Assembly (NCBI GenBank): GCA_024998565.1
Contig: JACOEM010000001.1
Location: 186,001-250,000, forward strand
DNA from: Nitrospira sp.
GTDB taxonomy: Bacteria; Nitrospirota; Nitrospiria; Nitrospirales; Nitrospiraceae
Reading direction: 5' to 3'
Length of the DNA stretch: 64,000 nucleotides
The notes below the pieces were generated by a model that had not been told where the DNA came from, ran no database searches, and saw only the letters and a list, made by a program, of their open reading frames with translations. How positions within the stretch are numbered: position 1 is the first letter of the stretch; each line of letters begins with the position of its first letter. The translations under genes were made by a program, and so were the position numbers. This document shows positions 1 through 64,000 of this stretch, one piece after another.

Positions 1-559
1 GGTGCACTTTCTGTTCGGCGACGAGCGGAGCGTACCGCCTACACATGCCGACAGCAATTTCGCCATGGCGAACGCCATGTTGTTCAGCCCCTTGCACATT
101 CCCTCCGCACAGATTCACAGGATACGCGGCGAAGACCCGCCTGAAGCGGCGGCAGCTCACTATGAAACCACCCTGCGTCACCTCACTGCAGCCGCCCCCG
201 GACAATGGCCACAATTGGATCTTGTCCTTCTGGGCATGGGCGACGATGGCCACACCGCGTCCCTCTTTCCCGGTACGGCATCACTGACTGAAGAGACTCG
301 TTGGGTGGTTCCCGGCACTTCTCCCCAGGGAACGCGGGCACGGGTGACTCTCACCCTAGGTGTGATCAATCACGCGAGTGTGATACTGTTCCTCGTCGCC
401 GGACTGAACAAAGCCGCGGTCGTGCGACGCCTACTGGAGCAGCGGCCCGGTGATCCCGGCCCGTATCCCGCAGCCTTGGTTCGGCCTGAGACCGGACGAC
501 TGTTGTGGTATCTTGACCGCGCCGCGGCATCCGAATTGACCGCAACCACTGACGATTAG
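1..559 (+). CDS. pgl: 6-phosphogluconolactonase, 5' end outside window
   Basis: The enzyme hydrolyses 6-phosphogluconolactone to 6-phosphogluconate in the oxidative pentose phosphate pathway, in the cytoplasm. The visible 185 residues carry two family blocks: FGDERSVPPTHADSN near the left edge and LLGMGDDGHTASLFPG in the middle. Family members are usually about 230-250 residues, so some 50-60 N-terminal residues lie upstream of the window. The GTG at position 2 is unlikely to be the true start. Glucokinase follows 17 bases downstream on the same strand, then rpiA, so the genes look like one sugar phosphate operon. Confidence 0.9.
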   Translation, partial: VHFLFGDERSVPPTHADSNFAMANAMLFSPLHIPSAQIHRIRGEDPPEAAAAHYETTLRHLTAAAPGQWPQLDLVLLGMGDDGHTASLFPGTASLTEETRWVVPGTSPQGTRARVTLTLGVINHASVILFLVAGLNKAAVVRRLLEQRPGDPGPYPAALVRPETGRLLWYLDRAAASELTATTDD

Positions 560-576
560 TCATCGCAAGAGGCACC

Positions 577-1662
577 ATGATCCTGGCAGGCGATATCGGA
601 GGCACAAAAACCAATCTGGCGCTCTACGACTGGACGACTGAACGGGTCGAGCCGGTGCGGGAAGATAGTTTCCATAGCGCGGACTATAAGACCCTCGAAG
701 AAATCATCGAAGAATTTCTCAGTACACCGTTGCCCAAGCCACACGCAGAAGACGAGCTGGGAGACGAGCCCGTCGAGGTGCCGGCAGAAGGAACCACGAA
801 GGCACCGGAGCTTCCCCCAGAGCCCATCAAATTAACGGCGGCGTGCTTCGGCGTGGCAGGGCCGGTGATCGATAACCGTTGCCGCACCACCAATCTTCCC
901 TGGTTCATTGATGGGGCGACACTCGCGGAACGATTCGCCATCCCGCAGGTCCGCCTGCTCAACGACCTCGAAGCAACGGCCCATGGCCTCCTCCTCCTGA
1001 ACCCCGATGAAATCGTAGTGCTGAACGCCGGCACCCCGCCGAAGAAAAAACAGGCCCTCGCCTTGATCGCAGCCGGGACCGGGCTTGGGGAATGCATTCT
1101 CTATTGGGATGGAACCCGCTACCGCCCCATGCCGTCGGAAGGCGGCCATACGGACTTTGCCCCCAACAGCGACAGCGAAATCGACTTGCTTCGCCATCTG
1201 CGTGGGAGCTACCTGCATGTCAGTTACGAACGCATCGTATCCGGGCCGGGCCTCCATGCCATCTACGAATATCTCCGCGACACCAAGAAAAATGAGCCGA
1301 CCTGGTTGGCGGAGAAGATCAAAGTCGGCAATCCCGCCGCCGAGATTGCCGATGCCGGACTCAAGGGACAGGCCGAAATCGCCAAACAGGCCTTGGATTT
1401 ATTTTCGTCCATTTACGGCGCGGAAGCCGGCAACCTGGCGCTCAAGGCGCTCACACTCGACGGAGTCTATGTCGCCGGCGGGATTGCGCCCAAATTACTG
1501 AAGAAGCTGCAGGACGGCTCGTTTATGCGCGGGTTCACCAATAAGGGCCGCTACAAACGGATCATGGGCCAGATTCCGGTCAAAGTCGTGATGAACGACA
1601 AAACCGCTCTGCTCGGCGCCGCCTCGACAGCGGCACAACTCTCATCAATGGCCTCAGCGTGA
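577..1662 (+). CDS. glk: Glucokinase
   Basis: This enzyme phosphorylates glucose with ATP to glucose 6-phosphate, feeding glycolysis and the pentose phosphate route. The protein has 361 residues. The N-terminal phosphate-binding motif LAGDIGGTKTNLALYD is typical of the bacterial Glk family, and AAGTGLGECILYWDG and GVYVAGGIAPKLL match later family blocks. An acidic, proline-rich stretch at about residues 50-80 (EDELGDEPVEVPAEG) looks like an insertion relative to the E. coli enzyme. The start ATG lies 17 bases after the pgl stop. The stop overlaps the rpiA start by four bases (GTGA), which points to translational coupling. Confidence 0.92.
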   Translation: MILAGDIGGTKTNLALYDWTTERVEPVREDSFHSADYKTLEEIIEEFLSTPLPKPHAEDELGDEPVEVPAEGTTKAPELPPEPIKLTAACFGVAGPVIDNRCRTTNLPWFIDGATLAERFAIPQVRLLNDLEATAHGLLLLNPDEIVVLNAGTPPKKKQALALIAAGTGLGECILYWDGTRYRPMPSEGGHTDFAPNSDSEIDLLRHLRGSYLHVSYERIVSGPGLHAIYEYLRDTKKNEPTWLAEKIKVGNPAAEIADAGLKGQAEIAKQALDLFSSIYGAEAGNLALKALTLDGVYVAGGIAPKLLKKLQDGSFMRGFTNKGRYKRIMGQIPVKVVMNDKTALLGAASTAAQLSSMASA

Positions 1663-2375
1663 CACCATCCATCATGAAACCATCATCTGATCTCGATTCC
1701 GAAAAGAAACAGGCGGCGCTGAAAGCCACTGAATATGTGCAAGACGGCATGGTCGTCGGGTTGGGTACCGGTAGTACCTCGAAGCATCTGATCATCGCGC
1801 TCGGCGAACGGGTGCGCGCAGGGCTCCGAATCCACGCCGTACCGACATCCCACGACACAGCGGCTCTGGCCAGGCAGTCCGGCATCCCCCTCATCGAATC
1901 CGATAACGCATGGATGATCGATGTGGCCATCGACGGAGCCGACCAGGTCGATCCCGCCTTGAACCTCGTGAAAGGCGGCGGAGGCGCGCTGCTCAAGGAA
2001 AAAATCGTGGCCGCCGCAGCGAAGCGCTTTATTGTGATGGTCGACCACACGAAACTCGTGCCGGCGCTCGGCGGCAGTTTTCCGTTGCCGATTGAAGTCG
2101 TGCCGTTCGGATGGGGCAGCACGGCACGGAACATCGAACACACTTCGGGAGGCAAAGCGGTCTTACGCGAGCGAAACGGCGTTGTGTTCCAGACCGAAGC
2201 AGGTCACGTGATTCTCGATCTGCACATGCCGAAGATCGATGATCCGGCCACCCTCGAAATAGAACTCAACCAGATTCCCGGCATCGTGGAAACCGGACTG
2301 TTCATTGGACGGACCAGCATCCTGATCGTCGGCCATGCACAGGGTGCCGATGTCACCCTTGCAGCGGAGTCATGA
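1659..2375 (+). CDS. rpiA: Ribose-5-phosphate isomerase A
   Basis: RpiA interconverts ribose 5-phosphate and ribulose 5-phosphate. The 238-residue protein shows the phosphate loop GLGTGSTSKHLI, the DGADQVD block and the KGGGGALLKEKIV block with the catalytic lysine region of the family. The first possible start is a GTG overlapping the glk stop; an ATG at 1674 would shorten the protein by five residues. The gene lies between glk and an aminopeptidase. It also connects to the ribokinase and nucleoside hydrolase genes at 31.7-33.7 kb, because all three handle ribose. Confidence 0.93.
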   Translation: MTPSIMKPSSDLDSEKKQAALKATEYVQDGMVVGLGTGSTSKHLIIALGERVRAGLRIHAVPTSHDTAALARQSGIPLIESDNAWMIDVAIDGADQVDPALNLVKGGGGALLKEKIVAAAAKRFIVMVDHTKLVPALGGSFPLPIEVVPFGWGSTARNIEHTSGGKAVLRERNGVVFQTEAGHVILDLHMPKIDDPATLEIELNQIPGIVETGLFIGRTSILIVGHAQGADVTLAAES

Positions 2376-2557
2376 AGAGCGGCCAGGCCGACCGTCCCGT
2401 CACTCGACGACATGCGGCGCTATTGGCCACCCGGGTCCTCACCAAAGCAGTAGTCTGGTGGGGTGCCTGGCAGGGCGCAACCTCATGGTTCTTCATGCCC
2501 GCGGCCTGGAGCCGCCCGAATCCACCGCACAACCATCGACAGTCGAAACCACACACC

Positions 2558-5149
2558 ATGAGTTCAACTATGAAGCCTCACGATCCATACAGACTCCCGC
2601 GCCATGTCATTCCGTCTCACTACGACTTGCGTATCGAGCCCGACCTCCAGGCATACTCATTCACCGGCCACGAGGTCGTCACACTGACGGTGACCGAACC
2701 GACGACTGAGATCATCCTGAATGCGACCGAATTGGAGGTCTCGACGGCGACCTTGTCCGGCGAAAAAACGTCCCCGCGCACCGGAACCGTGCGGATGGAC
2801 GAGGAGCATCAGCGATGCCACCTCTCCTTCCCGTCAGTCATTCAACCCGGCGCCTGGAAATTGAACCTGGCCTTTCGCGGCACACTGAACGATAAATTAC
2901 GCGGGTTCTATCGCAGCAGCTACAAGGATGAACAGGGCAATTCACACAGTCTGGCCGCGACCCAGTTCGAAGCGACCGACGCACGGCGGGCGTTTCCCTG
3001 TTGGGACGAACCCCAGTTCAAAGCCGTCTTCGCCGTCACTCTGGCAATCGATCCCGCACTGACCGCCATCTCGAATACCCGGATCGTGGACGATCGGCAA
3101 GAAGGCGGGAAGCGGGTGCTGCGCTTCGCCGACTCCATGAAGATGTCCACGTATCTCGTGGCCTTCATCGTCGGGAAACTCGACGCCACAGCTCCCACCA
3201 TGGCCCGGCAGACCCCGGTCCGCCTCTGGTCCGTGCCCGGCAAACAACACCTGACCCCGTTCGGTCAGGAAATCGCCGTCTACTCGCTCAATTTCCTCGC
3301 CGACTACTACGGCATTCCCTATCCGGGCGACAAGCTGGATCTCATCGCCATCCCAGACTTCGCGTCCGGAGCGATGGAAAATCTGGGTGCGATCACGTTC
3401 CGTGAAACTGCCCTTCTGCTGGACCAGCGCACGGCCACACATGCGGAGCAGGGACGAATCGCGGACGTGGTCGCGCACGAGAATGCCCACATGTGGTTCG
3501 GCGACCTCGTGACCATGGCCTGGTGGAACGGGCTCTGGCTCAACGAGGCCTTTGCCACTTTCATGGAAATGCTGGTGGTGGATGCCTGGAAACCGGAGTG
3601 GGAACGCTGGACAGCCTTTGGCGTCTCACGCGCTGCCGCTCTGTCGGTCGACGGCCTGCTGAGCACGAGGCCGATTGAGTTCCCCGTGCGCGCGCCCAAA
3701 GAAGCCGAAGCCATGTTCGACGTGCTGACCTATGAAAAGGGAGCCTCCGTCCTGCGCATGCTGGAACAGCATATCGGTCCGACGGTATTCAGAGACGGCG
3801 TCCGCCACTATTTGACGACGCATGCCTACGCCAACGCAGAGACGACCGACCTGTGGGTCTCGCTCGCGCATGCCTCACAACAGAATGTTCCGGCACTCAT
3901 GAACGAATGGATCTTCTCGCCGGGATATCCCTTACTCTCGCTTGCCGTCGACTCTTCCTCCACCCTGACACTCACGCAACGTCGCTTCACATATGCCGAA
4001 GACTCTGCGGCGGCATCCTCCGAAGCACCGGCGCAACTCTGGCAGGTCCCGATTCAGTTGCGCATCCACACCGCGAGGGGGGCTGAAACCCGGCGTGTGC
4101 TGCTCAGCGATCGGGAGAACCGTATCCCGCTCCCGAAGGATTGGACAGCAGTGCTGGCGAACGAGGGCGGGCACGGATTCTATCGCGTTCGATACAGCAC
4201 CGAGCTCCTCAGCGGTCTGCAACAGACGGGGCATCAGACCATGGCTCCCGTGGAACGGTTTAATCTCCTGAACGACACCTGGGCCGCCACCATCGCCGGC
4301 ATGGTGTCACCCGCCGACTATCTCAGTTTGACGGAACATTTCCGTGGCGAACAGGACCCGCATGTCTGGGCGGTGATGCTAGGCTCGTTCTCCACCATGA
4401 ATCACATGCTGAGCGAGGAGGATCGACCGCTGTTGGCTGCCGTTGTGCGCAATCGCCTGACTCCCACATTCCAAAATCTGGGATGGACACCGCGTGCAGA
4501 CGAGCGCGATCTTGTCAAAGAGCTGCGCGGTGACATGATTCGCGCCTTGGGCACATTAGGTCGCGACCAGACGGTGCAAGCCCAGGCGTTGGAAGCCTAT
4601 ACCGCGCTGCAGCAGCAGACTCGACCGATCGACCCCAATGTGATCCCGGCGCTCGTTTCCATTCTAGCCTTCACAGGCGACGCGGCTCGCTACGAGGAAT
4701 TTCTCAACCGCTTCCACAAGGCCTCCACCCCGCAGGAAGAGCGTCGCTATCTCTTTTCACTCGCGGCCTTCCGGATACCCGACCTGCTTGAGCGCACCCT
4801 TGCAAAAACCCTGACCGACGAGATCCGCACCCAAGATGCGCCCTTCCTCGTCAGCAGCCTGTTGCACAATGTGTACGTTCGTGAAAAAGCCTGGGAGTTT
4901 GTGAAGACCAATTGGGAGCGCATGGACCGGCAGTTTCCCAAGAGCGGCCTGCGCCGCATGTGCGGAGGGATCACCGGTCTTTCGACTCCGGAATTGGAGC
5001 GGGACGTCCGAGCGTTCTTCACATCCCGAAAGATCGACCTGGGGGGGAAGACTCTGGAGCAGTATCTGGAGCAGCTGCACATCGCCGTGCGATTCCGTGA
5101 ACGCGACCGCGACGCCATTCGCGCCGTACTGGCACGCGCCGCGATGTAG
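2558..5149 (+). CDS. M1 family zinc aminopeptidase
   Basis: This is a cytoplasmic zinc metallopeptidase that removes N-terminal residues from peptides. The GAMEN substrate-binding motif (SGAMENLGAITF) lies near residue 270. The zinc site HENAH, with the glutamate of NEAFATF 18 residues on, lies near residue 305. The middle residue of HExxH is N rather than the commoner L. The open frame begins at 2372 with an ATG overlapping the rpiA stop, but those first 62 residues are Trp/Arg-rich and unlike the family. I prefer the ATG at 2558, directly before the conserved YRLPRHVIPSHYDLRIEP start, giving 863 residues. A C-terminal ERAP1-like helical domain is present. Confidence 0.9.
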   Translation: MSSTMKPHDPYRLPRHVIPSHYDLRIEPDLQAYSFTGHEVVTLTVTEPTTEIILNATELEVSTATLSGEKTSPRTGTVRMDEEHQRCHLSFPSVIQPGAWKLNLAFRGTLNDKLRGFYRSSYKDEQGNSHSLAATQFEATDARRAFPCWDEPQFKAVFAVTLAIDPALTAISNTRIVDDRQEGGKRVLRFADSMKMSTYLVAFIVGKLDATAPTMARQTPVRLWSVPGKQHLTPFGQEIAVYSLNFLADYYGIPYPGDKLDLIAIPDFASGAMENLGAITFRETALLLDQRTATHAEQGRIADVVAHENAHMWFGDLVTMAWWNGLWLNEAFATFMEMLVVDAWKPEWERWTAFGVSRAAALSVDGLLSTRPIEFPVRAPKEAEAMFDVLTYEKGASVLRMLEQHIGPTVFRDGVRHYLTTHAYANAETTDLWVSLAHASQQNVPALMNEWIFSPGYPLLSLAVDSSSTLTLTQRRFTYAEDSAAASSEAPAQLWQVPIQLRIHTARGAETRRVLLSDRENRIPLPKDWTAVLANEGGHGFYRVRYSTELLSGLQQTGHQTMAPVERFNLLNDTWAATIAGMVSPADYLSLTEHFRGEQDPHVWAVMLGSFSTMNHMLSEEDRPLLAAVVRNRLTPTFQNLGWTPRADERDLVKELRGDMIRALGTLGRDQTVQAQALEAYTALQQQTRPIDPNVIPALVSILAFTGDAARYEEFLNRFHKASTPQEERRYLFSLAAFRIPDLLERTLAKTLTDEIRTQDAPFLVSSLLHNVYVREKAWEFVKTNWERMDRQFPKSGLRRMCGGITGLSTPELERDVRAFFTSRKIDLGGKTLEQYLEQLHIAVRFRERDRDAIRAVLARAAM

Positions 5150-5179
5150 TGGGAACGACCGAAAACATCCAGCCGGCCG

Positions 5180-7852
5180 TCACTCGTGCCGGAGCACAGT
5201 CAACGGAGGCTGCCCGAGCAGACGGTACGTACTGAGGAATCCCACGACCAGGGTGAGCAACACGGTGCAGCCCAGCCCAATGCCCAGCAACGACGGTTCC
5301 AGCGACCAAGGCAACTCCAAAATATAGCGCAGAATCGCCCACGAAAAGAGGCTGGCCAGGGCGACGCCGATTACCCCCGCCACGCATCCCAGCACTGCAT
5401 ATTCCGCGGCAAACGACCGGGCAATTAACGCACGGGTCGCGCCGAGAGCCTTGAGAATCACGGCCTCATAGAGACGACGATACCGCGTAGCCGCCAGAGC
5501 CGCCGCCATGACGAGTGCCCCGGCCAACAGACAAAACAGCGCCACCGCTCGGATGGCCAGGGACAGCCGGTCGAGAACCCGGGCGAAGCTGCTTAACACC
5601 TCGCCGATGTTGATCGCCGTCACATTGGGGAACGCGGCCACCACGGCCGATTGCAGCGCCACCTCATCCTGCAGGGACACCCGCACCGTCGCGACATAGG
5701 TCATCGGCGCCCCGTCCAATGCTCCCGGCGAAAAAATCATATAGAAATTCGTGGAGAAATTTCCCCACTCGACCTTTCTGATACTGCTCACCTCAGCCCG
5801 CATGATCGTCCCCTGGATATTGAGGTCCAGGATGGTACCCACATCAATCCCGAGACTCTTTGCCGCTTCCTCTTCGACGGACACCTGCGGTCGCGCATGG
5901 ACCTGCCCCGGCTTCCACCAGGCGCCTTTGATAATCTTATTGTCTTTAGGCAACCGTTCGAGAAAGGTCAGCACGTACTCACGATTCACATACCAGTTCT
6001 TCCGCTTCTCCTCTCGCGACTGACTGGGCTGGTCTTCCTGTTCGGACTCCCGCTCAGCCGTGACCGTGTGGCCATTGATCGCATGCAATCGAGACCGCAC
6101 CAGCGGAGTCAGATCAGGAGCCACATCGCCGGTGCGCCGATGAATCAAGGCGGAAAAGCCCTCAGCCTGATCGGGTTGTATATCGACAAAAAAGAACGTC
6201 GGTGAATCGTTCGGTCGATTCTCGCCGACCTGACGCACCAAGGCCTGTTCCAGCAATGCAATCGCGAGAATCACCATGACTCCGACACCGATGGAGACCA
6301 TCACCCCCAGGGTTTGGCCTCCGGGACGTTGAATGTTGCCGAGTGCCTGGCGCAGAGAAAGCGCGCGCGGGCTGGGTAACGCACCTATCCCGAGAAGAAG
6401 TGCTTTCGCGGTGACGGTTAACGCCACTACAGCGACTAGGAGGCCGCCGATAAAAAGCCCCCCGATCGTCAGAGATCCGGCCTGCCACACCGAGAGACCC
6501 GCCAAACCAAGCCCAATGCCGGACGCCGTGACGGCACGAACAGGATCCGCCGTGACGACCCGTATCCCGCGGCGCCACGCCGAGGTCTCAGGCCGAACAC
6601 CGGAACGGATTGCCTCCTCCACTTCACGCCTAAAAATGACCGCAGGCTTGATGGCTCGAATCGTCAGGAGCGGCCACAGACTGAACAAAAGTGTGGCCAA
6701 CACCCCCAGGCCCAAGCCCTTCGAGAGCGGTGCCAACGCCGTCCAAGACAGCACGGACGTGAACTCAACCTGCTGCAGAACATCCGTCGCAAGCAAGGTG
6801 GAGACCGCCTGCGGCAACACGGCCTGCAACAGGAGCCCTATTCCAATACCGACCGCGCTGCCCAGCAATCCCAATCCGACTGCTTGTCCCAGATACGAAT
6901 AGATGATGGTCTTCGTGTCGGCGCCCAATGTCTTGAGGATCGCAATCGATTGGAGTTTTTCCCGAACGAACGCTTGAATCGACAAGGCCACGCCAATCCC
7001 ACCGACAAACAACGCCGTCAATCCCACTAGCCCCAAGTACCGGGCCAGCTGGTCGAGAAACTGCTTGAGCTGTGGCTGAGCATCCCGATAGGAAGACACC
7101 CGTGCGGACTCCGCGGAAAGGCGCCCCCGGAGCTCATAGAGCAGCGGGGACAGGGCCATGGCAGTGGGTAACTTGAGGAGATGCCGTTCGCGAAGGCGAC
7201 TTCCGGGTTTGACGAGGTCGGCTGCTACGAGACCGTCTTGGGAAATCAGCACGCGCGGCCCCAGGCTGAACATATTCGCCATTCGATCCGGCTCGGTATG
7301 AATGACGCCGGTAATCAGGAATGACGCCTGTCCGATTTTGATCGCATCGCCCACGACCAACCCCAATCGAATCAGGAGGCTTTCCTGAACCACTGCCCCG
7401 CGGCAGGTCTCCCGACAACTATTTCCGGTCGGCCGAAGCAGTTCCATCAGCGGCCGGTCAGGCTCAACCCGGACAATTCCATAGAGGGGATAACCCGATT
7501 CGATGGCTTTCAATTCGACCAGTTGCGTCACATCTGCCGCGCCTTGTGCGCGATCAACTCGTGCCACCATCGCAACCAATTCACTCACTCGTGTGCGCAG
7601 AATCCCGCGCTCTGTGAGCCCTTGAAGCACGGCCGAGCCTGCCGCACCCACGGGTCTGGACAGGCGAATCTCCAGGTCTCCGCCCAGCAGGCCGCGCGCT
7701 TCCTTCAGGACGGCCCGCTCAACATTGGCTGAAAAGAGTGAGACCCCGACCACGGCCCCGACTCCCAGGGCAATGCAGCCGAGGAAGTACAGAAAGTGCC
7801 GCCAGGCCGAACGTAGTTCCCGCCAGGCCATCATGAGCCAGAAGGGAATCAT
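5180..7852 (-). CDS. ABC transporter permease, FtsX/YbbP type
   Basis: This is an 890-residue inner-membrane permease with two FtsX-type blocks. An N-terminal membrane segment (FLYFLGCIALGVGAVVGV) precedes a large periplasmic domain, then come clusters of hydrophobic helices at about residues 255-400 and 450-530. A second periplasmic domain and three C-terminal helices complete it. Length and layout match the YbbP family, which works with a LolD/YbbA-type ATPase in lipoprotein or lipid handling; the exact substrate is unknown. Its start overlaps the stop of the ATPase gene by four bases (ATGA). It converges with the aminopeptidase gene, leaving about 30 bases between. Confidence 0.88.
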   Translation of the reverse strand: MIPFWLMMAWRELRSAWRHFLYFLGCIALGVGAVVGVSLFSANVERAVLKEARGLLGGDLEIRLSRPVGAAGSAVLQGLTERGILRTRVSELVAMVARVDRAQGAADVTQLVELKAIESGYPLYGIVRVEPDRPLMELLRPTGNSCRETCRGAVVQESLLIRLGLVVGDAIKIGQASFLITGVIHTEPDRMANMFSLGPRVLISQDGLVAADLVKPGSRLRERHLLKLPTAMALSPLLYELRGRLSAESARVSSYRDAQPQLKQFLDQLARYLGLVGLTALFVGGIGVALSIQAFVREKLQSIAILKTLGADTKTIIYSYLGQAVGLGLLGSAVGIGIGLLLQAVLPQAVSTLLATDVLQQVEFTSVLSWTALAPLSKGLGLGVLATLLFSLWPLLTIRAIKPAVIFRREVEEAIRSGVRPETSAWRRGIRVVTADPVRAVTASGIGLGLAGLSVWQAGSLTIGGLFIGGLLVAVVALTVTAKALLLGIGALPSPRALSLRQALGNIQRPGGQTLGVMVSIGVGVMVILAIALLEQALVRQVGENRPNDSPTFFFVDIQPDQAEGFSALIHRRTGDVAPDLTPLVRSRLHAINGHTVTAERESEQEDQPSQSREEKRKNWYVNREYVLTFLERLPKDNKIIKGAWWKPGQVHARPQVSVEEEAAKSLGIDVGTILDLNIQGTIMRAEVSSIRKVEWGNFSTNFYMIFSPGALDGAPMTYVATVRVSLQDEVALQSAVVAAFPNVTAINIGEVLSSFARVLDRLSLAIRAVALFCLLAGALVMAAALAATRYRRLYEAVILKALGATRALIARSFAAEYAVLGCVAGVIGVALASLFSWAILRYILELPWSLEPSLLGIGLGCTVLLTLVVGFLSTYRLLGQPPLTVLRHE

Positions 7853-8553
7853 GGTTCGAGATCAGGCATCCTATGGTGGAGTGACGCCAGCTGATCGGAG
7901 GCCACACGCCCATCCCGGAGCGTGATCACCCGTTCCATGGAAGCGGCCAGGTGCTGGTCGTGGGTGACCAGGACCAGGGTCGTCCCGGCATCGCGGTGCA
8001 AGGCCATGATCAATTCGATCACCTGCTGCCCTGTGGAGGAGTCGAGATTGCCGGTCGGCTCATCGGCCAACAGAATCGGCGGGCGACAGGCAAACGCACG
8101 CGCCACTGCGACCCGTTGTTGCTCTCCTCCAGACAGCTGAACCGGATAGTGCGACATCCGATGTCCTAACCCCACCGCGTGCAGCAATTCCTCCGCTCGC
8201 CTCGGGGCCTGAGAGTCGCCCGCGAGTTCAAGCGGTATCGACACATTTTCCAGCGCCGTGAGCGTTGGAATGAGATGAAACGATTGAAAGATATACCCGA
8301 CATTGGCCAAGCGCAGTCGCGCCATCGCCTGTTCACCGAGCGCCGTGATCTCGACCCCGTTCAACCAAATAGTTCCAGATGTCGGTCGGTCGAGCCCCGC
8401 AATCAGGCCTAAGAGCGTGGACTTACCGCTCCCGGAAGGCCCGATAATCGCTACCGTTTGTTTTTCCGGAATGTCTATCGTGACATCGTCAAGAATGGTC
8501 ACCGTCTGACCGCCTGCGGCCAACTGCATCGTCACATGCTGAGTAGCAATCAT
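7849..8553 (-). CDS. ABC transporter ATP-binding protein, YbbA/LolD type
   Basis: This ATPase would drive the adjacent permease. The Walker A motif (GPSGSGKSTL), the signature LSGGEQQRVAVARAF, Walker B (ILLADEPTG) and the switch histidine (VLVTHDQHLA) are all intact. I take the ATG at 8553 as start (234 residues, beginning MIATQHVTMQL), because a GAGGA sequence lies about 11 bases upstream. A farther ATG at 8586 would add 11 residues and sit almost on the predicted transcription start. The order ATPase-permease, divergent from a GDSL esterase, matches ybbA-ybbP and tesA in enterobacteria. Confidence 0.9.
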   Translation of the reverse strand: MIATQHVTMQLAAGGQTVTILDDVTIDIPEKQTVAIIGPSGSGKSTLLGLIAGLDRPTSGTIWLNGVEITALGEQAMARLRLANVGYIFQSFHLIPTLTALENVSIPLELAGDSQAPRRAEELLHAVGLGHRMSHYPVQLSGGEQQRVAVARAFACRPPILLADEPTGNLDSSTGQQVIELIMALHRDAGTTLVLVTHDQHLAASMERVITLRDGRVASDQLASLHHRMPDLEP

Positions 8554-8597
8554 TGCTTGGATGATTCCTCGATGGAGTGCCCGCAAAACGATTTCAT

Positions 8598-8605
8598 ATT
8601 ATACT
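8598..8605. promoter_or_regulatory. Overlapping divergent -10 boxes (ABC ATPase / esterase)
   Basis: An eight-base stretch, ATTATACT, contains TATAAT read on the minus strand (8603-8598) and TATACT on the plus strand (8600-8605). The minus box would serve the ATPase gene and the plus box the esterase. No good -35 box is visible on either side. The two polymerases could not occupy this site together. Confidence 0.45.
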
Positions 8606-8611
8606 GTACAG

Positions 8612-9415
8612 ATGCTGACCTGCTCGGAGCTTTTGAAGTCTATCGCGCGCCTGGGAACGGCTTGCCTCATGGCATGGGTCCTCAGCGGACTATCAGGATG
8701 CGATCAGTCGAATACATCCACTGTTCCGTCCTCGTCCGACGGCCTTGTCTCCGCCACTCCTCCATCCGCCGAACACACGCCCCCGCGCGAATCGATTCCG
8801 GCCACGCCGACCCCGCCTCCTGATGATCGACCCCGCATCATCGCGTTTGGAGACAGCTTGACTGCCGGACTTGGAGTCACCCCGGAGCAGTCTTACCCGA
8901 CCCAGCTTCAGAAACAACTCGACGCCTTAGGCTATCGCTATCAAGTGCTCAATGCAGGGGTCAGCGGGGATACGTCAGCAGGAGGACTCCGCCGTGTATC
9001 CTGGGTCCTTGCCGGCAAGCCGCGGGTGGTGATTCTTGAGTTGGGTGGGAATGACGGACTGCGCGGCCTCGGGTTGCCTGAAACCCGGTCACACCTCGAC
9101 GCGATCATCCGACAGTTCAAGGATGCTCACGTACGAGTGATCTTAGCGGGAATGAAGCTCCCCCCAAATTACGGCGAAGAATACACCGCTCGATTCGAAG
9201 CCATATATCGGGATCTCGCGCGGCTCCATGGGCTTCCACTTATCCCATTTCTACTGGAGGGAGTAGGAGGGGAAAAGGCCCTCAATCAAGCTGACGGTAT
9301 CCACCCGACGGGGGAAGGGTATCGTATCGTGGTCGAGAACGTCCTCCGGAGCCTGCTTCCTGTGTTGAAGGACGCATCCACCAACAACTCGTCAGCGAAA
9401 AAGAAGCAGGCGTGA
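8612..9415 (+). CDS. SGNH/GDSL arylesterase lipoprotein, TesA-like
   Basis: This is a serine esterase/lysophospholipase of the SGNH family, probably anchored in the periplasm as a lipoprotein. Block I with the catalytic serine is FGDSLTAGLG, block III is LELGGNDGLRG, and block V with the Asp-His pair is DGIHPTGEGY. Starting at 8612 gives 267 residues with a signal peptide ending in a lipobox, LSGC, followed by a Ser/Thr/Pro-rich linker of about 45 residues. E. coli TesA is soluble and shorter, so the lipid anchor and linker are differences. The start codon follows the -10-like TATACT by only six bases, so the message may be leaderless. Confidence 0.87.
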   Translation: MLTCSELLKSIARLGTACLMAWVLSGLSGCDQSNTSTVPSSSDGLVSATPPSAEHTPPRESIPATPTPPPDDRPRIIAFGDSLTAGLGVTPEQSYPTQLQKQLDALGYRYQVLNAGVSGDTSAGGLRRVSWVLAGKPRVVILELGGNDGLRGLGLPETRSHLDAIIRQFKDAHVRVILAGMKLPPNYGEEYTARFEAIYRDLARLHGLPLIPFLLEGVGGEKALNQADGIHPTGEGYRIVVENVLRSLLPVLKDASTNNSSAKKKQA

Positions 9416-9476
9416 AACATCCTCCCCGCCACATCAAGCGGGTGAACATTTCACGCCATGAAGTCCTGAAAGCCGG

Positions 9477-9653
9477 TTAACTCTTCTTGAAGAAGGTGTC
9501 GTAGACCCCGAAAGCCAAGATCAGAGCGATCAAGGTATAATACAGGCCCGTGATTCCACTGTAGTCCGGTGGACCTTCACTGACATTGGCAAACGCACTG
9601 GTTGCCTGAAGCGCCCCAATACCGGCAATCAATCCTGCTATCAGCTTGTTCAT
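9477..9653 (-). CDS. Small exported single-helix protein, 58 residues
   Basis: This short gene encodes 58 residues: a signal-like N-terminus (MNKLIAGLIAGIGA) ending in TSAFA, a short polar stretch (NVSEGPPDYSG), one membrane helix (LYYTLIALILAFGVY) and a basic end (DTFFKKS). A strong ribosome site, AAGGGGGGAT, stands directly before the ATG. No known family is recognised. It is convergent with the esterase gene and upstream of nothing obvious on its own strand. The good ribosome site and clean signal-plus-helix layout support a real gene. Confidence 0.65.
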   Translation of the reverse strand: MNKLIAGLIAGIGALQATSAFANVSEGPPDYSGITGLYYTLIALILAFGVYDTFFKKS

Positions 9654-9791
9654 GATCCCCCCTTGTAATCAAGGAATACCCAAAGAGGCCCGCATTGTAC
9701 TGAAGTGACCATGGATGACGCAAGGGGGTTTCACAGAGAGGGAATTAGAGAGAAATCGGGGTGAGAGCTTCCAGTACCACCGACTGGCGAA

Positions 9792-10658
9792 TCAGGCCTT
9801 TCCCAAAGACTTGAGCATCAAAGACACCTCTCGGCAGGTATCCGAAAGACCTTCCAAGCGCCGCCCCTTGTCCGTCAACAGGGCGGCCATCGCTTTTACC
9901 TCGACTTCGACCTGCTCAACCTGCCGGGCAAGATCGGTCGTCTTGCTTGCCGCAGCCTTCTGCACCTCAATCTCCCGTTGAAGGTCTCGGCAAATGACCT
10001 GGAGGGATTTGGATTCTTTGACTGAAGCCTCCAGATCCTGAGTGAGGCGCGCCACCACAGCCTCTCGGTTGCGAATGTCCGCATCAAGCTCGACCTGTGC
10101 ACCTTCGCTCTCTCGCCTGCGGTCATCCATCTGTTGGATGACCTGGGTCCAGGTCGACACGAGGCCCGGTCCGATAGGAGGTTGGTCAGGAAGGGACTTG
10201 CCGGATTGAATCGCCTGAACTGTTCGCTGCATCCACTCTGTAAATTGGTTCAATTCACTCAACTTCACATCACCGGAAGGCACGGCAGAAGCGACTGGTT
10301 TTTCTGCTTCGAGGCGGGGAGCGGCGACTCTGGGCTTGGGGACGATGCGAGCCTTTGACCAGCGCTGATACTCAAGCAGTGCGGCCACTCCGTGGCGGCA
10401 GATCGGCTGCTCAGATAACGTGCACGAACACCTGGCCTCCAGATGTCCATCAATGAGGCGAATCGTCTGCTCGTACAACCCGGAATTGCCCATAACCGAC
10501 GACGTCACTTCCGTATCCGACGCATCCGTCATTTGCACGCGGCGTTCCGCCTGATACTGCTTTCCGATTTGAAACGCGTTGGGCTCCACCACCGAGCTAA
10601 TCATGGACGCTTCCAACAAACTCAGACGATCGGCCGAACACGCGATTCTGCCCTTCAT
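9792..10658 (-). CDS. SWIM zinc-finger protein with C-terminal coiled coil
   Basis: The function is unknown. The N-terminal part carries a SWIM zinc motif, CSCTLSEQPICRH (CxCx7CxH), a fold used for DNA or protein contacts. A linker of about 100 residues rich in Ala and Pro follows. The last 130 residues form a long charged heptad region (for example RREIEVQKAAASKTTDLARQ) predicted to be coiled coil. I use the ATG at 10658, which has AGGTGG six bases upstream, giving 288 residues; an in-frame ATG at 10754 would add 32 residues. Most SWIM proteins with known partners are Swi2/Snf2 ATPases or recombination factors, and neither is present next to it. Confidence 0.7.
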   Translation of the reverse strand: MKGRIACSADRLSLLEASMISSVVEPNAFQIGKQYQAERRVQMTDASDTEVTSSVMGNSGLYEQTIRLIDGHLEARCSCTLSEQPICRHGVAALLEYQRWSKARIVPKPRVAAPRLEAEKPVASAVPSGDVKLSELNQFTEWMQRTVQAIQSGKSLPDQPPIGPGLVSTWTQVIQQMDDRRRESEGAQVELDADIRNREAVVARLTQDLEASVKESKSLQVICRDLQREIEVQKAAASKTTDLARQVEQVEVEVKAMAALLTDKGRRLEGLSDTCREVSLMLKSLGKA

Positions 10659-10872
10659 AGTGCCACCTGTGGAATGATTTGTACCGCTGAGTCGTCCTTG
10701 CAGCTTACCGAATGATCGCCGCAGTGTCATGGAATCACCACTTTTGACGTCCACCTGTCCAGCGAGGCCTGAGTGTATGACAGGCGCTTCTGAACGGCCA
10801 TCCCGCAGGCGGGGGGAATTGTGAGGAATGGATCGAAGCCAAGAAGACTGTTCTTGCCGCCACTGGAGATTC

Positions 10873-11889
10873 TTATCGGCAGCGTCGAGGGGGTCCTTGA
10901 GCCCCCTGGGGGGTCAGCCACACATAGTCGGCAATCCCTTCTTGCATGGCCTGATGCAGCTCCACAGCCCGCTCTCGCTCGAATGTGGCCATATAGACCG
11001 TGACCTGCTTGAGCCCTTCCGGAACCCGTCGAGCCACCCGATCCGGAACCGGTAGCCGAAATTGCACATGGCCGCCGCCCGTATAACTGAGCAGGGGGCC
11101 CTGAGCAGGGCTGGCCTCGACACGTCGTTGCTTCAGCGCTGCGGCCAGGGTCTTCGCCATCCCCTCGTCTCTGACCATAGAGGCTTCGTACATGGTCTGA
11201 TAGTCCTCGGGGGAGCCACCGCCGTGGCAGTCCTGGAGTTGAGATAAAATCCGGGACCGGTAGGCAGGCGCATCCACGATGTCCTCCCCCTCCATGCCCC
11301 ATTGACGCCACTCGGGCTGTTCCTTGGCTTGGATCAAACCCTGCTTGACCACCTGCCGGATCAGACTCTTCGGGGGATTCATTGCCAGAAGCGGAAGATG
11401 TTGATCTTTCGCGAACTGCGCCAAGGGCTCGTAATCTTCAAACGCGCCGCCCCAATTCTGCTTCCACAAGACTTGCTCCAGGAACTCGGAGCGAACAATC
11501 TTTTCCGAACGCAGATAGCGATCGAGTGCCGGCTGACCGTCCCACCCGAACATTTCCATCGCGAGCCACGGTCGACGACCGTGGCTCATAAGGGTGCGCA
11601 ACACCGCCAACGCCGCGTCAATATGCGATCGATTGTGATGCTCTTCTCCCAGGTAGATCACATCGTATGCGGCCAGTCCCTCCAGCCACGGCTGCATCGG
11701 TACCGCGAGACCGGTCCTGGCATCCACCACCTGGCCCACCGCCCATACGTCCCAGGCCTGATGGGTGACAATCGCTGAGCGATCTTTCGCCTGGCAGCCG
11801 AACATCATCAAGATAAGACCCAGCAGGGCCAGCAACCGTCCCGAGACTGGGCGAGTCTTCCGGACAAACGATGGAGTGAATGTAGTCAT
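10873..11889 (-). CDS. ChaN-like lipoprotein (DUF399)
   Basis: The protein of 338 residues begins with a basic n-region, a hydrophobic stretch and a lipobox (LMMFGC), so it is probably outer-membrane or periplasm-facing. The block YLGEEHHNRSHIDA and the later AMEMFGWDGQPALDRYL match the ChaN/DUF399 family, whose characterised Campylobacter member binds heme. A C-terminal TGGGHVQFRLPVPDRVARR block ends the conserved domain. Heme or iron binding is inferred from the family only. The gene follows the SWIM protein on the same strand with no clear operon link. Confidence 0.82.
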   Translation of the reverse strand: MTTFTPSFVRKTRPVSGRLLALLGLILMMFGCQAKDRSAIVTHQAWDVWAVGQVVDARTGLAVPMQPWLEGLAAYDVIYLGEEHHNRSHIDAALAVLRTLMSHGRRPWLAMEMFGWDGQPALDRYLRSEKIVRSEFLEQVLWKQNWGGAFEDYEPLAQFAKDQHLPLLAMNPPKSLIRQVVKQGLIQAKEQPEWRQWGMEGEDIVDAPAYRSRILSQLQDCHGGGSPEDYQTMYEASMVRDEGMAKTLAAALKQRRVEASPAQGPLLSYTGGGHVQFRLPVPDRVARRVPEGLKQVTVYMATFERERAVELHQAMQEGIADYVWLTPQGAQGPPRRCR

Positions 11890-12028
11890 ATGGTCTACCT
11901 AACATACGGACCCGGTAGCCGCAAGGCAGCTCCCTTGACTCCCTTACGACAGGCCCGATACTCTGCCCGCACGCACAGCAGCTCTTAACCCCACGCGACA
12001 CAGAAATCCTTACAACGCTGATCGCATC

Positions 12029-13357
12029 ATGCACGTTGACTCTGACAACCTGGCGGCCTTTCGGAAGCAGATCACTTCGGCACGGTCACTGGATGCACAA
12101 GCCTGGGAGGCCTCGCGTCACCTGGTCAACGCGGCTCACTGGCCGATGACCCTTCAAGCGCTGGTCGATGCGATCGAAAATTCGGGTGTCCCGGATACGA
12201 TCAAACGCAGCCTGGTTGAAGCCCTGCCGTCTGTGCACGAGAGCACGAATCGCATCGCCTCCGCGGAATCGCTCAAGCACCTGACGGGACTTCCGACCTC
12301 CAAAGCCTTACGAGCTCTGTGCATTTTTTTTGGAGTGCGCTCGAAACCATCATCGAAATGGCCGTTACCGGCGGTCACGGCAGACACCATCGACGTATTG
12401 ATCCGCCGGCACCACAACCCCTTCGACCTGCTGACACAAGAGAACCCGGCTTCCGTCTTGGATCTGGGAGCCGGTGACCTTTCGTTTGCCGAAGAGCTGG
12501 CCACCCAGTACGAACCTCAGCTTGCCGCCCAAAGCAGGCCCCTCATTTTACACTGCCTTGACCGGCTGGATCCCGGCTCGCAACTGGGCGGTCCCCTGCA
12601 CGCTCATCCGCTTCGTCTGAACCGTCTGCGTTCCAGACCCGGACTGCAATTTCGCTTTTACGGCGATCAAGACATGTTTGCACTCGCCCCGCTCGAACAG
12701 GATCAACGTCTTGCCGAGCGCTATCTGATCGTCACGTGCTGGGCACCGGCCACCCCGACCTTTGCCTACGAACCCACGCGCCTCTCCCCGGCCTGTCTGG
12801 CTGAAGAGCTGCGACGCACAAAAGGCGAGTCCCGACAAGTCCGGCATGGCAAAGAGTCCGCCCTTGAAGTGCAACACGCTGGTCGGAGTCTCCTTTTTCC
12901 GCCCTGGAAATTCGATATCCGCGGCCCGCTTGCCCTCTTGGAATTGATGGCCACACGCGGAGCGCTCTGCGTCTTGGGAGCTGTTGACTCCCAAGTATTT
13001 TGGGAAATCCTGTCGCAATTGATCGAAGATCCGCGGGTCAGACCCCGTGATCTCATCCTGTCTGCTCAGAATGTACCCGAGGTCTTCGGGGATACCTACC
13101 ACAAGCTCTCAGCCCTCCCGATCGGCGGGTCCTGCCTACTATCTGACCTCACACCGTTGCGCCGGGCTTTTCCTTCGGCGCTGCGCACCCCTGCCGGCCG
13201 GACCGCAACCTACCGATTCCGACAAGTGACCATTCAGCGCGGCGCCCTGTTCGAAGGTCGTCCAGCCAGCAGCACGGCCCGGCGGTTTCAGGGGATGGCG
13301 GAAGAAACTCCCCCCTGGTTTCTTACTCTCGTTCCTGAACCAGTCCAGACGGCGTGA
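12029..13357 (+). CDS. Methyltransferase-like protein of unknown role
   Basis: This protein of 442 residues has a Rossmann-type SAM-binding glycine motif, SVLDLGAGDLSFAEEL, near residue 140, preceded by a helical N-terminal domain of about 110 residues. After the motif come HCLDRLDPGSQLGG, where the acidic residue at the end of strand 2 would be, and a long C-terminal half that I cannot place in a family. It probably transfers a methyl group, but the substrate is unknown. It is divergent from the ChaN-like gene, and the moxR promoter follows it. Confidence 0.55.
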   Translation: MHVDSDNLAAFRKQITSARSLDAQAWEASRHLVNAAHWPMTLQALVDAIENSGVPDTIKRSLVEALPSVHESTNRIASAESLKHLTGLPTSKALRALCIFFGVRSKPSSKWPLPAVTADTIDVLIRRHHNPFDLLTQENPASVLDLGAGDLSFAEELATQYEPQLAAQSRPLILHCLDRLDPGSQLGGPLHAHPLRLNRLRSRPGLQFRFYGDQDMFALAPLEQDQRLAERYLIVTCWAPATPTFAYEPTRLSPACLAEELRRTKGESRQVRHGKESALEVQHAGRSLLFPPWKFDIRGPLALLELMATRGALCVLGAVDSQVFWEILSQLIEDPRVRPRDLILSAQNVPEVFGDTYHKLSALPIGGSCLLSDLTPLRRAFPSALRTPAGRTATYRFRQVTIQRGALFEGRPASSTARRFQGMAEETPPWFLTLVPEPVQTA

Positions 13358-13433
13358 CAGGCTCACAAAAGTCGCGCCAGCGTGGCAATCCCTACAGCTT
13401 CCGCCTGGCCTCCCGCATGAAAGTCCGTATAAA

Positions 13434-13462
13434 TTGACGGTCTCCAGACCCTTTGTTAGACT
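13434..13462 (+). promoter_or_regulatory. Promoter of the moxR operon
   Basis: TTGACG at 13434-13439 and TAGACT at 13457-13462 are separated by 17 bases. Transcription would start near 13469, about 47 bases before the GTG start of moxR. This placement rules out the upstream TTG start at 13453, which lies inside the promoter. Confidence 0.68.
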
Positions 13463-13515
13463 TCTGGCATCACGTCCCTGGTGCCGGCCGTAACCCACGT
13501 CAGATACATCCCATC

Positions 13516-14457
13516 GTGAATTCTTCTCAATCTATCAAATCGTTACAAGACAATATCGCGCAGGTCATCAAAGGGAAACCACGGGTGATCGAAATGGCCG
13601 TTGTCTGCCTGCTGGCACGCGGGCACCTCCTGATCGAGGACGTACCCGGCGTCGGGAAGACCACATTGGCCCATAGCCTCGCGCGTTCCCTGGATTGCTC
13701 CTTCAAACGTATTCAATTCACCAGCGACCTCTTGCCCTCCGATATCGTCGGCATTTCCATGTTCAACCGCCAGAAACAAGCGTTTGAGTTCATGCCGGGC
13801 CCACTGTTTGCCAACATTGTCCTGGCCGACGAAATCAACCGCACCACGCCGAAGACTCAAAGCAGCCTCCTCGAAGCGATGAGCGAATCCCAGATTTCCG
13901 TCGACAACCAAACCTATCCGCTCCAGCAGCCGTTTATGGTCATCGCCACACAAAACCCGGCGGAATATCACGGCACCTTCCCGCTTCCCGAATCGCAGCT
14001 CGACCGATTCCTGATGCGACTTCGCATCGGCTACCCGACTCCGGATGAGGAAAAGAAAGTGCTGGATCGCCCCCAGCTGCTGCACCCGGCCGACGAAATT
14101 CAACCGGTACTGAGCGCGCAGCATATCGTCGATCTTCAAGCGCAGGCGGAAAAGGTCCGGATGGAAGACAGCCTGATGGACTATCTCCTCGCCATCGTGT
14201 TCGCCACCAGGCACAACGAACTGCTGTCGTTAGGCGTGAGTACCCGGGGCGCCCTTGCACTGTGCAGAGCGGCGAAAGCCCTGGCTCTGGTGCGCGACCG
14301 GACCTATTGCCTCCCCGAAGACATTAAAGAGCTTGCGCCGACCGTCCTCTCGCACCGTGTCATGCTCAGTCGGTCCCGGGGGATGCGCACGAACACCGTC
14401 GAACAGACGGAACGGGTCATTCAAGACATCCTTGAAACAGTCCCGGTTCCCGTATAA
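13516..14457 (+). CDS. MoxR-family AAA+ ATPase
   Basis: MoxR ATPases act as chaperones that assemble or activate partner complexes. The protein has 313 residues from the GTG at 13516. Walker A (DVPGVGKTTLAHSLARS) lies near residues 43-50, Walker B is NIVLADEINRTTPKTQSS, and sensor 1 is MVIATQNPAEYHGTFPLPE. The DUF58 and transglutaminase genes follow directly, a very widespread trio. The complex is thought to act at the cell envelope, but its target here cannot be told from sequence. Confidence 0.88.
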   Translation: MNSSQSIKSLQDNIAQVIKGKPRVIEMAVVCLLARGHLLIEDVPGVGKTTLAHSLARSLDCSFKRIQFTSDLLPSDIVGISMFNRQKQAFEFMPGPLFANIVLADEINRTTPKTQSSLLEAMSESQISVDNQTYPLQQPFMVIATQNPAEYHGTFPLPESQLDRFLMRLRIGYPTPDEEKKVLDRPQLLHPADEIQPVLSAQHIVDLQAQAEKVRMEDSLMDYLLAIVFATRHNELLSLGVSTRGALALCRAAKALALVRDRTYCLPEDIKELAPTVLSHRVMLSRSRGMRTNTVEQTERVIQDILETVPVPV

Positions 14458-14533
14458 CAACCGCCAGGGGTTGAACAGCGGCATCGCGCGAAATGTCGCC
14501 AGTAAGCGGTCTGGCCGGCAGTAGTCCATCAGC

Positions 14534-15676
14534 GTGGCAACCAACGACTTCCAGGCTCTATTCCGCCGACTGTTCCGGGATCGCACCATCCGGGTGACAA
14601 CGGAAGGCGTCCGCTTTCTGTTGCTGACCCTGGCCGTCGGGATCGCCGCCGTCAACACCGGCAATAATCTGTTCTACCTCCTGCTGGCCATGATGCTGAG
14701 CCTGGTCGTGCTGTCCGGGTTGCTGTCTGAACAATGTGTGCGGCGACTGGATCTCCATCGGCACCTCCCGGACTACCTCTTCGTCAATCAGCCGACCACC
14801 GCCACGCTTCGAGTCGTCAATCACAAATCACGTCTCCCGAGTGTCTCGTTACGCCTCCTCGATGTCGTTGCCGGAAAAGATCTCGATCGGGGAATTCATA
14901 TCACGCACCTCGCGCCTGCCGCCTCCACCCTCTGCTCGTACCCGCTACTCGTGCGGCAGCGTGGGCACTACCGGCTCGAAGGAGTCCGGATCGTGACCCC
15001 GTTTCCATTCGGCCTGTTTTACAAGAAGTCCTTCTATCCACTCGAAGCCACGCTGATCGTCTGTCCGGAAATCATTCCCCTTCCGCCACTGCACCTGCTG
15101 GAACTGAATGCCCTGGGGCAGGATTTCGCGCGGGCCCGGCGCGGGCCGGGGAACTCACTGTACAACTTGCGCGAATTCAGGCCGGGGGACGATTCCCGCG
15201 CCATTCATTGGATGACCACAGCCCGCACCTCGAAGTTAATGCTCAAGGAAACCGAGGCGGAGGATAGGCGGTCGATCACGTTGGTTATCTCGACCGTTGC
15301 GCCGGACGAGGCGGAGAACAGCTTCGAACGGGGACTCTCGATCGGCGCCTCCCTCATTGATCACTTTCTGAGAGACGGGTACCAAGTCCGGTTGATACTG
15401 GGCGATCAACAGGCCCTTCTCGCCTGCGGCACCGACCAGGCCCTGCATCTCTTTCACGCTCTGGCGCTCTGCGAGCGACGCCCGACGGAAACGGGAGCTG
15501 CGATCCGACATTCCATGGCACGGGCGCTTGCAGAAGTGCATGAAGGCCCGACGATCCTGCTCTCACCCTGGACCGATCCTGCCCGAAATGAGGAAGTTCC
15601 ATCGGTCGATTACATCGTCTCTCCCCAGTCACACAGAGAGCTCTTCGATGACGCTGGATCGAGCCTTTCGGCTTAG
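14534..15676 (+). CDS. DUF58 membrane-anchored protein
   Basis: The protein has 380 residues with two N-terminal membrane helices (VRFLLLTLAVGIAAVNTGNN and LFYLLLAMMLSLVVLSGLLS) followed by a cytoplasmic or periplasmic domain. The DUF58 signature REFRPGDDSRAIHWMTTART lies in the second half, where some members have a von Willebrand A-like fold. Start is a GTG. The gene lies 76 bases after moxR and overlaps the following transglutaminase gene by 29 bases. It is likely the client or partner of the MoxR ATPase. Confidence 0.85.
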   Translation: MATNDFQALFRRLFRDRTIRVTTEGVRFLLLTLAVGIAAVNTGNNLFYLLLAMMLSLVVLSGLLSEQCVRRLDLHRHLPDYLFVNQPTTATLRVVNHKSRLPSVSLRLLDVVAGKDLDRGIHITHLAPAASTLCSYPLLVRQRGHYRLEGVRIVTPFPFGLFYKKSFYPLEATLIVCPEIIPLPPLHLLELNALGQDFARARRGPGNSLYNLREFRPGDDSRAIHWMTTARTSKLMLKETEAEDRRSITLVISTVAPDEAENSFERGLSIGASLIDHFLRDGYQVRLILGDQQALLACGTDQALHLFHALALCERRPTETGAAIRHSMARALAEVHEGPTILLSPWTDPARNEEVPSVDYIVSPQSHRELFDDAGSSLSA

Positions 15677-17852
15677 CTCAATTCTACTGGCGGCAACCGG
15701 CTTCGCGAGCCTGACGCTCGCGATTGCCCTGCCAGTCTGGCTTCTCGCCTTGGCCGGTGCAGCCTTCGCCCTGGCGCTCCTGCGAGTGAATCCCTCCTCA
15801 GGCCTGTCCGGAGTCGTGCAACAAGTCCGCCTCTCTGCTCTGACATGGAATATTTTCCTCCTCCTCGCCTTCGCAGGCTTCTGGATCGATCTGTTACTCG
15901 TCTCGCAGGAACTTCTCCCGGCCGGGATCCATTTCCTCGTGCTGCTCCTGGTGAATAAACTCTCGAACCTCGACCAGCGGCGGGATTTTCTTCACCTCTA
16001 TGCCATTAGCCTCATCACGCTTCTGGCCTCCGCCGCGCTGACCACGCAAATCTGGTATGCCCCCTTCTTCTTGGTCTATCTGGTGGCCGGAGTCTGGACG
16101 CTGCTCCTGTATCACCTGCTGCAGGAACACGAAGAGAGTACCGGTCATCAGGTGCTCGGCAGCCAAGCGGCACCGCTCGACTCGACACTGCCGCACATGA
16201 CGGCCCGCTTTTTCTGGACGACCAATGCGATGGCAGCCGGCGCGTTCGGCCTCACATTGCTCTTTTTCTTTTCGATCCCACGGGTAGGGGTTGGCCTGTT
16301 GCAACATTCCCATGGGGAAAGCCTGCGAACGACGGGGTTTTCAGAGCAGGTCGATCTGGGCGTCATGGGCCCGGTGAAGCAGGATCCCAGCATCGTCATG
16401 CGCGTGGAGCTGCCGGACGGTCCCGGAACTCCCTCGGCACGGGGGCCGCTGTATCTCCGCGGCGTCGCCTACAATCGGTATGACGGAAAATCCTGGAGCA
16501 ACAGTCTGCTGCACCGCCGTATGCTCACGGAAGTTCCCCAAGGCACCTTCACGCTCCGAACACCGGGCGCCAAACCGCCGCCCCAGGCACGCGCGCTCCG
16601 ACAGGATATTCTGCTGGAACCGCTCGATACGGCCGTGCTGTTCGGCGCCCCCCTTGCCTTCGCGGTCAAGGGCGACTTCCACTCGGTCCAATCCGATCTG
16701 ATGGGATCGCTGCACCTGGCGTTTCCTTCTCATAGCCGCATCCAGTACACAATCTACTCCGTACCGACCAGCATCAATCCGGCAGAGCGGGTCGCCGCCG
16801 CGGTGCTGTACCCGGAGTTTATTCTTCAGCAGTATTTACAGATTCCAGCCGTCAGCCCGCAGATCGTTGATCTCGCCCATCGGGTCACTCAACCGGCCAC
16901 CAGCATCTCTCAGGCCGTCAGCCTGATCCACTCGCACTTGCTCGCCAACTATCGCTACAACCTGGACGTGCCCTCGCTCCAATCGGCTCACCCGCTTGAA
17001 GACTTTCTCCTGACTCGGAAAACAGGCTATTGCGAACATTACGCCACCGCGATGGTGGTGCTGCTCCGCGCCAGCGGGATTCCGGCCCGACTGGTCACAG
17101 GATTCCTTGCAACTGAATGGAATGAGTTCGGCGGCTACTATACGGTTCGACAGCGGGACGCCCATGCCTGGGTGGAGGTCTACTTCCCACGGTCAGGCTG
17201 GATTACCATGGATCCAACGCCTCCGGCTCCGGAGAACATTGGGCAAACCTGGTGGCAATCTGCGGGTCGTGTGATGGACTCGGTCCGGCTTCAATGGGAT
17301 CGCCTCTTCGTCCACTTCAGCGCAAACGATCAACTCACTGTCGTACAAGGCCTTCGGGAGAGCGGCGAAGCCGTTCGGGCAAAGCTCTCCGAATCTCTCA
17401 ACTCCCTCTCCGCCCAGAGCGCCGCGATATTCCGTCGGTTCATGTCCTCGTTCACAACGGCCGGGATACCGGAAACCCTACTCTTGATCATTCTGGCCAT
17501 CGGCGCAGCGTCTGCGGGTCGACTGCTGCTGCGGTCGTCTCGACACACAACGTCACCGCCGGATGTGCTTTCAGCGCATCAACGCACCGTCGTCACGCTC
17601 TACACCAATATGTTGCACTGCCTTGCGCAACGCGGCATCGTGAAGTCAGCGAGCACGACCCCCATAGAGTTGCTTCGCCATGTTCAAGAAGAATGGGCTG
17701 AAGCCTGGCCCTTCGCTGATGCCCTTACACAACTCTATACTCGAGTCCGGTTCGGTCACGCTTCCCTCACGCCCGAAGACCACAGCACCGCCGAAAACCT
17801 GCTGCGCAGGCTCCACACACTGGAACGAGCGACCACCCGCTCACCACAATAA
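15648..17852 (+). CDS. TgpA-family membrane transglutaminase-like protein
   Basis: This integral membrane protein of 734 residues starts with about six helices (DUF3488 region), followed by a large periplasmic transglutaminase-like domain. The catalytic Cys is in TGYCEHYATAM (C462), the His in DAHAWVEVYF, and the Asp in GWITMDPTPP. One more helix near residue 615 leads to a C-terminal DUF4129-type region. TgpA of Pseudomonas is essential in some strains. The ATG at 15648 (MTLDRAFRLSS) is preferred because an upstream in-frame start at 15528 lies deep inside the DUF58 gene. Confidence 0.87.
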   Translation: MTLDRAFRLSSILLAATGFASLTLAIALPVWLLALAGAAFALALLRVNPSSGLSGVVQQVRLSALTWNIFLLLAFAGFWIDLLLVSQELLPAGIHFLVLLLVNKLSNLDQRRDFLHLYAISLITLLASAALTTQIWYAPFFLVYLVAGVWTLLLYHLLQEHEESTGHQVLGSQAAPLDSTLPHMTARFFWTTNAMAAGAFGLTLLFFFSIPRVGVGLLQHSHGESLRTTGFSEQVDLGVMGPVKQDPSIVMRVELPDGPGTPSARGPLYLRGVAYNRYDGKSWSNSLLHRRMLTEVPQGTFTLRTPGAKPPPQARALRQDILLEPLDTAVLFGAPLAFAVKGDFHSVQSDLMGSLHLAFPSHSRIQYTIYSVPTSINPAERVAAAVLYPEFILQQYLQIPAVSPQIVDLAHRVTQPATSISQAVSLIHSHLLANYRYNLDVPSLQSAHPLEDFLLTRKTGYCEHYATAMVVLLRASGIPARLVTGFLATEWNEFGGYYTVRQRDAHAWVEVYFPRSGWITMDPTPPAPENIGQTWWQSAGRVMDSVRLQWDRLFVHFSANDQLTVVQGLRESGEAVRAKLSESLNSLSAQSAAIFRRFMSSFTTAGIPETLLLIILAIGAASAGRLLLRSSRHTTSPPDVLSAHQRTVVTLYTNMLHCLAQRGIVKSASTTPIELLRHVQEEWAEAWPFADALTQLYTRVRFGHASLTPEDHSTAENLLRRLHTLERATTRSPQ

Positions 17853-18087
17853 TGCTGAGTGAGGCCACGCTTCAGACGTGGAATGAGACAAAAGAGGATA
17901 ACCAGGAGCGAAAGAAAGCGGCGTGCGCGGCCGGAAAGTCCACCCGCTAAGACAAGTCCTGACAGGGCGAACAAGACTATAGATGATGCTCAGCTAGGAT
18001 TTCACCGGGCAAAGGGACGGATCAAGGCACGAACCGTGGTTGTCCGGAACGATATGGGTAATGAGCGTGGCGAGGAGGAGTGTGAAT

Positions 18088-18162
18088 TGGAGCGGGAAAC
18101 GGGATTTGAACCCGCGACCCTCGCCTTGGCAAGGCGATGCTCTACCACTGAGCTATTCCCGC
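18088..18162 (-). tRNA. tRNA-Gly(GCC)
   Basis: The minus strand folds as a complete cloverleaf of 75 bases with encoded CCA. The acceptor stem is GCGGGAA/TTCCCGC, the D-arm GCTC/GAGC, the anticodon stem TCGCC/GGCGA around loop TTGCCAA (anticodon GCC), and the T-arm GCGGG/CCCGT with loop TTCAAAT. It lies in a gene-free stretch from 17853 to 18445, which otherwise holds only its promoter and a small 5-bp hairpin near 17870. Confidence 0.97.
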
Positions 18163-18184
18163 TTCCACCGACAGAAGAAGCGGG

Positions 18185-18214
18185 ATTCTACCGGCCATGC
18201 GTAAAGACTGTCAA
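18185..18214 (-). promoter_or_regulatory. Promoter of tRNA-Gly
   Basis: Read on the minus strand, TTGACA (18214-18209) and TAGAAT (18190-18185) are separated by 18 bases. The -10 box ends 22 bases before the mature tRNA 5' end. The -35 box is a perfect consensus. Confidence 0.72.
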
Positions 18215-18445
18215 GCCGGGCAGCAGAAATATCGTCATTACCGCGACTCTACGTAGCTGCCTGAGCGGGGCCACCATCACAACCGACCATCTGCACGAAG
18301 CGCGGATGGCCCCTCTTCTCGAAAAGATACAGCCTTTCGACTCAGACCTGCGTGCTTCTTCTGTCCACTTGACGGACCTGCGAGGCTTGAGTAGAGTGAT
18401 TGCAATGACTGCCTACTCTATCCTCATCAGCGAGGGACCCTTAGC

Positions 18446-18775
18446 GTGACCTCACGTCCTCAGCCGTCCGCCCCGTTTGCAGCACAGGCCATTCCCTTCG
18501 ACGAGTATCTCGCTTCGGGCAAGATCCCCGAGGGGCTTCTCACGAGTGAATACATCGGGCAACAGTTTGTTGAGCGATTGGTTCACTACGTACTGAGTGT
18601 TCCGGCCGGGAGCTACACGATGGCACAACTCAGTCGTCTTCTCGAGGAGTTGGATCCACGCGCCCAAGTCTTCTTCTTCAAGCGACTGAAAGAGAATAGC
18701 CCCGATAGTCTGAAAGATTTTGCCCCGCTGTATTACGGATTCATGAACGAGTTTCATTCCCTCCTGTTTACGTAA
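18446..18775 (+). CDS. Unknown protein, 109 residues
   Basis: No family is recognised. The protein is soluble, mostly helical by composition, and has no signal peptide, cysteine motif or repeats. It reads FDEYLASGKIPEGLLTSEYI near the start and is rich in Phe and Leu at the C-terminus. Start is a GTG preceded by GAGGGA. It ends 24 bases before the -35 box of the next gene, which therefore has its own promoter. Confidence 0.6.
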   Translation: MTSRPQPSAPFAAQAIPFDEYLASGKIPEGLLTSEYIGQQFVERLVHYVLSVPAGSYTMAQLSRLLEELDPRAQVFFFKRLKENSPDSLKDFAPLYYGFMNEFHSLLFT

Positions 18776-18799
18776 GTCACTGCCCAGTAAAAAAATACC

Positions 18800-18827
18800 T
18801 TGTCGGCCTCCCATTCTCAGGTATAAT
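18800..18827 (+). promoter_or_regulatory. Promoter before the 122-residue protein
   Basis: TTGTCG (18800-18805) and a perfect TATAAT (18822-18827) are separated by 16 bases. Transcription would start near 18834. An AAGGAG ribosome site stands just before the ATG at 18860. Confidence 0.65.
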
Positions 18828-18859
18828 CACGAGAACCTCTTAATGAGCCAAGGAGCACT

Positions 18860-19228
18860 ATGAATCCCACGTTACAGCGCGCCGTTACGAGTTTTTATAA
18901 TCTGGTGTACGAAGCCCAGACTTTCGCAACCACCATGTCCCGAATCGACACCGCCGAACAGGAGCACTATGCCGGGCGGATCGAGGGGCTGAACTGGGTT
19001 TTGGATCGCTGTCAGGAGCTGGAGGACATGGATGCCAATATCACTCCCACGACACTGCAACGTGTCCTGACGGAAGTGAAATCGGACTTGGATCATGAGC
19101 TCTCCGTACAGCGGCGCGAAAAAGGCCGACGGGCCGACGGACGCGAGGAAGCCCTGACCTTTGTGGCGGACTACTTGTCCAGCCTGATCACGGCAACTGA
19201 GATCGAATCCGCCAAAACCTCCGTGTAA
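18860..19228 (+). CDS. Unknown helical protein, 122 residues
   Basis: No family is recognised. The protein is small, charged and apparently all-helical, with the stretch QRREKGRRADGREEA in its second half suggesting a solvent-exposed helix. It has no signal peptide or cysteine motif. A consensus -10 box and a good AAGGAG ribosome site precede it, so it is probably well expressed. A two-helix membrane protein follows 57 bases downstream on the same strand. Confidence 0.6.
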   Translation: MNPTLQRAVTSFYNLVYEAQTFATTMSRIDTAEQEHYAGRIEGLNWVLDRCQELEDMDANITPTTLQRVLTEVKSDLDHELSVQRREKGRRADGREEALTFVADYLSSLITATEIESAKTSV

Positions 19229-19285
19229 CCGCCTGTCGATTGTCTCCAGGCTTATCCTTCGTCATGGCCTCCTCCGAGGGCGACT

Positions 19286-19525
19286 ATGGCCCGTGAGTGG
19301 ATCATCTTCGCCGTTTGTCTCGGCTTGGGAGGCCATATTGCCCTGGCCGTGGTCTTGCACGCGCCTGACCTGTGGCCATGGAGTAAAGCCTGGCTCTACG
19401 GGTTGCTCTCAGGCGTCGCGCTCTACGTCGTGGTTCAGGTCGTCCGTTCACTCTGGTGGATTTTACGAGGCAGGAACGCCGAGGAGCCGGAAACACCCGA
19501 GGATCAACGCATCGGCCACCCCTGA
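19286..19525 (+). CDS. Small two-helix membrane protein
   Basis: The protein has 79 residues. Two hydrophobic segments (WIIFAVCLGLGGHIALAVVL and LYGLLSGVALYVVVQVV) are joined by a short Trp/Pro-containing turn (APDLWPWSKAW). The end is charged and acidic (RNAEEPETPEDQ). By the positive-inside rule the Arg-containing C-terminus would be cytoplasmic. No family is recognised. It may share transcription with the 122-residue protein upstream. Confidence 0.55.
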   Translation: MAREWIIFAVCLGLGGHIALAVVLHAPDLWPWSKAWLYGLLSGVALYVVVQVVRSLWWILRGRNAEEPETPEDQRIGHP

Positions 19526-19550
19526 TACCAACCTGACGGGCATCGCCCTG

Positions 19551-19580
19551 TTGCACCGCATCCACCTCCCTCAGTAGAAT
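19551..19580 (+). promoter_or_regulatory. Promoter with -10 box next to start codon
   Basis: TTGCAC (19551-19556) and TAGAAT (19575-19580) are separated by 18 bases. Only seven bases (ACCGCTC) separate the -10 box from the ATG at 19588, so transcription should begin at or next to the start codon. Confidence 0.55.
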
Positions 19581-19587
19581 ACCGCTC

Positions 19588-19875
19588 ATGCAACCGCGTT
19601 CAAACAGACCCTCGCCTCCCAGTTGGCCGCCACGCGCCATACGACCGCGCCCCGCATCGTCACAGCCGGGCCAACGCCAGACAGATCAATATGACTCGTT
19701 TAACGCCTCCCTGCTGTACTGCGGACAATGCCGCCAGGCGACTCCGACACGTCAACGGCTCCTGCTCGTCCTGCCGACAGGCAATCTCTACGAATACTTC
19801 TGTGCTCAATGCGGAGCCTCGACCGGCTCAAAGACGGAAAGTGCTTCGGCGGAAGGTGGACTGCTCGCCCCGTAA
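19588..19875 (+). CDS. Small zinc-ribbon protein, 95 residues
   Basis: A Pro/Arg-rich N-terminal tail of about 35 residues is followed by a zinc ribbon: YCGQC and FCAQC lie 27 residues apart with a beta-hairpin-like stretch (RLLLVLPTGNLYEYF) between. Such ribbons bind one zinc ion and usually contact nucleic acid or protein; the role here is unknown. The start codon directly follows a -10 box, and no ribosome site precedes it. Confidence 0.6.
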   Translation: MQPRSNRPSPPSWPPRAIRPRPASSQPGQRQTDQYDSFNASLLYCGQCRQATPTRQRLLLVLPTGNLYEYFCAQCGASTGSKTESASAEGGLLAP

Positions 19876-20034
19876 GCATACGTACCGCAATCCACCGTCA
19901 AACGTTCACTCCAGCACGTGCGTTCACCCATAACAGGCCGAACCTTACGTCGGGGGCATCACTGCCTATGGCGAAGTGCGAACGCTTGCCGAGGGAGGAC
20001 TCGCATGAAGGAAGAGAGGACCGGGGGAGGGTAA

Positions 20035-20331
20035 TCAGGAAACCTGATCGAGAGGGATACCCTCGTCGATCAACATGACAGGAATGTCTTCTCGCACCGG
20101 GTAGAGAATCTTGTTGTCGGACCGGATCAATCCTCCATCGAGCTTCTCCGTGACCGGCTTTTGGGCTTTATTTTTGAGCGCCCCGCGCTCAATCGCACCG
20201 TTCACCTTTTGAATCAACTGCTCGTCGGCCAGAGCCACGGCCTGCTTTGTTTCGGGGCAACACAGTATGGCTAACAGATCCTTGTCGAGATTCACCTTTT
20301 TTCCTGCGGCATCGCTCACAATATCTCTCAC
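20035..20331 (-). CDS. Trm112/UPF0434-like small protein
   Basis: The protein has about 98 residues. LDKDLLAILCCPETKQAVAL and the end DNKILYPVREDIPVMLIDEG match the Trm112-like/YcaR family, whose members bind zinc and activate methyltransferases or assist other enzymes. Only the CCP half of the usual cysteine set is present, as in many bacterial members. I use the GTG at 20331, preceded by GGGTGGGATT. The frame stays open to an ATG at 20397, but those residues are unlike the family. Confidence 0.72.
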   Translation of the reverse strand: MRDIVSDAAGKKVNLDKDLLAILCCPETKQAVALADEQLIQKVNGAIERGALKNKAQKPVTEKLDGGLIRSDNKILYPVREDIPVMLIDEGIPLDQVS

Positions 20332-20368
20332 AATCCCACCCGATAGGGGTGACTGAACGGTTACCGGA

Positions 20369-20397
20369 AAGATAGTCCAAATGAATCGACAGATCAA
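20369..20397 (-). promoter_or_regulatory. Possible promoter of the Trm112-like gene
   Basis: On the minus strand, TTGATC (20397-20392) and TATCTT (20374-20369) are separated by 17 bases. Transcription would begin near 20362, about 30 bases before the GTG at 20331. Confidence 0.4.
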
Positions 20398-20473
20398 GAA
20401 GATACCAAATCGCCCCCCTTTCTGATATCGTCATTGGTCGATTCCCCTTCACTCACCAATATCGGGACGGGAC

Positions 20474-21100
20474 GTGACTGCTTCGCATCGACTCGGACGC
20501 ATTTTCCTTACCGGACTCCTCGTGCTGCTTCCGGCTTGGACAACGTTTCTCATTTTGGCCGCGCTGTTCGAGACACTGGATTCCTTCTTGCTCAATCTCA
20601 TCGGCCGGCAGATCCAGCCCTATGCCCCGGGCCTCGGCCTTCTGCTGCTCATTGGAATGGTACTCACGGTCGGGGCCATTGCGACGCAAGTCATCGGACA
20701 ACGAGTGGTGCATTGGACCGAGGCCCTCCTGGACCGGATTCCCTTGATTCGCAGCATCTATATGACCCTCAAGGGCATGACGGATTTACTCAACTACCGG
20801 GCGCGCTTCGGACAAAGCACCGTGGTGGCCTTCCCGTTTCCACGCGACGGCCTTTGGGCCCTCGGCTTTGTCATGGGCTCTCCACCGGCGGCACTTCAAA
20901 TCGCACCGATGGTGGAATTGGTGATGGTCTTTGTCCCGACCGCCATCCATCCCTTCACGGGATACTTGGCCATGATTCCCAAAACACAATTGCACCCGCT
21001 GAACCTGTTGCCGGAAGAGGCATTGAAGTTGGAGTTTTCAGCAGGACTCTATCGCCCCTTACCAGGATGGCTGACGTCGCCGGCACGGAACCCGTCATGA
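20474..21100 (+). CDS. DUF502 membrane protein
   Basis: This inner-membrane protein has 208 residues. Two N-terminal helices (FLTGLLVLLPAWTTFLILAA and PGLGLLLLIGMVLTVGAIA) are followed by the DUF502 blocks IPLIRSIYMTLKGMTD and VAFPFPRDGLWALGFVMG. A later FVPTAIHPFTGYLAMIP stretch completes the family pattern. The biochemical function of DUF502 is unknown. Start is a GTG; the stop overlaps the ATG of the acetyltransferase gene (ATGA), so the two are probably co-translated. Confidence 0.85.
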   Translation: MTASHRLGRIFLTGLLVLLPAWTTFLILAALFETLDSFLLNLIGRQIQPYAPGLGLLLLIGMVLTVGAIATQVIGQRVVHWTEALLDRIPLIRSIYMTLKGMTDLLNYRARFGQSTVVAFPFPRDGLWALGFVMGSPPAALQIAPMVELVMVFVPTAIHPFTGYLAMIPKTQLHPLNLLPEEALKLEFSAGLYRPLPGWLTSPARNPS

Positions 21101-21615
21101 GCCGAGTCGATAGCCTGACCGTACGTCCCGCCACACTGGACGACCTCGACGCGCTCACGACATTCAGCGCCGCCATGGCCCTGGAAACTGAGCAACGCAC
21201 ACTGGATCGCGCACGCTTACGCCTGGGAACCCAGGCGGTTCTCGAGCAGCCTGAACGAGGGCGGTTTTACGTGGCAGACTTGCGGCCGGAGCCGCCAGCC
21301 GATAGAGTAACCGTAGGCCAGCTGCTCATCACATACGAGTGGAGCGATTGGCGGAACGCCCAATTCTGGTGGATCCAGAGTGTGTATGTGCACCCTGACT
21401 GGCGACGCAAAGGCATCTATCGGTCCATGCATGGCGCCATCATCAACCTCGCGCAATCGCAACCAGGGGTGTGCGGCGTCCGGCTCTACGTCGAAGGCGA
21501 CAATCACATCGCCAAATGCGTCTATCAACGAGTCGGGCTCTTGCCATCCAGCTACCAGGTGTACGAATCTGATTTTGTCCTGCCCAAACCACACAACGTC
21601 GCCACAAAGGCGTAA
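21097..21615 (+). CDS. GNAT-family N-acetyltransferase
   Basis: The protein has 172 residues and the GNAT fold. LTVRPATLDDLDALTTFSA is the N-terminal strand-helix, IQSVYVHPDWRRKGIYRSMH is the acetyl-CoA-binding motif A, and VRLYVEGDNHIAKCVYQRVG is motif B. It transfers acetyl from acetyl-CoA to an unknown amine. The ATG overlaps the DUF502 stop; the frame extends upstream inside DUF502 but the family domain starts here. Confidence 0.87.
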   Translation: MSRVDSLTVRPATLDDLDALTTFSAAMALETEQRTLDRARLRLGTQAVLEQPERGRFYVADLRPEPPADRVTVGQLLITYEWSDWRNAQFWWIQSVYVHPDWRRKGIYRSMHGAIINLAQSQPGVCGVRLYVEGDNHIAKCVYQRVGLLPSSYQVYESDFVLPKPHNVATKA

Positions 21616-21650
21616 GTCAGTCCGATCGATGTCCGCATAAGGAGGGTCAC

Positions 21651-22031
21651 ATGCGACGAGTGAGTGTGCTTTTGGTTCTGATGCTCCTGACATTGAACGC
21701 CTGCGCGTTCAGCCGGGGCACCCTCGGCGACGAGATCAAGACCGACACCGTCAACTCGATCAAGAAGGGAGTAACCACCAGGGCGGAAGTCCTGGCTCTA
21801 CTCGGCGCCCCGGACCGACTCCTGCAACTGAACGGACGTGACCTCTTTCAGTACTACCGGTACGATGCCAAGGTCGGCAGCCTGCTGTTGATCGTGCTCA
21901 ATTTTTCGCGCGTGTCGGTCAAGAGCGATGATCTGTTTGTGGTGATCAACCGCGAAGGGACCGTCGAAGAGGTGATCGCGTCAAAACGGACAGAGGGCCT
22001 GGAATTCCGCTTCTGGCCATTCGGAGACTAA
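21651..22031 (+). CDS. BamE/SmpA-like small lipoprotein (first of pair)
   Basis: This lipoprotein of 126 residues has a lipobox (LTLNAC). The mature part follows the BamE/OmlA pattern: IKKGVTTRAEVLALLGAPDR is the conserved helix-turn ending in the GxPD motif. BamE is an outer-membrane assembly helper, but many relatives have no known role. An AAGGAGG ribosome site precedes the ATG. A second gene with the same fold follows after four bases. Confidence 0.75.
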   Translation: MRRVSVLLVLMLLTLNACAFSRGTLGDEIKTDTVNSIKKGVTTRAEVLALLGAPDRLLQLNGRDLFQYYRYDAKVGSLLLIVLNFSRVSVKSDDLFVVINREGTVEEVIASKRTEGLEFRFWPFGD

Positions 22032-22035
22032 GGTC

Positions 22036-22458
22036 ATGACAGGCTGGAACCGCTCTGTCACACTGCTGTGCTCCGCAGTCATTGCCCTGGCTTTGGCCGG
22101 CTGTAACGTGGCTCGCCTCACGATCAACACCCCCCTGACGCCTGAATCGGTGGCCTTCATTGCGAAAGGCCGCACCACCCTGGCCGATGTCGTCGACACA
22201 CTCGGAGCACCGGATTCCATTACCGATACAGAAACTGGAACCATCGTCACCTACCGGTTCCTCAACGCCAAATATTCGCGGGTCAATTTCGGCTGGTTAC
22301 TGAAACCCTGGTCGCCCGTGGATCCCGACCTCGTGTTCTCGCGCTCCGGCCTGGGCACAGACGCGTTCGAACTCCTGTGCGACGACCATTGGATTGTCAC
22401 CCACCATGCCTTCGTGCGCCACCGCCCGGCACCGCCGTTCACACCCTATCCCTTCTGA
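22036..22458 (+). CDS. BamE/SmpA-like small lipoprotein (second of pair)
   Basis: The protein has 140 residues with signal peptide and lipobox (LALAGC). IAKGRTTLADVVDTLGAPDS repeats the helix-turn of its upstream neighbour, so the two probably arose by duplication or belong to one family. The C-terminal half differs, with several Trp, His and Pro residues (HHAFVRHRPAPPF). The two genes are separated by four bases and must be on one transcript. Confidence 0.72.
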   Translation: MTGWNRSVTLLCSAVIALALAGCNVARLTINTPLTPESVAFIAKGRTTLADVVDTLGAPDSITDTETGTIVTYRFLNAKYSRVNFGWLLKPWSPVDPDLVFSRSGLGTDAFELLCDDHWIVTHHAFVRHRPAPPFTPYPF

Positions 22459-22489
22459 CTCCTTTGCCCATAGGCCTCACATCGGTGAA

Positions 22490-22518
22490 TTGCCGCCCCC
22501 GGTACATCTCGTTATAAT
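22490..22518 (+). promoter_or_regulatory. Strong promoter with -10 box next to start codon
   Basis: TTGCCG (22490-22495) and a perfect TATAAT (22513-22518) are separated by 17 bases. Seven bases (GCCGCTC) follow, then ATG at 22526. The last six match those between the -10 box and ATG at 19588. Confidence 0.62.
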
Positions 22519-22525
22519 GCCGCTC

Positions 22526-23383
22526 ATGGGTGCAGGTTCTTCCGACGAGTCATCGAGCCAACAGCCCCCCGGCACATCATCCTCCTATATCCCGGCGGAT
22601 CACGACATCGACTTTCTCCAGCGCGACGAACTGCGCCCCCTGCGCCTCGGGCTGGAGTTGCTCAAGCCGGAATTGATACAGACAGAGCAGGGTATCCGCT
22701 CGACGATCGTGGTCTTCGGAAGCGCACGGCTGCTGGAGCCATCGCACGCACGCCAAGCCCTGGAACAAGCCTCGGCAGCATTGCAGGCCTCCCCCGACGA
22801 CCCAACCTGTCAGCAACGTGTCGCCGTCGCCGAACGCCGTCTCGCCCTCTCGCGATACTATGATGTCGCCCGGGAATTCGGCCGGATTGTGTCCTCAACC
22901 TGCCAGATCGACGGGCAATGCGACTACGTCATCGTCACGGGTGGAGGCCCGGGCATTATGGAGGCGGCCAATCGTGGAGCCGCGGACGCAGGCGCCAAGT
23001 CGATGGGGCTCAACATCACGCTGCCGCACGAGCAGCGCCCCAATCCCTACATCACTCCAGACCTCTGTTTTCAATTCCGGTATTTCGCCCTGCGCAAGAT
23101 GCATTTTCTCCTCCGAGCCCGGGCGCTGGTCGTGTTCCCCGGTGGGTTCGGCACACTCGACGAACTCTTTGAGACACTAACCCTTCTCCAGACCGGCAAA
23201 ACGCGCAACATCACGATCATCCTGATGGGGCAAGCCTTTTGGGAGCGCCTCATCAATTGGCCGCTGTTGATTGAAGAAGGCCTGGTGAGCCCCGAGGACC
23301 TCTCGCTCTTCCACTTTGCAGAAACGGCTCAGCAGGCCTGGGATCTCATCAGCCGAAGCCATGGAGGCCCGTCCGCCCGATGA
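22526..23383 (+). CDS. LOG family protein (TIGR00730)
   Basis: LOG proteins hydrolyse nucleoside monophosphates, best known as cytokinin riboside 5'-phosphate phosphoribohydrolases; bacterial members may act on AMP-type substrates. The protein has 285 residues from the ATG at 22526. IVTGGGPGIMEAANRGAADA and VVFPGGFGTLDELFETLTL are the two diagnostic motifs. The frame opens further upstream, but those residues overlap the preceding lipoprotein gene and the promoter. The stop overlaps the next start (ATGA). Confidence 0.85.
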   Translation: MGAGSSDESSSQQPPGTSSSYIPADHDIDFLQRDELRPLRLGLELLKPELIQTEQGIRSTIVVFGSARLLEPSHARQALEQASAALQASPDDPTCQQRVAVAERRLALSRYYDVAREFGRIVSSTCQIDGQCDYVIVTGGGPGIMEAANRGAADAGAKSMGLNITLPHEQRPNPYITPDLCFQFRYFALRKMHFLLRARALVVFPGGFGTLDELFETLTLLQTGKTRNITIILMGQAFWERLINWPLLIEEGLVSPEDLSLFHFAETAQQAWDLISRSHGGPSAR

Positions 23384-24777
23384 AACTCTCATTCCACGGA
23401 GCCGCGCGATCCGTGACGGGAAGCCGCCATCTGCTCGAAATGCCCGGCAATAGAATTCTCCTGGATTGCGGCCTCTTTCAGGGACAGCGCCAGGAAGCGG
23501 ACCGTCAAAACCGGTTTCTGGGATTCGACCCGCGCTCGATCCAGGCCGTGTTGTTATCCCATGCCCATATCGACCATTCCGGCGCTCTTCCCGTGCTGGG
23601 CAAACATCAGTTCCGCGGGAATGTGCACATGACCCGCGCGACCGTCGATCTTGCCGCGGTGATGCTAGAGGATTCGGCCCGCCTGCAGGAAAACGATTGC
23701 GCCTATCTGAACAAGAAAGAAAATCGTCGGGGTAAGCGCTGCCTGCAACCCTTCTATGAGAGCCGCGATGCCCGCGCGATCATTCGTCGCTTCGTGGGTG
23801 CGCGGTACGGGGACACGATCAAGGTCACCCCTCGCGTCACCGCCTCCTTTCACGACGTCGGGCACATTCTGGGCTCCGCCGCCATTCGCCTCAAATACTC
23901 CGCGCGCGGCAACAGTACGACCGTGCTCTTCTCAGGTGACTTGGGACGGTCGCAGATGCCGATCCTCCGCGATCCGACTCCACCGCCAAGCTGTGATGTG
24001 CTGATCATCGAATCCACCTACGGCGACCGCCTGCACGAGGAAGCCGGAGAGGCGCTGACCCAAAAAGCCCAGCAACTAGTCGCCCATGCCAAGGAACATA
24101 GGAGCAAGATCATCGTGCCCGCATTCGCGCTCGGGCGCACGCAAGACCTGGTCATGCGAATCAAACGATTGGTGGCGGAGGGGCGAATCGACCCGCTCCC
24201 GATTTATATCGATTCGCCTCTGGCCTCGAAAGTGACAGACGTCTTCCGAAAACACCCCGAGTGTTACGACGAAGAGACCTTCCGCACGTTCACATCGGAA
24301 GGGGATCCCTTTGCGGCCCGATATATTCGTTATGTCTCCTCACCGGAAGAAAGCAAACGACTGAATGAGATGAAAGGCCCCTGCGTGATCATCGCCTCTT
24401 CCGGCATGTGCGAGGGAGGGCGCGTCGTACACCATCTCAAACATGGCATCCAGGACGAAGCCAACATCATCGCCATCGTGGGATTTCAGGCCGAGCATAC
24501 GCTGGGGCGCAGACTGGTTGAAGGATGGGATGTTGTGCCGATTTTCGGGATCCCGACGCCGCGCCGTGCTCAGGTGGTCGTCTTTAACGGATTGTCGGCC
24601 CATGCGGACCGGAACGATCTGCTTGCGTACGTGCGGGCGATCTCTCCCGCCCCTCAGCAAGTGTTCGTGGTCCACGGAGAAGAAAAACAAGCCTTGTCGC
24701 TGGGAGCGGCCATTCAGACCGAACACCCCGGGATGGCTGTCGTAGTCCCGGCTAAAGACAGCATATACGAGATCTAG
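23380..24777 (+). CDS. Beta-CASP metallo-beta-lactamase RNA-processing hydrolase
   Basis: The protein has 465 residues and resembles the CPSF73-like ribonuclease group. The zinc motif is LLSHAHIDHSGALP; further metal ligands are in FHDVGHILGSAAIRL and SGDLGR. The beta-CASP blocks include IESTYGDRLH, VPAFALGRTQDLVM, SSGMCEGGRVVHHL and the final FNGLSAHADRNDLL. It most likely cuts or trims RNA. It is translationally coupled to the LOG gene. Confidence 0.88.
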   Translation: MKLSFHGAARSVTGSRHLLEMPGNRILLDCGLFQGQRQEADRQNRFLGFDPRSIQAVLLSHAHIDHSGALPVLGKHQFRGNVHMTRATVDLAAVMLEDSARLQENDCAYLNKKENRRGKRCLQPFYESRDARAIIRRFVGARYGDTIKVTPRVTASFHDVGHILGSAAIRLKYSARGNSTTVLFSGDLGRSQMPILRDPTPPPSCDVLIIESTYGDRLHEEAGEALTQKAQQLVAHAKEHRSKIIVPAFALGRTQDLVMRIKRLVAEGRIDPLPIYIDSPLASKVTDVFRKHPECYDEETFRTFTSEGDPFAARYIRYVSSPEESKRLNEMKGPCVIIASSGMCEGGRVVHHLKHGIQDEANIIAIVGFQAEHTLGRRLVEGWDVVPIFGIPTPRRAQVVVFNGLSAHADRNDLLAYVRAISPAPQQVFVVHGEEKQALSLGAAIQTEHPGMAVVVPAKDSIYEI

Positions 24778-24821
24778 CCCCGCTGCTCGGGCACGCCCAC
24801 TCAGGGAGGAGATCGGTAGGC

Positions 24822-26087
24822 ATGAACGCATCAAGAATGAGCTGCCACCTGACTATGGCCTGTGCCCTGACGCTTGTGACTGCCTGCGCGTCGCCGGTCT
24901 GGAGCCTGGACATATCGCCCGAGTCGGCGGACCAGGGCCGGGTCCGGGCGCGCGCGTTGGGGCTGCACATCGGACAATTTCAGCCCGGTCCCTTGAATGC
25001 CATCACCGATGTGCCGGGGGTCAAGGTCGGCCAGGTGACGCTGATGCAAGGGGACGGCCCCCTGCAGCCCGGACAGGGGCCGGTCAGAACCGGCGTCACG
25101 GTCATCGTGCCACGAGAAGATGTGTGGCACAAGAAAGTCCCGGCCGGAGCCTTCATCCTGAACGGCACCGGAGAAATGACCGGACTATCCTGGGTCGCGG
25201 AATCGGGCTTTCTCGAATACCCCATCGCACTGACCAACACACTGAACGTGCCTCGAGTTGCCAATGGCGTGATCAGCTGGATGCTCAAGCAATATCCCGG
25301 CATCGGCATTACCGACGACACCCTGACCCCCGTCGTGGCGGAATGTGACGATGGACGATTGAACGACATTCAGGGTCGCCACGTCTCGGAAACCGATGTC
25401 ATGCGGGCCTTGGATGAAGCCTCCTCAGGCCCTGTGGCGGAAGGCAGCGTGGGAGCCGGAACCGGCATGATTTCCTATGGATTCAAAGGCGGCATCGGCA
25501 CGGCCTCGCGGCGGCTCCCTGAGGCCAATGGCGGATTTACGATCGGGGTGTTGGTGAACGCCAACCATGGCCGCAGACCAGAACTCACCATGGGCGGGGT
25601 ACCGGTCGGACAACGGTACGGTGCCGCTCTAACCCAATCCAGCCTGTCGCCGGAACAGAATTCGAGCTCCCTTCACGCCTCTCGCGAAAGGACCAGCGGG
25701 AACGCCGAAGGGTCGATCATCGTCGTCATTGCCACCGATGCGCCGTTGGACAGCCGGCAACTGACCCGCCTTGGGAAACGTGCCGCGCTCGGGCTCGCCA
25801 GAACCGGCTCAACCGCCCGCCACGGGAGCGGGGATTTCATGCTGGCCTTCTCCACCGGCAACGTCATCCCCCATTACCCGTCCGACCCCACCTTTTCACT
25901 CACCCATCTGGCCGACACGCACCTCAATCCGGTGATAACCGCCACGGTTGAGGCCACAGAAGAGGCGATTCTGAATGCGCTCACCGGAGCCAGCACCGTC
26001 ACCGGGCGCGACGGGTTTCGAGCCGAAGCCATCTCCATCCCTCGTCTGCGTGAGCTCCTATCCACCGGTGCCACGCCCGGCCCCTAA
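24822..26087 (+). CDS. P1 family peptidase (DmpA-like aminopeptidase), exported
   Basis: This Ntn-type self-cleaving aminopeptidase has 421 residues and a signal peptide (CALTLVTACASPVWS), so it acts in the periplasm. ITDVPGVKVGQVTL, FILNGTGEMTGL and TPVVAECDDGRLNDI are family blocks. The nucleophile serine is in NAEGSIIVVIATDAPL, where autocleavage before the Ser makes the two chains. A Cys in the signal region (LVTAC) could also act as a lipobox. A GGGAGGAG ribosome site precedes the ATG. Confidence 0.85.
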   Translation: MNASRMSCHLTMACALTLVTACASPVWSLDISPESADQGRVRARALGLHIGQFQPGPLNAITDVPGVKVGQVTLMQGDGPLQPGQGPVRTGVTVIVPREDVWHKKVPAGAFILNGTGEMTGLSWVAESGFLEYPIALTNTLNVPRVANGVISWMLKQYPGIGITDDTLTPVVAECDDGRLNDIQGRHVSETDVMRALDEASSGPVAEGSVGAGTGMISYGFKGGIGTASRRLPEANGGFTIGVLVNANHGRRPELTMGGVPVGQRYGAALTQSSLSPEQNSSSLHASRERTSGNAEGSIIVVIATDAPLDSRQLTRLGKRAALGLARTGSTARHGSGDFMLAFSTGNVIPHYPSDPTFSLTHLADTHLNPVITATVEATEEAILNALTGASTVTGRDGFRAEAISIPRLRELLSTGATPGP

Positions 26088-26184
26088 CAGCCCGCCATCT
26101 CCCCGGCTGAGAGCCGTCGATACCTTGCTTTTGCAAGGCCCCACGGCTATTCTCCTGGCTGATCCGTACGTCATCCGGAGGGCT

Positions 26185-26412
26185 ATGGCTGATTATCCTA
26201 TCGGAGGTGGCCTCACACTTCTGACCGCGCTCGAAAAGAACGGCAAGTTCGCTGAATTTTTACAGACGCGCATGACGCAAGCACTGGAAACCCAGGACCC
26301 GACCGAACTCCACTACTTGCTCGCCCAGCTCGATGACTACCATTCGTATATGTGGCGCTATTACAAAAAACTCGCGTCGGACCGACCTGAGCGCATGAAT
26401 CCTGGCGTCTAA
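26185..26412 (+). CDS. Small unknown protein, 75 residues
   Basis: The protein has 75 residues, is soluble and helical, and contains no known motif: it reads LTALEKNGKFAEFLQTRMTQ and LLAQLDDYHSYMWRYYKKLA. The ATG at 26185 has CGGAGG five bases upstream, a good ribosome site. The frame is open further upstream but that part overlaps the end of the peptidase gene. The FIST gene follows 47 bases downstream. Confidence 0.6.
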   Translation: MADYPIGGGLTLLTALEKNGKFAEFLQTRMTQALETQDPTELHYLLAQLDDYHSYMWRYYKKLASDRPERMNPGV

Positions 26413-26459
26413 TCGCCCCAGGCACGTTACTCCCTGATCCGATCGGCAAAGACAGACCT

Positions 26460-27686
26460 GTGATTCTGACACCTCCATCAACACTGCGGTTCGCCTCCGC
26501 TCTCACTCGTCACGCCGACGTGCAGACTGCAGCCGACGAGTTGATCCGATCTATTCGTGAACAATTGGGCTCTTCCCGCATTGATGTCGCCTTCCTGTTT
26601 ATCTCCGCCCAACATGCCGATCAGGCCGATACGCTCTCGCATGCACTCCGCACGGCACTCGGCCCCGATACCCTGGTCGGCTGTACAGGAGAGGGAGTCA
26701 TTGCCACCGGACGAGAAGTCGAAACGGGACCGGCCGCAACCCTGTGGGCGGCCCATTTGCCGGGAGTCATCGCACATCCGTTACGACTGTCGTTTTCAAG
26801 CGTCCACGATCAGTTTTCACTGCGTGACTGGCCTGAACTGGACTATGGAGGCGAATCGGCCCCCGTCCTGCTCCTCTTCGCAGATCCCTTCTCCACTCCG
26901 CTGCAAGACGTGTTGGGCGTCATTGAGGAGCGTTACCCGCAGGCTCGTGCGCTCGGCGGGCTGGCAGGTGGCGGGCAGGATCTTGCCGAGAATCGTCTGT
27001 TTCTGGATGACGAGGTGTACAGCGACGGCTTGGTCGGTGTCGCGCTCTCCGGAAACATCTCGGTTCGCACCGTGATTTCACAAGGCTGTCGTCCGATCGG
27101 AGACCGGTTCATCGTCACAAAGGCGGAGCACAACGTCATTCAAGAACTCGGCGGAATCCCGGCCTTGCATTGTTTGCAGACGGTCTTCGGACAACTCTCC
27201 ATGGATGAACGCGCGCAGGCGCAACGGGCGCTCCATATCGGTATCGCCATGGATGAGCAACGCGCACAATTTACCCGCGGGGATTTTCTGATCCGCAATC
27301 TCCTTGGAGCAGATCAGCAAACCGGGGCTATTGTCGTCGGTGACGTCGTCCAGGAAGGACAAACCGTTCAGTTCCAAGTCCGGGACGCACAGTCCGCAGA
27401 CGAGGATCTCCACGCGTTGCTCGCGGCTTCCCGTCTCGATGAATCACAACGACCATTGGGGGCGTTGCTGTTCAGTTGTTGCGGACGCGGGAAAGGACTC
27501 TTCGGGGTTCCCAACCACGACGCCTCTGTCCTGGGGGAGCAACTGGGCGCTATTCCTCTGGCGGGATTTTTCGCGCAGGGCGAGCTGGGACCGGTCGGCG
27601 GACGTAATTTTCTCCACGGCTATACGGCGAGCATCGCCATCTTTTCTGAACCGGATCGGTCAGACAGACAAAGCTCGAATCATTGA
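26460..27686 (+). CDS. FIST-domain protein
   Basis: FIST N and C domains are sensory modules thought to bind small ligands such as amino acids. The protein has 408 residues: the N-terminal half has [20 protein letters not shown] and [17 protein letters not shown], and the C-terminal half ends with [20 protein letters not shown] and [20 protein letters not shown]. No kinase or other output domain is attached or adjacent, so what it signals to is unclear. Start is a GTG at 26460 without a clear ribosome site. Confidence 0.85.
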
Positions 27687-27745
27687 CTACCGTCAGCGCA
27701 TGCAGGTCGCGCCACCGGACCGGCAGACAGGACAAGGACACCTTT

Positions 27746-28189
27746 ATGAACACTCGCTTCTGGCTGACGACTTGCGGTATCGTGGGATTCTTATTTCTGA
27801 GCATAGGGAGACCAATCATGGCACAGAGTGAACAACCCGCCTCAACGCCTGACATCACGACCGTTTCCGGCCTGACCTACGCAGACGTCGTAGTAGGCAC
27901 GGGCCGTGAGGCCGCCGCGGGAAACCTGGTGACCGTCCACTATACCGGCTGGCTGACCAACGGGAAAAAATTCGATAGCTCCGTCGACCGCAGCGAGCCG
28001 TTCTCCTTTCCACTCGGTGCCGGCAGGGTCATCAAGGGATGGGATGAAGGCGTCGCGGGAATGAAAGTCGGCGGAAAACGGAAGCTGACCATTCCTTCGC
28101 AACTTGGATACGGCGCACGTGGAGCCGGCGGCGTGATCCCGCCGAATGCGACCCTCGTCTTCGACGTGGAACTGCTGGAAGTCCGGTAG
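27746..28189 (+). CDS. Periplasmic FKBP-type peptidyl-prolyl isomerase
   Basis: The enzyme speeds proline cis-trans isomerisation during protein folding. From the ATG at 27746 it has 147 residues: a signal peptide ([20 protein letters not shown]) then one FKBP domain. [38 protein letters not shown] and [20 protein letters not shown] hold the usual active-site aromatic residues. ACAAGGACA provides a ribosome site eight bases before the ATG. Export puts it in the periplasm with the HtrA protease encoded at 45 kb. Confidence 0.88.
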
Positions 28190-28244
28190 GACCGTTTTAC
28201 ACGCGCAGGCATTCACTCACCACCGTGGACGTTAGACGCACCTG

Positions 28245-29354
28245 ATGAAACAGACACCCCTCATCGACGCTCACCGCAAAGCCCAGGGCAAACTCGTCGA
28301 CTTTGCAGGCTGGGAAATGCCCATCCAATATTCCGGCGTAGTGGACGAATATCAGACCGTCCGCCGCCACGCAGGACTGTTCGATGTGAGTCATATGGGG
28401 CGCATTCGTGTCAGCGGGCCGGGCTCGCTGGCGTTTTTACAGCGCGTCACCACGAACGATGTGTCCAAACTCTCCGTGCGACAATCGCATTACTCCATGA
28501 TCTGCGCGCCCAACGGCGGCATCAAAGACGACATCTTCGTCTACCACGTAAAGCCGTATGAGTTTTTGGTGTGCGTGAACGCCTCCAACCGGGAAAAGAT
28601 TGTGGCATGGCTGCATGAGAAGGTGGCGCAAGCCCAGGGGTGCAAAGTCCAGGACCAGTCAGCATCCCTCGCGCAAATCGCGATCCAAGGTCCGGCCTCA
28701 CGCGCCATCCTGGCAGCCGTGGGCCTTGCCGACCTCAGCACGCTGAAAATTCGTCACTGCCTGGACGCCACCCTATGCGGTCACGCGACCTTGGTGACAC
28801 GGACGGGGTACACCGGCGAGTTGGGATATGAATTGTATCTTCCGGCAGAAGGGGCGCCGAAGGTCTGGGAACAACTGCTCGAAGCGGGACGTCCACTGGG
28901 CATGAAGCCGGCAGGGTTAGGCGCACGTGATTTGCTCCGGCTTGAAATGGCCTACCTGCTCTATGGCAACGACATGAATGAGGAGACAACTCCCATCGAG
29001 GCCGGGGCAGAATGGGTCGTGAAATTCGACAAGGGAGACTTCATCGGCAGAACTGAATTGCTTGCGCAGCAATCACAGGGAGCAGCACGACGGCTCGTGG
29101 CGTTCGAGCTCGTCGAAAAGGCTGTGCCGCGTCATGGATTCAAAATTCTGAGCGCGCAGGCACCTCATGCCGACATCGGCGAAGTCACCAGCGGAAACTT
29201 GTCGCCCTTGCTGCAAAAAGGTATCGGGATGGGATATGTCACGCCCGCTGCAGCCCAACCAGGGTCGTCCATTCTGATCGATATTCGAGGCAAGGCTTGC
29301 CCCGCCGTCGTCGTAAAACCACCGTTTTACAAGAAACCCGCGGGCACGCCGTAA
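28245..29354 (+). CDS. gcvT: Glycine cleavage T protein (aminomethyltransferase)
   Basis: GcvT takes the aminomethyl group from lipoylated GcvH and passes it to tetrahydrofolate, releasing ammonia. The protein has 369 residues. DFAGWEMPIQYSGVVDEYQT, LFDVSHMGRIRVSGPG, TRTGYTGELGYELYLP and the folate-binding DLLRLEMAYLLYGNDM are all present. The P protein gene lies 5 kb away on the other strand and no gcvH is visible in the window. The Nudix gene follows after three bases. Confidence 0.93.
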   Translation: MKQTPLIDAHRKAQGKLVDFAGWEMPIQYSGVVDEYQTVRRHAGLFDVSHMGRIRVSGPGSLAFLQRVTTNDVSKLSVRQSHYSMICAPNGGIKDDIFVYHVKPYEFLVCVNASNREKIVAWLHEKVAQAQGCKVQDQSASLAQIAIQGPASRAILAAVGLADLSTLKIRHCLDATLCGHATLVTRTGYTGELGYELYLPAEGAPKVWEQLLEAGRPLGMKPAGLGARDLLRLEMAYLLYGNDMNEETTPIEAGAEWVVKFDKGDFIGRTELLAQQSQGAARRLVAFELVEKAVPRHGFKILSAQAPHADIGEVTSGNLSPLLQKGIGMGYVTPAAAQPGSSILIDIRGKACPAVVVKPPFYKKPAGTP

Positions 29355-29357
29355 GTC

Positions 29358-29876
29358 ATGGTGAAACCGATCTACAAGGGCACGGTGGTCACGCTCAACG
29401 TCGATACGGTGCGACTGCCGAACGGCCATATAATCGATCTGGAAGTCATCCGCCATCCCGGTGCCTCCGCCGTCGTTCCCCTGAAAGAAGATGGAACGGT
29501 CGTGCTGATCCGCCAATTCCGTCATGCGGCGAACGGGTTTATTTACGAAATACCCGCAGGGAAACTCCATCCGAAAGAAGACCCGCTCGACTGTGCGGCC
29601 CGCGAACTCGAAGAGGAGATCGGTTATAAGGCCGGTCGATTCGAACTCCTTTCCAGCATTTTCACCGCGCCGGGATTTGCGGATGAAGTCATCCACATCT
29701 ACCTTGCGACGGGCTTGACGATCGGCACGCAAAATCTGGATCAGGATGAAGTTCTGGAAGTGGTCGAAATGCCTCTCCGCGAGGCCATTTCGAAGATTGA
29801 GGATGGAACCATTCGGGACGGAAAAACGATCGTAGGGCTACAAGCAGTCTATATTCGGAAGGAGCGACACCGGTAG
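29358..29876 (+). CDS. Nudix hydrolase, ADP-ribose pyrophosphatase type
   Basis: The protein has 172 residues with an intact Nudix box: GKLHPKEDPLDCAARELEEE followed by IG (Gx5Ex7REUXEEXGU). The flanking block VLIRQFRHAANGFIYEIPAG is typical of the ADP-ribose pyrophosphatase (NudF-like) group, which cleaves ADP-ribose to AMP and ribose 5-phosphate. Other nucleotide sugars are possible substrates. It lies three bases after gcvT and is probably co-transcribed. Confidence 0.85.
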   Translation: MVKPIYKGTVVTLNVDTVRLPNGHIIDLEVIRHPGASAVVPLKEDGTVVLIRQFRHAANGFIYEIPAGKLHPKEDPLDCAARELEEEIGYKAGRFELLSSIFTAPGFADEVIHIYLATGLTIGTQNLDQDEVLEVVEMPLREAISKIEDGTIRDGKTIVGLQAVYIRKERHR

Positions 29877-29885
29877 ACGACCCAA

Positions 29886-29917
29886 GAGGTCTCCCACCAT
29901 TCAGGATGGGAGACCTC
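29886..29917. terminator. 11-bp stem-loop between convergent genes
   Basis: The arms GAGGTCTCCCA (29886-29896) and TGGGAGACCTC (29907-29917) pair perfectly around a 10-base loop. It lies 10 bases after the Nudix stop and 37 bases beyond the stop of the convergent lysine-rich gene. Neither strand shows a T run after the stem, so it may block or stabilise 3' ends rather than act as a standard intrinsic terminator. Confidence 0.5.
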
Positions 29918-29953
29918 CCAAGCCAGCTAGCCTCGCCAGAAACGGTGTTGTGT

Positions 29954-30178
29954 TTAGTGGCCGCCCTTTTTCTCGTCCTTCTTCTTCTCTTCGCCGAACA
30001 CGGTCTGGGACAGGTGTCCACCCTTCTTCTCTTCCTTCTTCTTGTCATCGCCGAAGAGGGTCTGGGAGAAGTGGCCGCCCTTCTTCTCTTCCTTCTTCTT
30101 GTCGTCACCGGCGAACGAAGGAGCGCTGAACGCCACCAACAATGCAGCCGCCATCACCGTCAACATCATCTTCTTCAT
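29954..30178 (-). CDS. Exported lysine-rich tandem-repeat protein
   Basis: The 74-residue product has a signal peptide (MLTVMAAALLVAFSAPSFA) and a mature part made of three repeats of about 18-19 residues. Each runs from GDDKKKEEKKGGH through SQT and LFG; the unit is acidic pair, KKK(E/D)EKKGGH, (F/L)SQT(L/V)FG, and the last is cut after GGH. A perfect AGGAGGT ribosome site implies strong expression. Function is unknown; regularly spaced His and clustered charges could suit metal, polymer or surface binding. No family is recognised. Confidence 0.7.
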   Translation of the reverse strand: MKKMMLTVMAAALLVAFSAPSFAGDDKKKEEKKGGHFSQTLFGDDKKKEEKKGGHLSQTVFGEEKKKDEKKGGH

Positions 30179-30413
30179 TCTGACCTCCTGTTAGGTTTGA
30201 AATTACCACCGACCGACGGATGTTCGGTAAAGCAAAGTCCTTGCCTCATGCACCCACAAATCTAAACTGTTGTTTTTTCGAACATGTCATTCATCACACT
30301 TCGTAATAATACAGAAAGCATGGCTCGATTCTGTGGCAAAATAGCCTGGGCGATACTAAACCGCCTCATCAGTCGATTCAGGAGATGCGACACGGTACGC
30401 GCTCACGACCATC

Positions 30414-30959
30414 ATGCCAAATCAATCGCTCCTACCGGATCATCTCCGCCCGGAACTCAGCATTGTATTCGTGGGCATCAATCCTGGACGACGCTCAGCC
30501 GAGCTGGGTCATCACTATGCGGGACATTCGAATCGTTTCTGGAAACTGATTTACGACGCGAACCTTGTGCCGGCACCACTCAGCTATCGAGATGACGGGC
30601 GACTTCCGGACTGGGGATTGGGACTCACCAATCTGGTCGGTAGATCGACCACGAGCATGGCGAGTCTCACGCCGCAGGATTATGCGACCGGCCGACTTGT
30701 GCTCATGGAGAAAATTCTCCGATATCGGCCGCGGGTCGTCGCCTTGCTGGGCATGACCCTTTACCCGATCCTCTTTCCGCTCGAACCTAAACAGCCCGGG
30801 CGAAAACCAGGTCTGCAACCAGCGACACTGTACAACTCCAATATTGTGTTACTTCCAAACCCGAGTGGGCGAAACGCATCCTACCCGTACCATGCCATGC
30901 TGGAGGCATTTCGTACGCTGACACCGTGGGCCGGGAGCGGCCTCAAGAGTCATCCCTGA
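30414..30959 (+). CDS. mug: Mismatch-specific uracil/thymine DNA glycosylase
   Basis: Mug/TDG enzymes remove uracil or thymine from mismatches with guanine. The protein has 181 residues. The catalytic block is VFVGINPGRRSAELGHHYAG, with Asn in the GINPG motif, and the second motif LLPNPSGRNASYPYHAML inserts into DNA. The ATG at 30414 fits the family start. No operon partner is obvious; the gene is divergent from the lysine-rich protein. Confidence 0.9.
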   Translation: MPNQSLLPDHLRPELSIVFVGINPGRRSAELGHHYAGHSNRFWKLIYDANLVPAPLSYRDDGRLPDWGLGLTNLVGRSTTSMASLTPQDYATGRLVLMEKILRYRPRVVALLGMTLYPILFPLEPKQPGRKPGLQPATLYNSNIVLLPNPSGRNASYPYHAMLEAFRTLTPWAGSGLKSHP

Positions 30960-31057
30960 CTACCCATGCCGCGCCACGCCCTCTGCTGGAATTCCGCCGG
31001 GGACCTGCTGTAAAATCTGCCGCTGATTTTCCTCCGGCACACCGAAACGGACACTCC

Positions 31058-31699
31058 ATGAAATCTCTTCGCATTACGACTATCCTTGCGATCACGCTGT
31101 TATTCGCCGTGGAACTGGCTGCCGCCGGAACCCCGACGCAACAACTCACAGCCGATGCGATGCGCGAATGTGCGCTGGGCCGTCAGGCTCAGACTCGTAC
31201 GGAGCGCGTTCAACATTTCGCACAAGGTCAAGCGTTTGGAGAACAGGCGATCGAAAAAGACGACTTATCGCCCGATGCCCACTTCTCGTTGTTTTGTAAC
31301 CTCGGTGAGCAACTGCGGATCGACGGGGAAAGCCTGACCTCGCTCTTCGGCTTCAGACGCATGATGAAGGAGTTGAACCGCACCCTCGAACTGGCTCCGG
31401 ACCATTTGGATGCCCTCTCAGCCAAGGGAACCGTTCTGGTGCGCATTCCGGCGTTCATGGGTGGGGATAAAGAAAAGGGGGAGACGCTGCTGCGTCAGGT
31501 CATTGCCAGGGAACCGGCTGCCGTTAATGCCCGGTTGAGCCTGGCAAAGAGCTATTGCGCCAATGGGCGGCATGAAGAAGCGGTCGCTATCGCGACCAAG
31601 GCGCTGGATCTCGCCCAAAGCCTGCAGCGCGCGGACTTCATTCCCGAAGCCCGGCAAGTGCTGTCCCAGTTACGAGCCCAAGCAGCCAAAGGCAATTGA
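31058..31699 (+). CDS. Exported TPR-type protein
   Basis: From the ATG at 31058 the protein has 213 residues with a signal peptide (ITTILAITLLFAVELAAAG). The mature part is built of TPR-like helix pairs, for example LNRTLELAPDHLDALSAKGT and LRQVIAREPAAVNARLSLAK. Such proteins are scaffolds in the periplasm. The frame extends upstream to 30926 but overlaps the end of the glycosylase gene. The specific partner is unknown. Confidence 0.7.
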   Translation: MKSLRITTILAITLLFAVELAAAGTPTQQLTADAMRECALGRQAQTRTERVQHFAQGQAFGEQAIEKDDLSPDAHFSLFCNLGEQLRIDGESLTSLFGFRRMMKELNRTLELAPDHLDALSAKGTVLVRIPAFMGGDKEKGETLLRQVIAREPAAVNARLSLAKSYCANGRHEEAVAIATKALDLAQSLQRADFIPEARQVLSQLRAQAAKGN

Positions 31700-31741
31700 G
31701 CAACCCGCTTTTTCCTCTCGCCTGGAATCAGGCCTACCGAC

Positions 31742-32674
31742 TTACGAATGTGACGGCGGTTCCATCTGCCTGATCCCCGATCGACACAACTCCTCGATGT
31801 CATCCTTGGTCGGCATCGACTCCTGCGCCCCACGTCCGGTGGTGGCCAACGCACCGGCCGCATTGGCCCGCTCGATCGCGCTCTTGATCGGTACCCCTTC
31901 AGCCACAGCACAGGCCAAAGCACCGTTAAACGCATCTCCGGCGCCCGTCGAATCAATCGTCTCGACAAGAAATCCGGGGATATGGGTCACGTCGTTGCCG
32001 GTTGTCAGGAACGCCCCGTTTGCGCCACAGGTCACGACCACGATACCGACGCCACGATCAGTAAGAATCCGCGCCGCCTCTGCCGGATCCGCCGAACTGG
32101 TCAACGCCTGCGCTTCGGTCTCGTTGGGAGTGAGGATATCGATCAATCGCAGCAAGTCCGACGACAACTGAGCAGCGGGAGCCGGATTGAGCATAGTGGT
32201 GAGACCACATTCACGGCCGAGTCTCAACGCTTCAAAAACTGTCTCCAGCGGAATTTCCAGTTGAACCAGCAGGACCCGTGCTCCGGCTATCAACGCGCGG
32301 TGTTGCCGTACATCCGTTGGAGAGAGACGCCCATTGCTCCCTGAAACCACCGCAATCTGATTCTCGCCGGCTCGGTCAACGAGAATCATCGCGACTCCAG
32401 TAGGAGCCTCGTCATCGCGCAGGAGGACCGGCCTGGACAATCCCTGCGCGGCCAAATGCTGTTCGATCAACAGTCCATTGGCGTCCTCCCCCAGCTTGCT
32501 GAGAAAAGCGACATTCGCACCGGCGCGGGCTGCCGCGACGGCCTGATTTGCGCCCTTGCCGCCGAATGATTGGGCGAAACGGTACCCGAGGACGGTTTCT
32601 CCTCGACTCGGCAGACGATCCACCGACGCCACCAAATCGATATTGCTGGACCCGACCACTACGATCATGGGCAC
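31742..32674 (-). CDS. rbsK: Ribokinase (PfkB family)
   Basis: Ribokinase phosphorylates ribose to ribose 5-phosphate. The protein has 310 residues with the two PfkB signatures: FGGKGANQAVAAARAG near the N-terminus and DSTGAGDAFNGALACAVAEG near the C-terminus. The N-terminal VVGSSNIDLVASVDRLPSRG is typical of ribokinase rather than other PfkB sugar kinases. The gene overlaps the upstream nucleoside hydrolase by 10 bases, so the pair would convert nucleosides through ribose to ribose 5-phosphate, the RpiA substrate. Confidence 0.88.
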   Translation of the reverse strand: MPMIVVVGSSNIDLVASVDRLPSRGETVLGYRFAQSFGGKGANQAVAAARAGANVAFLSKLGEDANGLLIEQHLAAQGLSRPVLLRDDEAPTGVAMILVDRAGENQIAVVSGSNGRLSPTDVRQHRALIAGARVLLVQLEIPLETVFEALRLGRECGLTTMLNPAPAAQLSSDLLRLIDILTPNETEAQALTSSADPAEAARILTDRGVGIVVVTCGANGAFLTTGNDVTHIPGFLVETIDSTGAGDAFNGALACAVAEGVPIKSAIERANAAGALATTGRGAQESMPTKDDIEELCRSGIRQMEPPSHS

Positions 32675-33651
32675 AGCCGGTTGCGTAGGAGACTCAGCGT
32701 CCGGTCGACATCGACATCAACGGCCACGCGCATGTTCGGACGTGCCTTCTCCTCCGGCGTGCGCTGGCGACGATCCGCGATGGTAATCCCGCGAGACACT
32801 CGCCCGGCCATTTCAACCGACACATGCAACGGCTCCACCTTCAACAAGGAGGAATCAACGGCGGCCAGAACGGCCAATGGATCGTGGAAATAGAAGAGCC
32901 CATGCCCTTCAACCTTTTCAGCGAACTCGAATGCCTTCCGCGTCATGTCAGTTGTCATCCGGGCGAGGGGGGCACGCGACTCAGCGGCCCAGCTCATTAA
33001 GCTCTCCCGTGTCACTCCCACTCGTGTCGTCACATCGAGCGGAACGAGCGTGAGCGGGAGCGAGGCCTGAAACACCCGATGCGCCGCATGCGGATCCACA
33101 TACATATTAAATTCTGCTGCGGGGGCAACATTGCCCGGTACGCCGATCGCGCCCCCCATCACGATCACCGAATGAAACTTCTGAACCGTCAGGGGATTCA
33201 CCTTCAGCGCCACAGCCACATTCGTCAGTGGTCCTAACGTGATCAGCGAGACCTCATCGGGATACCGGCGGACACATTCATTCCACACATCCTGGGCGGT
33301 TGAGAGCACGGAAGGCAACCGGACCTGAGGATATCGTAGCGTCCCCTCCTCGGCCAGGACAGAGTCGAGTTCGCCAAGCCCGTCGCTCCCGTGGACCTGG
33401 ACCGCTGTCACAAGATCCTCCTCCAACGGCCGCGCCGCGCCCTGTCCGACCAACAGCCCCTGGGGTGGCTGTACAACGTTCAGCAGACGGAACAAATTCT
33501 TCGTCGCCTGTCCCACCGGCACGTTCCCGCACACGGTGGTCACCCCGACGACCTGCAATTCGGGCGAGGCGAACGCCAGCAGCAGCGCCAGAGCGTCATC
33601 GACTCCTGGATCGGTATCGAGGATCACTTTCGTGGGGGAGCGTCTCTGCAT
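32665..33651 (-). CDS. Inosine-uridine preferring nucleoside hydrolase
   Basis: The enzyme splits ribonucleosides into base and ribose. The protein has 328 residues; the calcium-binding DTDPGVDDALALLLAF motif is at the N-terminus, followed by VVGVTTVCGNVPVGQATKNL and the NVAPAAEFNMYVDPHAAHRV block. The downstream overlapping ribokinase gene uses the ribose product, so the two form a nucleoside salvage operon. No transporter gene is next to them. Confidence 0.9.
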   Translation of the reverse strand: MQRRSPTKVILDTDPGVDDALALLLAFASPELQVVGVTTVCGNVPVGQATKNLFRLLNVVQPPQGLLVGQGAARPLEEDLVTAVQVHGSDGLGELDSVLAEEGTLRYPQVRLPSVLSTAQDVWNECVRRYPDEVSLITLGPLTNVAVALKVNPLTVQKFHSVIVMGGAIGVPGNVAPAAEFNMYVDPHAAHRVFQASLPLTLVPLDVTTRVGVTRESLMSWAAESRAPLARMTTDMTRKAFEFAEKVEGHGLFYFHDPLAVLAAVDSSLLKVEPLHVSVEMAGRVSRGITIADRRQRTPEEKARPNMRVAVDVDVDRTLSLLRNRLCP

Positions 33652-33683
33652 GCCTAGAAGATCTGATAGGGAATCGACCCCGG

Positions 33684-34274
33684 CTACAAACCGACGTCGC
33701 GCCCGGATGCCGTCGCGGCAAATCGGGTAGATTGTCCAAGTCCTTCCAGAACGGACTGATACCCGGACACCTCGTCGGGAGGTCCCATGAGAAAATATAT
33801 GACCGATATATTGCCGGGCCCGAGGACTGCCAAGGCACGGCCGGCCAGGTCTTCACCCTGATACGAGCGGGCAATCGAGAGTTCGGTCTCAACTTCAAAA
33901 CCGGCAGGAATAAATGACAACCCGTGTAACAGCGACAGAGGTTGACTGAGATGATCACGGACCATCTCACGGGTCACATCGGTGAGGGGGAACATCATGC
34001 CCAGGCCTTTCCCTTCCTCCGCCATCAGAAAGGGCATGTCCGAATCCTCGGGGCGAGTACTCTGCCAACCGGTCGGCACCAGGAACGACCAATCGGTCCC
34101 GGGAATTCTGAGCCTCGCGCCGGCGCGATACGTCACACCGGGATCGACATCGATGATGGGGCTGCCTTGTTGCGCCTCCGCAGCCGCACCCGATTCTAAC
34201 TCAGCCCAAGCCGGCAGCGAGAAAAACAAGGGCACCAGGAGACAACCAGCGGCGACCGAAAGTCCGGCACGCAC
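33684..34274 (-). CDS. Exported unknown protein downstream of gcvP
   Basis: No family is recognised. From the GTG at 34274 it has 196 residues with a classic signal peptide (MRAGLSVAAGCLLVPLFFSL, cleavage after AWA). The mature part is globular with no Cys pair. GTG codons at 34322 and farther upstream are possible starts, but the ones beyond 34332 overlap gcvP. It follows gcvP on the same strand and may share its transcript. Confidence 0.55.
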   Translation of the reverse strand: MRAGLSVAAGCLLVPLFFSLPAWAELESGAAAEAQQGSPIIDVDPGVTYRAGARLRIPGTDWSFLVPTGWQSTRPEDSDMPFLMAEEGKGLGMMFPLTDVTREMVRDHLSQPLSLLHGLSFIPAGFEVETELSIARSYQGEDLAGRALAVLGPGNISVIYFLMGPPDEVSGYQSVLEGLGQSTRFAATASGRDVGL

Positions 34275-34329
34275 CTGCGGCAGGAGATAGGTCGCCTTTT
34301 CAGTCGAGGAGCCACCGCCCACAGATCGA

Positions 34330-37215
34330 TCAGGACGCAGGATCCATCGGAGGACAGGTGCAAAAGAGGTGGCGGTCGCCATAGGCTTCATCGATACGAC
34401 CCACGCTCGGCCAAAATTTGTTGTCACGCACCCACGGAGCGGGAAACGCCGCCTGCTCACGCGAGTACGGCTTCGTCCACTCAGCCGCGGTCACAGATAA
34501 TGCCGTGTGAGGAGCATTTTTTAGAACATTGCCCGCGCGCGGTTGCCGGCCATCGGCAATCGATTCGATCTCGCCCCGGATCGCGATCAACGCTTCACAC
34601 AACCGATCCAACTCCGCCTTCACTTCGCTTTCCGTCGGCTCGATCATCAAGGTGCCGGCCACGGGAAACGAGACCGTGGGAGCGTGGAACCCGTAATCCA
34701 TGAGACGCTTAGCCACGTCCATTGCTTCCACACCGCTGCTCTCCTTGAGCGGGCGCAGATCCAAAATGAACTCATGTGCGACGAAGCCGCGGGTGCCGGT
34801 ATACAAGACGGGATAATACTTTTCCAATCGTTTGGCCATGTAGTTGGCGTTCAGAATGGCCACCTGCGTGGCTTTGGTCAAGCCCTCCCGTCCCATCAGG
34901 GCGATATAGACCCAGGAAATCGTGAGGATGCTTGGGCTCCCGTACGGCGCGGCAGCGATCGGACCGATCGACTCCGGTCCACCCAGTTTGGTGACCGGGT
35001 GTCCGGGCAGGAACGGCACCAAATGACGGGCGACTCCGATCGGTCCCATCCCGGGCCCGCCACCTCCGTGAGGGATGCAGAACGTTTTATGAAGATTCAG
35101 GTGACAGACGTCCGCCCCCAGGTCGGCCGGTCGACAGAGCCCGACCTGGGCGTTCATGTTGGCCCCGTCCATATAAACCTGCCCGCCATGCGTGTGCACG
35201 ATCTGGCACATGCGGCGAATCCCTTCCTCGAAAACCCCGTGGGTCGAGGGATAGGTGATCATCAACGCCGCGAGGCGGTTGCGATGCTGGGTGGCTTTGG
35301 CCTCAAGATCGTTCAGATCCACATTGCCGCGCTCATCACAGGCCACCGGAACGACTGTCATGCCGCACATCGACGCGCTCGCAGGATTGGTCCCGTGCGC
35401 CGACACCGGAATCAAGCAGACGTCGCGTTGCGTTTCGCCACGATGTCGATGATGCGCACGGATCACCATCAGCCCTGCATACTCCCCCTGCGACCCGGCA
35501 TTGGGTTGCAGCGAAATGGCGGCAAACCCGGTCAGTTCAGCCAGCCAGGCTTCGAGCTGCTGGAACAGCGTCTGGTATCCCTGCGCCTGTTCGGACGGAG
35601 CAAACGGGTGAAGACGCCCGAACTCCGGCCAGGTCACCGGCAACATTTCCGCCGTCGCGTTCAACTTCATCGTGCAGGACCCCAAGGGAATCATGGAATG
35701 CACGAGCGACAAGTCGCGGGACTGAAGCCGGTGGATGTAGCGTAAGAGTTCGTGTTCGGCATGATACCGGTGAAACACCGGATGCGTGAGATAGGGGCTC
35801 GTGCGCGCGAGCGGCGCGGGATACCGCACATCGACCGAGGCGAGGATGGCCTGGAATTCTTCGGCAGGGATCTCATGACCGACGAAGAGCGCCAACACCT
35901 GCTGGACTTCCTCAACCGTACTCCATTCATCCAACGAAAGCCCCAGGCTCTGATCGTCGTACCGACGGAGATTGATCTTTTGTTGTCGCGCCCGGTTCAG
36001 AATGGTCTCCGATTGTGCCGGCGACAGTGGAACACGCAACGTGTCGAACACCGGCTCCAGACCGACGGCACACCCATGCCGCCGCAAACCTTCGGCCAGT
36101 ACCATCGTTAAACCGTGAATCCGCTCTGCAATCCGCCGCAACCCTGCAGGACCATGATAGACCGCATACATGCCCGCCATGACCGCCAACAGCACTTGCG
36201 CCGTGCAAATATTGCTGGTGGCCTTCTCGCGCCGGATATGTTGTTCCCGGGTCTGCAGCGACAAGCGATAGGCCACGCGGCCCGTCACATCTTTCGAGAC
36301 GCCGATGATGCGGCCCGGCATCTGCCGGCGAAACTCTTCCTTGGTGGCAAGAAACGCCGCGTGGGGCCCACCGAATCCAAGCGGGACACCGAACCGTTGG
36401 CTGGATCCGACCGCCACGTCCGCACCGAATTCTCCCGGTGAACGCAGCAGCGTGAGCGCCAGTAAGTCGGTCGCCACCACGACGTAAGCCCCCGAGGCAT
36501 GCGCACGCGTGATGAACTCGCTGTAATCACCGACGTACCCGTCCGTCGAGGGATATTGGAGCAACAGCCCGAAGAACTCGTCCCGGGAAAGATCCAACGA
36601 CTGAATCGCACCGATCTGCAGGACGATGCCCAACGGTTCCGCGCGGGTCTGCACCACCGCAATCGTTTGCGGATGGCAATTTTCAGAGACGAAGAATTTC
36701 TTGCGCTCATGCCCGGCCGCTCGAGACATGGCCGCACACATCGTCATCGCTTCGGCTGCGGCAGTCGCCTCATCGAGGAGCGACGCGTTGGCAAGCGGTA
36801 ACCCGGTCAGATCGGCGACCATGGTCTGAAAATTGACCAGTGCTTCGAGACGCCCCTGCGCAATCTCGGCTTGATACGGGGTGTACTGCGTATACCATCC
36901 GGGATCCTCCAGAATGTTTCGCTGGATCACCAACGGCGTGACGCAATCGTAGTACCCCATGCCGATCAGAGACCGCCACACCTGATTCTGTCCGGCCATG
37001 CCACGCAATTCCGCCAGGACCTGCTGCTCGCCCCGCGGGGGCGGCACCGCCAAGGAGGTCTGCAAGCGGATATCGGACGGGACCGTCGCCTCCACGAGGG
37101 CTTCCAACGACGGCAGGCTCAGGGTGGCCAGCATCTCCTGGATGTCGGAATCCGTCGGGCCGATATGGCGGGGCACAAACGTATCGGTCGGCTCAAGGAA
37201 ATTGGGTTGTGGCAT
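34330..37215 (-). CDS. gcvP: Glycine dehydrogenase (decarboxylating), P protein
   Basis: GcvP removes CO2 from glycine and passes the aminomethyl group to GcvH. The 961-residue protein is the long single-chain form with both halves joined. The PLP-binding lysine lies in [20 protein letters not shown] near residue 710. The N-terminal [20 protein letters not shown] and the [20 protein letters not shown] block fit the family. In Nitrospira-like autotrophs the system may run towards glycine formation; this is inference. No glycine riboswitch was recognised upstream. Confidence 0.95.
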
Positions 37216-37419
37216 GGGGGTGAAATCCTGCTAAAAGTTGGCGCTCTCGTCCATTCGAAGCGGTGTGAGCTAACCTATCATGCAGCACCGAGTTTTCCAA
37301 GCGTTCAGCACCCATCGCCATCGCTTGTTTTCCGAAATTCCATAGCGTAATAGTGACATCGGATGTCCCTCCAGGGACGTCGATCGCACGGCTACACGAT
37401 GGCCAGGATACGAAGACCC

Positions 37420-39075
37420 ATGATCACACATGACATCTTGATCGTCGGAGCGGGACTCGCCGGAATGCGGGCGGCTATTGCCGCACCGCCTGACCTCAAT
37501 GTGGCACTCCTCTCCAAGGTTCATCCGGTCCGCAGCCACTCCGTGGCCGCCCAAGGCGGGATTAACGCGGCCATCGGGGAGCAGGACTCCTGGGAAGCCC
37601 ATGCCTATGACACGGCCAAGGGGGGACTTTACCTGGGCGATCAGGATGCGATCGAGGCCATGTGCCGGGAAGCCCCGCAAGACATTTTAGAGCTTGAACG
37701 CATGGGTGTGATCTTCAGCCGCACCCCGGAAGGGCGAATCGCCCAACGGCCGTTCGGGGGAGCCGGATTTCCACGAACCTGCTATGCCGCCGACCGCACC
37801 GGACACGCGCTGTTGCACGCCATGTACGAGCAGCTGATGAAGCGACGATGCCGGGTGTACGAAGAATGGTACGTCACGGCGTTGCTGGTCGAACAGGGCC
37901 ATTGTTGCGGAGTGGTGGCCTGGGATCTGGTCCATGGAGGATTGCAGGTCTTGCGTGCAAAGGCCGTCATTCTTGCCACCGGCGGGAGCGGCCGCGTCTT
38001 TTCGACCAGCACGAATGCCGTCATTAACACCGGAGACGGCATGGCCCTGGCCTATCGCGCGGGCCTCCCGCTGGAAGACATGGAGTTCGTCCAGTTCCAT
38101 CCGACCACCTTGAAAGACACTGGCATTCTGATCACCGAGGGCGCGCGCGGCGAAGGCGGCTATTTGCTGAACACGCTCGGCGAGCGGTTCATGAAACGGT
38201 ATGCGCCGGAGCAGATGGAGCTGGCGACCCGCTCCACGGTGTCGCTGGCCATCGGCCAGGAGATTCAAGAAGGACGAGGCGTCGACGGCTGCGTCTTACT
38301 CGATCTTCGGCACCTCGGCCGCGCCCGCATTCTGGAGCGGCTCCCGCAGATTCGAGAGTTGGCCCTGGAATTCGCCGGACTCGATCCGATCGAAACACCC
38401 ATCCCCATTCGACCCGGCGCCCATTACCAAATGGGCGGCGTGAAAACCAACGCTTGGGGAGAAACCGACCTGCCGGGACTCTTCGCCGCAGGCGAATGCG
38501 CGTGCGTCAGTGTGCACGGAGCCAATCGCCTGGGAGGGAATTCCCTCCTCGAAACCATTGTCTTCGGGCGCCGTGCCGGCACGAGAGCCGCCGACGCGAT
38601 CCGCGACTATGACCTGCAACCGGTTCCCGAAGAAGTCCTCAAGAGTGAAGAACAGCGCCTGAATACCTTGCTGACCAATCCAGGCCCGGAGCGGGCCTGG
38701 CAGATACGGGATGATCTCGGTAAGACCATGAGCCTCAATCTAGGCATCTTCCGCACCAAACAGTCCATGCAAGAGGCTCTGGGGGCCATTCAAGCCCTCA
38801 AGGCCCGTGCAAACCGGATGTGCGTTCAGGACAAAGGACGGATCTTCAACACCGACCTGATCCAGGCGCTTGAACTCCAGTGCCTACTCGACATCGCGGA
38901 CACCATCGTCGTGAGCGCTCTCGGACGGGAAGAAAGCCGCGGGGCCCACTACCGGGCCGATTTCCCGACTCGAAACGACAGTGCCTGGCTCCGGCACACC
39001 GTCAGCCACCGTCGGGAGGACGGCCCGCAGCTGAGCTATGCCCCCGTCACCATTACACGATTCCCGCCCGCATAA
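37420..39075 (+). CDS. Succinate dehydrogenase/fumarate reductase flavoprotein subunit
   Basis: This FAD subunit interconverts succinate and fumarate in the reductive or oxidative TCA cycle. From the ATG at 37420 it has 551 residues. The dinucleotide fold is [16 protein letters not shown] and the FAD-attachment histidine is in [36 protein letters not shown] and [20 protein letters not shown] are active-site and FAD blocks. An ATG at 37363 would add 19 residues. No iron-sulfur or membrane subunit gene is adjacent, which is unusual. L-aspartate oxidase is a less likely alternative. Confidence 0.85.
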
Positions 39076-39252
39076 CGCCTCAATCTCCGCATAACCACTC
39101 CTCTGTACGGTGAGACGTCTCTGAGACGGCCCGGCTCAGGCCGTCGGACCGGTTGCGCTCCTACCGTTTTGCGCTATCCTTTTCAATAATCACCGATCGC
39201 TCCACTCGCGGGACCGTCCACAATACGCCCGGGCGAAGGGTCGTTAGGCACC

Positions 39253-40566
39253 ATGGCAACCGTTCACCCAGGCACAGCGATATCTGCGTCCGCCATCCCT
39301 TCGCCGTCGGATTCGACGCAGGCCTTCGTCTGCCCCTTCTGCCAAACCGTCACCTCTTGCTCGCCTGTCGCCGGCATCCCCCTGCATCAATGTGCCTGTC
39401 ACTCCTGCAACGAAAATCTGCTGATTCTCAACCATGACGGGCAACCAGCCGATGAAGACATGGTCGCCCCATCGTCAGCCGGCGGGCCTGATGCCGCCGA
39501 CATGTCACGGCGTCTCGTAGGTCTCGCTGTGGCTCTGCTGGCCTGCGTCTTGAATTATGCCCTGCTGGCCGGCATGGCGTCCTGGATGTTCAATCAGATC
39601 AAATCGACGCATGATCCCTATGACATCGATGAATTGACGCTCTCCCCGATTATCTTGAAAGCCAACGGTTGGACAGCGCTTCACCTCGCAGCGGCACGAG
39701 GAGATGTCTCTGAGGTGACGTCGCTGCTGGAAGACGGGAGCCCGGTCGACCGACACAATAACAATGGACGAACGGCCTTGTTCGAAGCAGCAAAGCGCGG
39801 TCAGACACCGGTGGTCACGGTGCTGCTTCAATATGGAGCCAATCCCAACGCGAAGATGAAGCAAAACATGACCGCGCTACTGACGGCGGCTGAGCACGGA
39901 CATGCCGACACCATTGCCGTGCTCCTGTCCAACAGCGCCGATCTCAATGCACTGTGCACCTGTGGCGATTCGGCGCTACACCGGGCCGTACGGAAAGGGC
40001 ATCTGGCTGCCGCTCAAATCCTGCTGGAGCAGGGCATCGCCGCAAACCAAAAGAGCCATGGAGAGACCGCCCTTGAGATCGCGCAGCATGACGAGGATCG
40101 GGAATTGATCGAGCTGCTGCGCGCGCACGGAGGCAGAGAATTCTCCCAGGCCAAGGCCCATCGTGCCCAAGGCGTAGCCTTCCAGAAGAAGGGGCAGGTC
40201 GATAAGGCGCTTTTCGCATACGCCGAAGCCCTGAACCTGGACCCGGATGACCCGGAAGCCTATTTCGACCGCGGCACCGCGCTGCTCGAAAAGGACTCCC
40301 CCGATGAAGCACTCATCGCCTTTCACGCCGCGATCCGCCTCAATTCAACCTTCATCGAGGCCTATAGCGCCGCGGCCTCGGTACACGTCGCGCGCCGACA
40401 GTGGGACCAGGCCTCAGCCTTGTGGGACCGATACCTGGCACAACGGCCACAGGACGGCCGCGCCCATTTTGAACGAGCGATCGTCAAACGGTCGAAGGGG
40501 GACAGCAAAGGTTTCTTGCAGGAACTGCAACAGGCCTGCACCTTCGGGCATCGGGCGGCCTGCTGA
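39253..40566 (+). CDS. Ankyrin-TPR membrane protein with N-terminal zinc ribbon
   Basis: The protein has 437 residues. Two CxxC pairs lie at about residues 28-58 (FVCPFCQ and CHSCNENLLIL), forming a probable zinc ribbon. One membrane helix (VGLAVALLACVLNYALLAGM) lies near residue 90. Four ankyrin repeats follow (for example GWTALHLAAARGDVSEVTSL and NMTALLTAAEHGHADTIAVL), then TPR units (AYAEALNLDPDDPEAYFDRG). It is a protein-binding scaffold tethered to the membrane. The DUF898 gene follows after three bases and the M48 peptidase gene is third in the operon. Confidence 0.78.
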   Translation: MATVHPGTAISASAIPSPSDSTQAFVCPFCQTVTSCSPVAGIPLHQCACHSCNENLLILNHDGQPADEDMVAPSSAGGPDAADMSRRLVGLAVALLACVLNYALLAGMASWMFNQIKSTHDPYDIDELTLSPIILKANGWTALHLAAARGDVSEVTSLLEDGSPVDRHNNNGRTALFEAAKRGQTPVVTVLLQYGANPNAKMKQNMTALLTAAEHGHADTIAVLLSNSADLNALCTCGDSALHRAVRKGHLAAAQILLEQGIAANQKSHGETALEIAQHDEDRELIELLRAHGGREFSQAKAHRAQGVAFQKKGQVDKALFAYAEALNLDPDDPEAYFDRGTALLEKDSPDEALIAFHAAIRLNSTFIEAYSAAASVHVARRQWDQASALWDRYLAQRPQDGRAHFERAIVKRSKGDSKGFLQELQQACTFGHRAAC

Positions 40567-40569
40567 ACC

Positions 40570-41838
40570 ATGACCACCACCGACGCGCAGAGCGAGACCG
40601 CCGACCACTCCCCAAGCGTAACCTGCAATCGCTGCCTCGGTCGCTATCGGATTCGCGACGCACGTCGATTGACGGGCAGATCCCGAAGCCTCTGCCCGAC
40701 TTGCGGGGCACGATTCGCCGTCGTGGTCGCCGCGCCTGCTGTAAATCAACGACAAATTGAAGGACAGGTCCCTTCGCCGGCGCTCCTCCAGCCTCTGGCA
40801 TCCGATGCCCCTGAATCCACCCCCTCAATACAACGCGGGTCCTTTCATGGAGTCGGCGGCACCTTGCTGGGCATGCAGATCGTCAACGTCTGCCTGACCA
40901 TCGTCACCCTTGGCGCTTATCACTTTTGGGCCAAAGCGAAGATCCGCCGGTACCTGTTCAGTCAAACCTCATTCGCGGGAGACCGGTTTGTCTATCACGG
41001 CACCGGAAAAGAACTGTATCAGGGGTTCCTGAAAGCGATGGTGGTCTTCGGCATTCCCTATTTTTCGTTAGGCGCCGCACAGAGCTTGCTGGCCCTCCCG
41101 CAATCGGTCGACGTCATCTTGCAAGCGATGGCGGCTCTGGTGCTGTTCCTCTATGTCCCGATCGCCATCGTCAATGCGCGGCGGTATCGCTGCACCCGCA
41201 CCTCCTGGCGAGGCATCCGGTTCTCGTTTCGAGGACGGACGGCGGACTTCCTGAAGCTCTATTTCAAAGGGTGGCTCTTCACCGTTCTGACCCTGGGCAC
41301 CTACTATCCCTATTTCCAGACGCAGCGGCAGGCATTTCTCCACTCCCACACCTATTTCGGCAATCAGCAGTTTCGGTTTACCGGACACGGATCGGGCCTG
41401 ATGGTGCCCTTTGCCGTCACACTCTTCACCACCTACGCGGTACTGTGCTTATGCGGCCTCGCCTTGGCCCTCCAGTTGACGAACGCCGGGCTCACGCTGC
41501 TCCTGATTCCCTTCGTGCTCGGTCCGGTGTGGGTGTGGTTGCTCGGGCAGAAACAGAAGTATTACTGGGATCACACCACGTTCGGCGAAGCACGATTTTC
41601 ATCCAGCATCACCTGGCAAAAACTATTCGGCCTTTATCTCGGCAACCTTGCTCTCTTGCTGCTCACGTTGGGGTGGGCCTGGCCATGGGTGACCGTCCGG
41701 AACGCCCGCTTCTTCACCGGCACGCTTTCGTTGCAGGGTGTGACGGATCTCGATCGCGTTCTGCAAGACACCACCGAAACGTCCGTCACCGGCGAAGGCC
41801 TGTCGAACCTGCTCGACACCGGCTTCGATATGGACTAA
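40570..41838 (+). CDS. DUF898 (YjgN-like) membrane protein with zinc ribbon
   Basis: The protein has 422 residues. An N-terminal zinc ribbon (CNRCLGRYRIRDARRLTG and LCPTCGARFAV) is followed by about six membrane helices and repeated family blocks of the type VTLGAYHFWAKAKIRRYLFS, LGTYYPYFQTQRQAFLHSHT and TLGWAWPWVTVRNARFFTGT. DUF898 function is unknown. The combination with a ribbon resembles that of the ankyrin protein upstream, and both are only 3-6 bases from their neighbours. Confidence 0.82.
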   Translation: MTTTDAQSETADHSPSVTCNRCLGRYRIRDARRLTGRSRSLCPTCGARFAVVVAAPAVNQRQIEGQVPSPALLQPLASDAPESTPSIQRGSFHGVGGTLLGMQIVNVCLTIVTLGAYHFWAKAKIRRYLFSQTSFAGDRFVYHGTGKELYQGFLKAMVVFGIPYFSLGAAQSLLALPQSVDVILQAMAALVLFLYVPIAIVNARRYRCTRTSWRGIRFSFRGRTADFLKLYFKGWLFTVLTLGTYYPYFQTQRQAFLHSHTYFGNQQFRFTGHGSGLMVPFAVTLFTTYAVLCLCGLALALQLTNAGLTLLLIPFVLGPVWVWLLGQKQKYYWDHTTFGEARFSSSITWQKLFGLYLGNLALLLLTLGWAWPWVTVRNARFFTGTLSLQGVTDLDRVLQDTTETSVTGEGLSNLLDTGFDMD

Positions 41839-41843
41839 CCCGC

Positions 41844-42986
41844 ATGCCCACCAGCCGGAGCGCCTTCTATCTCGACGGTCGCACGGCCACGCGCCATCGT
41901 GTCACCCTCACAGTCACCCCCGCGACCCTGCACATTGCGATGCCCGACGGCAGTGCCAAACAATGGCCCTATGACGAGATACGCCAGACGCAGGGGACGT
42001 ACCGGGGCGAGCCGGTCCGCCTGGAATTCGGGCCTGAACCGGCCGAAACCATCGTCATTTCCACAGCCGCGTTGCTGAGGGACATTCACGGGGCGGCACC
42101 GGCTCTCGCACGGCACTTCCATAACCCGGCCAGACGAAACGCGCGCATCGGTTGGACCCTCTGTGCCGCAGTCGGCGTCGCTCTCATGGTCGTGGGTCTC
42201 TATCGATGGGGCATCCCCGGTATCGCCTCCGCCGCGACGCCCTTTATCCCCGTAGCGTGGGAAGAATCCCTGGGCCGGCAGGTCGTCGCACACCTTGCGC
42301 CGGAAACACAGCAGTGTCGCAATCCGGAGCGACTGCGCAAACTCGACCTCATCGTGCAAACGCTGGCCGCCACACATCCTGAGTCCCCCTATCGGATCAC
42401 CCTCTCCGTCGTCGATGACCCGACCGTCAACGCATTCGCCGCACCAGGCGGCCGGGTGGTGATTCTCCGCGGCCTGCTGGAACGCACAGCCAGCCCGGAT
42501 CAACTGGCCGGCGTGCTCGCCCATGAACTCCAACATATCTATCAACGCCATACGACCAAGGCCATTCTGGAACAGACAGCCGCCACGTTGCTGCTGACCG
42601 CCGTCTCCGGCGACCTGTCCGGCGGGCTCGCCTGGGGCCTCGAAGGCGCGCGCACGATGGGTTCGTTGCACTATAGCCGTACTCATGAAACGGAGGCCGA
42701 TCTCGAAGGACTTCGTATGATGCAGGCCGCCCGCTTCGATCCCGCCGCCATGATTGCCTTCTATGGAACCATGGAGAGAGGCGCCCAGGATCAGGTCGGG
42801 CCACCTGCCTTCCTCTCCACCCATCCCGACATGGGGGAACGGCTCGCCACGCTCATCGCACTGGCCGGCCCTCCTCCGTCCGACGCCCAACGGCTTCTTC
42901 CCGGAGAAGACTGGAACGATATACGCTCGCTTTGTCGCATACAGGCCGGCGGGCCTTCCGCCTCAGCCTCCCCCGACCGGCCTTAG
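41844..42986 (+). CDS. M48 family metalloprotease with N-terminal PH-like region
   Basis: From the ATG at 41844 the protein has 380 residues. The first 90 residues form a beta-rich PH-like region, then one membrane helix (GWTLCAAVGVALMVVGLYRW), then the protease. The zinc site is LAHELQHIYQRHTT (H227, H231) with the third ligand in THETEADLEGLRMM (E284). Members degrade misfolded membrane or outer-membrane proteins. It lies five bases after the DUF898 gene, a neighbour pair I also associate with proteobacteria. Confidence 0.85.
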   Translation: MPTSRSAFYLDGRTATRHRVTLTVTPATLHIAMPDGSAKQWPYDEIRQTQGTYRGEPVRLEFGPEPAETIVISTAALLRDIHGAAPALARHFHNPARRNARIGWTLCAAVGVALMVVGLYRWGIPGIASAATPFIPVAWEESLGRQVVAHLAPETQQCRNPERLRKLDLIVQTLAATHPESPYRITLSVVDDPTVNAFAAPGGRVVILRGLLERTASPDQLAGVLAHELQHIYQRHTTKAILEQTAATLLLTAVSGDLSGGLAWGLEGARTMGSLHYSRTHETEADLEGLRMMQAARFDPAAMIAFYGTMERGAQDQVGPPAFLSTHPDMGERLATLIALAGPPPSDAQRLLPGEDWNDIRSLCRIQAGGPSASASPDRP

Positions 42987-43002
42987 CTCCGCGATTCCCC
43001 TG

Positions 43003-43031
43003 CTCACAGATCCGACGGCCTCTGCTATAAT
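43003..43031 (+). promoter_or_regulatory. Promoter of the two-component operon
   Basis: CTCACA (43003-43008) and a perfect TATAAT (43026-43031) are separated by 17 bases. Transcription would start near 43037, about 18 bases before the response regulator ATG. Confidence 0.55.
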
Positions 43032-43054
43032 CCTCCGACTTGTGAGCTACACAC

Positions 43055-43726
43055 ATGCGCGTTCTCGTCGTTGAAGATGAAACCAAAGTAGGCTCCTTCA
43101 TCAAGCGAGCGCTTGAAGAGGAGAGTTACGCCGTCGATCTCTGCGAGGACGGCGCACAAGGCCTCGACATGGCCTTGAGCGGCAGTTACGACCTCATCAT
43201 GATCGATCTCATGCTGCCGAGCCTGCCCGGGCTGGAAGTACTCACGCGCCTCCGCAAAGAAAAGATTCAGACCCCGGTGCTGATCCTGACGGCGCAGTCA
43301 AAAGTGGATCAGCGGGTCAAGGGACTGGACGCCGGCGCGGACGACTACCTCACGAAGCCCTTCGCCATCGATGAATTGCTCGCGCGGGTGCGAGCCCTGT
43401 TGCGACGCGGCACGGCCGAATCCTCCGGTACGCTCCAGATCGACGATCTCCTGCTCAATCCGGCCACACGCGAAGTCACGCGCGGCGGACAACGCATCGA
43501 CTTGACGGTGAAGGAATATGCGCTGCTGGAATATTTCATGCGTCATGCCGGGCGAGTGCTGACTCGTCCTATGATTTCCGACCATGTCTGGAATCAAGAC
43601 TTCGACACCTTCACCAACGTCATCGACGTCTATGTGAACTACCTGCGGAATAAGATCGATCGCGGACGCGCGCGAAAGTTGATCCATACGATTCGAGGGA
43701 GTGGGTACATGCTCAAGGTGGACTGA
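43055..43726 (+). CDS. OmpR/PhoB-family response regulator
   Basis: The protein has 223 residues: a receiver domain with phosphoacceptor D51 (IMIDLMLPSLPG), T/K switch residues in ILTAQSK and LTKPFAIDELLARVRALLRR, and a C-terminal winged helix (LTVKEYALLEYFMRHAG, IDVYVNYLRNKID). It is a DNA-binding transcription regulator. Its stop overlaps the kinase start by one base. The htrA gene behind the kinase is a plausible target, but no operator was identified. Confidence 0.93.
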   Translation: MRVLVVEDETKVGSFIKRALEEESYAVDLCEDGAQGLDMALSGSYDLIMIDLMLPSLPGLEVLTRLRKEKIQTPVLILTAQSKVDQRVKGLDAGADDYLTKPFAIDELLARVRALLRRGTAESSGTLQIDDLLLNPATREVTRGGQRIDLTVKEYALLEYFMRHAGRVLTRPMISDHVWNQDFDTFTNVIDVYVNYLRNKIDRGRARKLIHTIRGSGYMLKVD

Positions 43727-45129
43727 TGCCGCTTCGAGTCCGGCTGACACTCTGGTACGGAACGGCCCTGGCCCTCATCCTGCTGACCTTTTCCGTGGTG
43801 CTCTATACGATCACAGCGCGCGGCCTCCGGGATCAAGTCGATGAGTCGCTCCAAGAAACCGCCTCGGCAGCCGTGCGTTCACTGGAGAAGCGCGGATTTC
43901 TCCCCTTGATCGACGAAGACGCGCTATTGAGCCAATTCCCCGAATTGACCCGCATCGACAAATTCTTCCAGATCTTCAGTCCCACCGGCACCATCACCAT
44001 CCGCTCCCCCAACATCCGGCAGCATGACGTGCCCTTGAGCCGCCACGCGCTGGAAGCCGCCTTTACGGGCAGCACCGTGTTCGAATCGGCCAGATATCCC
44101 AACGAACCTCCTCTCCGCCTGGTCTCCGTTCCCATCATCTACCGTGGTTCCCTGCTCTATATCGTGCAAGTCGGGACCACCCTCGAAGGAGTTGAGGAAA
44201 CCCTTCGCCGGTTCTTGCTCGTCCTGGTGGTGATGGCGCCGATCGCTCTGGTCGTCTCATTGGTGGGAGGATGGTTTCTGGCCGGACGCGCCCTCCGGCC
44301 CGTCGATTCCATTACCATCGCCGCGCAACGCATTGCCGCAGGCGACCTGACACAGCGCCTGACCTCAGAACGCTCCACGGATGAAATCGGACGACTCACC
44401 GATACCTTCAACAACATGATCGCGCGCCTGGAAACCTCCTTCGCACAAATCCGGCAATTCAGCAGCGATGCCTCGCACGAACTCCGGACCCCGCTGACCG
44501 TCATGAAGGGCGAAAGCGAGCTGGTCCTCCGTCGTCCTCGTCCGGTCGAAGACTATATCGCCGTCCTGGAAAGCAACCTGGAGGAAATCGACCGGATGTC
44601 GCGCATCGTTGAGGAACTCCTCTTCCTCTCACGGGCGGATCTGGGCCAGGTCAAAACAGACTGTGAGCCGGTTCGCCTGGAAGCCTTGGTGGAAGATATC
44701 CAGCGTCAAGCCTGCCTGCTCGGTCAAGAGCGTGGGGTAGACGTAATCATGGGCACCATTCAACCGGCAACCGTCCGCGGCGACGAACTCCGCCTGCGGG
44801 AACTCATTCTGAACATCGTCGATAATGCCGTGAAATACTCCTACCCGCAGGGCACGGTGGATATCGATCTGCTGGTGGAAGGCCGCACCGCGCGCCTTTC
44901 AGTGCGAGATCACGGAATCGGCATCCCCCAGGACGCGCACAAACAAATTTTTGACCGGTTCTTCCGCACCGACGACGCGCGCGCCCACACGAAAAAGGGG
45001 ACCGGGCTCGGCCTCGCCATCTGCGCCTGGATTGCCGAGGCACACCACGGGCACATCGAGGTCCAGAGCGAAGTCGGCAAAGGATCGACCTTCACCATCG
45101 TGCTGCCCCTCGCTCCTCCGACAGCTTAA
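43726..45129 (+). CDS. Sensor histidine kinase
   Basis: The inner-membrane kinase has 467 residues. Two membrane helices (about residues 12-33 and 160-185) border a periplasmic sensor of about 125 residues. HAMP follows, then the phosphoacceptor H251 in FSSDASHELRTPLTVMKGE. The ATPase has N box ILNIVDNAVKYS, G1 VRDHGIGIPQDA and G2 GTGLGLAICAWIAEAHHG. It would phosphorylate the regulator encoded just upstream. The sensor part matches no family I can name. Confidence 0.92.
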   Translation: MPLRVRLTLWYGTALALILLTFSVVLYTITARGLRDQVDESLQETASAAVRSLEKRGFLPLIDEDALLSQFPELTRIDKFFQIFSPTGTITIRSPNIRQHDVPLSRHALEAAFTGSTVFESARYPNEPPLRLVSVPIIYRGSLLYIVQVGTTLEGVEETLRRFLLVLVVMAPIALVVSLVGGWFLAGRALRPVDSITIAAQRIAAGDLTQRLTSERSTDEIGRLTDTFNNMIARLETSFAQIRQFSSDASHELRTPLTVMKGESELVLRRPRPVEDYIAVLESNLEEIDRMSRIVEELLFLSRADLGQVKTDCEPVRLEALVEDIQRQACLLGQERGVDVIMGTIQPATVRGDELRLRELILNIVDNAVKYSYPQGTVDIDLLVEGRTARLSVRDHGIGIPQDAHKQIFDRFFRTDDARAHTKKGTGLGLAICAWIAEAHHGHIEVQSEVGKGSTFTIVLPLAPPTA

Positions 45130-45243
45130 CGACTTCTAATCCCTCGTTAATTGGTTTCTCATCCACGGTTGCTACCTTCCAGAGTGTCTGCTGCGGGATC
45201 TCTCCCGAGCACACCAATCACCGACTTCAGGAGGAGGAGCCCC

Positions 45244-46722
45244 ATGAAACGACCTACGCAGTCCGTCAGTGCCATTGCCGGCATCGCCGCCCTGGGCGCT
45301 GCCTTATTATGGAGTTATCTCCCGCTGACCACTTCACACGCCTCAAATCCGTCACCAGCGGCTGAGGAGCGCCCGGCGACGATGACGGGAATCTTGCCCG
45401 CAGCCGGATTTGCAGATGTCGCCAAGACGGTCACACCGGCCGTCGTGAACATCACCACGAGCGGCGCAGAAGAAGTGGCTGATTCCACACGCCCGCGCGG
45501 CCGGATGGAAGACTTTTTCGGATCGCCGTTCGGCCCGCGCCGGTTCGGGCCGCCGATGGAGCCCCGGGAACGCCGTGGCGGCGGGCAGGGATCGGGCGTG
45601 ATCGTCACCCCCGACGGATATGTACTGACGAACAACCACGTGATCGCCGGAGCGAAGACCGTCACCGTCACGCTTCCGGACAAGCGGGAATTCAAAGGGC
45701 GCATCGTCGGCAGTGACCCCAAGAGCGATATTGCCGTGGTCAAGATCGACGGCACTCAGCTTCCGACAGTGACGTGGGGCGACTCCAGCCGCCTCCAGGT
45801 CGGTGAATATGTGCTGGCTGTCGGGAACCCGTTTGGTTTGAACTCCACAGTCACCCTGGGCATTGTCAGCGCCCTCGGCCGCGGACACATGGGCATTACG
45901 CAGTACGAAGATTTCATTCAGACGGATGCCGCGATCAATCCAGGTAACAGCGGCGGCGCATTGGTGAACACCAGAGGTGAGTTGATCGGCATCAACACCG
46001 CGATCTTCTCTCAGACCGGCGGCTACCAGGGCGTCGGCTTCGCCGTCCCCACGGGCATGAGCAAACCGATCTATGAGAGCCTGGTCAAGACGGGGAAGGT
46101 CGTACGCGGGTACCTGGGCGTCGGGATACAGGATCTGAATCAGGAGTTAGCCAAGTCGTTCAACGTCAAAGGAAGTAACGGCGCGATCGTCACCGATGTA
46201 AAGGAAGAGGGACCTGCAGACAAGGCCGGCCTCAAGCAGGGAGACGTGATCCTGTCCTTTCAGGGAACTCCGATCGAAGATGCCGTCACCCTTCAGCGCG
46301 CCGTTACAAGAAGCTCGGTCGGCAGCAAGGCGACAGTCACCGTGATGCGAGAGGGTCGTGAAAAGGACCTGACCGTCACGATCGGTGAACTGCCGGACAA
46401 CCCGCAGGTCGCTAAGGCGGAGGCCGGTCCGTCGGAACAGCCGCTGGCCGGACTGGCTGTACAGGAGTTGGACCGGGAAACTGCCCAGGAGCTCGGGATC
46501 AAAGGCAACATTCACGGCGTCGTCGTCACGACCGTCGATCCAGAGAGCGACGCGGAGCGCGCCGGGTTAATGCCGGGCGACGTGATCCGGGAGATCAACC
46601 GCAAACCAGTCACCTCGATGAAAGATTTCGATCGGGCCGCATCGGACCTCAAGAAGGGGCAAACGGTGTTGGTGCTGGTGAATCGGAGAGGCGCGTCCCT
46701 GTACCTCAGCGCCAAGATCTAA
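45244..46722 (+). CDS. HtrA/DegP-type periplasmic serine protease
   Basis: The protein degrades or refolds damaged envelope proteins. From the ATG at 45244, with AGGAGGAG just before it, there are 492 residues. The signal region ends near TTSHAS. The triad is H132 (TNNHVIAGA), D162 (KSDIAVVKID) and S236 (NPGNSGGALVN). Two PDZ domains follow, each with the GYLGVG or ERAGLMPGDVIREIN type motif. The gene lies 114 bases behind the kinase; co-regulation as an envelope stress unit is likely. Confidence 0.93.
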   Translation: MKRPTQSVSAIAGIAALGAALLWSYLPLTTSHASNPSPAAEERPATMTGILPAAGFADVAKTVTPAVVNITTSGAEEVADSTRPRGRMEDFFGSPFGPRRFGPPMEPRERRGGGQGSGVIVTPDGYVLTNNHVIAGAKTVTVTLPDKREFKGRIVGSDPKSDIAVVKIDGTQLPTVTWGDSSRLQVGEYVLAVGNPFGLNSTVTLGIVSALGRGHMGITQYEDFIQTDAAINPGNSGGALVNTRGELIGINTAIFSQTGGYQGVGFAVPTGMSKPIYESLVKTGKVVRGYLGVGIQDLNQELAKSFNVKGSNGAIVTDVKEEGPADKAGLKQGDVILSFQGTPIEDAVTLQRAVTRSSVGSKATVTVMREGREKDLTVTIGELPDNPQVAKAEAGPSEQPLAGLAVQELDRETAQELGIKGNIHGVVVTTVDPESDAERAGLMPGDVIREINRKPVTSMKDFDRAASDLKKGQTVLVLVNRRGASLYLSAKI

Positions 46723-46739
46723 GCGCGTCCGGATAGAGC

Positions 46740-46783
46740 GGGGCAGGTGACTGGTGAGCGCAGGCTTATCGGTAGCCTGCCCC
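46740..46783. terminator. Nested hairpins between htrA and rimO 3' ends
   Basis: Arms GGGGCAGG (46740-46747) and CCTGCCCC (46776-46783) pair, and a competing inner hairpin GCAGGCT/AGCCTGC (46760-46766 and 46774-46780) has a 7-base loop. The structure lies 18 bases after the htrA stop and overlaps the last codons of convergent rimO. Only a modest T-rich stretch (TGATTTCTT) follows on the plus strand. Confidence 0.42.
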
Positions 46784-48220
46784 TGATTTCTTGGGCATGA
46801 GGAGAGTCGGAGCAGCGGGCGCAGCAGTCGGCGCGTCGGCCCGCCCAACCGGCTGGGCAATCAGATCATAGCCGGCCACATCGGTAACGGTGACCGAAAT
46901 AAACTCTCCCGGCTTCCCCGCGCTGCGATCACAGAAGACCACCCCGTCAATCTCAGGCGCCAACCCTTCGTGTCTGCATTCCAACAGCCGGTCCGATTCT
47001 TCAGAGATCCCATCCACAAGGACTTCCATCGTACGGCCAAGGTAGTCACGGTTCTTGGCTTCTGAAATGGATTCCTGCAGAGCCAGCAGCTCATTGCGGC
47101 GTTCTTCCATCACCGCCTGATCGACTTTCCGGTCGAGATCAACGGCCGACGTGCCCTCTTCATCAGAATAAAGAAACACTGCCACACGATCGAATTCCAT
47201 ATCGAGGATGAATTGCTTGAGCTCCTCGAACATGGCATCGGTCTCACCGGGAAACCCGACGATAAACGCCGTTCTGAAAAAGACGCCGGGAATCTTGGTG
47301 CGGATGCGTTCGACCAGCTTGGTGACGTGTTTGCGGTCTCCCAACCGGTGCATCCGCTTCAGCATGCCGTCGCTGATATGTTGCAACGGCATGTCGAGAT
47401 ACTTGGTGATATGCGCCTCTCCGGCATAGAGATCCAGCAACTCGTCTGTTACCTGTTGCGGGTACAGATAGAAGGGCCGGATCCAGCGCACATCCTTCAC
47501 CGTCACCAGTTCCCGAAGCAACGCCGTGAGCCCCTGCTTCAATCCGAGGTCCACCCCGTAATTGATCGTGTCCTGGGAAATCAGATTGAGTTCCTTCACT
47601 CCTTCGTGGGCCAGCCGTTTCGCCTCTGCCACAATGGATTCAATCGGACGGCTCCGTTGTTTGCCGCGCATGATCGGGATCGCACAGAACGCACAGTTCC
47701 GGTTACAACCCTCAGCAATTTTTAGATAGGCGCTGTGGGGAGTTCCGAGGCGAATGCGTGGAGTCTCGGCATCGTATAAATAAGGCGGTTGTCCGATCCA
47801 GAGTCGCTTCTGACGAGCTTTCGGCGCCAGCAAACTGCGACAGATCTCCGCGATGCGCCCGAACTCGCCCGTTCCCACGACGCCGTCCAGCTCAGGCAAT
47901 TCTTTCAACAGTTCGCCCTGATACCGCTGCGCCAGACACCCGGCGGCGATCAGGACGCGGCAGGATCCGGACTTCTTCAACCGTCCATGTTCGATGATGC
48001 TGTTGATCGATTCCTGCTTGGCCTCTTCGATGAAGCCGCAGGTATTGATAATGACGACTTCCGCGACGCGCGCGTCCCCCGTGAGTTGGAAGCCGCCGGC
48101 GACCAAGGTGCCGAGCATGACTTCGGAGTCCACCTGGTTCTTTGAACAACCGAGGTTCACAAAACCGATCGTGGGTTTGTCGCGTTTCGCGCGCGATGGG
48201 GTAATCAATGACGAGGCCAT
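46766..48220 (-). CDS. rimO: Ribosomal protein S12 methylthiotransferase
   Basis: RimO is a radical SAM enzyme that adds a methylthio group to an Asp of ribosomal protein S12. The protein has 484 residues. The N-terminal MTTase domain opens with IGFVNLGCSKNQVDSEVM, the radical SAM CxxxCxxC is AEGCNRNCAFCAIPIMRG, and a TRAM domain (EVLVDGISEESD onward) ends it. A tail of about 25 residues rich in Ala and Pro follows TRAM. The ATG at 48220 begins 14 residues before the conserved part and directly follows a promoter. Confidence 0.93.
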   Translation of the reverse strand: MASSLITPSRAKRDKPTIGFVNLGCSKNQVDSEVMLGTLVAGGFQLTGDARVAEVVIINTCGFIEEAKQESINSIIEHGRLKKSGSCRVLIAAGCLAQRYQGELLKELPELDGVVGTGEFGRIAEICRSLLAPKARQKRLWIGQPPYLYDAETPRIRLGTPHSAYLKIAEGCNRNCAFCAIPIMRGKQRSRPIESIVAEAKRLAHEGVKELNLISQDTINYGVDLGLKQGLTALLRELVTVKDVRWIRPFYLYPQQVTDELLDLYAGEAHITKYLDMPLQHISDGMLKRMHRLGDRKHVTKLVERIRTKIPGVFFRTAFIVGFPGETDAMFEELKQFILDMEFDRVAVFLYSDEEGTSAVDLDRKVDQAVMEERRNELLALQESISEAKNRDYLGRTMEVLVDGISEESDRLLECRHEGLAPEIDGVVFCDRSAGKPGEFISVTVTDVAGYDLIAQPVGRADAPTAAPAAPTLLMPKKSGAGYR

Positions 48221-48228
48221 AACTTGGC

Positions 48229-48258
48229 AGTCTACGAGAGGCCGGAAAACTCTGTCAA
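48229..48258 (-). promoter_or_regulatory. rimO promoter with -10 box next to start codon
   Basis: On the minus strand a perfect TTGACA (48258-48253) and TAGACT (48234-48229) are separated by 18 bases. Eight bases separate the -10 box from the rimO ATG, leaving almost no leader. Confidence 0.65.
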
Positions 48259-48304
48259 ACGAGCTCTCTTGCTATTCCCTCTGCAGCTATCCTAAATTGA
48301 GCGC

Positions 48305-48844
48305 ATGATCCGGACATTTCAGGGCATCACCCCGACCATCCCGCAATCCTGCTTTATTGAAGAGACCGCCGTGGTCATCGGCGACGTGGTCATGGGCGAA
48401 GAGTGCAGCGCCTGGTTTCATGCCGTCATTCGCGGCGATGTGAACTACATTCGCATCGGGCACCGAACGAACGTGCAGGACCTCTGCATGTTGCATGTCA
48501 CACACGACACGCATCCGCTCATCATCGGCGACGACGTGACCATCGGGCACCACGTGGTCCTGCATGGCTGCACCATTCAGAACCGCGTGCTGGTCGGAAT
48601 GGGCGCCATTATCATGGACGGAGCGGTCATCGGGGAAGACTCGGTAGTCGGTGCCGGAGCATTGATCACCGAAGGCACCGTCGTTCCGCCCAAGAGTCTC
48701 ATCCTGGGCTCACCGGCCAAAGTAAAACGCCCCGTTACCGATCAGGAACTCGCCTGGATCCGAGAGTCGGCGCAAAACTACATCCGCTATTCCCGCCAGT
48801 ATCTCTTTGGTCCCGACAAACCTCGCCCCGGATTCTGGGTCTAG
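48305..48844 (+). CDS. Gamma-class carbonic anhydrase family protein
   Basis: The protein of 179 residues is a left-handed parallel beta helix of hexapeptide repeats (for example VVIGDVVMGEECSAWFHAVI and VLVGMGAIIMDGAVIGEDSV). Metal-binding histidines appear in LHVTHDTHPLIIGDDVTIGH. Family members are zinc or iron carbonic anhydrases or inactive relatives (YrdA, PaaY). A CO2-fixing bacterium would use such an enzyme, but activity is not proven by sequence. The gene is divergent from rimO. Confidence 0.85.
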   Translation: MIRTFQGITPTIPQSCFIEETAVVIGDVVMGEECSAWFHAVIRGDVNYIRIGHRTNVQDLCMLHVTHDTHPLIIGDDVTIGHHVVLHGCTIQNRVLVGMGAIIMDGAVIGEDSVVGAGALITEGTVVPPKSLILGSPAKVKRPVTDQELAWIRESAQNYIRYSRQYLFGPDKPRPGFWV

Positions 48845-48883
48845 TACGATCCACGCGCATGGCCGCCTTCGACAGTTCGCTTC

Positions 48884-49582
48884 TCACCCCAGCCGCATGA
48901 GACAAATGGGATCACCCACCGTCGGTGAGGCATACGTGCGCTGGTCGATCCGGTAACGGATACCCCGCCGATGGCACCACTCGGCAACCCATACGGCCTC
49001 CTCCACCGTCGTCGTCACCGATCCCGGAATCATCAATCGACTCAAGCACCGATCTACCAATGTGGCAACCGTGCGCTGCTGAGGCAGAAATTTTCGCGCA
49101 TCGAACGTCACCGGATTCGCACGACCGTAGGACAAGGCCGATAACTCGGGAAACCGCTCGGGATCGTTCAGCACGCTGACGAGCCAGAGATGATCCACTC
49201 GGTCTTTCACGGACCCGGCGTCCTGATGACGGAACCGGATCGGGAACCCAACACAGGCGCGATTGAGCACCTGCACTTCCTGCTTGCGTAGATTACAGGC
49301 CAGCACATGTCTCCCGAGATCCAGGCTTTCCATCAGAAGGAGCGGAATTTCCGCCACCCCCGCGCCCACATATAAACTGGTGCCGCCCGGCTGAAGCCTC
49401 GGCAGGAGCGCCTTCGCCAGCTTCAAACCAAGCCGCTGACAAAGCCCGCGCTTCGCCGCCCAGAATTCATCTCCGCCTTCGTCGCAATAGATCGGACCCA
49501 GTCGCCCGTAGTCGAGGCGCGTGAAGATGTCCTTCATCGCCCGCCGAGCGACCGTCCCTACGTTCATCAGTTTACGGGCCAT
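48884..49582 (-). CDS. Methyltransferase-like unknown protein
   Basis: The protein has about 232 residues from the ATG at 49582. A SAM-type glycine motif, GGTSLYVGAGVAEIPLLLME, lies near residue 70, with VLACNLRKQEVQVLNRACVG following where the second strand should be. No catalytic motif identifies a substrate. Other ATGs at 49627 and 49567 are possible starts. It lies downstream of argB on the same strand with a 231-base gap. Confidence 0.5.
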   Translation of the reverse strand: MARKLMNVGTVARRAMKDIFTRLDYGRLGPIYCDEGGDEFWAAKRGLCQRLGLKLAKALLPRLQPGGTSLYVGAGVAEIPLLLMESLDLGRHVLACNLRKQEVQVLNRACVGFPIRFRHQDAGSVKDRVDHLWLVSVLNDPERFPELSALSYGRANPVTFDARKFLPQQRTVATLVDRCLSRLMIPGSVTTTVEEAVWVAEWCHRRGIRYRIDQRTYASPTVGDPICLMRLG

Positions 49583-49813
49583 GCTGCTCCATCCCGACCA
49601 AACCTGTGGCCGTTCTCCCGGCACCAACGGCCACCGGGCACATACAATTGAGAGTCAACTTATCTCGCCTGTCTCTTGATTAACGAGAATGTGGGAGGCC
49701 TGAGATTCGCCGTGACTGGACACGACCGGCCAGCACGGCCCCATGGCAGCGCCGCAGAGCCCTTCCACGACGACTCGCGTCTGCGCATCGTTAAGGCGCC
49801 GCGTCAGGAACGA

Positions 49814-50710
49814 CTACGCGACGATCTCTGTGCCGATCCCCTTGTGAGTGAAGATTTCCAACAGAATGGCATGGGGTGTACGACCGTCGATGATGTGCGC
49901 CTTTCCCACACCCCCGGCCAATGCATCCAGACAAGCGTGAACTTTCGGCAACATACCCTCGCTGATGGTGCCGCGCTTGACCATCCGCTGCACATCTTTG
50001 CGGGAGACCGTCGGCAGGTGGCGGCCATTGGCATCGCGGATGCCCTTCACATCAGTCAACATCACGAGCTTTTCCGCCTTCAACGCGGCGGCAATCGCGC
50101 CCGCCACCAGGTCGGCGTTAATGTTGTACGTATTGCCTTCCCGGTCCGTTCCGATCGGCGCGATGACAGGAATGTAATTGTCTTCCTGGAGCTTCAAGAG
50201 CAGCGTGGGATCGATCGATTTCACATCGCCCACAAACCCGAAATCGGCGTCCGAGTCATCCGAATCGAGGTCCTTTTCGATGCTTTCCGCCCAGGCCTTC
50301 GCCGTGAGCGGCTTGGTCAACATCAACCCGCCGTCCTTGCCGCTGAGCCCAACCGCCTGCCCGCCGTGTCGATTCAGGAGATCGACGATCTCCATGTTGA
50401 TCCGACCCGCCAGTACCATCTCCACAATTTCCATCGTGGCCGCATCCGTCACCCGCACCCCGTGCCGAAACTTCGCGACCATTCCCAGTCGATCCAGCAT
50501 CTGATCGATTTGCGGACCGCCGCCATGCACGATCACGGGATTCAGCCCGACATACTTCAGCAGCACGACATTCTGAGCAAACCGTTCTTTCAGGGGCGCA
50601 TCGGTCATGGCATGCCCCCCGTATTTAATGACGACGGTCTTGCCCTTGAAGGTCCGGATGTAGGGCAGTGCCTCGATCAGGACGTCCGCTTTCTTAATCA
50701 GTTTGTTCAT
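49814..50710 (-). CDS. argB: Acetylglutamate kinase
   Basis: ArgB phosphorylates N-acetylglutamate in arginine synthesis. The protein has 298 residues. KTVVIKYGGHAMTD is the nucleotide-binding start, VHGGGPQIDQMLDRLG binds substrate, and MLTDVKGIRDANGRHLPTVS and EGMLPKVHACLDALAGGVGK are later blocks. An N-terminal extension (KLIKKADVLIEALPYIRTF) resembles the arginine-sensing helix of feedback-inhibited enzymes. It lies 25 bases after hslU on the same strand. Confidence 0.94.
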   Translation of the reverse strand: MNKLIKKADVLIEALPYIRTFKGKTVVIKYGGHAMTDAPLKERFAQNVVLLKYVGLNPVIVHGGGPQIDQMLDRLGMVAKFRHGVRVTDAATMEIVEMVLAGRINMEIVDLLNRHGGQAVGLSGKDGGLMLTKPLTAKAWAESIEKDLDSDDSDADFGFVGDVKSIDPTLLLKLQEDNYIPVIAPIGTDREGNTYNINADLVAGAIAAALKAEKLVMLTDVKGIRDANGRHLPTVSRKDVQRMVKRGTISEGMLPKVHACLDALAGGVGKAHIIDGRTPHAILLEIFTHKGIGTEIVA

Positions 50711-50735
50711 GCATTCCCCCGCTCCAACCTGCCGC

Positions 50736-52139
50736 CTACAGAATATAGCGGCTTAAGTCTTGATCCTTCACAATGTTCTGCAAACGCTCCCGCACATACC
50801 CGGCGTCCACGACAATGGCCTTTTCGTTCATCTCGGAGCCTTCGAACGACACCTGTTCGAGCAACCGCTCCATGATCGTAAAGAGCCGCCGCGCACCGAT
50901 GTTTTCCGTCCGTTCGTTGACCTGCACGGCCGTCGCCGCAATCTCCGCCAATCCGTCATCCGTAAACTCGACCGTGAGGCCTTCCGTCGCCATCAACGCC
51001 TGATACTGACGCACCAGCGCACCCCGCGGTTCGGTCAGGATACGCACGAAGTCGTCTTTGGTGAGCGGCGCCAACTCGACGCGGATAGGGAAGCGGCCCT
51101 GCAGTTCGGGGATTAGATCGGACGGCTTGGCGACATGAAAGGCACCGGCGGCGATGAACAGAATGTGGTCGGTCTGCACAACCCCGTGTTTCGTGCTGAC
51201 GGTGGAACCCTCCACAATCGGCAGCAGGTCGCGTTGCACCCCTTCGCGGGACACATCCGGCCCCATCGCGCGCTCACGCCCGGCGATCTTGTCGATCTCA
51301 TCCAAAAAGACGATGCCGGTCTGTTCGACCTTCGTGATGGCCTCCCGAACGACTTCGTCCATGTCGATCAGCTTTTGCGCTTCTTCCTGAGTCAGATGCT
51401 TCAGCGCGTCGGGCACTTTCATCATCCGTTTCTTTTTCTTCCCTTGGAACATGCCGCCCAGCATGTCACGCAGATTGCCTTCAAGGTCCTCCATGCCGCC
51501 TGCATTGGAAATCACCCCCAGCGGCAATGCCCGCTCCTTGACCTCGACTTCCACAGATCGCTGGTCGAGTTTGCCCTCGCGCAGTTGCAAGCGAAGCTTG
51601 GATCGCGTGGCATCCGGGGATTCGGTGGGTTCAGAAGCATCGGGGCGCGCGCCGGAAGGCTCAAATCCAGGAGAAGTCGGACGGGAGGGTGCACCAGGCA
51701 ACAGAAGATCGAGCAGTCGCTCTTCTCCATGGCGCGACGCCTTGCCCTGCACCTCTTCCAAATGTTTGGTCTTCACTAAACTGATGGCCAGCTCGGTGAG
51801 ATCACGAATAATCGATTCGACATCCCGGCCGACATAGCCGACTTCCGTAAACTTCGAGGCCTCCACCTTGATGAACGGCGCCTCGGCCAATTTCGCCAGG
51901 CGTCTTGCAATTTCGGTTTTCCCGACTCCGGTCGGGCCGATCATGATGATGTTCTTCGGCATGACCTCATCCCGCAGTTCAGGGGTCAGTTGCTGACGGC
52001 GCCAACGGTTACGGAGCGCGATCGCGACCATGCGCTTGGCATCGTGCTGGCCGATCACATAGCGGTCCAGCGCTTCGACGATCTGCCGGGGCGTCAGACT
52101 ATTCACATTGAGCGGACGGGACGTCGATTCGGTCGTCAT
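50736..52139 (-). CDS. hslU: HslU ATPase subunit of the HslUV protease
   Basis: HslU unfolds proteins and feeds them into HslV. The 467-residue AAA+ protein has Walker [19 protein letters not shown], Walker [11 protein letters not shown] and the C-terminal [16 protein letters not shown] that docks into HslV. An intermediate (I) domain of about 110 residues includes a Pro/Ser-rich stretch ([19 protein letters not shown]). It is encoded directly after hslV (12 bases). Confidence 0.95.
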
Positions 52140-52151
52140 GGCAGGCAGATC

Positions 52152-52688
52152 CTAACGCGAGAGCGATTCGATCACAATCTGTTGGTTGGTATAAATGTCG
52201 ATCCCGCCGGCAATCATCAGGGATTCCCGCACGACCTGCTCGGCAACCAGTTCGGAATGCCCCAGTAAGGCGCGGGCGGCGGCCAATGCATAGGCCCCCC
52301 CCGATCCGATCGCCAGGATGCCGTCTTCCGGCTCAACGACATCTCCGGTCCCGGAGATGATGAAGGAGTGATCGAGATCGGCAACGGCCAGCAACGCCTC
52401 CAAACGCCGCAACACGCGATCGGTCCGCCAGTCCTTCGCCAGTTCCACGGCGGCTCTCGTGAGATTTCCACGATACTCGGCCAATTTGGCCTCAAACTTT
52501 TCAAACAGAGTGAAGGCATCGGCCGTGGCGCCGGCGAACCCCGCCAACACCGTATCGCTGTGCATCCGGCGCATTTTCCTGGCATTGTGCTTCATCACGG
52601 TGGTGCCGACGGTCACCTGTCCGTCACAGCCCATTGTCACCTGATTGCCCCGTCTGACGCACAGCACCGTGGTGGATCGAATCATCAT
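52152..52688 (-). CDS. hslV: HslV peptidase subunit
   Basis: HslV is the proteolytic core of HslUV, a proteasome-like N-terminal nucleophile enzyme. The protein has 178 residues. The sequence [20 protein letters not shown] implies that a short propeptide (MMIRS) is removed to expose the catalytic Thr. [20 protein letters not shown] and [16 protein letters not shown] match the family. Its start overlaps the xerC stop by four bases. Confidence 0.94.
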
Positions 52689-53641
52689 CGCGACCCCTTC
52701 TGCTTGGTGGACTCGCTCGCCTCCGTGGCACTGACGGCACGAGGGTGAGTGCGATCGTATAACGCGAGTAGTTGGTCCGTCGCAAGATGTGTATATTTTT
52801 GTGTCGTACTGAGCGAGGCATGTCCCAGCATTTCCTGAATGGCACGGAGGTCGGCACCTTCATCCAGCAAATGCGTGGCAAACGAATGGCGCAAGGTGTG
52901 GGGATGGACCGCGCCTCCTGTCAATTGTCGCGAATATTTGGCCACAATGCGCGCAATGGTTCTGGTGGTCAATCGGCCCCCGCGGCGGTTTCGAAAGACG
53001 GCCACGGTGGCCGCCGATCGCCCGGAAGACGGTCCCGGCACCATCGAGATCTGCGCGTGGTAGGCATCGATCGCCTCCAGAGCAATGCTCCCCAAGGGAA
53101 TGACCCGCTCTTTCCGCCCCTTCCCGCGCACACGCACCAGCCCTTCGCTCCGGCTGATATCATCGCAATTCATGCCGACCAGCTCACTGACGCGAGCCCC
53201 CGTGGAATACAAGGTCTCGAGGATCGCGCGATCCCGCAACCCTTCCCGCTCCGTTCCACCGGGGAACTCCATCAACGCGCCGGCATCGTCTTTCGTGAGG
53301 ACCTGGGGAAGGTGTTTGGGAAGTTTCGGGGCGCGTACATCCTCTGCGGGGTTCACCTCCAACTGCCCGATGTGCACCAGATACCGGAAGAAACTGCGCA
53401 GACAGGCCAGTTTTCTCGCCAGCGACGTCTTTTTTTCGCCCGTTCGATCACGGGCGGCGAGAAACTCACGAATCAGAGCAGGCGTGACCGATTCGGGCAC
53501 CAGCGGCCCACCAGGCTTTTGCACACCAAGCGCGAAGGCTTGAAACTGAGCCAGGTCGGACGCATAGGCACGAATAGTTTGGGGGGACGCGTTCTGCTGG
53601 ACAGCCAGGACGTCTAGGAAAGTCCGGATTGCGCGATCCAT
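52685..53641 (-). CDS. xerC: Tyrosine recombinase XerC
   Basis: XerC resolves chromosome dimers at dif. The protein of 318 residues has the N-terminal SAM-like domain and catalytic residues R ([15 protein letters not shown]), HxxR ([16 protein letters not shown]), H ([10 protein letters not shown]) and Tyr (QKYTHLA). It could be XerC or XerD; placement next to hslVU and trmFO matches the codV (xerC) locus of Bacillus. It overlaps trmFO by 28 bases. Confidence 0.9.
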
Positions 53642-54930
53642 GCGTCAAAATCCTCAACAGCTCGTTGCTGGATGAGACGCCGCTTCTGATCCTTGTCGCG
53701 CGTCTTGACGGTGACGGGTGGAAACAGCCCGAAGTTCGTATTCATCGGTTGGAAATGGGCCGGATCGCTCTTGGTGATATGCGCAATCAAACAGCCGTGG
53801 GCGCTGTTCGGCGGCGGAGTCACCAACGGCTGGTCCACCAGGCCTCGCGCTGCATTGATGCCGGCAATCCCACCCATGGCGGCAGACTCGGTATAACCTT
53901 CGACTCCGACCAATTGTCCGGCAAAAAATACGGTGCCGCGGGATTTGAGCTGGAGCGTGTCGCGCAGCAGTTGCGGCGAGTTGATGAAGGTATTGCGATG
54001 GAGACTGCCGAGTCGTAGAAATTCGGCATTCTCCAGCCCCGGAATAAGACGAAACACCCGCCGCTGCTCCGGGTAGGTCAGTTTGGTCTGAAACCCGACC
54101 ATGTTGTAACAGGTCCCGTGCGCGTTCTCGGTACGAAGCTGCACCACGGCGTAGGGGCGGACCCCGGTCTTCGGATGCTCCAGCCCGACCGGCTTGAGTG
54201 GTCCGAACTGCATGGTCTGCCGGCCTCGCTCGGCCATGACTTCAATCGGAATACAACTTTCAAAATAGGCAATTTTCTCAAACTCTTTCGGCTGGACTTT
54301 CTCGGCCGTCATCATCGCGTCGTACAACGCATTGTACGCCGCTTCATCCAGCGGGCAATTGAGGTAATCAGCCCCCCCCTTGCCATACCGTGACGCACGA
54401 TAGACGATGTCCATGTTGATCGACTCCGCGTCGATAATGGGTGAAATCGCGTCAAAGAAATACAGGTGTCGTTCGTGCGTCAATTCACTGATGGCCTTCG
54501 ACAATTTTTCCGACGTTAACGGACCGGTCGCAATAATAGTGACGGCATCCGAAGGGATTTCCGTCACCTCTTCGCGAGTAATCCGGATATTCGGATGCCC
54601 TTCCAGCGCACGAGTGATGGCGCGCGCGAAGACCTCGCGATCGACCGCCAATGCCGAGCCAGCCGGCACCCGTGCTTCTTCCGCCGCGCGAATGACGAGT
54701 GAGTTCAGGCGGCGCATCTCGGCCTTGAGAATGCCGGGCGCATTAAGCGGATCGACGGATCCAAGGGAGTTCGAACAGACGAGCTCTGCCAGGTCACCCG
54801 TCTTATGTGCTTTGGTCATCTCCTTGGGGCGCATTTCGTAGAGCGTCACCTTGGCGCCACGATTGGCTGCCTGCCAGGCAGCTTCTGTGCCGGCCAGACC
54901 ACCCCCGATGATCACGATGTCTTCACGCAT
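53614..54930 (-). CDS. trmFO: tRNA uracil-54 methyltransferase, folate/FAD dependent
   Basis: TrmFO methylates U54 of tRNA to ribothymidine using methylenetetrahydrofolate and FADH2. From the ATG at 54930 it has 438 residues, the usual length. [20 protein letters not shown] binds [23 protein letters not shown] and [20 protein letters not shown] are family blocks. A frame extension to 55014 lies in the promoter. It is first in an operon with xerC, hslV, hslU and argB. Confidence 0.95.
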
Positions 54931-54965
54931 GAATGGGAAACCTTTGAAAAAATGGAAGGAGGCCC

Positions 54966-54995
54966 ATTGTAAGAATCGCCTTTTCTCGATGTCAA
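54966..54995 (-). promoter_or_regulatory. Promoter of the trmFO operon
   Basis: On the minus strand a perfect TTGACA (54995-54990) and TACAAT (54971-54966) are separated by 18 bases. Transcription would begin near 54959, about 29 bases before the trmFO ATG. It is placed to serve five genes. Confidence 0.75.
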
Positions 54996-55015
54996 GAAAC
55001 GGGAAGCAGACCAAT

Positions 55016-55029
55016 CGGCAGGCCTGCCG
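55016..55029. repeat. 14-base perfect palindrome between two promoters
   Basis: CGGCAGGCCTGCCG reads the same on both strands. It lies 21 bases upstream of the trmFO -35 box and 20 bases upstream of the tRNA-Val -35 box. It could be an operator half-site pair or the remains of a hairpin. Confidence 0.4.
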
Positions 55030-55049
55030 GAAAAGGCCCTCTGAGTTTG

Positions 55050-55079
55050 TTGCTCCCTTTTGCCAGACCGTGCTAGACT
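55050..55079 (+). promoter_or_regulatory. Promoter of tRNA-Val
   Basis: TTGCTC (55050-55055) and TAGACT (55074-55079) are separated by 18 bases, with TG one base before the -10 box (extended -10). Transcription would begin just before the tRNA 5' end at 55090. Confidence 0.62.
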
Positions 55080-55089
55080 CTGGCCGCGT

Positions 55090-55164
55090 GGGCGATTAGC
55101 TCAGGGGGAGAGCGCTTCCTTCACACGGAAGAGGCCACTGGTTCGATACCAGTATCGCCCACCA
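55090..55164 (+). tRNA. tRNA-Val(CAC), attachment site of the element
   Basis: A full cloverleaf of 75 bases with encoded CCA: acceptor GGGCGAT/ATCGCCC, D-arm GCTC/GAGC, anticodon stem CTTCC/GGAAG with loop TTCACAC (anticodon CAC), T-arm ACTGG/CCAGT. The last 47 bases are repeated at 61141-61187, so the 3' part of the gene was restored by the integrated element. A T run (TTTTT) directly follows the CCA. Confidence 0.97.
55118..55164. repeat. attL: 47-base core repeat in tRNA-Val
   Basis: This is the left copy of the 47-base direct repeat and runs from the anticodon stem to the CCA end of tRNA-Val. The match with 61141-61187 is exact; bases on both sides differ (T/A before, A/T after), so the core borders are clear. 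Confidence 0.93.
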
Positions 55165-56242
55165 ATTTTTCAACGACTTCCAAGACAGCACTCTCCGACA
55201 CACGCAGCACTGTGGTCATTTTTGTGTCACGGTGTGACCGTCGGTCCAAAATCTCCACTCCATCTCGCAGGCTTTCCGGGTAATGATGCGCATAGCGTTG
55301 CGTCATCATCGGCGACTTGTGCCCGAGTAGCCGTTGCACCTTGTAGAGATCGACGCCCGACTGGACCAGCCGCGTTGCGAAGGTGTGACGAAGGTCATGG
55401 AAATGGCAGTTCATGATGCCCGCCTTTGCCATCGCAGGCCGTAACGCCCGTCGCAGATGGTTGGGATCTAACCGTGTACCGGCGAGACTTGGAAAGACCA
55501 GTGCGGTTTTGATGTGCCGCACCTTGGCCTTCTCAGTCAGAAGCGCCATCACGGTGTGATTCAATGGCACGGTCCGCCGCTCCCCGTTTTTCGACTCAAA
55601 CACGGTTGCAGTTCTTCGGAACAGATCCACGCCGGTCCAGGTCAGTGACAGGATCTCGCCCAACCGCATCCCGCTATGGAGTGCGAACACCACGAGCTCG
55701 CGCAACCACGACGGACAGGTATCGAGCAATCGCGCCTCCTCATCTTCCATCAGCCACCGGTCTCGTTTAGTCACTCCCTTTTCGAGAGACACGCGGCTGA
55801 CCGGATTGTCTCGGCACCATTCCCACTCTCGCTTAGCAAGGCTGAAGGCCTTCCTCAAACACGTGAGCTCCCGATTGATCGAGGCAGGTTTCACCCCGGC
55901 AGCATACCGTAGACTTTTATACTCCACGATCAGCTTGGGGGTAATCTCGCCGAGCGTCCGCTCTCCGAAGTAGGCACGGAAGCGCTTGACGAAGGCCTGC
56001 CCGGTTTGTCGGCTGGCCAATTTCACGAGGTGCTCTCGCTCAAAGCGATCCATCAATTCCTTGAAGGTTCGGGATTGTTCTTCAGCCCGATCGAAATACT
56101 GCCCCTCGATCAATTGCACCTTCACCTTCGCCATGATGGCGTCAGCCAAGGCTCGATTCGATGACCCCGTCGACCGGCGAATGCGCTGCCCCTGAAACAC
56201 AATATTCATCCACCAAATATTCCCTCGCTTAACGAGCCCCAT
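55121..56242 (-). CDS. int: Phage-type tyrosine integrase
   Basis: The protein has 373 residues from the ATG at 56242, with AAGGAG eight bases upstream. Catalytic residues are R (LHSGMRLGEILSLTW), HxxR (FHDLRHTFATRLVQSG), H (LLGHKSPMMT) and Tyr (QRYAHHYPE). The N-terminal GLVKRGNIWWMNIVFQGQRI resembles a DNA arm-binding domain. The last 14 residues (GDTGIEPVASSV end) are encoded by the antisense strand of tRNA-Val, and the TGA stop falls in the anticodon loop. The start overlaps the AlpA-like stop by 14 bases. Confidence 0.92.
   Translation of the reverse strand: MGLVKRGNIWWMNIVFQGQRIRRSTGSSNRALADAIMAKVKVQLIEGQYFDRAEEQSRTFKELMDRFEREHLVKLASRQTGQAFVKRFRAYFGERTLGEITPKLIVEYKSLRYAAGVKPASINRELTCLRKAFSLAKREWEWCRDNPVSRVSLEKGVTKRDRWLMEDEEARLLDTCPSWLRELVVFALHSGMRLGEILSLTWTGVDLFRRTATVFESKNGERRTVPLNHTVMALLTEKAKVRHIKTALVFPSLAGTRLDPNHLRRALRPAMAKAGIMNCHFHDLRHTFATRLVQSGVDLYKVQRLLGHKSPMMTQRYAHHYPESLRDGVEILDRRSHRDTKMTTVLRVSESAVLEVVEKLVGDTGIEPVASSV
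55208..55229. repeat. 22-base arm repeat, left copy
   Basis: CACTGTGGTCATTTTTGTGT followed by CA is repeated exactly at 60990-61011 in the same orientation. It lies 43 bases inside attL, within the integrase coding region. Arm-type integrase binding site is a likely role. Confidence 0.6.
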
Positions 56243-56543
56243 CGTTACTCTCCTTTCCAAGAGGGCTCGCTGTTGGTCTGGTTTCCCCGTGGCGAGGAGT
56301 ATAGACGGCGCGTTTGGCCGCTTCAATGAGGTGGTCTACGTCACCAGCTTTATGCCGAGGCACACGAGGGGGGAGGTTCGAAGACGTGGAAGAAAAGCCA
56401 TTTAGCCACGCCTGGATGGCCTCAGGTTCGAAGCGGACGAGGCCATGAATCCGACGGCAAGGAATCTTGTTTTGTGAGACCCATAGATAGAGCGTGGATT
56501 GTTTGATATTGAGCCACGCGGAGAGTTCTTTGACGGTGAGCAT
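56229..56543 (-). CDS. AlpA/excisionase-like helix-turn-helix protein
   Basis: The protein has 104 residues. LTVKELSAWLNIKQSTLYLW and RRIHGLVRFEPEAIQAWLNG form a winged MerR/AlpA-type (HTH_17) DNA-binding domain. A basic, Ser/Pro-rich tail of about 50 residues follows. In elements of this type the protein acts as excisionase or activates the integrase. It overlaps int by 14 bases and follows rep by 42 bases, so rep-alpA-int looks like one operon. Confidence 0.82.
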   Translation of the reverse strand: MLTVKELSAWLNIKQSTLYLWVSQNKIPCRRIHGLVRFEPEAIQAWLNGFSSTSSNLPPRVPRHKAGDVDHLIEAAKRAVYTPRHGETRPTASPLGKESNDGAR

Positions 56544-56585
56544 GATGCAGATACACCGGGGAGTCTTGCGACACCCCCAGTCTCC

Positions 56586-57590
56586 CTAACATGGGCTGCC
56601 CGCGTGACCGCCGGCAGACCGGTGAAACCGAGTGGGTTGCTTGAGTAAATTGCGGTGTCGGTCTTTCCACCGAGCAATGCCCCTGACAATTTCGTTCAGT
56701 AGCCATTCTTCCCCTCCAGGGGTGGCACAAATGACCGCCAACATCGGCGTCAGGGTGTCACTCACCCATCGTTTTACGTTTTGCAGGGTCTGCACCTGCT
56801 TTTCCTGGGCCAATCGCCCCTTCTGAAATCCCTCCGTCAGGAGGGCGTACCACTCCAAGACAGGAGCCCGGTACCGTTCCTCATCCTCGGCATCCTTTGG
56901 GACCTGCCGGAAATCCACATAGGACCGGAGTAAGCCGATTACCAACTCCTTCCAGTCGGCTTCGTCTAACGTTGCCAATGCTCGGGCACACTGTTCGGCC
57001 CGATCTTTCTTCAATTCCAATTCCCATCGCGTCCCGTAATCCTGATAGTTCTCCTGGCCCTTGCTCTGAAGTTCGAGCCGCTTGTCATAAATCCGCAATA
57101 GGGCCTGACTCTGCGGACTCCCAAAGTACATCGTCTCGCCAGTCGTCGCCCCGGTGCCGTGCGTCAGCTTCGAGACGATATGCCGGACCTGAGCCGCCCT
57201 TGTGACACATTGGCCTGCCGAAACCGCATCGCGAATTGTTGCCACTGGCACAGTTCCCGCTCGGTCATCGAGCGCACAGTCGATGCGCGTGACATGCCCT
57301 TGCTGCTTTTGCACCCACTTGAGCAGGGTTCGGATCTGATCCAGCGTCAGGGCGGACGCCAGGCCGCCCGACAGATCCACATGGATTTCATTCGGACGCC
57401 GAGGGGCATTGGTGCCCAGTTTGCCGACCCCGCGCAGGCCGTCTGCCCTCATCCAAGACAGGGGATACCCTCGGAAGCCGCCTTTCGCCTTACTCCAGTC
57501 CCCACCCAATACCCGCATGGTCTCTTCAGGGTTGCTCGCCAGGACGGTAAAGGCCAGCCAATCACTGGTGAGGGTGAAGCTAGAATCCAT
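56586..57590 (-). CDS. Replication initiator, Rep_trans-like (pfam02486 type)
   Basis: The protein has 334 residues. Blocks typical of this group are DWLAFTVLASNPEETMRVLG, GKLGTNAPRRPNEIHVDLSG, TRIDCALDDRAGTVPVATIR, TMYFGSPQSQALLRIYDKRL and TRWELELKKDRAEQCARAL. Relatives start rolling-circle replication in small plasmids, filamentous phages (RstA type) and conjugative transposons. The Tyr in RIYDKR is a candidate nicking residue, but I cannot confirm it. Strong hairpins stand immediately upstream. Confidence 0.75.
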   Translation of the reverse strand: MDSSFTLTSDWLAFTVLASNPEETMRVLGGDWSKAKGGFRGYPLSWMRADGLRGVGKLGTNAPRRPNEIHVDLSGGLASALTLDQIRTLLKWVQKQQGHVTRIDCALDDRAGTVPVATIRDAVSAGQCVTRAAQVRHIVSKLTHGTGATTGETMYFGSPQSQALLRIYDKRLELQSKGQENYQDYGTRWELELKKDRAEQCARALATLDEADWKELVIGLLRSYVDFRQVPKDAEDEERYRAPVLEWYALLTEGFQKGRLAQEKQVQTLQNVKRWVSDTLTPMLAVICATPGGEEWLLNEIVRGIARWKDRHRNLLKQPTRFHRSAGGHAGSPC

Positions 57591-57629
57591 AGACTCTATC
57601 GAACTCCTGTACGGAGCGCTGTGGGTAGC

Positions 57630-57699
57630 GCCCCCGTGTTACCAAGACGGGGGCCATTCCGGTCCGCCCCGCAGCCTATCGGCATGCGGCGCGGACCGG
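57630..57699. other. Two strong hairpins upstream of rep: candidate origin or leader
   Basis: First hairpin: GCCCCCGT (57630-57637) pairs with ACGGGGGC (57647-57654) around a 9-base loop. Second: CCGGTCCGC (57659-57667) pairs with GCGGACCGG (57691-57699), with an inner five-pair CCGCA/TGCGG. They lie 40-110 bases upstream of the rep start, in the 330-base gap 57591-57921. They could be the nick site for Rep, a transfer origin or a regulatory leader. Confidence 0.45.
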
Positions 57700-57856
57700 C
57701 TTTGTCTCCCGGCGAAGGACGACGATGTTGCTGTGTGACGCGCTCCAACTCGTACACGTATCCCCTTCTTGTGAGCCCTGCTCCCGTTCGTCTCACCCTA
57801 TGCGAATTCTCAGAGCGAAGCCAAGAACCCGGAAGGGGTCACTAGCGGTCATGAGG

Positions 57857-57884
57857 GGACAGGAGAGGACAGATTTTGGGACAG
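57857..57884. repeat. Three GGACAG direct repeats (iteron-like)
   Basis: GGACAG occurs at 57857-57862, 57867-57872 and 57879-57884, with 10- and 12-base steps, about one DNA turn. A further GGGACAG lies at 58062-58068. They may bind Rep or a regulator, and stand just upstream of the 66-residue gene. Confidence 0.35.
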
Positions 57885-57921
57885 AATAGACACGAAGGGA
57901 AGTAGGCATAAGGAGGCGTAT

Positions 57922-58122
57922 GTGCGCTTTAGTGCGCTCAGAGCGGCAATTGTGCGCTTCGCGCTGAGAGAGGACATCGGGCAAGCAGAAATCGACTCGT
58001 TTTTGGCTGGTGCGCGAAAAAAAGTTTGGGGAGGAATTAGGAGCCTTGTGGGGTACGATCAGGGACAGGTTCCCCATGCTTTTATCGTTGGGCTGTGTGC
58101 CGTTTACTCCAAAGGGAAATGA
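57922..58122 (+). CDS. Small unknown protein on the element, 66 residues
   Basis: No family is recognised. The GTG at 57922 has a perfect AAGGAGG five bases before it. The product is basic and soluble-looking (RFSALRAAIVRFALREDIGQ, then FLAGARKKVWGGIRSLVG). Its stop overlaps the ATG at 58119 (ATGA), which supports coupled translation with the next small membrane protein. A minus-strand reading frame also exists here but lacks a ribosome site. Confidence 0.48.
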   Translation: MRFSALRAAIVRFALREDIGQAEIDSFLAGARKKVWGGIRSLVGYDQGQVPHAFIVGLCAVYSKGK

Positions 58123-58334
58123 TACTTAGGACGAGCACAAGCTTAAATAGATTCAGCAATATACTTATGACGGTTGGAGCCCTCTTATTCGTCGGAGGAT
58201 TGTGAGTTGCCTTTCACCAACCTTCGACTCGGTTCACGCTAAGTTGGACATTGATGGTAGGGGGGGGATGCATTGCAGTTGTGGGAATAGGTTTCCACAT
58301 TTACAGAGTGGTTCAGGCCCTTAGAAAAAGGTGA
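58119..58334 (+). pseudogene. Two-helix small membrane protein interrupted by in-frame TGA
   Basis: From the ATG at 58119, 28 codons give MILRTSTSLNRFSNILMTVG and ALLFVGGL, ending at TGA (58203-58205). The same frame continues for 42 codons with a second helix (LSWTLMVGGGCIAVVGIGFH) and a basic end (IYRVVQALRKR), to a TGA at 58332. Read through, it would be a 71-residue two-helix protein. A run of eight G follows at about 58261. It may be a decayed gene, or a short 28-residue protein followed by an unrelated frame. Confidence 0.42.
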
Positions 58335-58456
58335 ATTTGCTACGATGCCGCCATTCAGGGCACGAACATCCCATACCAGCTCACAACGAAAATCACGCCC
58401 ATCAACAACGCGAACTAGGCCGCGATCTTCACAAATGACATCCCGACGAAGCCAGC

Positions 58457-59524
58457 ATGCTGAACGACAAATCGCCGCACTCTAGCAGATGTGCTATTAG
58501 AGACTGTCGATCAAAAGCGTTATCGCTGAGTGCTTTCTTGCTGTGTATGGGTACCGTCCTTGGCACAATTCTCTCCACTCCAATCTCTCACGCTGCAAGC
58601 TTTGATTGTAAGCAAGCGGCAAACCGTGCGGAACGACACATTTGTGCTAATGAGGAACTGTCTCGAATAGATGAAGTGCTTGCCGATGAATATAAATCTG
58701 CAGTCACCTCTGTGAGCGCTGAAAATCGATTGAGGCTAAAAGAGTTTCAGAAGGAATGGCTTCGTGCAAGAAATGCATGCGAAAATCGCACGTGTATTCT
58801 GGATCAATACGAAAAGCAAATTCTTTCGTTGCGATATTTCGACTGCGCTTCACACGATTCGACTCTAGGCCAAAGATGTCCATCAGAACTCCCGCAAGGG
58901 CTGCCACGCACCGCAAGTGGCAAAATATTACTTCTGACGCGAAAGGACTGTCGAGAAACGCAGAGCCCGAATGCCACCGAGATAATCGCAGACTGTATTG
59001 AGGCCAGAATTTACGACCCTTGCGACGATGCCGGAGGAACATGGGGGCGCGCACAATGTGCATATGCTCATATGGAAGTAGCTGAGAGGCGACGGCGCGT
59101 CGCAGAAAAGCACCTTCTAGAGTTATGGGGACGTTCTATGGACGCACGAGATTTGAGAACTGCTCTCTCGAAATCCACCGATCAGTGGATTAGGGCTAGA
59201 GACAAGTTGTGCAATGCCAGAAATCTAAACTATAGCAAGTATGAATTTGAGCAAGAGGGAGTAGACATAAGTGCTGTAGTTCCGCCACCAGATGACGCTG
59301 AGATATGGGGGTTTTGCCTTCGGCGGTTGGCCGAGGAGAGGGCCGATGACATGGAATATTTCATCAAGGAAAAGAAGATCCAAGGCAACCAGCGCGACCG
59401 TAACTCCTTCACAAAATACCTTGCCCAGAGCGGATTCAAGCGCCCCAATGACGACAAAGCCACTCCTGAGAAAAGACCGTCTGATTTTCCACCTACTGAC
59501 TCCTGCACCGTCACGCGATGTTGA
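58457..59524 (+). CDS. Exported two-domain DUF1311 (LprI-like) protein
   Basis: The protein has 355 residues with a signal peptide (SLSAFLLCMGTVLGTILSTP, then ISHAAS). The first mature domain, SFDCKQAANRAERHICANEE then DEVLADEYKSAV and WLRARNACENRTCILDQYE, is DUF1311, found in the lysozyme inhibitor LprI. A weaker second copy follows (YDPCDDAGGTWGRAQCAYAH, RTALSKSTDQWIRARDKLCN). The coding region is AT-rich compared with the chromosome and is element cargo. Inhibition of lysozyme or a phage endolysin is a family-based guess. Confidence 0.72.
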   Translation: MLNDKSPHSSRCAIRDCRSKALSLSAFLLCMGTVLGTILSTPISHAASFDCKQAANRAERHICANEELSRIDEVLADEYKSAVTSVSAENRLRLKEFQKEWLRARNACENRTCILDQYEKQILSLRYFDCASHDSTLGQRCPSELPQGLPRTASGKILLLTRKDCRETQSPNATEIIADCIEARIYDPCDDAGGTWGRAQCAYAHMEVAERRRRVAEKHLLELWGRSMDARDLRTALSKSTDQWIRARDKLCNARNLNYSKYEFEQEGVDISAVVPPPDDAEIWGFCLRRLAEERADDMEYFIKEKKIQGNQRDRNSFTKYLAQSGFKRPNDDKATPEKRPSDFPPTDSCTVTRC

Positions 59525-59687
59525 CTTCGTAAAACATGCATAACGGCTTGAATGGTGAATGAAAATCTAGCTGGGATGCTGTCGCTCTGAACACCAAGGT
59601 TGTAACATTCTCGTTATGATGGGGTACGACTATACGCATCGTCTCCCTGTGGCGAATGTTCACCAGAAATGATCACTCATTGGCTTT

Positions 59688-59750
59688 TAATGCTTTGTAA
59701 GAGAACCAATGCAACGGTAGAGCAGTAAGAAATCTAAGTTTTAACCTTCA
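59688..59750. repeat. Degenerate att-like segment
   Basis: This stretch aligns by eye with 61083-61146, the sequence leading into the attR core, at about 44 of 64 positions with one gap. It ends at the same CCTTCA where the 47-base core begins. It lies in the 233-base gap 59525-59757, which shows nothing else. Confidence 0.38.
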
Positions 59751-59757
59751 GAAATGT

Positions 59758-59988
59758 ATGACATTCATGCCTATCCCTTTCGCACTATTCTTTTTTTCTA
59801 TGGGAGTCATGCTTGTTTATGGCACCTACAGGAGATGGCCTGCTTTAGTAAATCCTCCTGATAAATGGGCACCATTTTACTCTCAGGCTTTGCTGAAAAA
59901 GTGGTTTGGTCGCACTTTTCTGATCGCCTATAACTACATCCTCGGTCTACTGTTTATTGCAGTCACCTGCATTGGACTCTGGAACTGA
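59758..59988 (+). CDS. Two-helix membrane protein on the element, 76 residues
   Basis: Two hydrophobic helices (FALFFFSMGVMLVYGTYRRW and AYNYILGLLFIAVTCIGLWN) border a 25-residue loop (PALVNPPDKWAPFYSQALLK). Codon use is AT-rich. No ribosome site is obvious; M4 at 59767 is an alternative start. No family is recognised. It directly follows the degenerate att-like segment. Confidence 0.5.
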   Translation: MTFMPIPFALFFFSMGVMLVYGTYRRWPALVNPPDKWAPFYSQALLKKWFGRTFLIAYNYILGLLFIAVTCIGLWN

Positions 59989-60043
59989 TTCACGAAATAA
60001 CTCCATCTATCCCGACAGTCTAGCAAGGTCACAGGTCAGATCG

Positions 60044-60076
60044 CCGACGTCGAATAAAGAGGTCGGGAGTCTTTTT
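60044..60076 (+). terminator. Possible terminator after the 76-residue gene
   Basis: CCGAC (60044-60048) can pair with GTCGG (60062-60066) and is followed by CTTTTT at 60071-60076. An alternative longer-range pairing uses CCCGAC at 60011-60016. The stem is short. Confidence 0.35.
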
Positions 60077-60154
60077 ATAGCGCGAGGCGTCGTCCACTCG
60101 AGCACCGGACAGTTACGCTCGCCTCTTCGCACTATGGCGCAAGGCACGGATCGA

Positions 60155-60574
60155 CTAGCGGTGCGCGAGCAGGCGGGCAAACTCTGCGGCTGAAATGACC
60201 GGCACACCGCTGTAGTGTGAGGCCTCGAAATCCTTATCCCCGGTGACGAAGTATTGAGGTGGGGGGATGGTCGCCATGAGATCGAGGAATGGTCGATCAT
60301 GCGCATCACGCAGAGGGGTGTTCGTGGGATGGGGATCGACGATCTGCACTTCGGCTTGGATTGTGGTCAGAAAGCTCGTGATATTCACCCCAGCTTGGGT
60401 GAACGCGCGTTGGAGTTTGGGGCGACGCAGAACGGCTTCCAGTTCCGCGAAGGTATCGGAGCTCATGACGGGGATGAGGCGGCGCTGTAATACAGCCTGA
60501 ATGATCCGGGCAGGGGGCCCTGCGGCGGACAACAGGCCGGACACGAAAATATTGGTATCAAGAACGACGCGCAC
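60155..60574 (-). CDS. PIN-domain toxin of a toxin-antitoxin pair
   Basis: PIN toxins are Mg-dependent ribonucleases. From the GTG at 60574 the protein has 139 residues. The acidic site residues are in RVVLDTNIFVSGLLS, RDAHDRPFLDLMATIP and FVTGDKDFEASHYSGVPV. It fits the bacterial PIN family often called toxin component TIGR00305. The start lies 17 bases inside the antitoxin gene, which comes first. An ATG at 60640 would lie far inside the antitoxin and is not preferred. Confidence 0.82.
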   Translation of the reverse strand: MRVVLDTNIFVSGLLSAAGPPARIIQAVLQRRLIPVMSSDTFAELEAVLRRPKLQRAFTQAGVNITSFLTTIQAEVQIVDPHPTNTPLRDAHDRPFLDLMATIPPPQYFVTGDKDFEASHYSGVPVISAAEFARLLAHR

Positions 60575-60818
60575 GCTCGCGCTCGCGCCGAACCGCTGCA
60601 ACCTCAGCGGCAATCTGTTCGGGGGTGACGCCCAGTTCACGGGTGGCGCGGCGGAGCTTGCTGACCATACGGACCAGCTTCTTGCGACTCGCCGCTCTGG
60701 CCGGGGACTCCAAGATCAGGATGTCGGAGTCGCGGTGCGCCACGACGGCTTTTCCCCACCCCTTCATCCACGAGGAGGGAATCACGACGCCTTCTTTGGT
60801 GTACTTCACGGCTTTCAT
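60558..60818 (-). CDS. Antitoxin partner of the PIN toxin
   Basis: The protein has 86 residues. The N-terminal MKAVKYTKEGVVIPSSWMKG looks like an AbrB/MazE-type DNA-binding start. The basic C-terminal half (KKLVRMVSKLRRATRELG, ending EVAAVRRERERARRS) would wrap the toxin. Order and overlap with the PIN gene are typical of type II pairs. The C-terminal EL.GVTPEQIAAEV region suggests a helical toxin-binding arm. Confidence 0.68.
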   Translation of the reverse strand: MKAVKYTKEGVVIPSSWMKGWGKAVVAHRDSDILILESPARAASRKKLVRMVSKLRRATRELGVTPEQIAAEVAAVRRERERARRS

Positions 60819-61140
60819 CGGCAGCACATCCAGTGTATCCGCAGGCAGTATACCATGGTGGTACGGCTCTGTAGTCAGCGGTGGGCGATTTTGCGAGCCG
60901 CTCGACCGTCGTTCATTGCTAGACTGTTCGGACTACCCGATTTTTCGACCATCCCCGCTGATTAATGATCCTGTCTTCCGAGGCCAGTTCACTGTGGTCA
61001 TTTTTGTGTCAGAAATTATCCAAAACCTTACAATCTCCTGTACACAGTAGACTCGATAGAAAGCTCTTAACCGCATGACATGTAACGGTTTTGTGAGGAA
61101 ACCATTGCAACAGCGAGCAATTCAAAAATCTAGCTTTTCA
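60819..61140. other. Gene-free attP-arm region left of attR
   Basis: This stretch of about 320 bases has no supported gene. It holds the right copy of the 22-base arm repeat (60990-61011) and an AT-rich lead-in to the attR core (from 61083) that resembles 59688-59750. Such lengths are normal for the arm side of an attachment site. Confidence 0.5.
60990..61011. repeat. 22-base arm repeat, right copy
   Basis: Exact copy of 55208-55229 in the same direction, 129 bases left of the attR core. Confidence 0.6.
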
Positions 61141-61187
61141 CCTTCACACGGAAGAGGCCACTGGTTCGATACCAGTATCGCCCACCA
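61141..61187. repeat. attR: 47-base core repeat
   Basis: Exact copy of the tRNA-Val 3' part (55118-55164), from anticodon stem to CCA. It lacks the 5' half, so it is not a second tRNA gene. It marks the right end of the element; 61188 onward is chromosomal. Confidence 0.93.
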
Positions 61188-61279
61188 TTCATATCCCGAC
61201 CGACCCAACACCACTACGATCCTGCAACAGCTCAATTTATCTCGACATCCTACGGCAGCCAGCTGCCCGCGCCCTCAAC

Positions 61280-61308
61280 TGGACAGAATCAGGCGCCTGC
61301 GCTAGACT
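61280..61308 (+). promoter_or_regulatory. Promoter of the first flank lipoprotein
   Basis: TGGACA (61280-61285) and TAGACT (61303-61308) are separated by 17 bases. Transcription would start near 61315, about 56 bases before the ATG at 61371. Confidence 0.52.
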
Positions 61309-61370
61309 TTTCTCACAAGGAACAGACTTCGTTTTTACGAATGTTCCGACAGAAGAAAGAGAGGCATGGT

Positions 61371-61700
61371 ATGCGCGGGACTGTAGCAACGATCATATTG
61401 GGACTGGTTCTGACCACGGGCTGCTCGACCACCAATCAGGTGGCGACACAAGACCAGAACTATAATGCGCCGCTCAGTATTTATAGTGCGATGGACAGCA
61501 CCTCACTGGTCTATTCCGATCCCATGGCCGCCTCGCAAGCCAACGACCACCCGTATCGATGGGCTGCGTTCATCCTTCATCCAGTCGGCCACCTCGTTGA
61601 CTACACCGTAAACCGCCCCCTCTACGCCATTGCTAAACACGCACCCTATCTCTTCGGTTATACGTCCGAAGATTCCATGATCGACTCCCAGCGACGGTAA
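61371..61700 (+). CDS. Small lipoprotein, unknown function
   Basis: From the ATG at 61371, with GAGAGG eight bases upstream, the product has 109 residues. The lipobox LTTGC follows a short hydrophobic stretch. The mature part is soluble, with YRWAAFILHPVGHLVDYTVN as its longest apolar segment. No family is recognised. An ATG at 61341 would lengthen the n-region by ten charged residues. Confidence 0.65.
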   Translation: MRGTVATIILGLVLTTGCSTTNQVATQDQNYNAPLSIYSAMDSTSLVYSDPMAASQANDHPYRWAAFILHPVGHLVDYTVNRPLYAIAKHAPYLFGYTSEDSMIDSQRR

Positions 61701-61850
61701 CCCTGCTGGAAACCTTGCCGGCCGGGACCTCTCCCGGCGGTGAGGTGAGCATTCCTCGCCCGCCTCTTGCCAGTCGCATCTCGCTTGCCGTTCAGGTATG
61801 CTCGCCACTTCGATCGTGCGCCACGTTGAACCGAGGCATCGAATCCGGCC

Positions 61851-62996
61851 ATGTATCGCCGCCTCTCACTGCTGCCGTTCTTGTTCACAGTCTGCGCCCT
61901 GTGGGCAGGATGCGAAACTCCGCCACCGGCCCGGCCCCCGCTTCCTCCCTCGGAGAGTGACCTTGACCTCCTGGGCCCCACAAAACTCTGCGATTCCCGC
62001 CAGACATTCCTAGCGGCACATCCTGGAGTCATCCCCCACACCCACGCCTGGGGCAGCGGGCAGGAACTCCAGATCCCGTCTGAGCAAAGCCGCTCCAAGA
62101 GCGACGAGTCATATTTTTTCGACGAAGACGGAACGTTGGTCGGGATGCTGTTCGTGTTTCGTTCCGGACTCGATCTCGCCCCCTACAAAACACTCCGCTA
62201 TACCCTCTCCCGGCTGAAACCCAGCCTGGAGTTCTATTTGACCGTGGCCCAATTGGCCGATCGTCAGAACATGGAAGGCAGCACCATCTATGACACCGGC
62301 GACGAAAAGACGACCACGCGATACCTCGTGCTGGGCGATCGCGGTAACCAACGCCTGCTCGAAGCCTCCTTTACGGTCGATCCCTACGTGAAGCTTTTTT
62401 CTCCCTATCGCAAGGAGTTCCTTGACCGCCTCCGCGATACCGCTCAACACACCGGCGGCCAGCACCTCGACACCCAGGGGTCTGAGGACAAGGAACCCTT
62501 CGCATCGCTGCAACAGTTCGCCCGCGGCCAAACCGCGCAACTGGCCTATTGCGGCACGAAAAACCAGGTCATCGCCCTCGACGCCTACCAGAAAGCCAGC
62601 GCCTCAGGCTTCACCGGCACAGTCTGGCAAGCGGAGCTTCACCACCGATTGGGCGTCTCCTGGGAAGCGGCAGGCAACCTGGAGAAGGCGAAAAGCGAAC
62701 TCCTCGCATCCTTAGCCCTACGCCCCAATTCCCCGGAAGTCGTCAACAACCTTGGTGCCGTGTACTGGAAACTGGGCGAGAAGAAAAATGCCCTGGCCTC
62801 CTTCGAAAAAGCCATATTGATGCGCCCTAACTACGCCATTGCCCGCTTCAACGTGGCCGAGGCCATCGCAGATGACAACCCGAGGCGAGCTATTACGGAA
62901 TACGAAACGTACCTGGCCCTCGTCGAAGGCATCCTCGAAGAAACGGACCGTGCCGCGCTCGCACAAAAACGCGTGCAAGCACTCAAGCATCAGTAG
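61851..62996 (+). CDS. TPR lipoprotein
   Basis: This protein of 381 residues has a signal peptide ending in a lipobox (LWAGC) and a Pro-rich linker (ETPPPARPPLPPSESD). The N-terminal half is globular and not recognised. The C-terminal half has TPR units, for example AKSELLASLALRPNSPEVVN and ALASFEKAILMRPNYAIARF. It is probably a periplasmic scaffold. The gene follows the small lipoprotein after 150 bases. Confidence 0.72.
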   Translation: MYRRLSLLPFLFTVCALWAGCETPPPARPPLPPSESDLDLLGPTKLCDSRQTFLAAHPGVIPHTHAWGSGQELQIPSEQSRSKSDESYFFDEDGTLVGMLFVFRSGLDLAPYKTLRYTLSRLKPSLEFYLTVAQLADRQNMEGSTIYDTGDEKTTTRYLVLGDRGNQRLLEASFTVDPYVKLFSPYRKEFLDRLRDTAQHTGGQHLDTQGSEDKEPFASLQQFARGQTAQLAYCGTKNQVIALDAYQKASASGFTGTVWQAELHHRLGVSWEAAGNLEKAKSELLASLALRPNSPEVVNNLGAVYWKLGEKKNALASFEKAILMRPNYAIARFNVAEAIADDNPRRAITEYETYLALVEGILEETDRAALAQKRVQALKHQ

Positions 62997-63064
62997 CGTC
63001 TATTTGGGTTGCTGCGTGGCCACTCGCCCGGCGTAGAGCCGAACGTGAGAAACGTGGGGGCAGA

Positions 63065-63481
63065 TCAGCGGGGAGACTTTTCGGCTTCTTCCTGACTGGT
63101 CTTACACTCAATGCATAACGTGGTCACAGGGCGGGCTTTCAGACGTTTGTAGGGGATATCGCCCTCACAGCCTTCGCAAATGCCGTAGGTCTGCGTGGCA
63201 AATCGCCCCAGCGCCTCATCGATTTTCTTGAGCAGTTTTCGCTCTCGTTCCCGGATACGAAACGAGAAATGCTGGTCGGCTTCAGCGGAAGCCTGATCAC
63301 TCACATCGGGAAATACTTCCAAACCGGTCGGATTCGTTAGCACCACGCCGGCTTCAGCCAAAATCGCCGCACGCTGCCCTTCAAGGTCTGCCAGGATATC
63401 GGGATACTTGACCCCGTTTGCCTTGTTGACCTTGGGTGGCTTTCGCCGAGCGACGGTGGTTTTTTTCGCGGGAGTCTTCAT
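63065..63481 (-). CDS. DksA/TraR-type zinc-finger protein
   Basis: The protein has 138 residues. The C-terminal zinc finger is YGICEGCEGDIPYKRLKARP followed by LCIECK. The middle is a helical hairpin (QHFSFRIRERERKLLKKIDE) and the first 20 residues are Lys-rich. Family members bind RNA polymerase or support the stringent response. The tip residues that make true DksA ppGpp-responsive cannot be judged here. Start ATG is at 63481, with no clear ribosome site. Confidence 0.82.
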   Translation of the reverse strand: MKTPAKKTTVARRKPPKVNKANGVKYPDILADLEGQRAAILAEAGVVLTNPTGLEVFPDVSDQASAEADQHFSFRIRERERKLLKKIDEALGRFATQTYGICEGCEGDIPYKRLKARPVTTLCIECKTSQEEAEKSPR

Positions 63482-63536
63482 CGAATACTCGGAATAGAGA
63501 TGCCGGTATTGTCTTCAGACCGTATACAGAAATTCG

Positions 63537-63566
63537 ACTATAGCAGCCGGAAATCAAGGGGGTCAA
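63537..63566 (-). promoter_or_regulatory. Promoter of the DksA-like gene
   Basis: On the minus strand TTGACC (63566-63561) and TATAGT (63542-63537) are separated by 18 bases. Transcription would begin near 63530, about 50 bases before the ATG. Confidence 0.6.
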
Positions 63567-63621
63567 TCGGTTCTTCGAGGCTTCGCCGGGGCATCACCAT
63601 GCCCGATCCGGAGGATTCCGA

Positions 63622-64000
63622 TCAGAGATCCCTCCGGCCCTCGATCGACTTCACGAGGGTCACTTCGTCCGCATACTCGATATCCATTCCGACGGGAATG
63701 CCATAGGCGATGCGGGTCACTCGAACATGATGCGGCTTCAAGAGCCGGGTCAAGTAGATGGCGGTCGCTTCCCCCTCGATCGTCGGATTCGTCGCCACGA
63801 TGACCTCTTCCACTCCACCCGCCTTCACTCGATCCAGCAGCTCCTCGGCACGAATGTCCGATGGTCCGACACCGTCCAACGGAGACAACACCCCGAGCAG
63901 GACATGATACAGGCCTCGATAGCCGCCGGCCCGTTCTATTGCGTACAACGTACTGGGCTCTTCAATGACGAGAATCTTGCTGCGATCCCGCTTGGGATCC
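63622..64000 (-). CDS. recR: Recombination protein RecR, 3' part only
   Basis: RecR works with RecF and RecO in loading RecA at gaps. The visible 126 residues are the Toprim domain and C-terminus: [20 protein letters not shown], then [20 protein letters not shown] and [20 protein letters not shown] are clear family blocks, ending [20 protein letters not shown]. The N-terminal helix-hairpin-helix and zinc finger lie beyond position 64000. It lies upstream of the dksA-like gene on the same strand. Confidence 0.92.

Follow-up and report, generated by a model that had tools for sequence, protein, structure and literature searches.

The window, as we call the whole 64,000-nucleotide stretch of Nitrospira DNA that was analysed, contains an intact tRNA-Val(CAC) gene at 55090..55164 on the plus strand (ARAGORN), and its 3′ part, the last 47 bp (55118-55164), is repeated exactly at 61141-61187. 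The two copies are att cores, one at the integrase end and the other, also on the plus strand and comprising only the 3′ part of the tRNA, at the far end of the element; with a spacing of 6,023, they bound a 6,023-bp unit. When the window's own assembly was searched with 55118-55230, the 47-bp repeat was found at those two places only. A preliminary description of this DNA had claimed the exact repeat in tRNA-Val(CAC), as we confirm here, and had proposed looking in related genomes for an empty tRNA-Val followed by the right flank. Among 18 tRNA-Val loci from 18 genomes of the genus, the tRNA runs directly into the window's right flank in nine (L117, L118, L120, L121, L126, L127, L128, L129 and L133), the element lies between both repeats in five (L122, L124, L125, L130 and L132), and the other four hold remnants or are cut by contig ends (L116, L119, L123 and L131). 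The att repeats, integrase and empty site that characterize an integrative element were thus all found for the window element, which was very probably mobile in the recent past.

Inside the unit, an exact 22-bp repeat occurs at 55208..55229, within the 3′ end of the integrase gene, and at 60990..61011. The two copies are candidate arm-type integrase sites, and the same sequence was found at both ends of L035. The sequence TTTAGCACAAATTTAGCACA occupies the equivalent arm position in satellites and inoviruses that have another integrase type.

Three genes on the minus strand account for integration and replication. The first encodes a tyrosine integrase of 373 aa (55121..56242; PF00589, 4e-40; phrog_1, 1.5e-75), the stop codon of which falls within the att core. 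It is overlapped by the gene for an AlpA/Xis-like HTH protein of 104 aa (56229..56543; PF12728 (HTH_17), 9e-11; TIGR01764 (excisionase), 4e-08, above its cut-off), and the third encodes a Rep_trans rolling-circle initiator of 334 aa (56586..57590; PF02486, 1.3e-33; PDB 4cij (GST REP), 1.1e-17). All three had been named in the preliminary description, which had also suggested the profile search against pfam02486. Rep shows in addition two sub-threshold matches, to Phage_CRI in Pfam and to NCBIfam MobT (55.7 bits against a cut-off of 600; E 3e-15). Like the Rep proteins of Rep_trans plasmids of the pSTK1/pT181 type, it belongs to this fold family and aligns at the Tyr motif (4cij, 4cwe); the residue that we take to be its catalytic Tyr was assigned by analogy.

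The remaining genes are cargo. On the plus strand are an LprI-domain protein of 355 aa (58457..59524; PF07007, 4e-08) and a small hydrophobic protein of 76 aa with no family above a cut-off (59758..59988); on the minus strand are a PIN-domain toxin with an uncertain start codon (60155..60640; PF13470, 4e-16; TIGR00305, 1e-19) and a protein of 89 aa (60558..60827) that, from its position and overlap and with no family above the cut-off, is probably the antitoxin partner of the PIN toxin. As had been claimed, the seven annotated proteins matched no conjugation-machinery or virion family in Pfam, PHROGs and NCBIfam, the sub-threshold MobT match aside. The Zot/pI export ATPase and coat genes by which an Inoviridae prophage is recognized were absent from these seven proteins (Pfam/PHROGs), as was any gene that would indicate a capsid-type satellite of the P4/PICI type, an identity that we reject.

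The origin region upstream of rep

A candidate double-strand origin, the hairpin GCCCCCGTCTTGGTAACACGGGGGC, lies 5′ of rep at 57630..57654 on the minus strand and was identified by pattern and by comparison across loci. Adjoining it at 57659..57699 (minus strand) is a long GC-rich imperfect hairpin, found by folding, which is a candidate origin part or packaging signal. Further upstream of rep, at 57828..57871 on the minus strand, TGNCC occurs four times in 10-bp phase, with CGGG after the last repeat; this is a candidate operator, its function being assigned by analogy, and the inoviruses have the same layout ahead of alpB-rep. The two-hairpin module directly upstream of rep is common to the small elements and the inovirus prophages of the window's genome.

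A pattern search for the origin hairpin in 29 genomes of the genus gave 75 matches and its reversed control none; 73 of the 75 precede a same-strand Rep by 41-93 bp. T-type hairpins (46, plus one G) all accompany a satellite Rep, and A-type hairpins (26) all accompany an inovirus Rep. Across the family, the origin hairpin was present in 31 of 32 Rep loci. In an RNAalifold analysis of a MAFFT alignment of 31 origin regions it was kept and is invariant in all 31 sequences, so that the alignment is silent on covariation. The longer hairpin was not recovered in that analysis, which gave two pairs only, one with both-sided changes in six sequences; each sequence was therefore folded singly against shuffles, and the hairpin before the origin folded with z < −2 in 30 of 31 loci as compared with 4 of 86 controls.

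The shape of the longer hairpin is common to satellites and inoviruses; its sequence agrees between the two in the genome G251 but differs between them in the window's own genome. One satellite of G251 matches the co-resident inovirus at 29 of 32 hairpin bases, although their Reps are 43% identical. The satellites otherwise differ from the genus inoviruses in the sequence of the GC-rich hairpin, the best scores of the window's hairpin (9-12) being below the reversed-control maximum of 17. Its pattern, searched with at most three mismatches in the 29 genomes, occurred only at places that match satellite Reps or origins.

Satellites and inoviruses of the genus and family

Relatives of the window Rep in virion-less elements, here called satellites, were found in 23 of 29 genus genomes, often several per genome; these genomes range from draft to complete, and copies cut by contig ends were counted as copies. 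We compared 16 elements with a recognized adjacent tRNA and a full Rep. Their Reps are about 94% identical and their integrases 43-77% identical between different target tRNAs, and it is the integrases that sort by target tRNA; Rep does not. The cargo varies among these 16 copies (PIN toxin, Dsr1, NACHT, Fic), and among 14 delimited elements no cluster apart from those of Rep and integrase is general, the others occurring in at most four elements. For several cargo ORFs no matching family was found.

Eight inovirus genes that we sought were present in all 16 genus inovirus loci. None of them was found in the window element, which itself lacks genes for virion morphogenesis, and among 42 satellite-set loci the only matches, in L007 and L022, came from a neighbouring inovirus in both cases. 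As judged from the median dN/dS of 0.066 at a dS of 0.55 in 22 sequences, satellite rep is under strong purifying selection. Broken copies exist as well: frameshifted reps in G001, and a satellite of another genus (L158) that is without the 5′ half of the origin.

Three inovirus prophages are present in the window's genome. They carry Zot (PF05707, 1.6e-28), ssDNA-binding genes, a coat-like protein with a signal peptide, and proteins resembling pVI and pIII. Their Reps are about 50% identical to the window Rep. More generally, the inovirus prophages of the Nitrospira family (L083, L084, L085, L138-L150 and L164-L172) have Rep_trans, the two-hairpin module and tRNA targets in common with the window element, and part of them have AlpA and integrase as well; unlike the element, they carry Zot, coat, pVI/pIII-like and ssDNA-binding genes, and those of the genus also have alpB upstream of rep. 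L164 was classed as an inovirus by its coat, pIII and ssDNA-binding matches, no Zot being present on its short contig. The integrase/AlpA type of the satellites occurs in 3 of 18 genus inovirus loci, with an arm sequence identical to that of the satellites. Because local inoviruses thus also combine an integrase with Rep_trans, the gene set is less unusual than the preliminary description supposed. For most inovirus loci no second repeat was found within about 20 kb. With neighbouring pieces added, five loci (L138, L139, L140, L143 and L145) proved to be bounded by clear tRNA repeats 14-35 kb apart, and L141 by a weaker repeat; no outer end repeat was located for L084, L085 and L142.

The Rep tree, built like the folds from a part of what was found, comprised 46 Reps (15 genus satellites, 9 genus inoviruses, 20 from other genera and 2 outgroups); in other genera, satellite status meant that the 11-20 kb surrounding Rep gave no tblastn match (E<=1e-3) to the eight Nitrospira inovirus genes. 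Twenty-five of the 26 virion-less elements fell into one clade among the family's inoviruses with a support of 91/87, short of the strict threshold of 95 and 80, and two rows of this clade have long branches. The clade spans several genera. A single origin of all 26 was rejected (AU p=0.005); L162 arose apart. The element almost certainly descends from inoviruses, and the Rep, origin and integration genes are of filamentous-phage type. The element is part of a family-wide lineage that lay beyond the view of the preliminary description, which also made no mention of the 22-bp inner repeats, the hairpins of the origin region, the toxin-antitoxin pair or the three inovirus prophages.

Discussion

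The preliminary description left a choice between an integrative plasmid and a phage satellite. That the element is integrative stands, and the evidence favours the satellite option, because the Rep clade is nested among the family's inoviruses and the genome's three inoviruses have the same kind of origin. Our reading, which we hold to be probable, is that the window unit belongs to an old lineage of inovirus satellites of the Nitrospira family that replicate by themselves and integrate in tRNA genes. Two steps of the proposed mechanism are supported by sequence: the tyrosine integrase, with its AlpA-like partner, uses the 3′ part of a tRNA gene as the insertion site for the circle and can also excise it, and Rep is a Rep_trans initiator with the hairpin directly upstream of rep as its candidate origin. 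After excision, Rep might nick the loop in the CTTG/GTAA region, the position being assigned by analogy, and drive rolling-circle replication to give single-stranded circles. A filamentous phage, whether co-resident or infecting, would then provide the ssDNA-binding protein, the coat and the Zot-type export ATPase, and the satellite DNA would exit in helper-made filaments, enter a new cell, become double-stranded and integrate in the tRNA matched by the element's own integrase. The cargo, with its toxin-antitoxin and defence genes, might benefit the host.

Packaging by inoviruses is the part of this proposal that we regard as only somewhat better than an even chance. The three inovirus prophages of the window's genome are candidate helpers, yet 10 of the 23 satellite-bearing genomes show no Zot. 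In the 29 genomes, satellite and Zot were both present in 13, satellite only in 10, Zot only in 3 and neither in 3, a distribution that shows no association between the two (Fisher p=1.0). Searches of IMG/VR with Rep and with Zot gave 2 and 18 candidate stretches, respectively, none confirmed as a relative, and the origin hairpin gave 0 matches; no encapsidated or circular copy of the satellite was found with these three queries.

One could envision instead an integrative rolling-circle plasmid of inovirus ancestry that excises, replicates and reintegrates alone and is transferred by DNA uptake or by conjugative mobilization with Rep as the relaxase, inoviruses being uninvolved. The lack of association between satellites and Zot fits such a plasmid, as does a hairpin sequence that is not common to the genus inoviruses; against this, one satellite/inovirus pair in one genome does have the hairpin in common. 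Rep_trans proteins are related to MOBT relaxases, and the weak MobT match of Rep points the same way; the MOBT architecture is, however, HTH plus PF02486 (PMC6499999 for both points), and the window Rep lacks the N-terminal HTH and scores far under the MobT cut-off. We therefore reject membership in the MOBT integrative mobilizable elements of Firmicutes, which resemble the element in being small integrated units with a tyrosine integrase and a PF02486 protein. No transfer gene is present among the seven proteins. The element may have a transient circular form, but a PLSDB search gave no free plasmid at >=60% identity (199 records, all <60%), which sets it apart from pSTK1/pT181-type plasmids; a free rolling-circle plasmid is thus not what was found. 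Plasmids of the pSTK1/pT181 type are not known to carry an integrase. Overall, we consider this plasmid explanation possible but unlikely.

A decaying inovirus prophage, in which virion genes have been deleted and the phage is being lost, is very improbable. The broken copies in G001 and L158 are what decay would leave, and L162 demonstrates that virion genes can be lost independently; nevertheless, the Rep dN/dS of the satellites at such a dS indicates that they are not decaying prophages, and they form one clade across several genera in which layout, att arms and origin are conserved and one Rep type has been combined repeatedly with new integrases and cargo. That the element is a filamentous phage with coat and export genes diverged past recognition is scarcely credible: unassigned cargo ORFs, such as that for the 76-aa hydrophobic protein, would leave room for such genes, but the cargo is not common to the copies, and Zot and coat are still found by tblastn in inoviruses with a Rep only about 41% identical.

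The inovirus-satellite reading can be set beside known systems. TLC-phi and RS1 (PMC4246890, PMC11389934) are satellites of filamentous vibriophages that have their own replication module and no virion genes, reside in the chromosome and depend on a phage helper. The proposed satellite is like them in these respects. They integrate, however, through host XerC/XerD at dif (PMC4246890), and the element differs in having its own tyrosine integrase and excisionase, tRNA targets, varied cargo and a helper that is putative. The filamentous-phage satellites in the literature that we found are these vibriophage cases (XerCD/dif) and one plasmid known by its title. This last (Schmid et al. 2024) is reportedly an autonomous plasmid; going by the title, it is a satellite of an inovirus, as we propose for the element.

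A wider proposal, to which we give even chances, is that of an old satellite lineage in several genera in which strong selection kept one Rep/origin module, integrases were swapped so that different tRNA genes could be occupied, and anti-phage and toxin-antitoxin cargo was ferried in helper filaments, a filamentous-phage counterpart of P4/PICI. Nitrite oxidizers of this genus drive nitrification. If the proposal is true, satellites of filamentous phages can form an old lineage that extends through a whole family and occurs in the majority of genomes of a nitrite-oxidizer genus, and there is a vehicle for defence genes that goes unseen when scans rely on capsid or Zot genes. The pairing of Rep with a T-type or A-type hairpin and the integrase-to-tRNA code provide testable predictions. 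Within the cargo, the 89-aa putative antitoxin gene is kept beside the PIN gene in L005, L015, L016 and L035.

The tRNA-Val element and its boundaries

The preliminary description had proposed that a 47-base exact direct repeat borders a small integrative element in tRNA-Val(CAC), and the repeat was borne out: one copy, at 55118-55164, is the 3′ part of the tRNA gene, and the other lies at 61141-61187, a spacing of 6,023 bp, which is the length of the element when one copy is counted. No further copies occur in the whole assembly (4,131,833 bases, 19 contigs). An additional exact repeat, 22 bp long, is found inside both ends and looks like a pair of candidate arm-type integrase sites; one of its copies is within the 3′ part of int, the stop codon of which lies within the att core. 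Related genomes contain the predicted empty site. Among 18 tRNA-Val loci from 18 genomes of the genus, the tRNA is joined directly to the window's right flank in nine, an element lies between both repeats in five, and the remaining four are cut or carry remnants. At L122, a locus of genome G010, the first 141 bp of an element begin again beyond the far repeat, which represents either a tandem insertion or a remnant.

The first three genes from the tRNA, all on the minus strand, encode an integrase (55121-56242; PF00589), an AlpA/Xis-like HTH protein (PF12728, TIGR01764) and a Rep_trans initiator (56586-57590), which, as the first reading had anticipated, matches the pfam02486 profile (PF02486, 1.3e-33; 4cij, 1.1e-17). 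On the basis of these protein families and the element's anatomy, Int and AlpA would integrate and excise the element and Rep would initiate its replication. Beyond rep, a stretch of about 0.87 kb in which no gene is likely precedes the cargo, which consists of an LprI protein, a 76-aa hydrophobic protein and a PIN toxin with its probable antitoxin gene beside it.

Putative satellites share Rep and exchange integrases

Scanning a single genome for each species yielded 36 loci with a window-type Rep. Any Rep match was present in 27 of 29 genomes of the genus, and a satellite-type Rep (>65% identity to that of the window) in 23, with up to 10 matches per genome when fragments are counted; because contigs often break off inside rep, satellite copies are under-counted. 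Among the loci retrieved, tRNA repeats set the limits of 14 elements, the window's included; these have lengths of 4,088-9,307 bp and occupy tRNA-Arg(CCT), Thr(CGT), Gly(GCC), Glu(CTC) or Val(CAC), and one further copy, cut by a contig end, is at Met(CAT). Five satellite contigs (L006, L015, L027, L031, L036) come from assemblies labelled Nitrosomonas, Nitrosospira or Sumerlaeaceae and are probably mis-binned.

Across 16 elements, median integrase identity was 94% for elements at the same tRNA (71-97%, 21 pairs) and 58% for those at different tRNAs (43-77%, 99 pairs), while Rep identity was 94% in either case. Since the integrase sorts by tRNA and Rep does not, the comparisons indicate that the Rep/origin module is common to the satellites and that integrase and cargo are swapped. 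L153, from another genus but at the same tRNA as the window element, has an integrase 91% identical and a Rep 57% identical to the window's, and the PIN/antitoxin pair recurs in L005, whose Glu-type integrase is 43% identical to the window's. Relative to the window, the right flank and the int-alpA-rep block are, respectively, 99% and 91% identical in L130 and 96% and 89% in L035, which are close relatives, and 79% and 92% in L016, values that fit separate, repeated arrivals at one site.

Inoviruses of the genus and descent of the putative satellites

The window's own genome has three Rep matches at about 50% identity, all in filamentous prophages (L083, L084 and L085, on C14, C9 and C4) that carry Zot, Rep and coat-type genes; in L084, Zot (PF05707) scored 1.6e-28 and Rep_trans 3e-37. 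One of the three has a satellite-type tRNA-Lys integrase and one a serine recombinase. Adjoining the L085 prophage is a 2454-aa ORF (L085:10716-18080) with YD/RHS-type repeats by eye. From inoviruses L138 and L146 we read a coat-like protein (70 aa, with a signal peptide, a membrane span and a basic tail) and another small membrane protein, along with proteins resembling pVI and pIII and a candidate ssDNA-binding protein of 87 aa; the coat-like, pVI-like, pIII-like and ssDNA-binding roles were assigned by shape and gene order. The eight inovirus genes sought were all present in each of 16 genus inovirus loci; matches to them in the 42-locus satellite set, which includes loci cut by contig ends and occupied tRNA-Val sites, came only from adjoining inoviruses in L007 and L022. 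Of 18 genus inovirus loci, the three at L084, L138 and L146 have a satellite-type integrase with AlpA at tRNA-Lys(TTT), and their arm sequence, TTTAGCACAAATTTAGCACA, is also carried by many satellites. In L138, L139, L140, L143 and L145 the inovirus genes lie within larger units whose ends are tRNA repeats 14-35 kb apart; such a unit is either a cargo-rich inovirus or a stack of insertions.

Of 295 genomes sampled across the phylum, 35 matched Rep at 1e-20; they represent eight genera of a single family. Twenty loci from other genera comprised 11 without any inovirus gene (L153-L163) and nine inoviruses (L164-L172). The Rep tree places 25 of the 26 virion-less elements in one clade (91/87, slightly below the strict support mark), beside the genus inoviruses and inside those of the family, and L162 pairs with inovirus L172 (97/95). 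A single clade of all 26 was rejected (p-AU 0.005). With L162 standing apart from the 25-member clade, virion genes were lost on two or more occasions, one of them ancient and followed by spread. Median dN/dS of Rep was 0.066 (230 pairs of 22 sequences; maximum 0.10; dS 0.55).

The origin module upstream of rep

Conservation among the satellites is highest in the 115 bp immediately 5′ of rep, which form two hairpins (57628-57700; z −6.8, DNA parameters). The second, GCCCCCGTCTTGGTAACACGGGGGC, matches inovirus DNA at the equivalent place (86% over 44 bp, E 3e-7, L084), where it falls in the 3′ end of alpB. The pattern CCCCCGNCTNGGTAANACGGGGG had 75 matches in 29 genomes (reversed control, 0), 73 of them 41-93 bp upstream of a same-strand Rep and two on contigs without a Rep match. 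T-type matches (46, plus one G) always accompany a satellite Rep and A-type matches (26) always an inovirus Rep. Family-wide, the origin hairpin occurs in 31 of 32 Rep loci, half of it being lost in L158, and the GC hairpin ahead of it reaches z < −2 against shuffles in 30 of 31, compared with 4 of 86 random segments.

Farther upstream, scanning the surroundings of Rep in 34 satellite loci (the window and L004-L036, some cut short) showed four 10-bp phased TGNCC units in 16 of them. The four genus inovirus copies of that set have these units too, with no other occurrence in the 670 kb scanned on both strands. Because these repeats precede alpB in inoviruses and genus satellites lack alpB, their presence in satellites suggests that an operator was inherited and its regulator was not.

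Possible packaging by an inovirus

We infer that a helper inovirus would package the satellite DNA, given the inovirus descent of the satellites, their lack of virion genes of their own, the retained hairpin module and the co-resident phages. A shared hairpin in genome G251 also counts in favor: satellite L156 and inovirus L169 have 29 of 32 GC-hairpin bases in common despite 43% identity between their Reps. Four observations count against packaging. Zot, present in 16 of the 29 genus genomes, showed no association with satellites (both, 13; satellite only, 10; Zot only, 3; neither, 3; Fisher p=1.0); none of the inoviruses tested matched the window's GC hairpin in sequence; the pattern of this hairpin was met beside satellites only; and no virion-borne satellite copy was found in IMG/VR. 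In light of these, the GC hairpin may instead be part of the Rep origin.

Schmid et al. (2024) reportedly described a plasmid that acts as an inovirus satellite. The filamentous vibriophage satellites RS1 and TLC-phi use XerC/XerD at dif (PMC4246890), RS1 aids its helper phage (PMC11389934), and filamentous prophages of marine Vibrio lie at dif without integrases (PMC11630473). The words 'satellite' and 'nitrospira' are absent from the main text of an inovirus survey (PMC6813254). Open-access titles and abstracts on Nitrospira with inovirus, with filamentous phage and prophage, or with Rep_trans and integrase, and on inovirus satellites, included none on the present topic, which leaves novelty unproven.

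Cargo of the delimited elements

Twenty larger cargo proteins of delimited elements were scanned against Pfam, 10 of them also with PADLOC, and about half (9 of 20) had no Pfam family. The matches included Dsr1 in L018 (PADLOC, 1e-34), a NACHT protein with NCH1 in L011 (4.5e-40), a patatin in L009 together with a protein of metallo-beta-lactamase fold that weakly matched LmuA/RTasMBL, and Fic proteins in L028 and L034. L028 also encodes an IS-type integrase core and a transporter of the bile-acid symporter type. At 4.1 kb the smallest satellite, L023 encodes a protein (L023:229-1002) in which TonB_C was matched twice; because filamentous phages use TolA for entry, it might serve as a decoy or exclusion protein.
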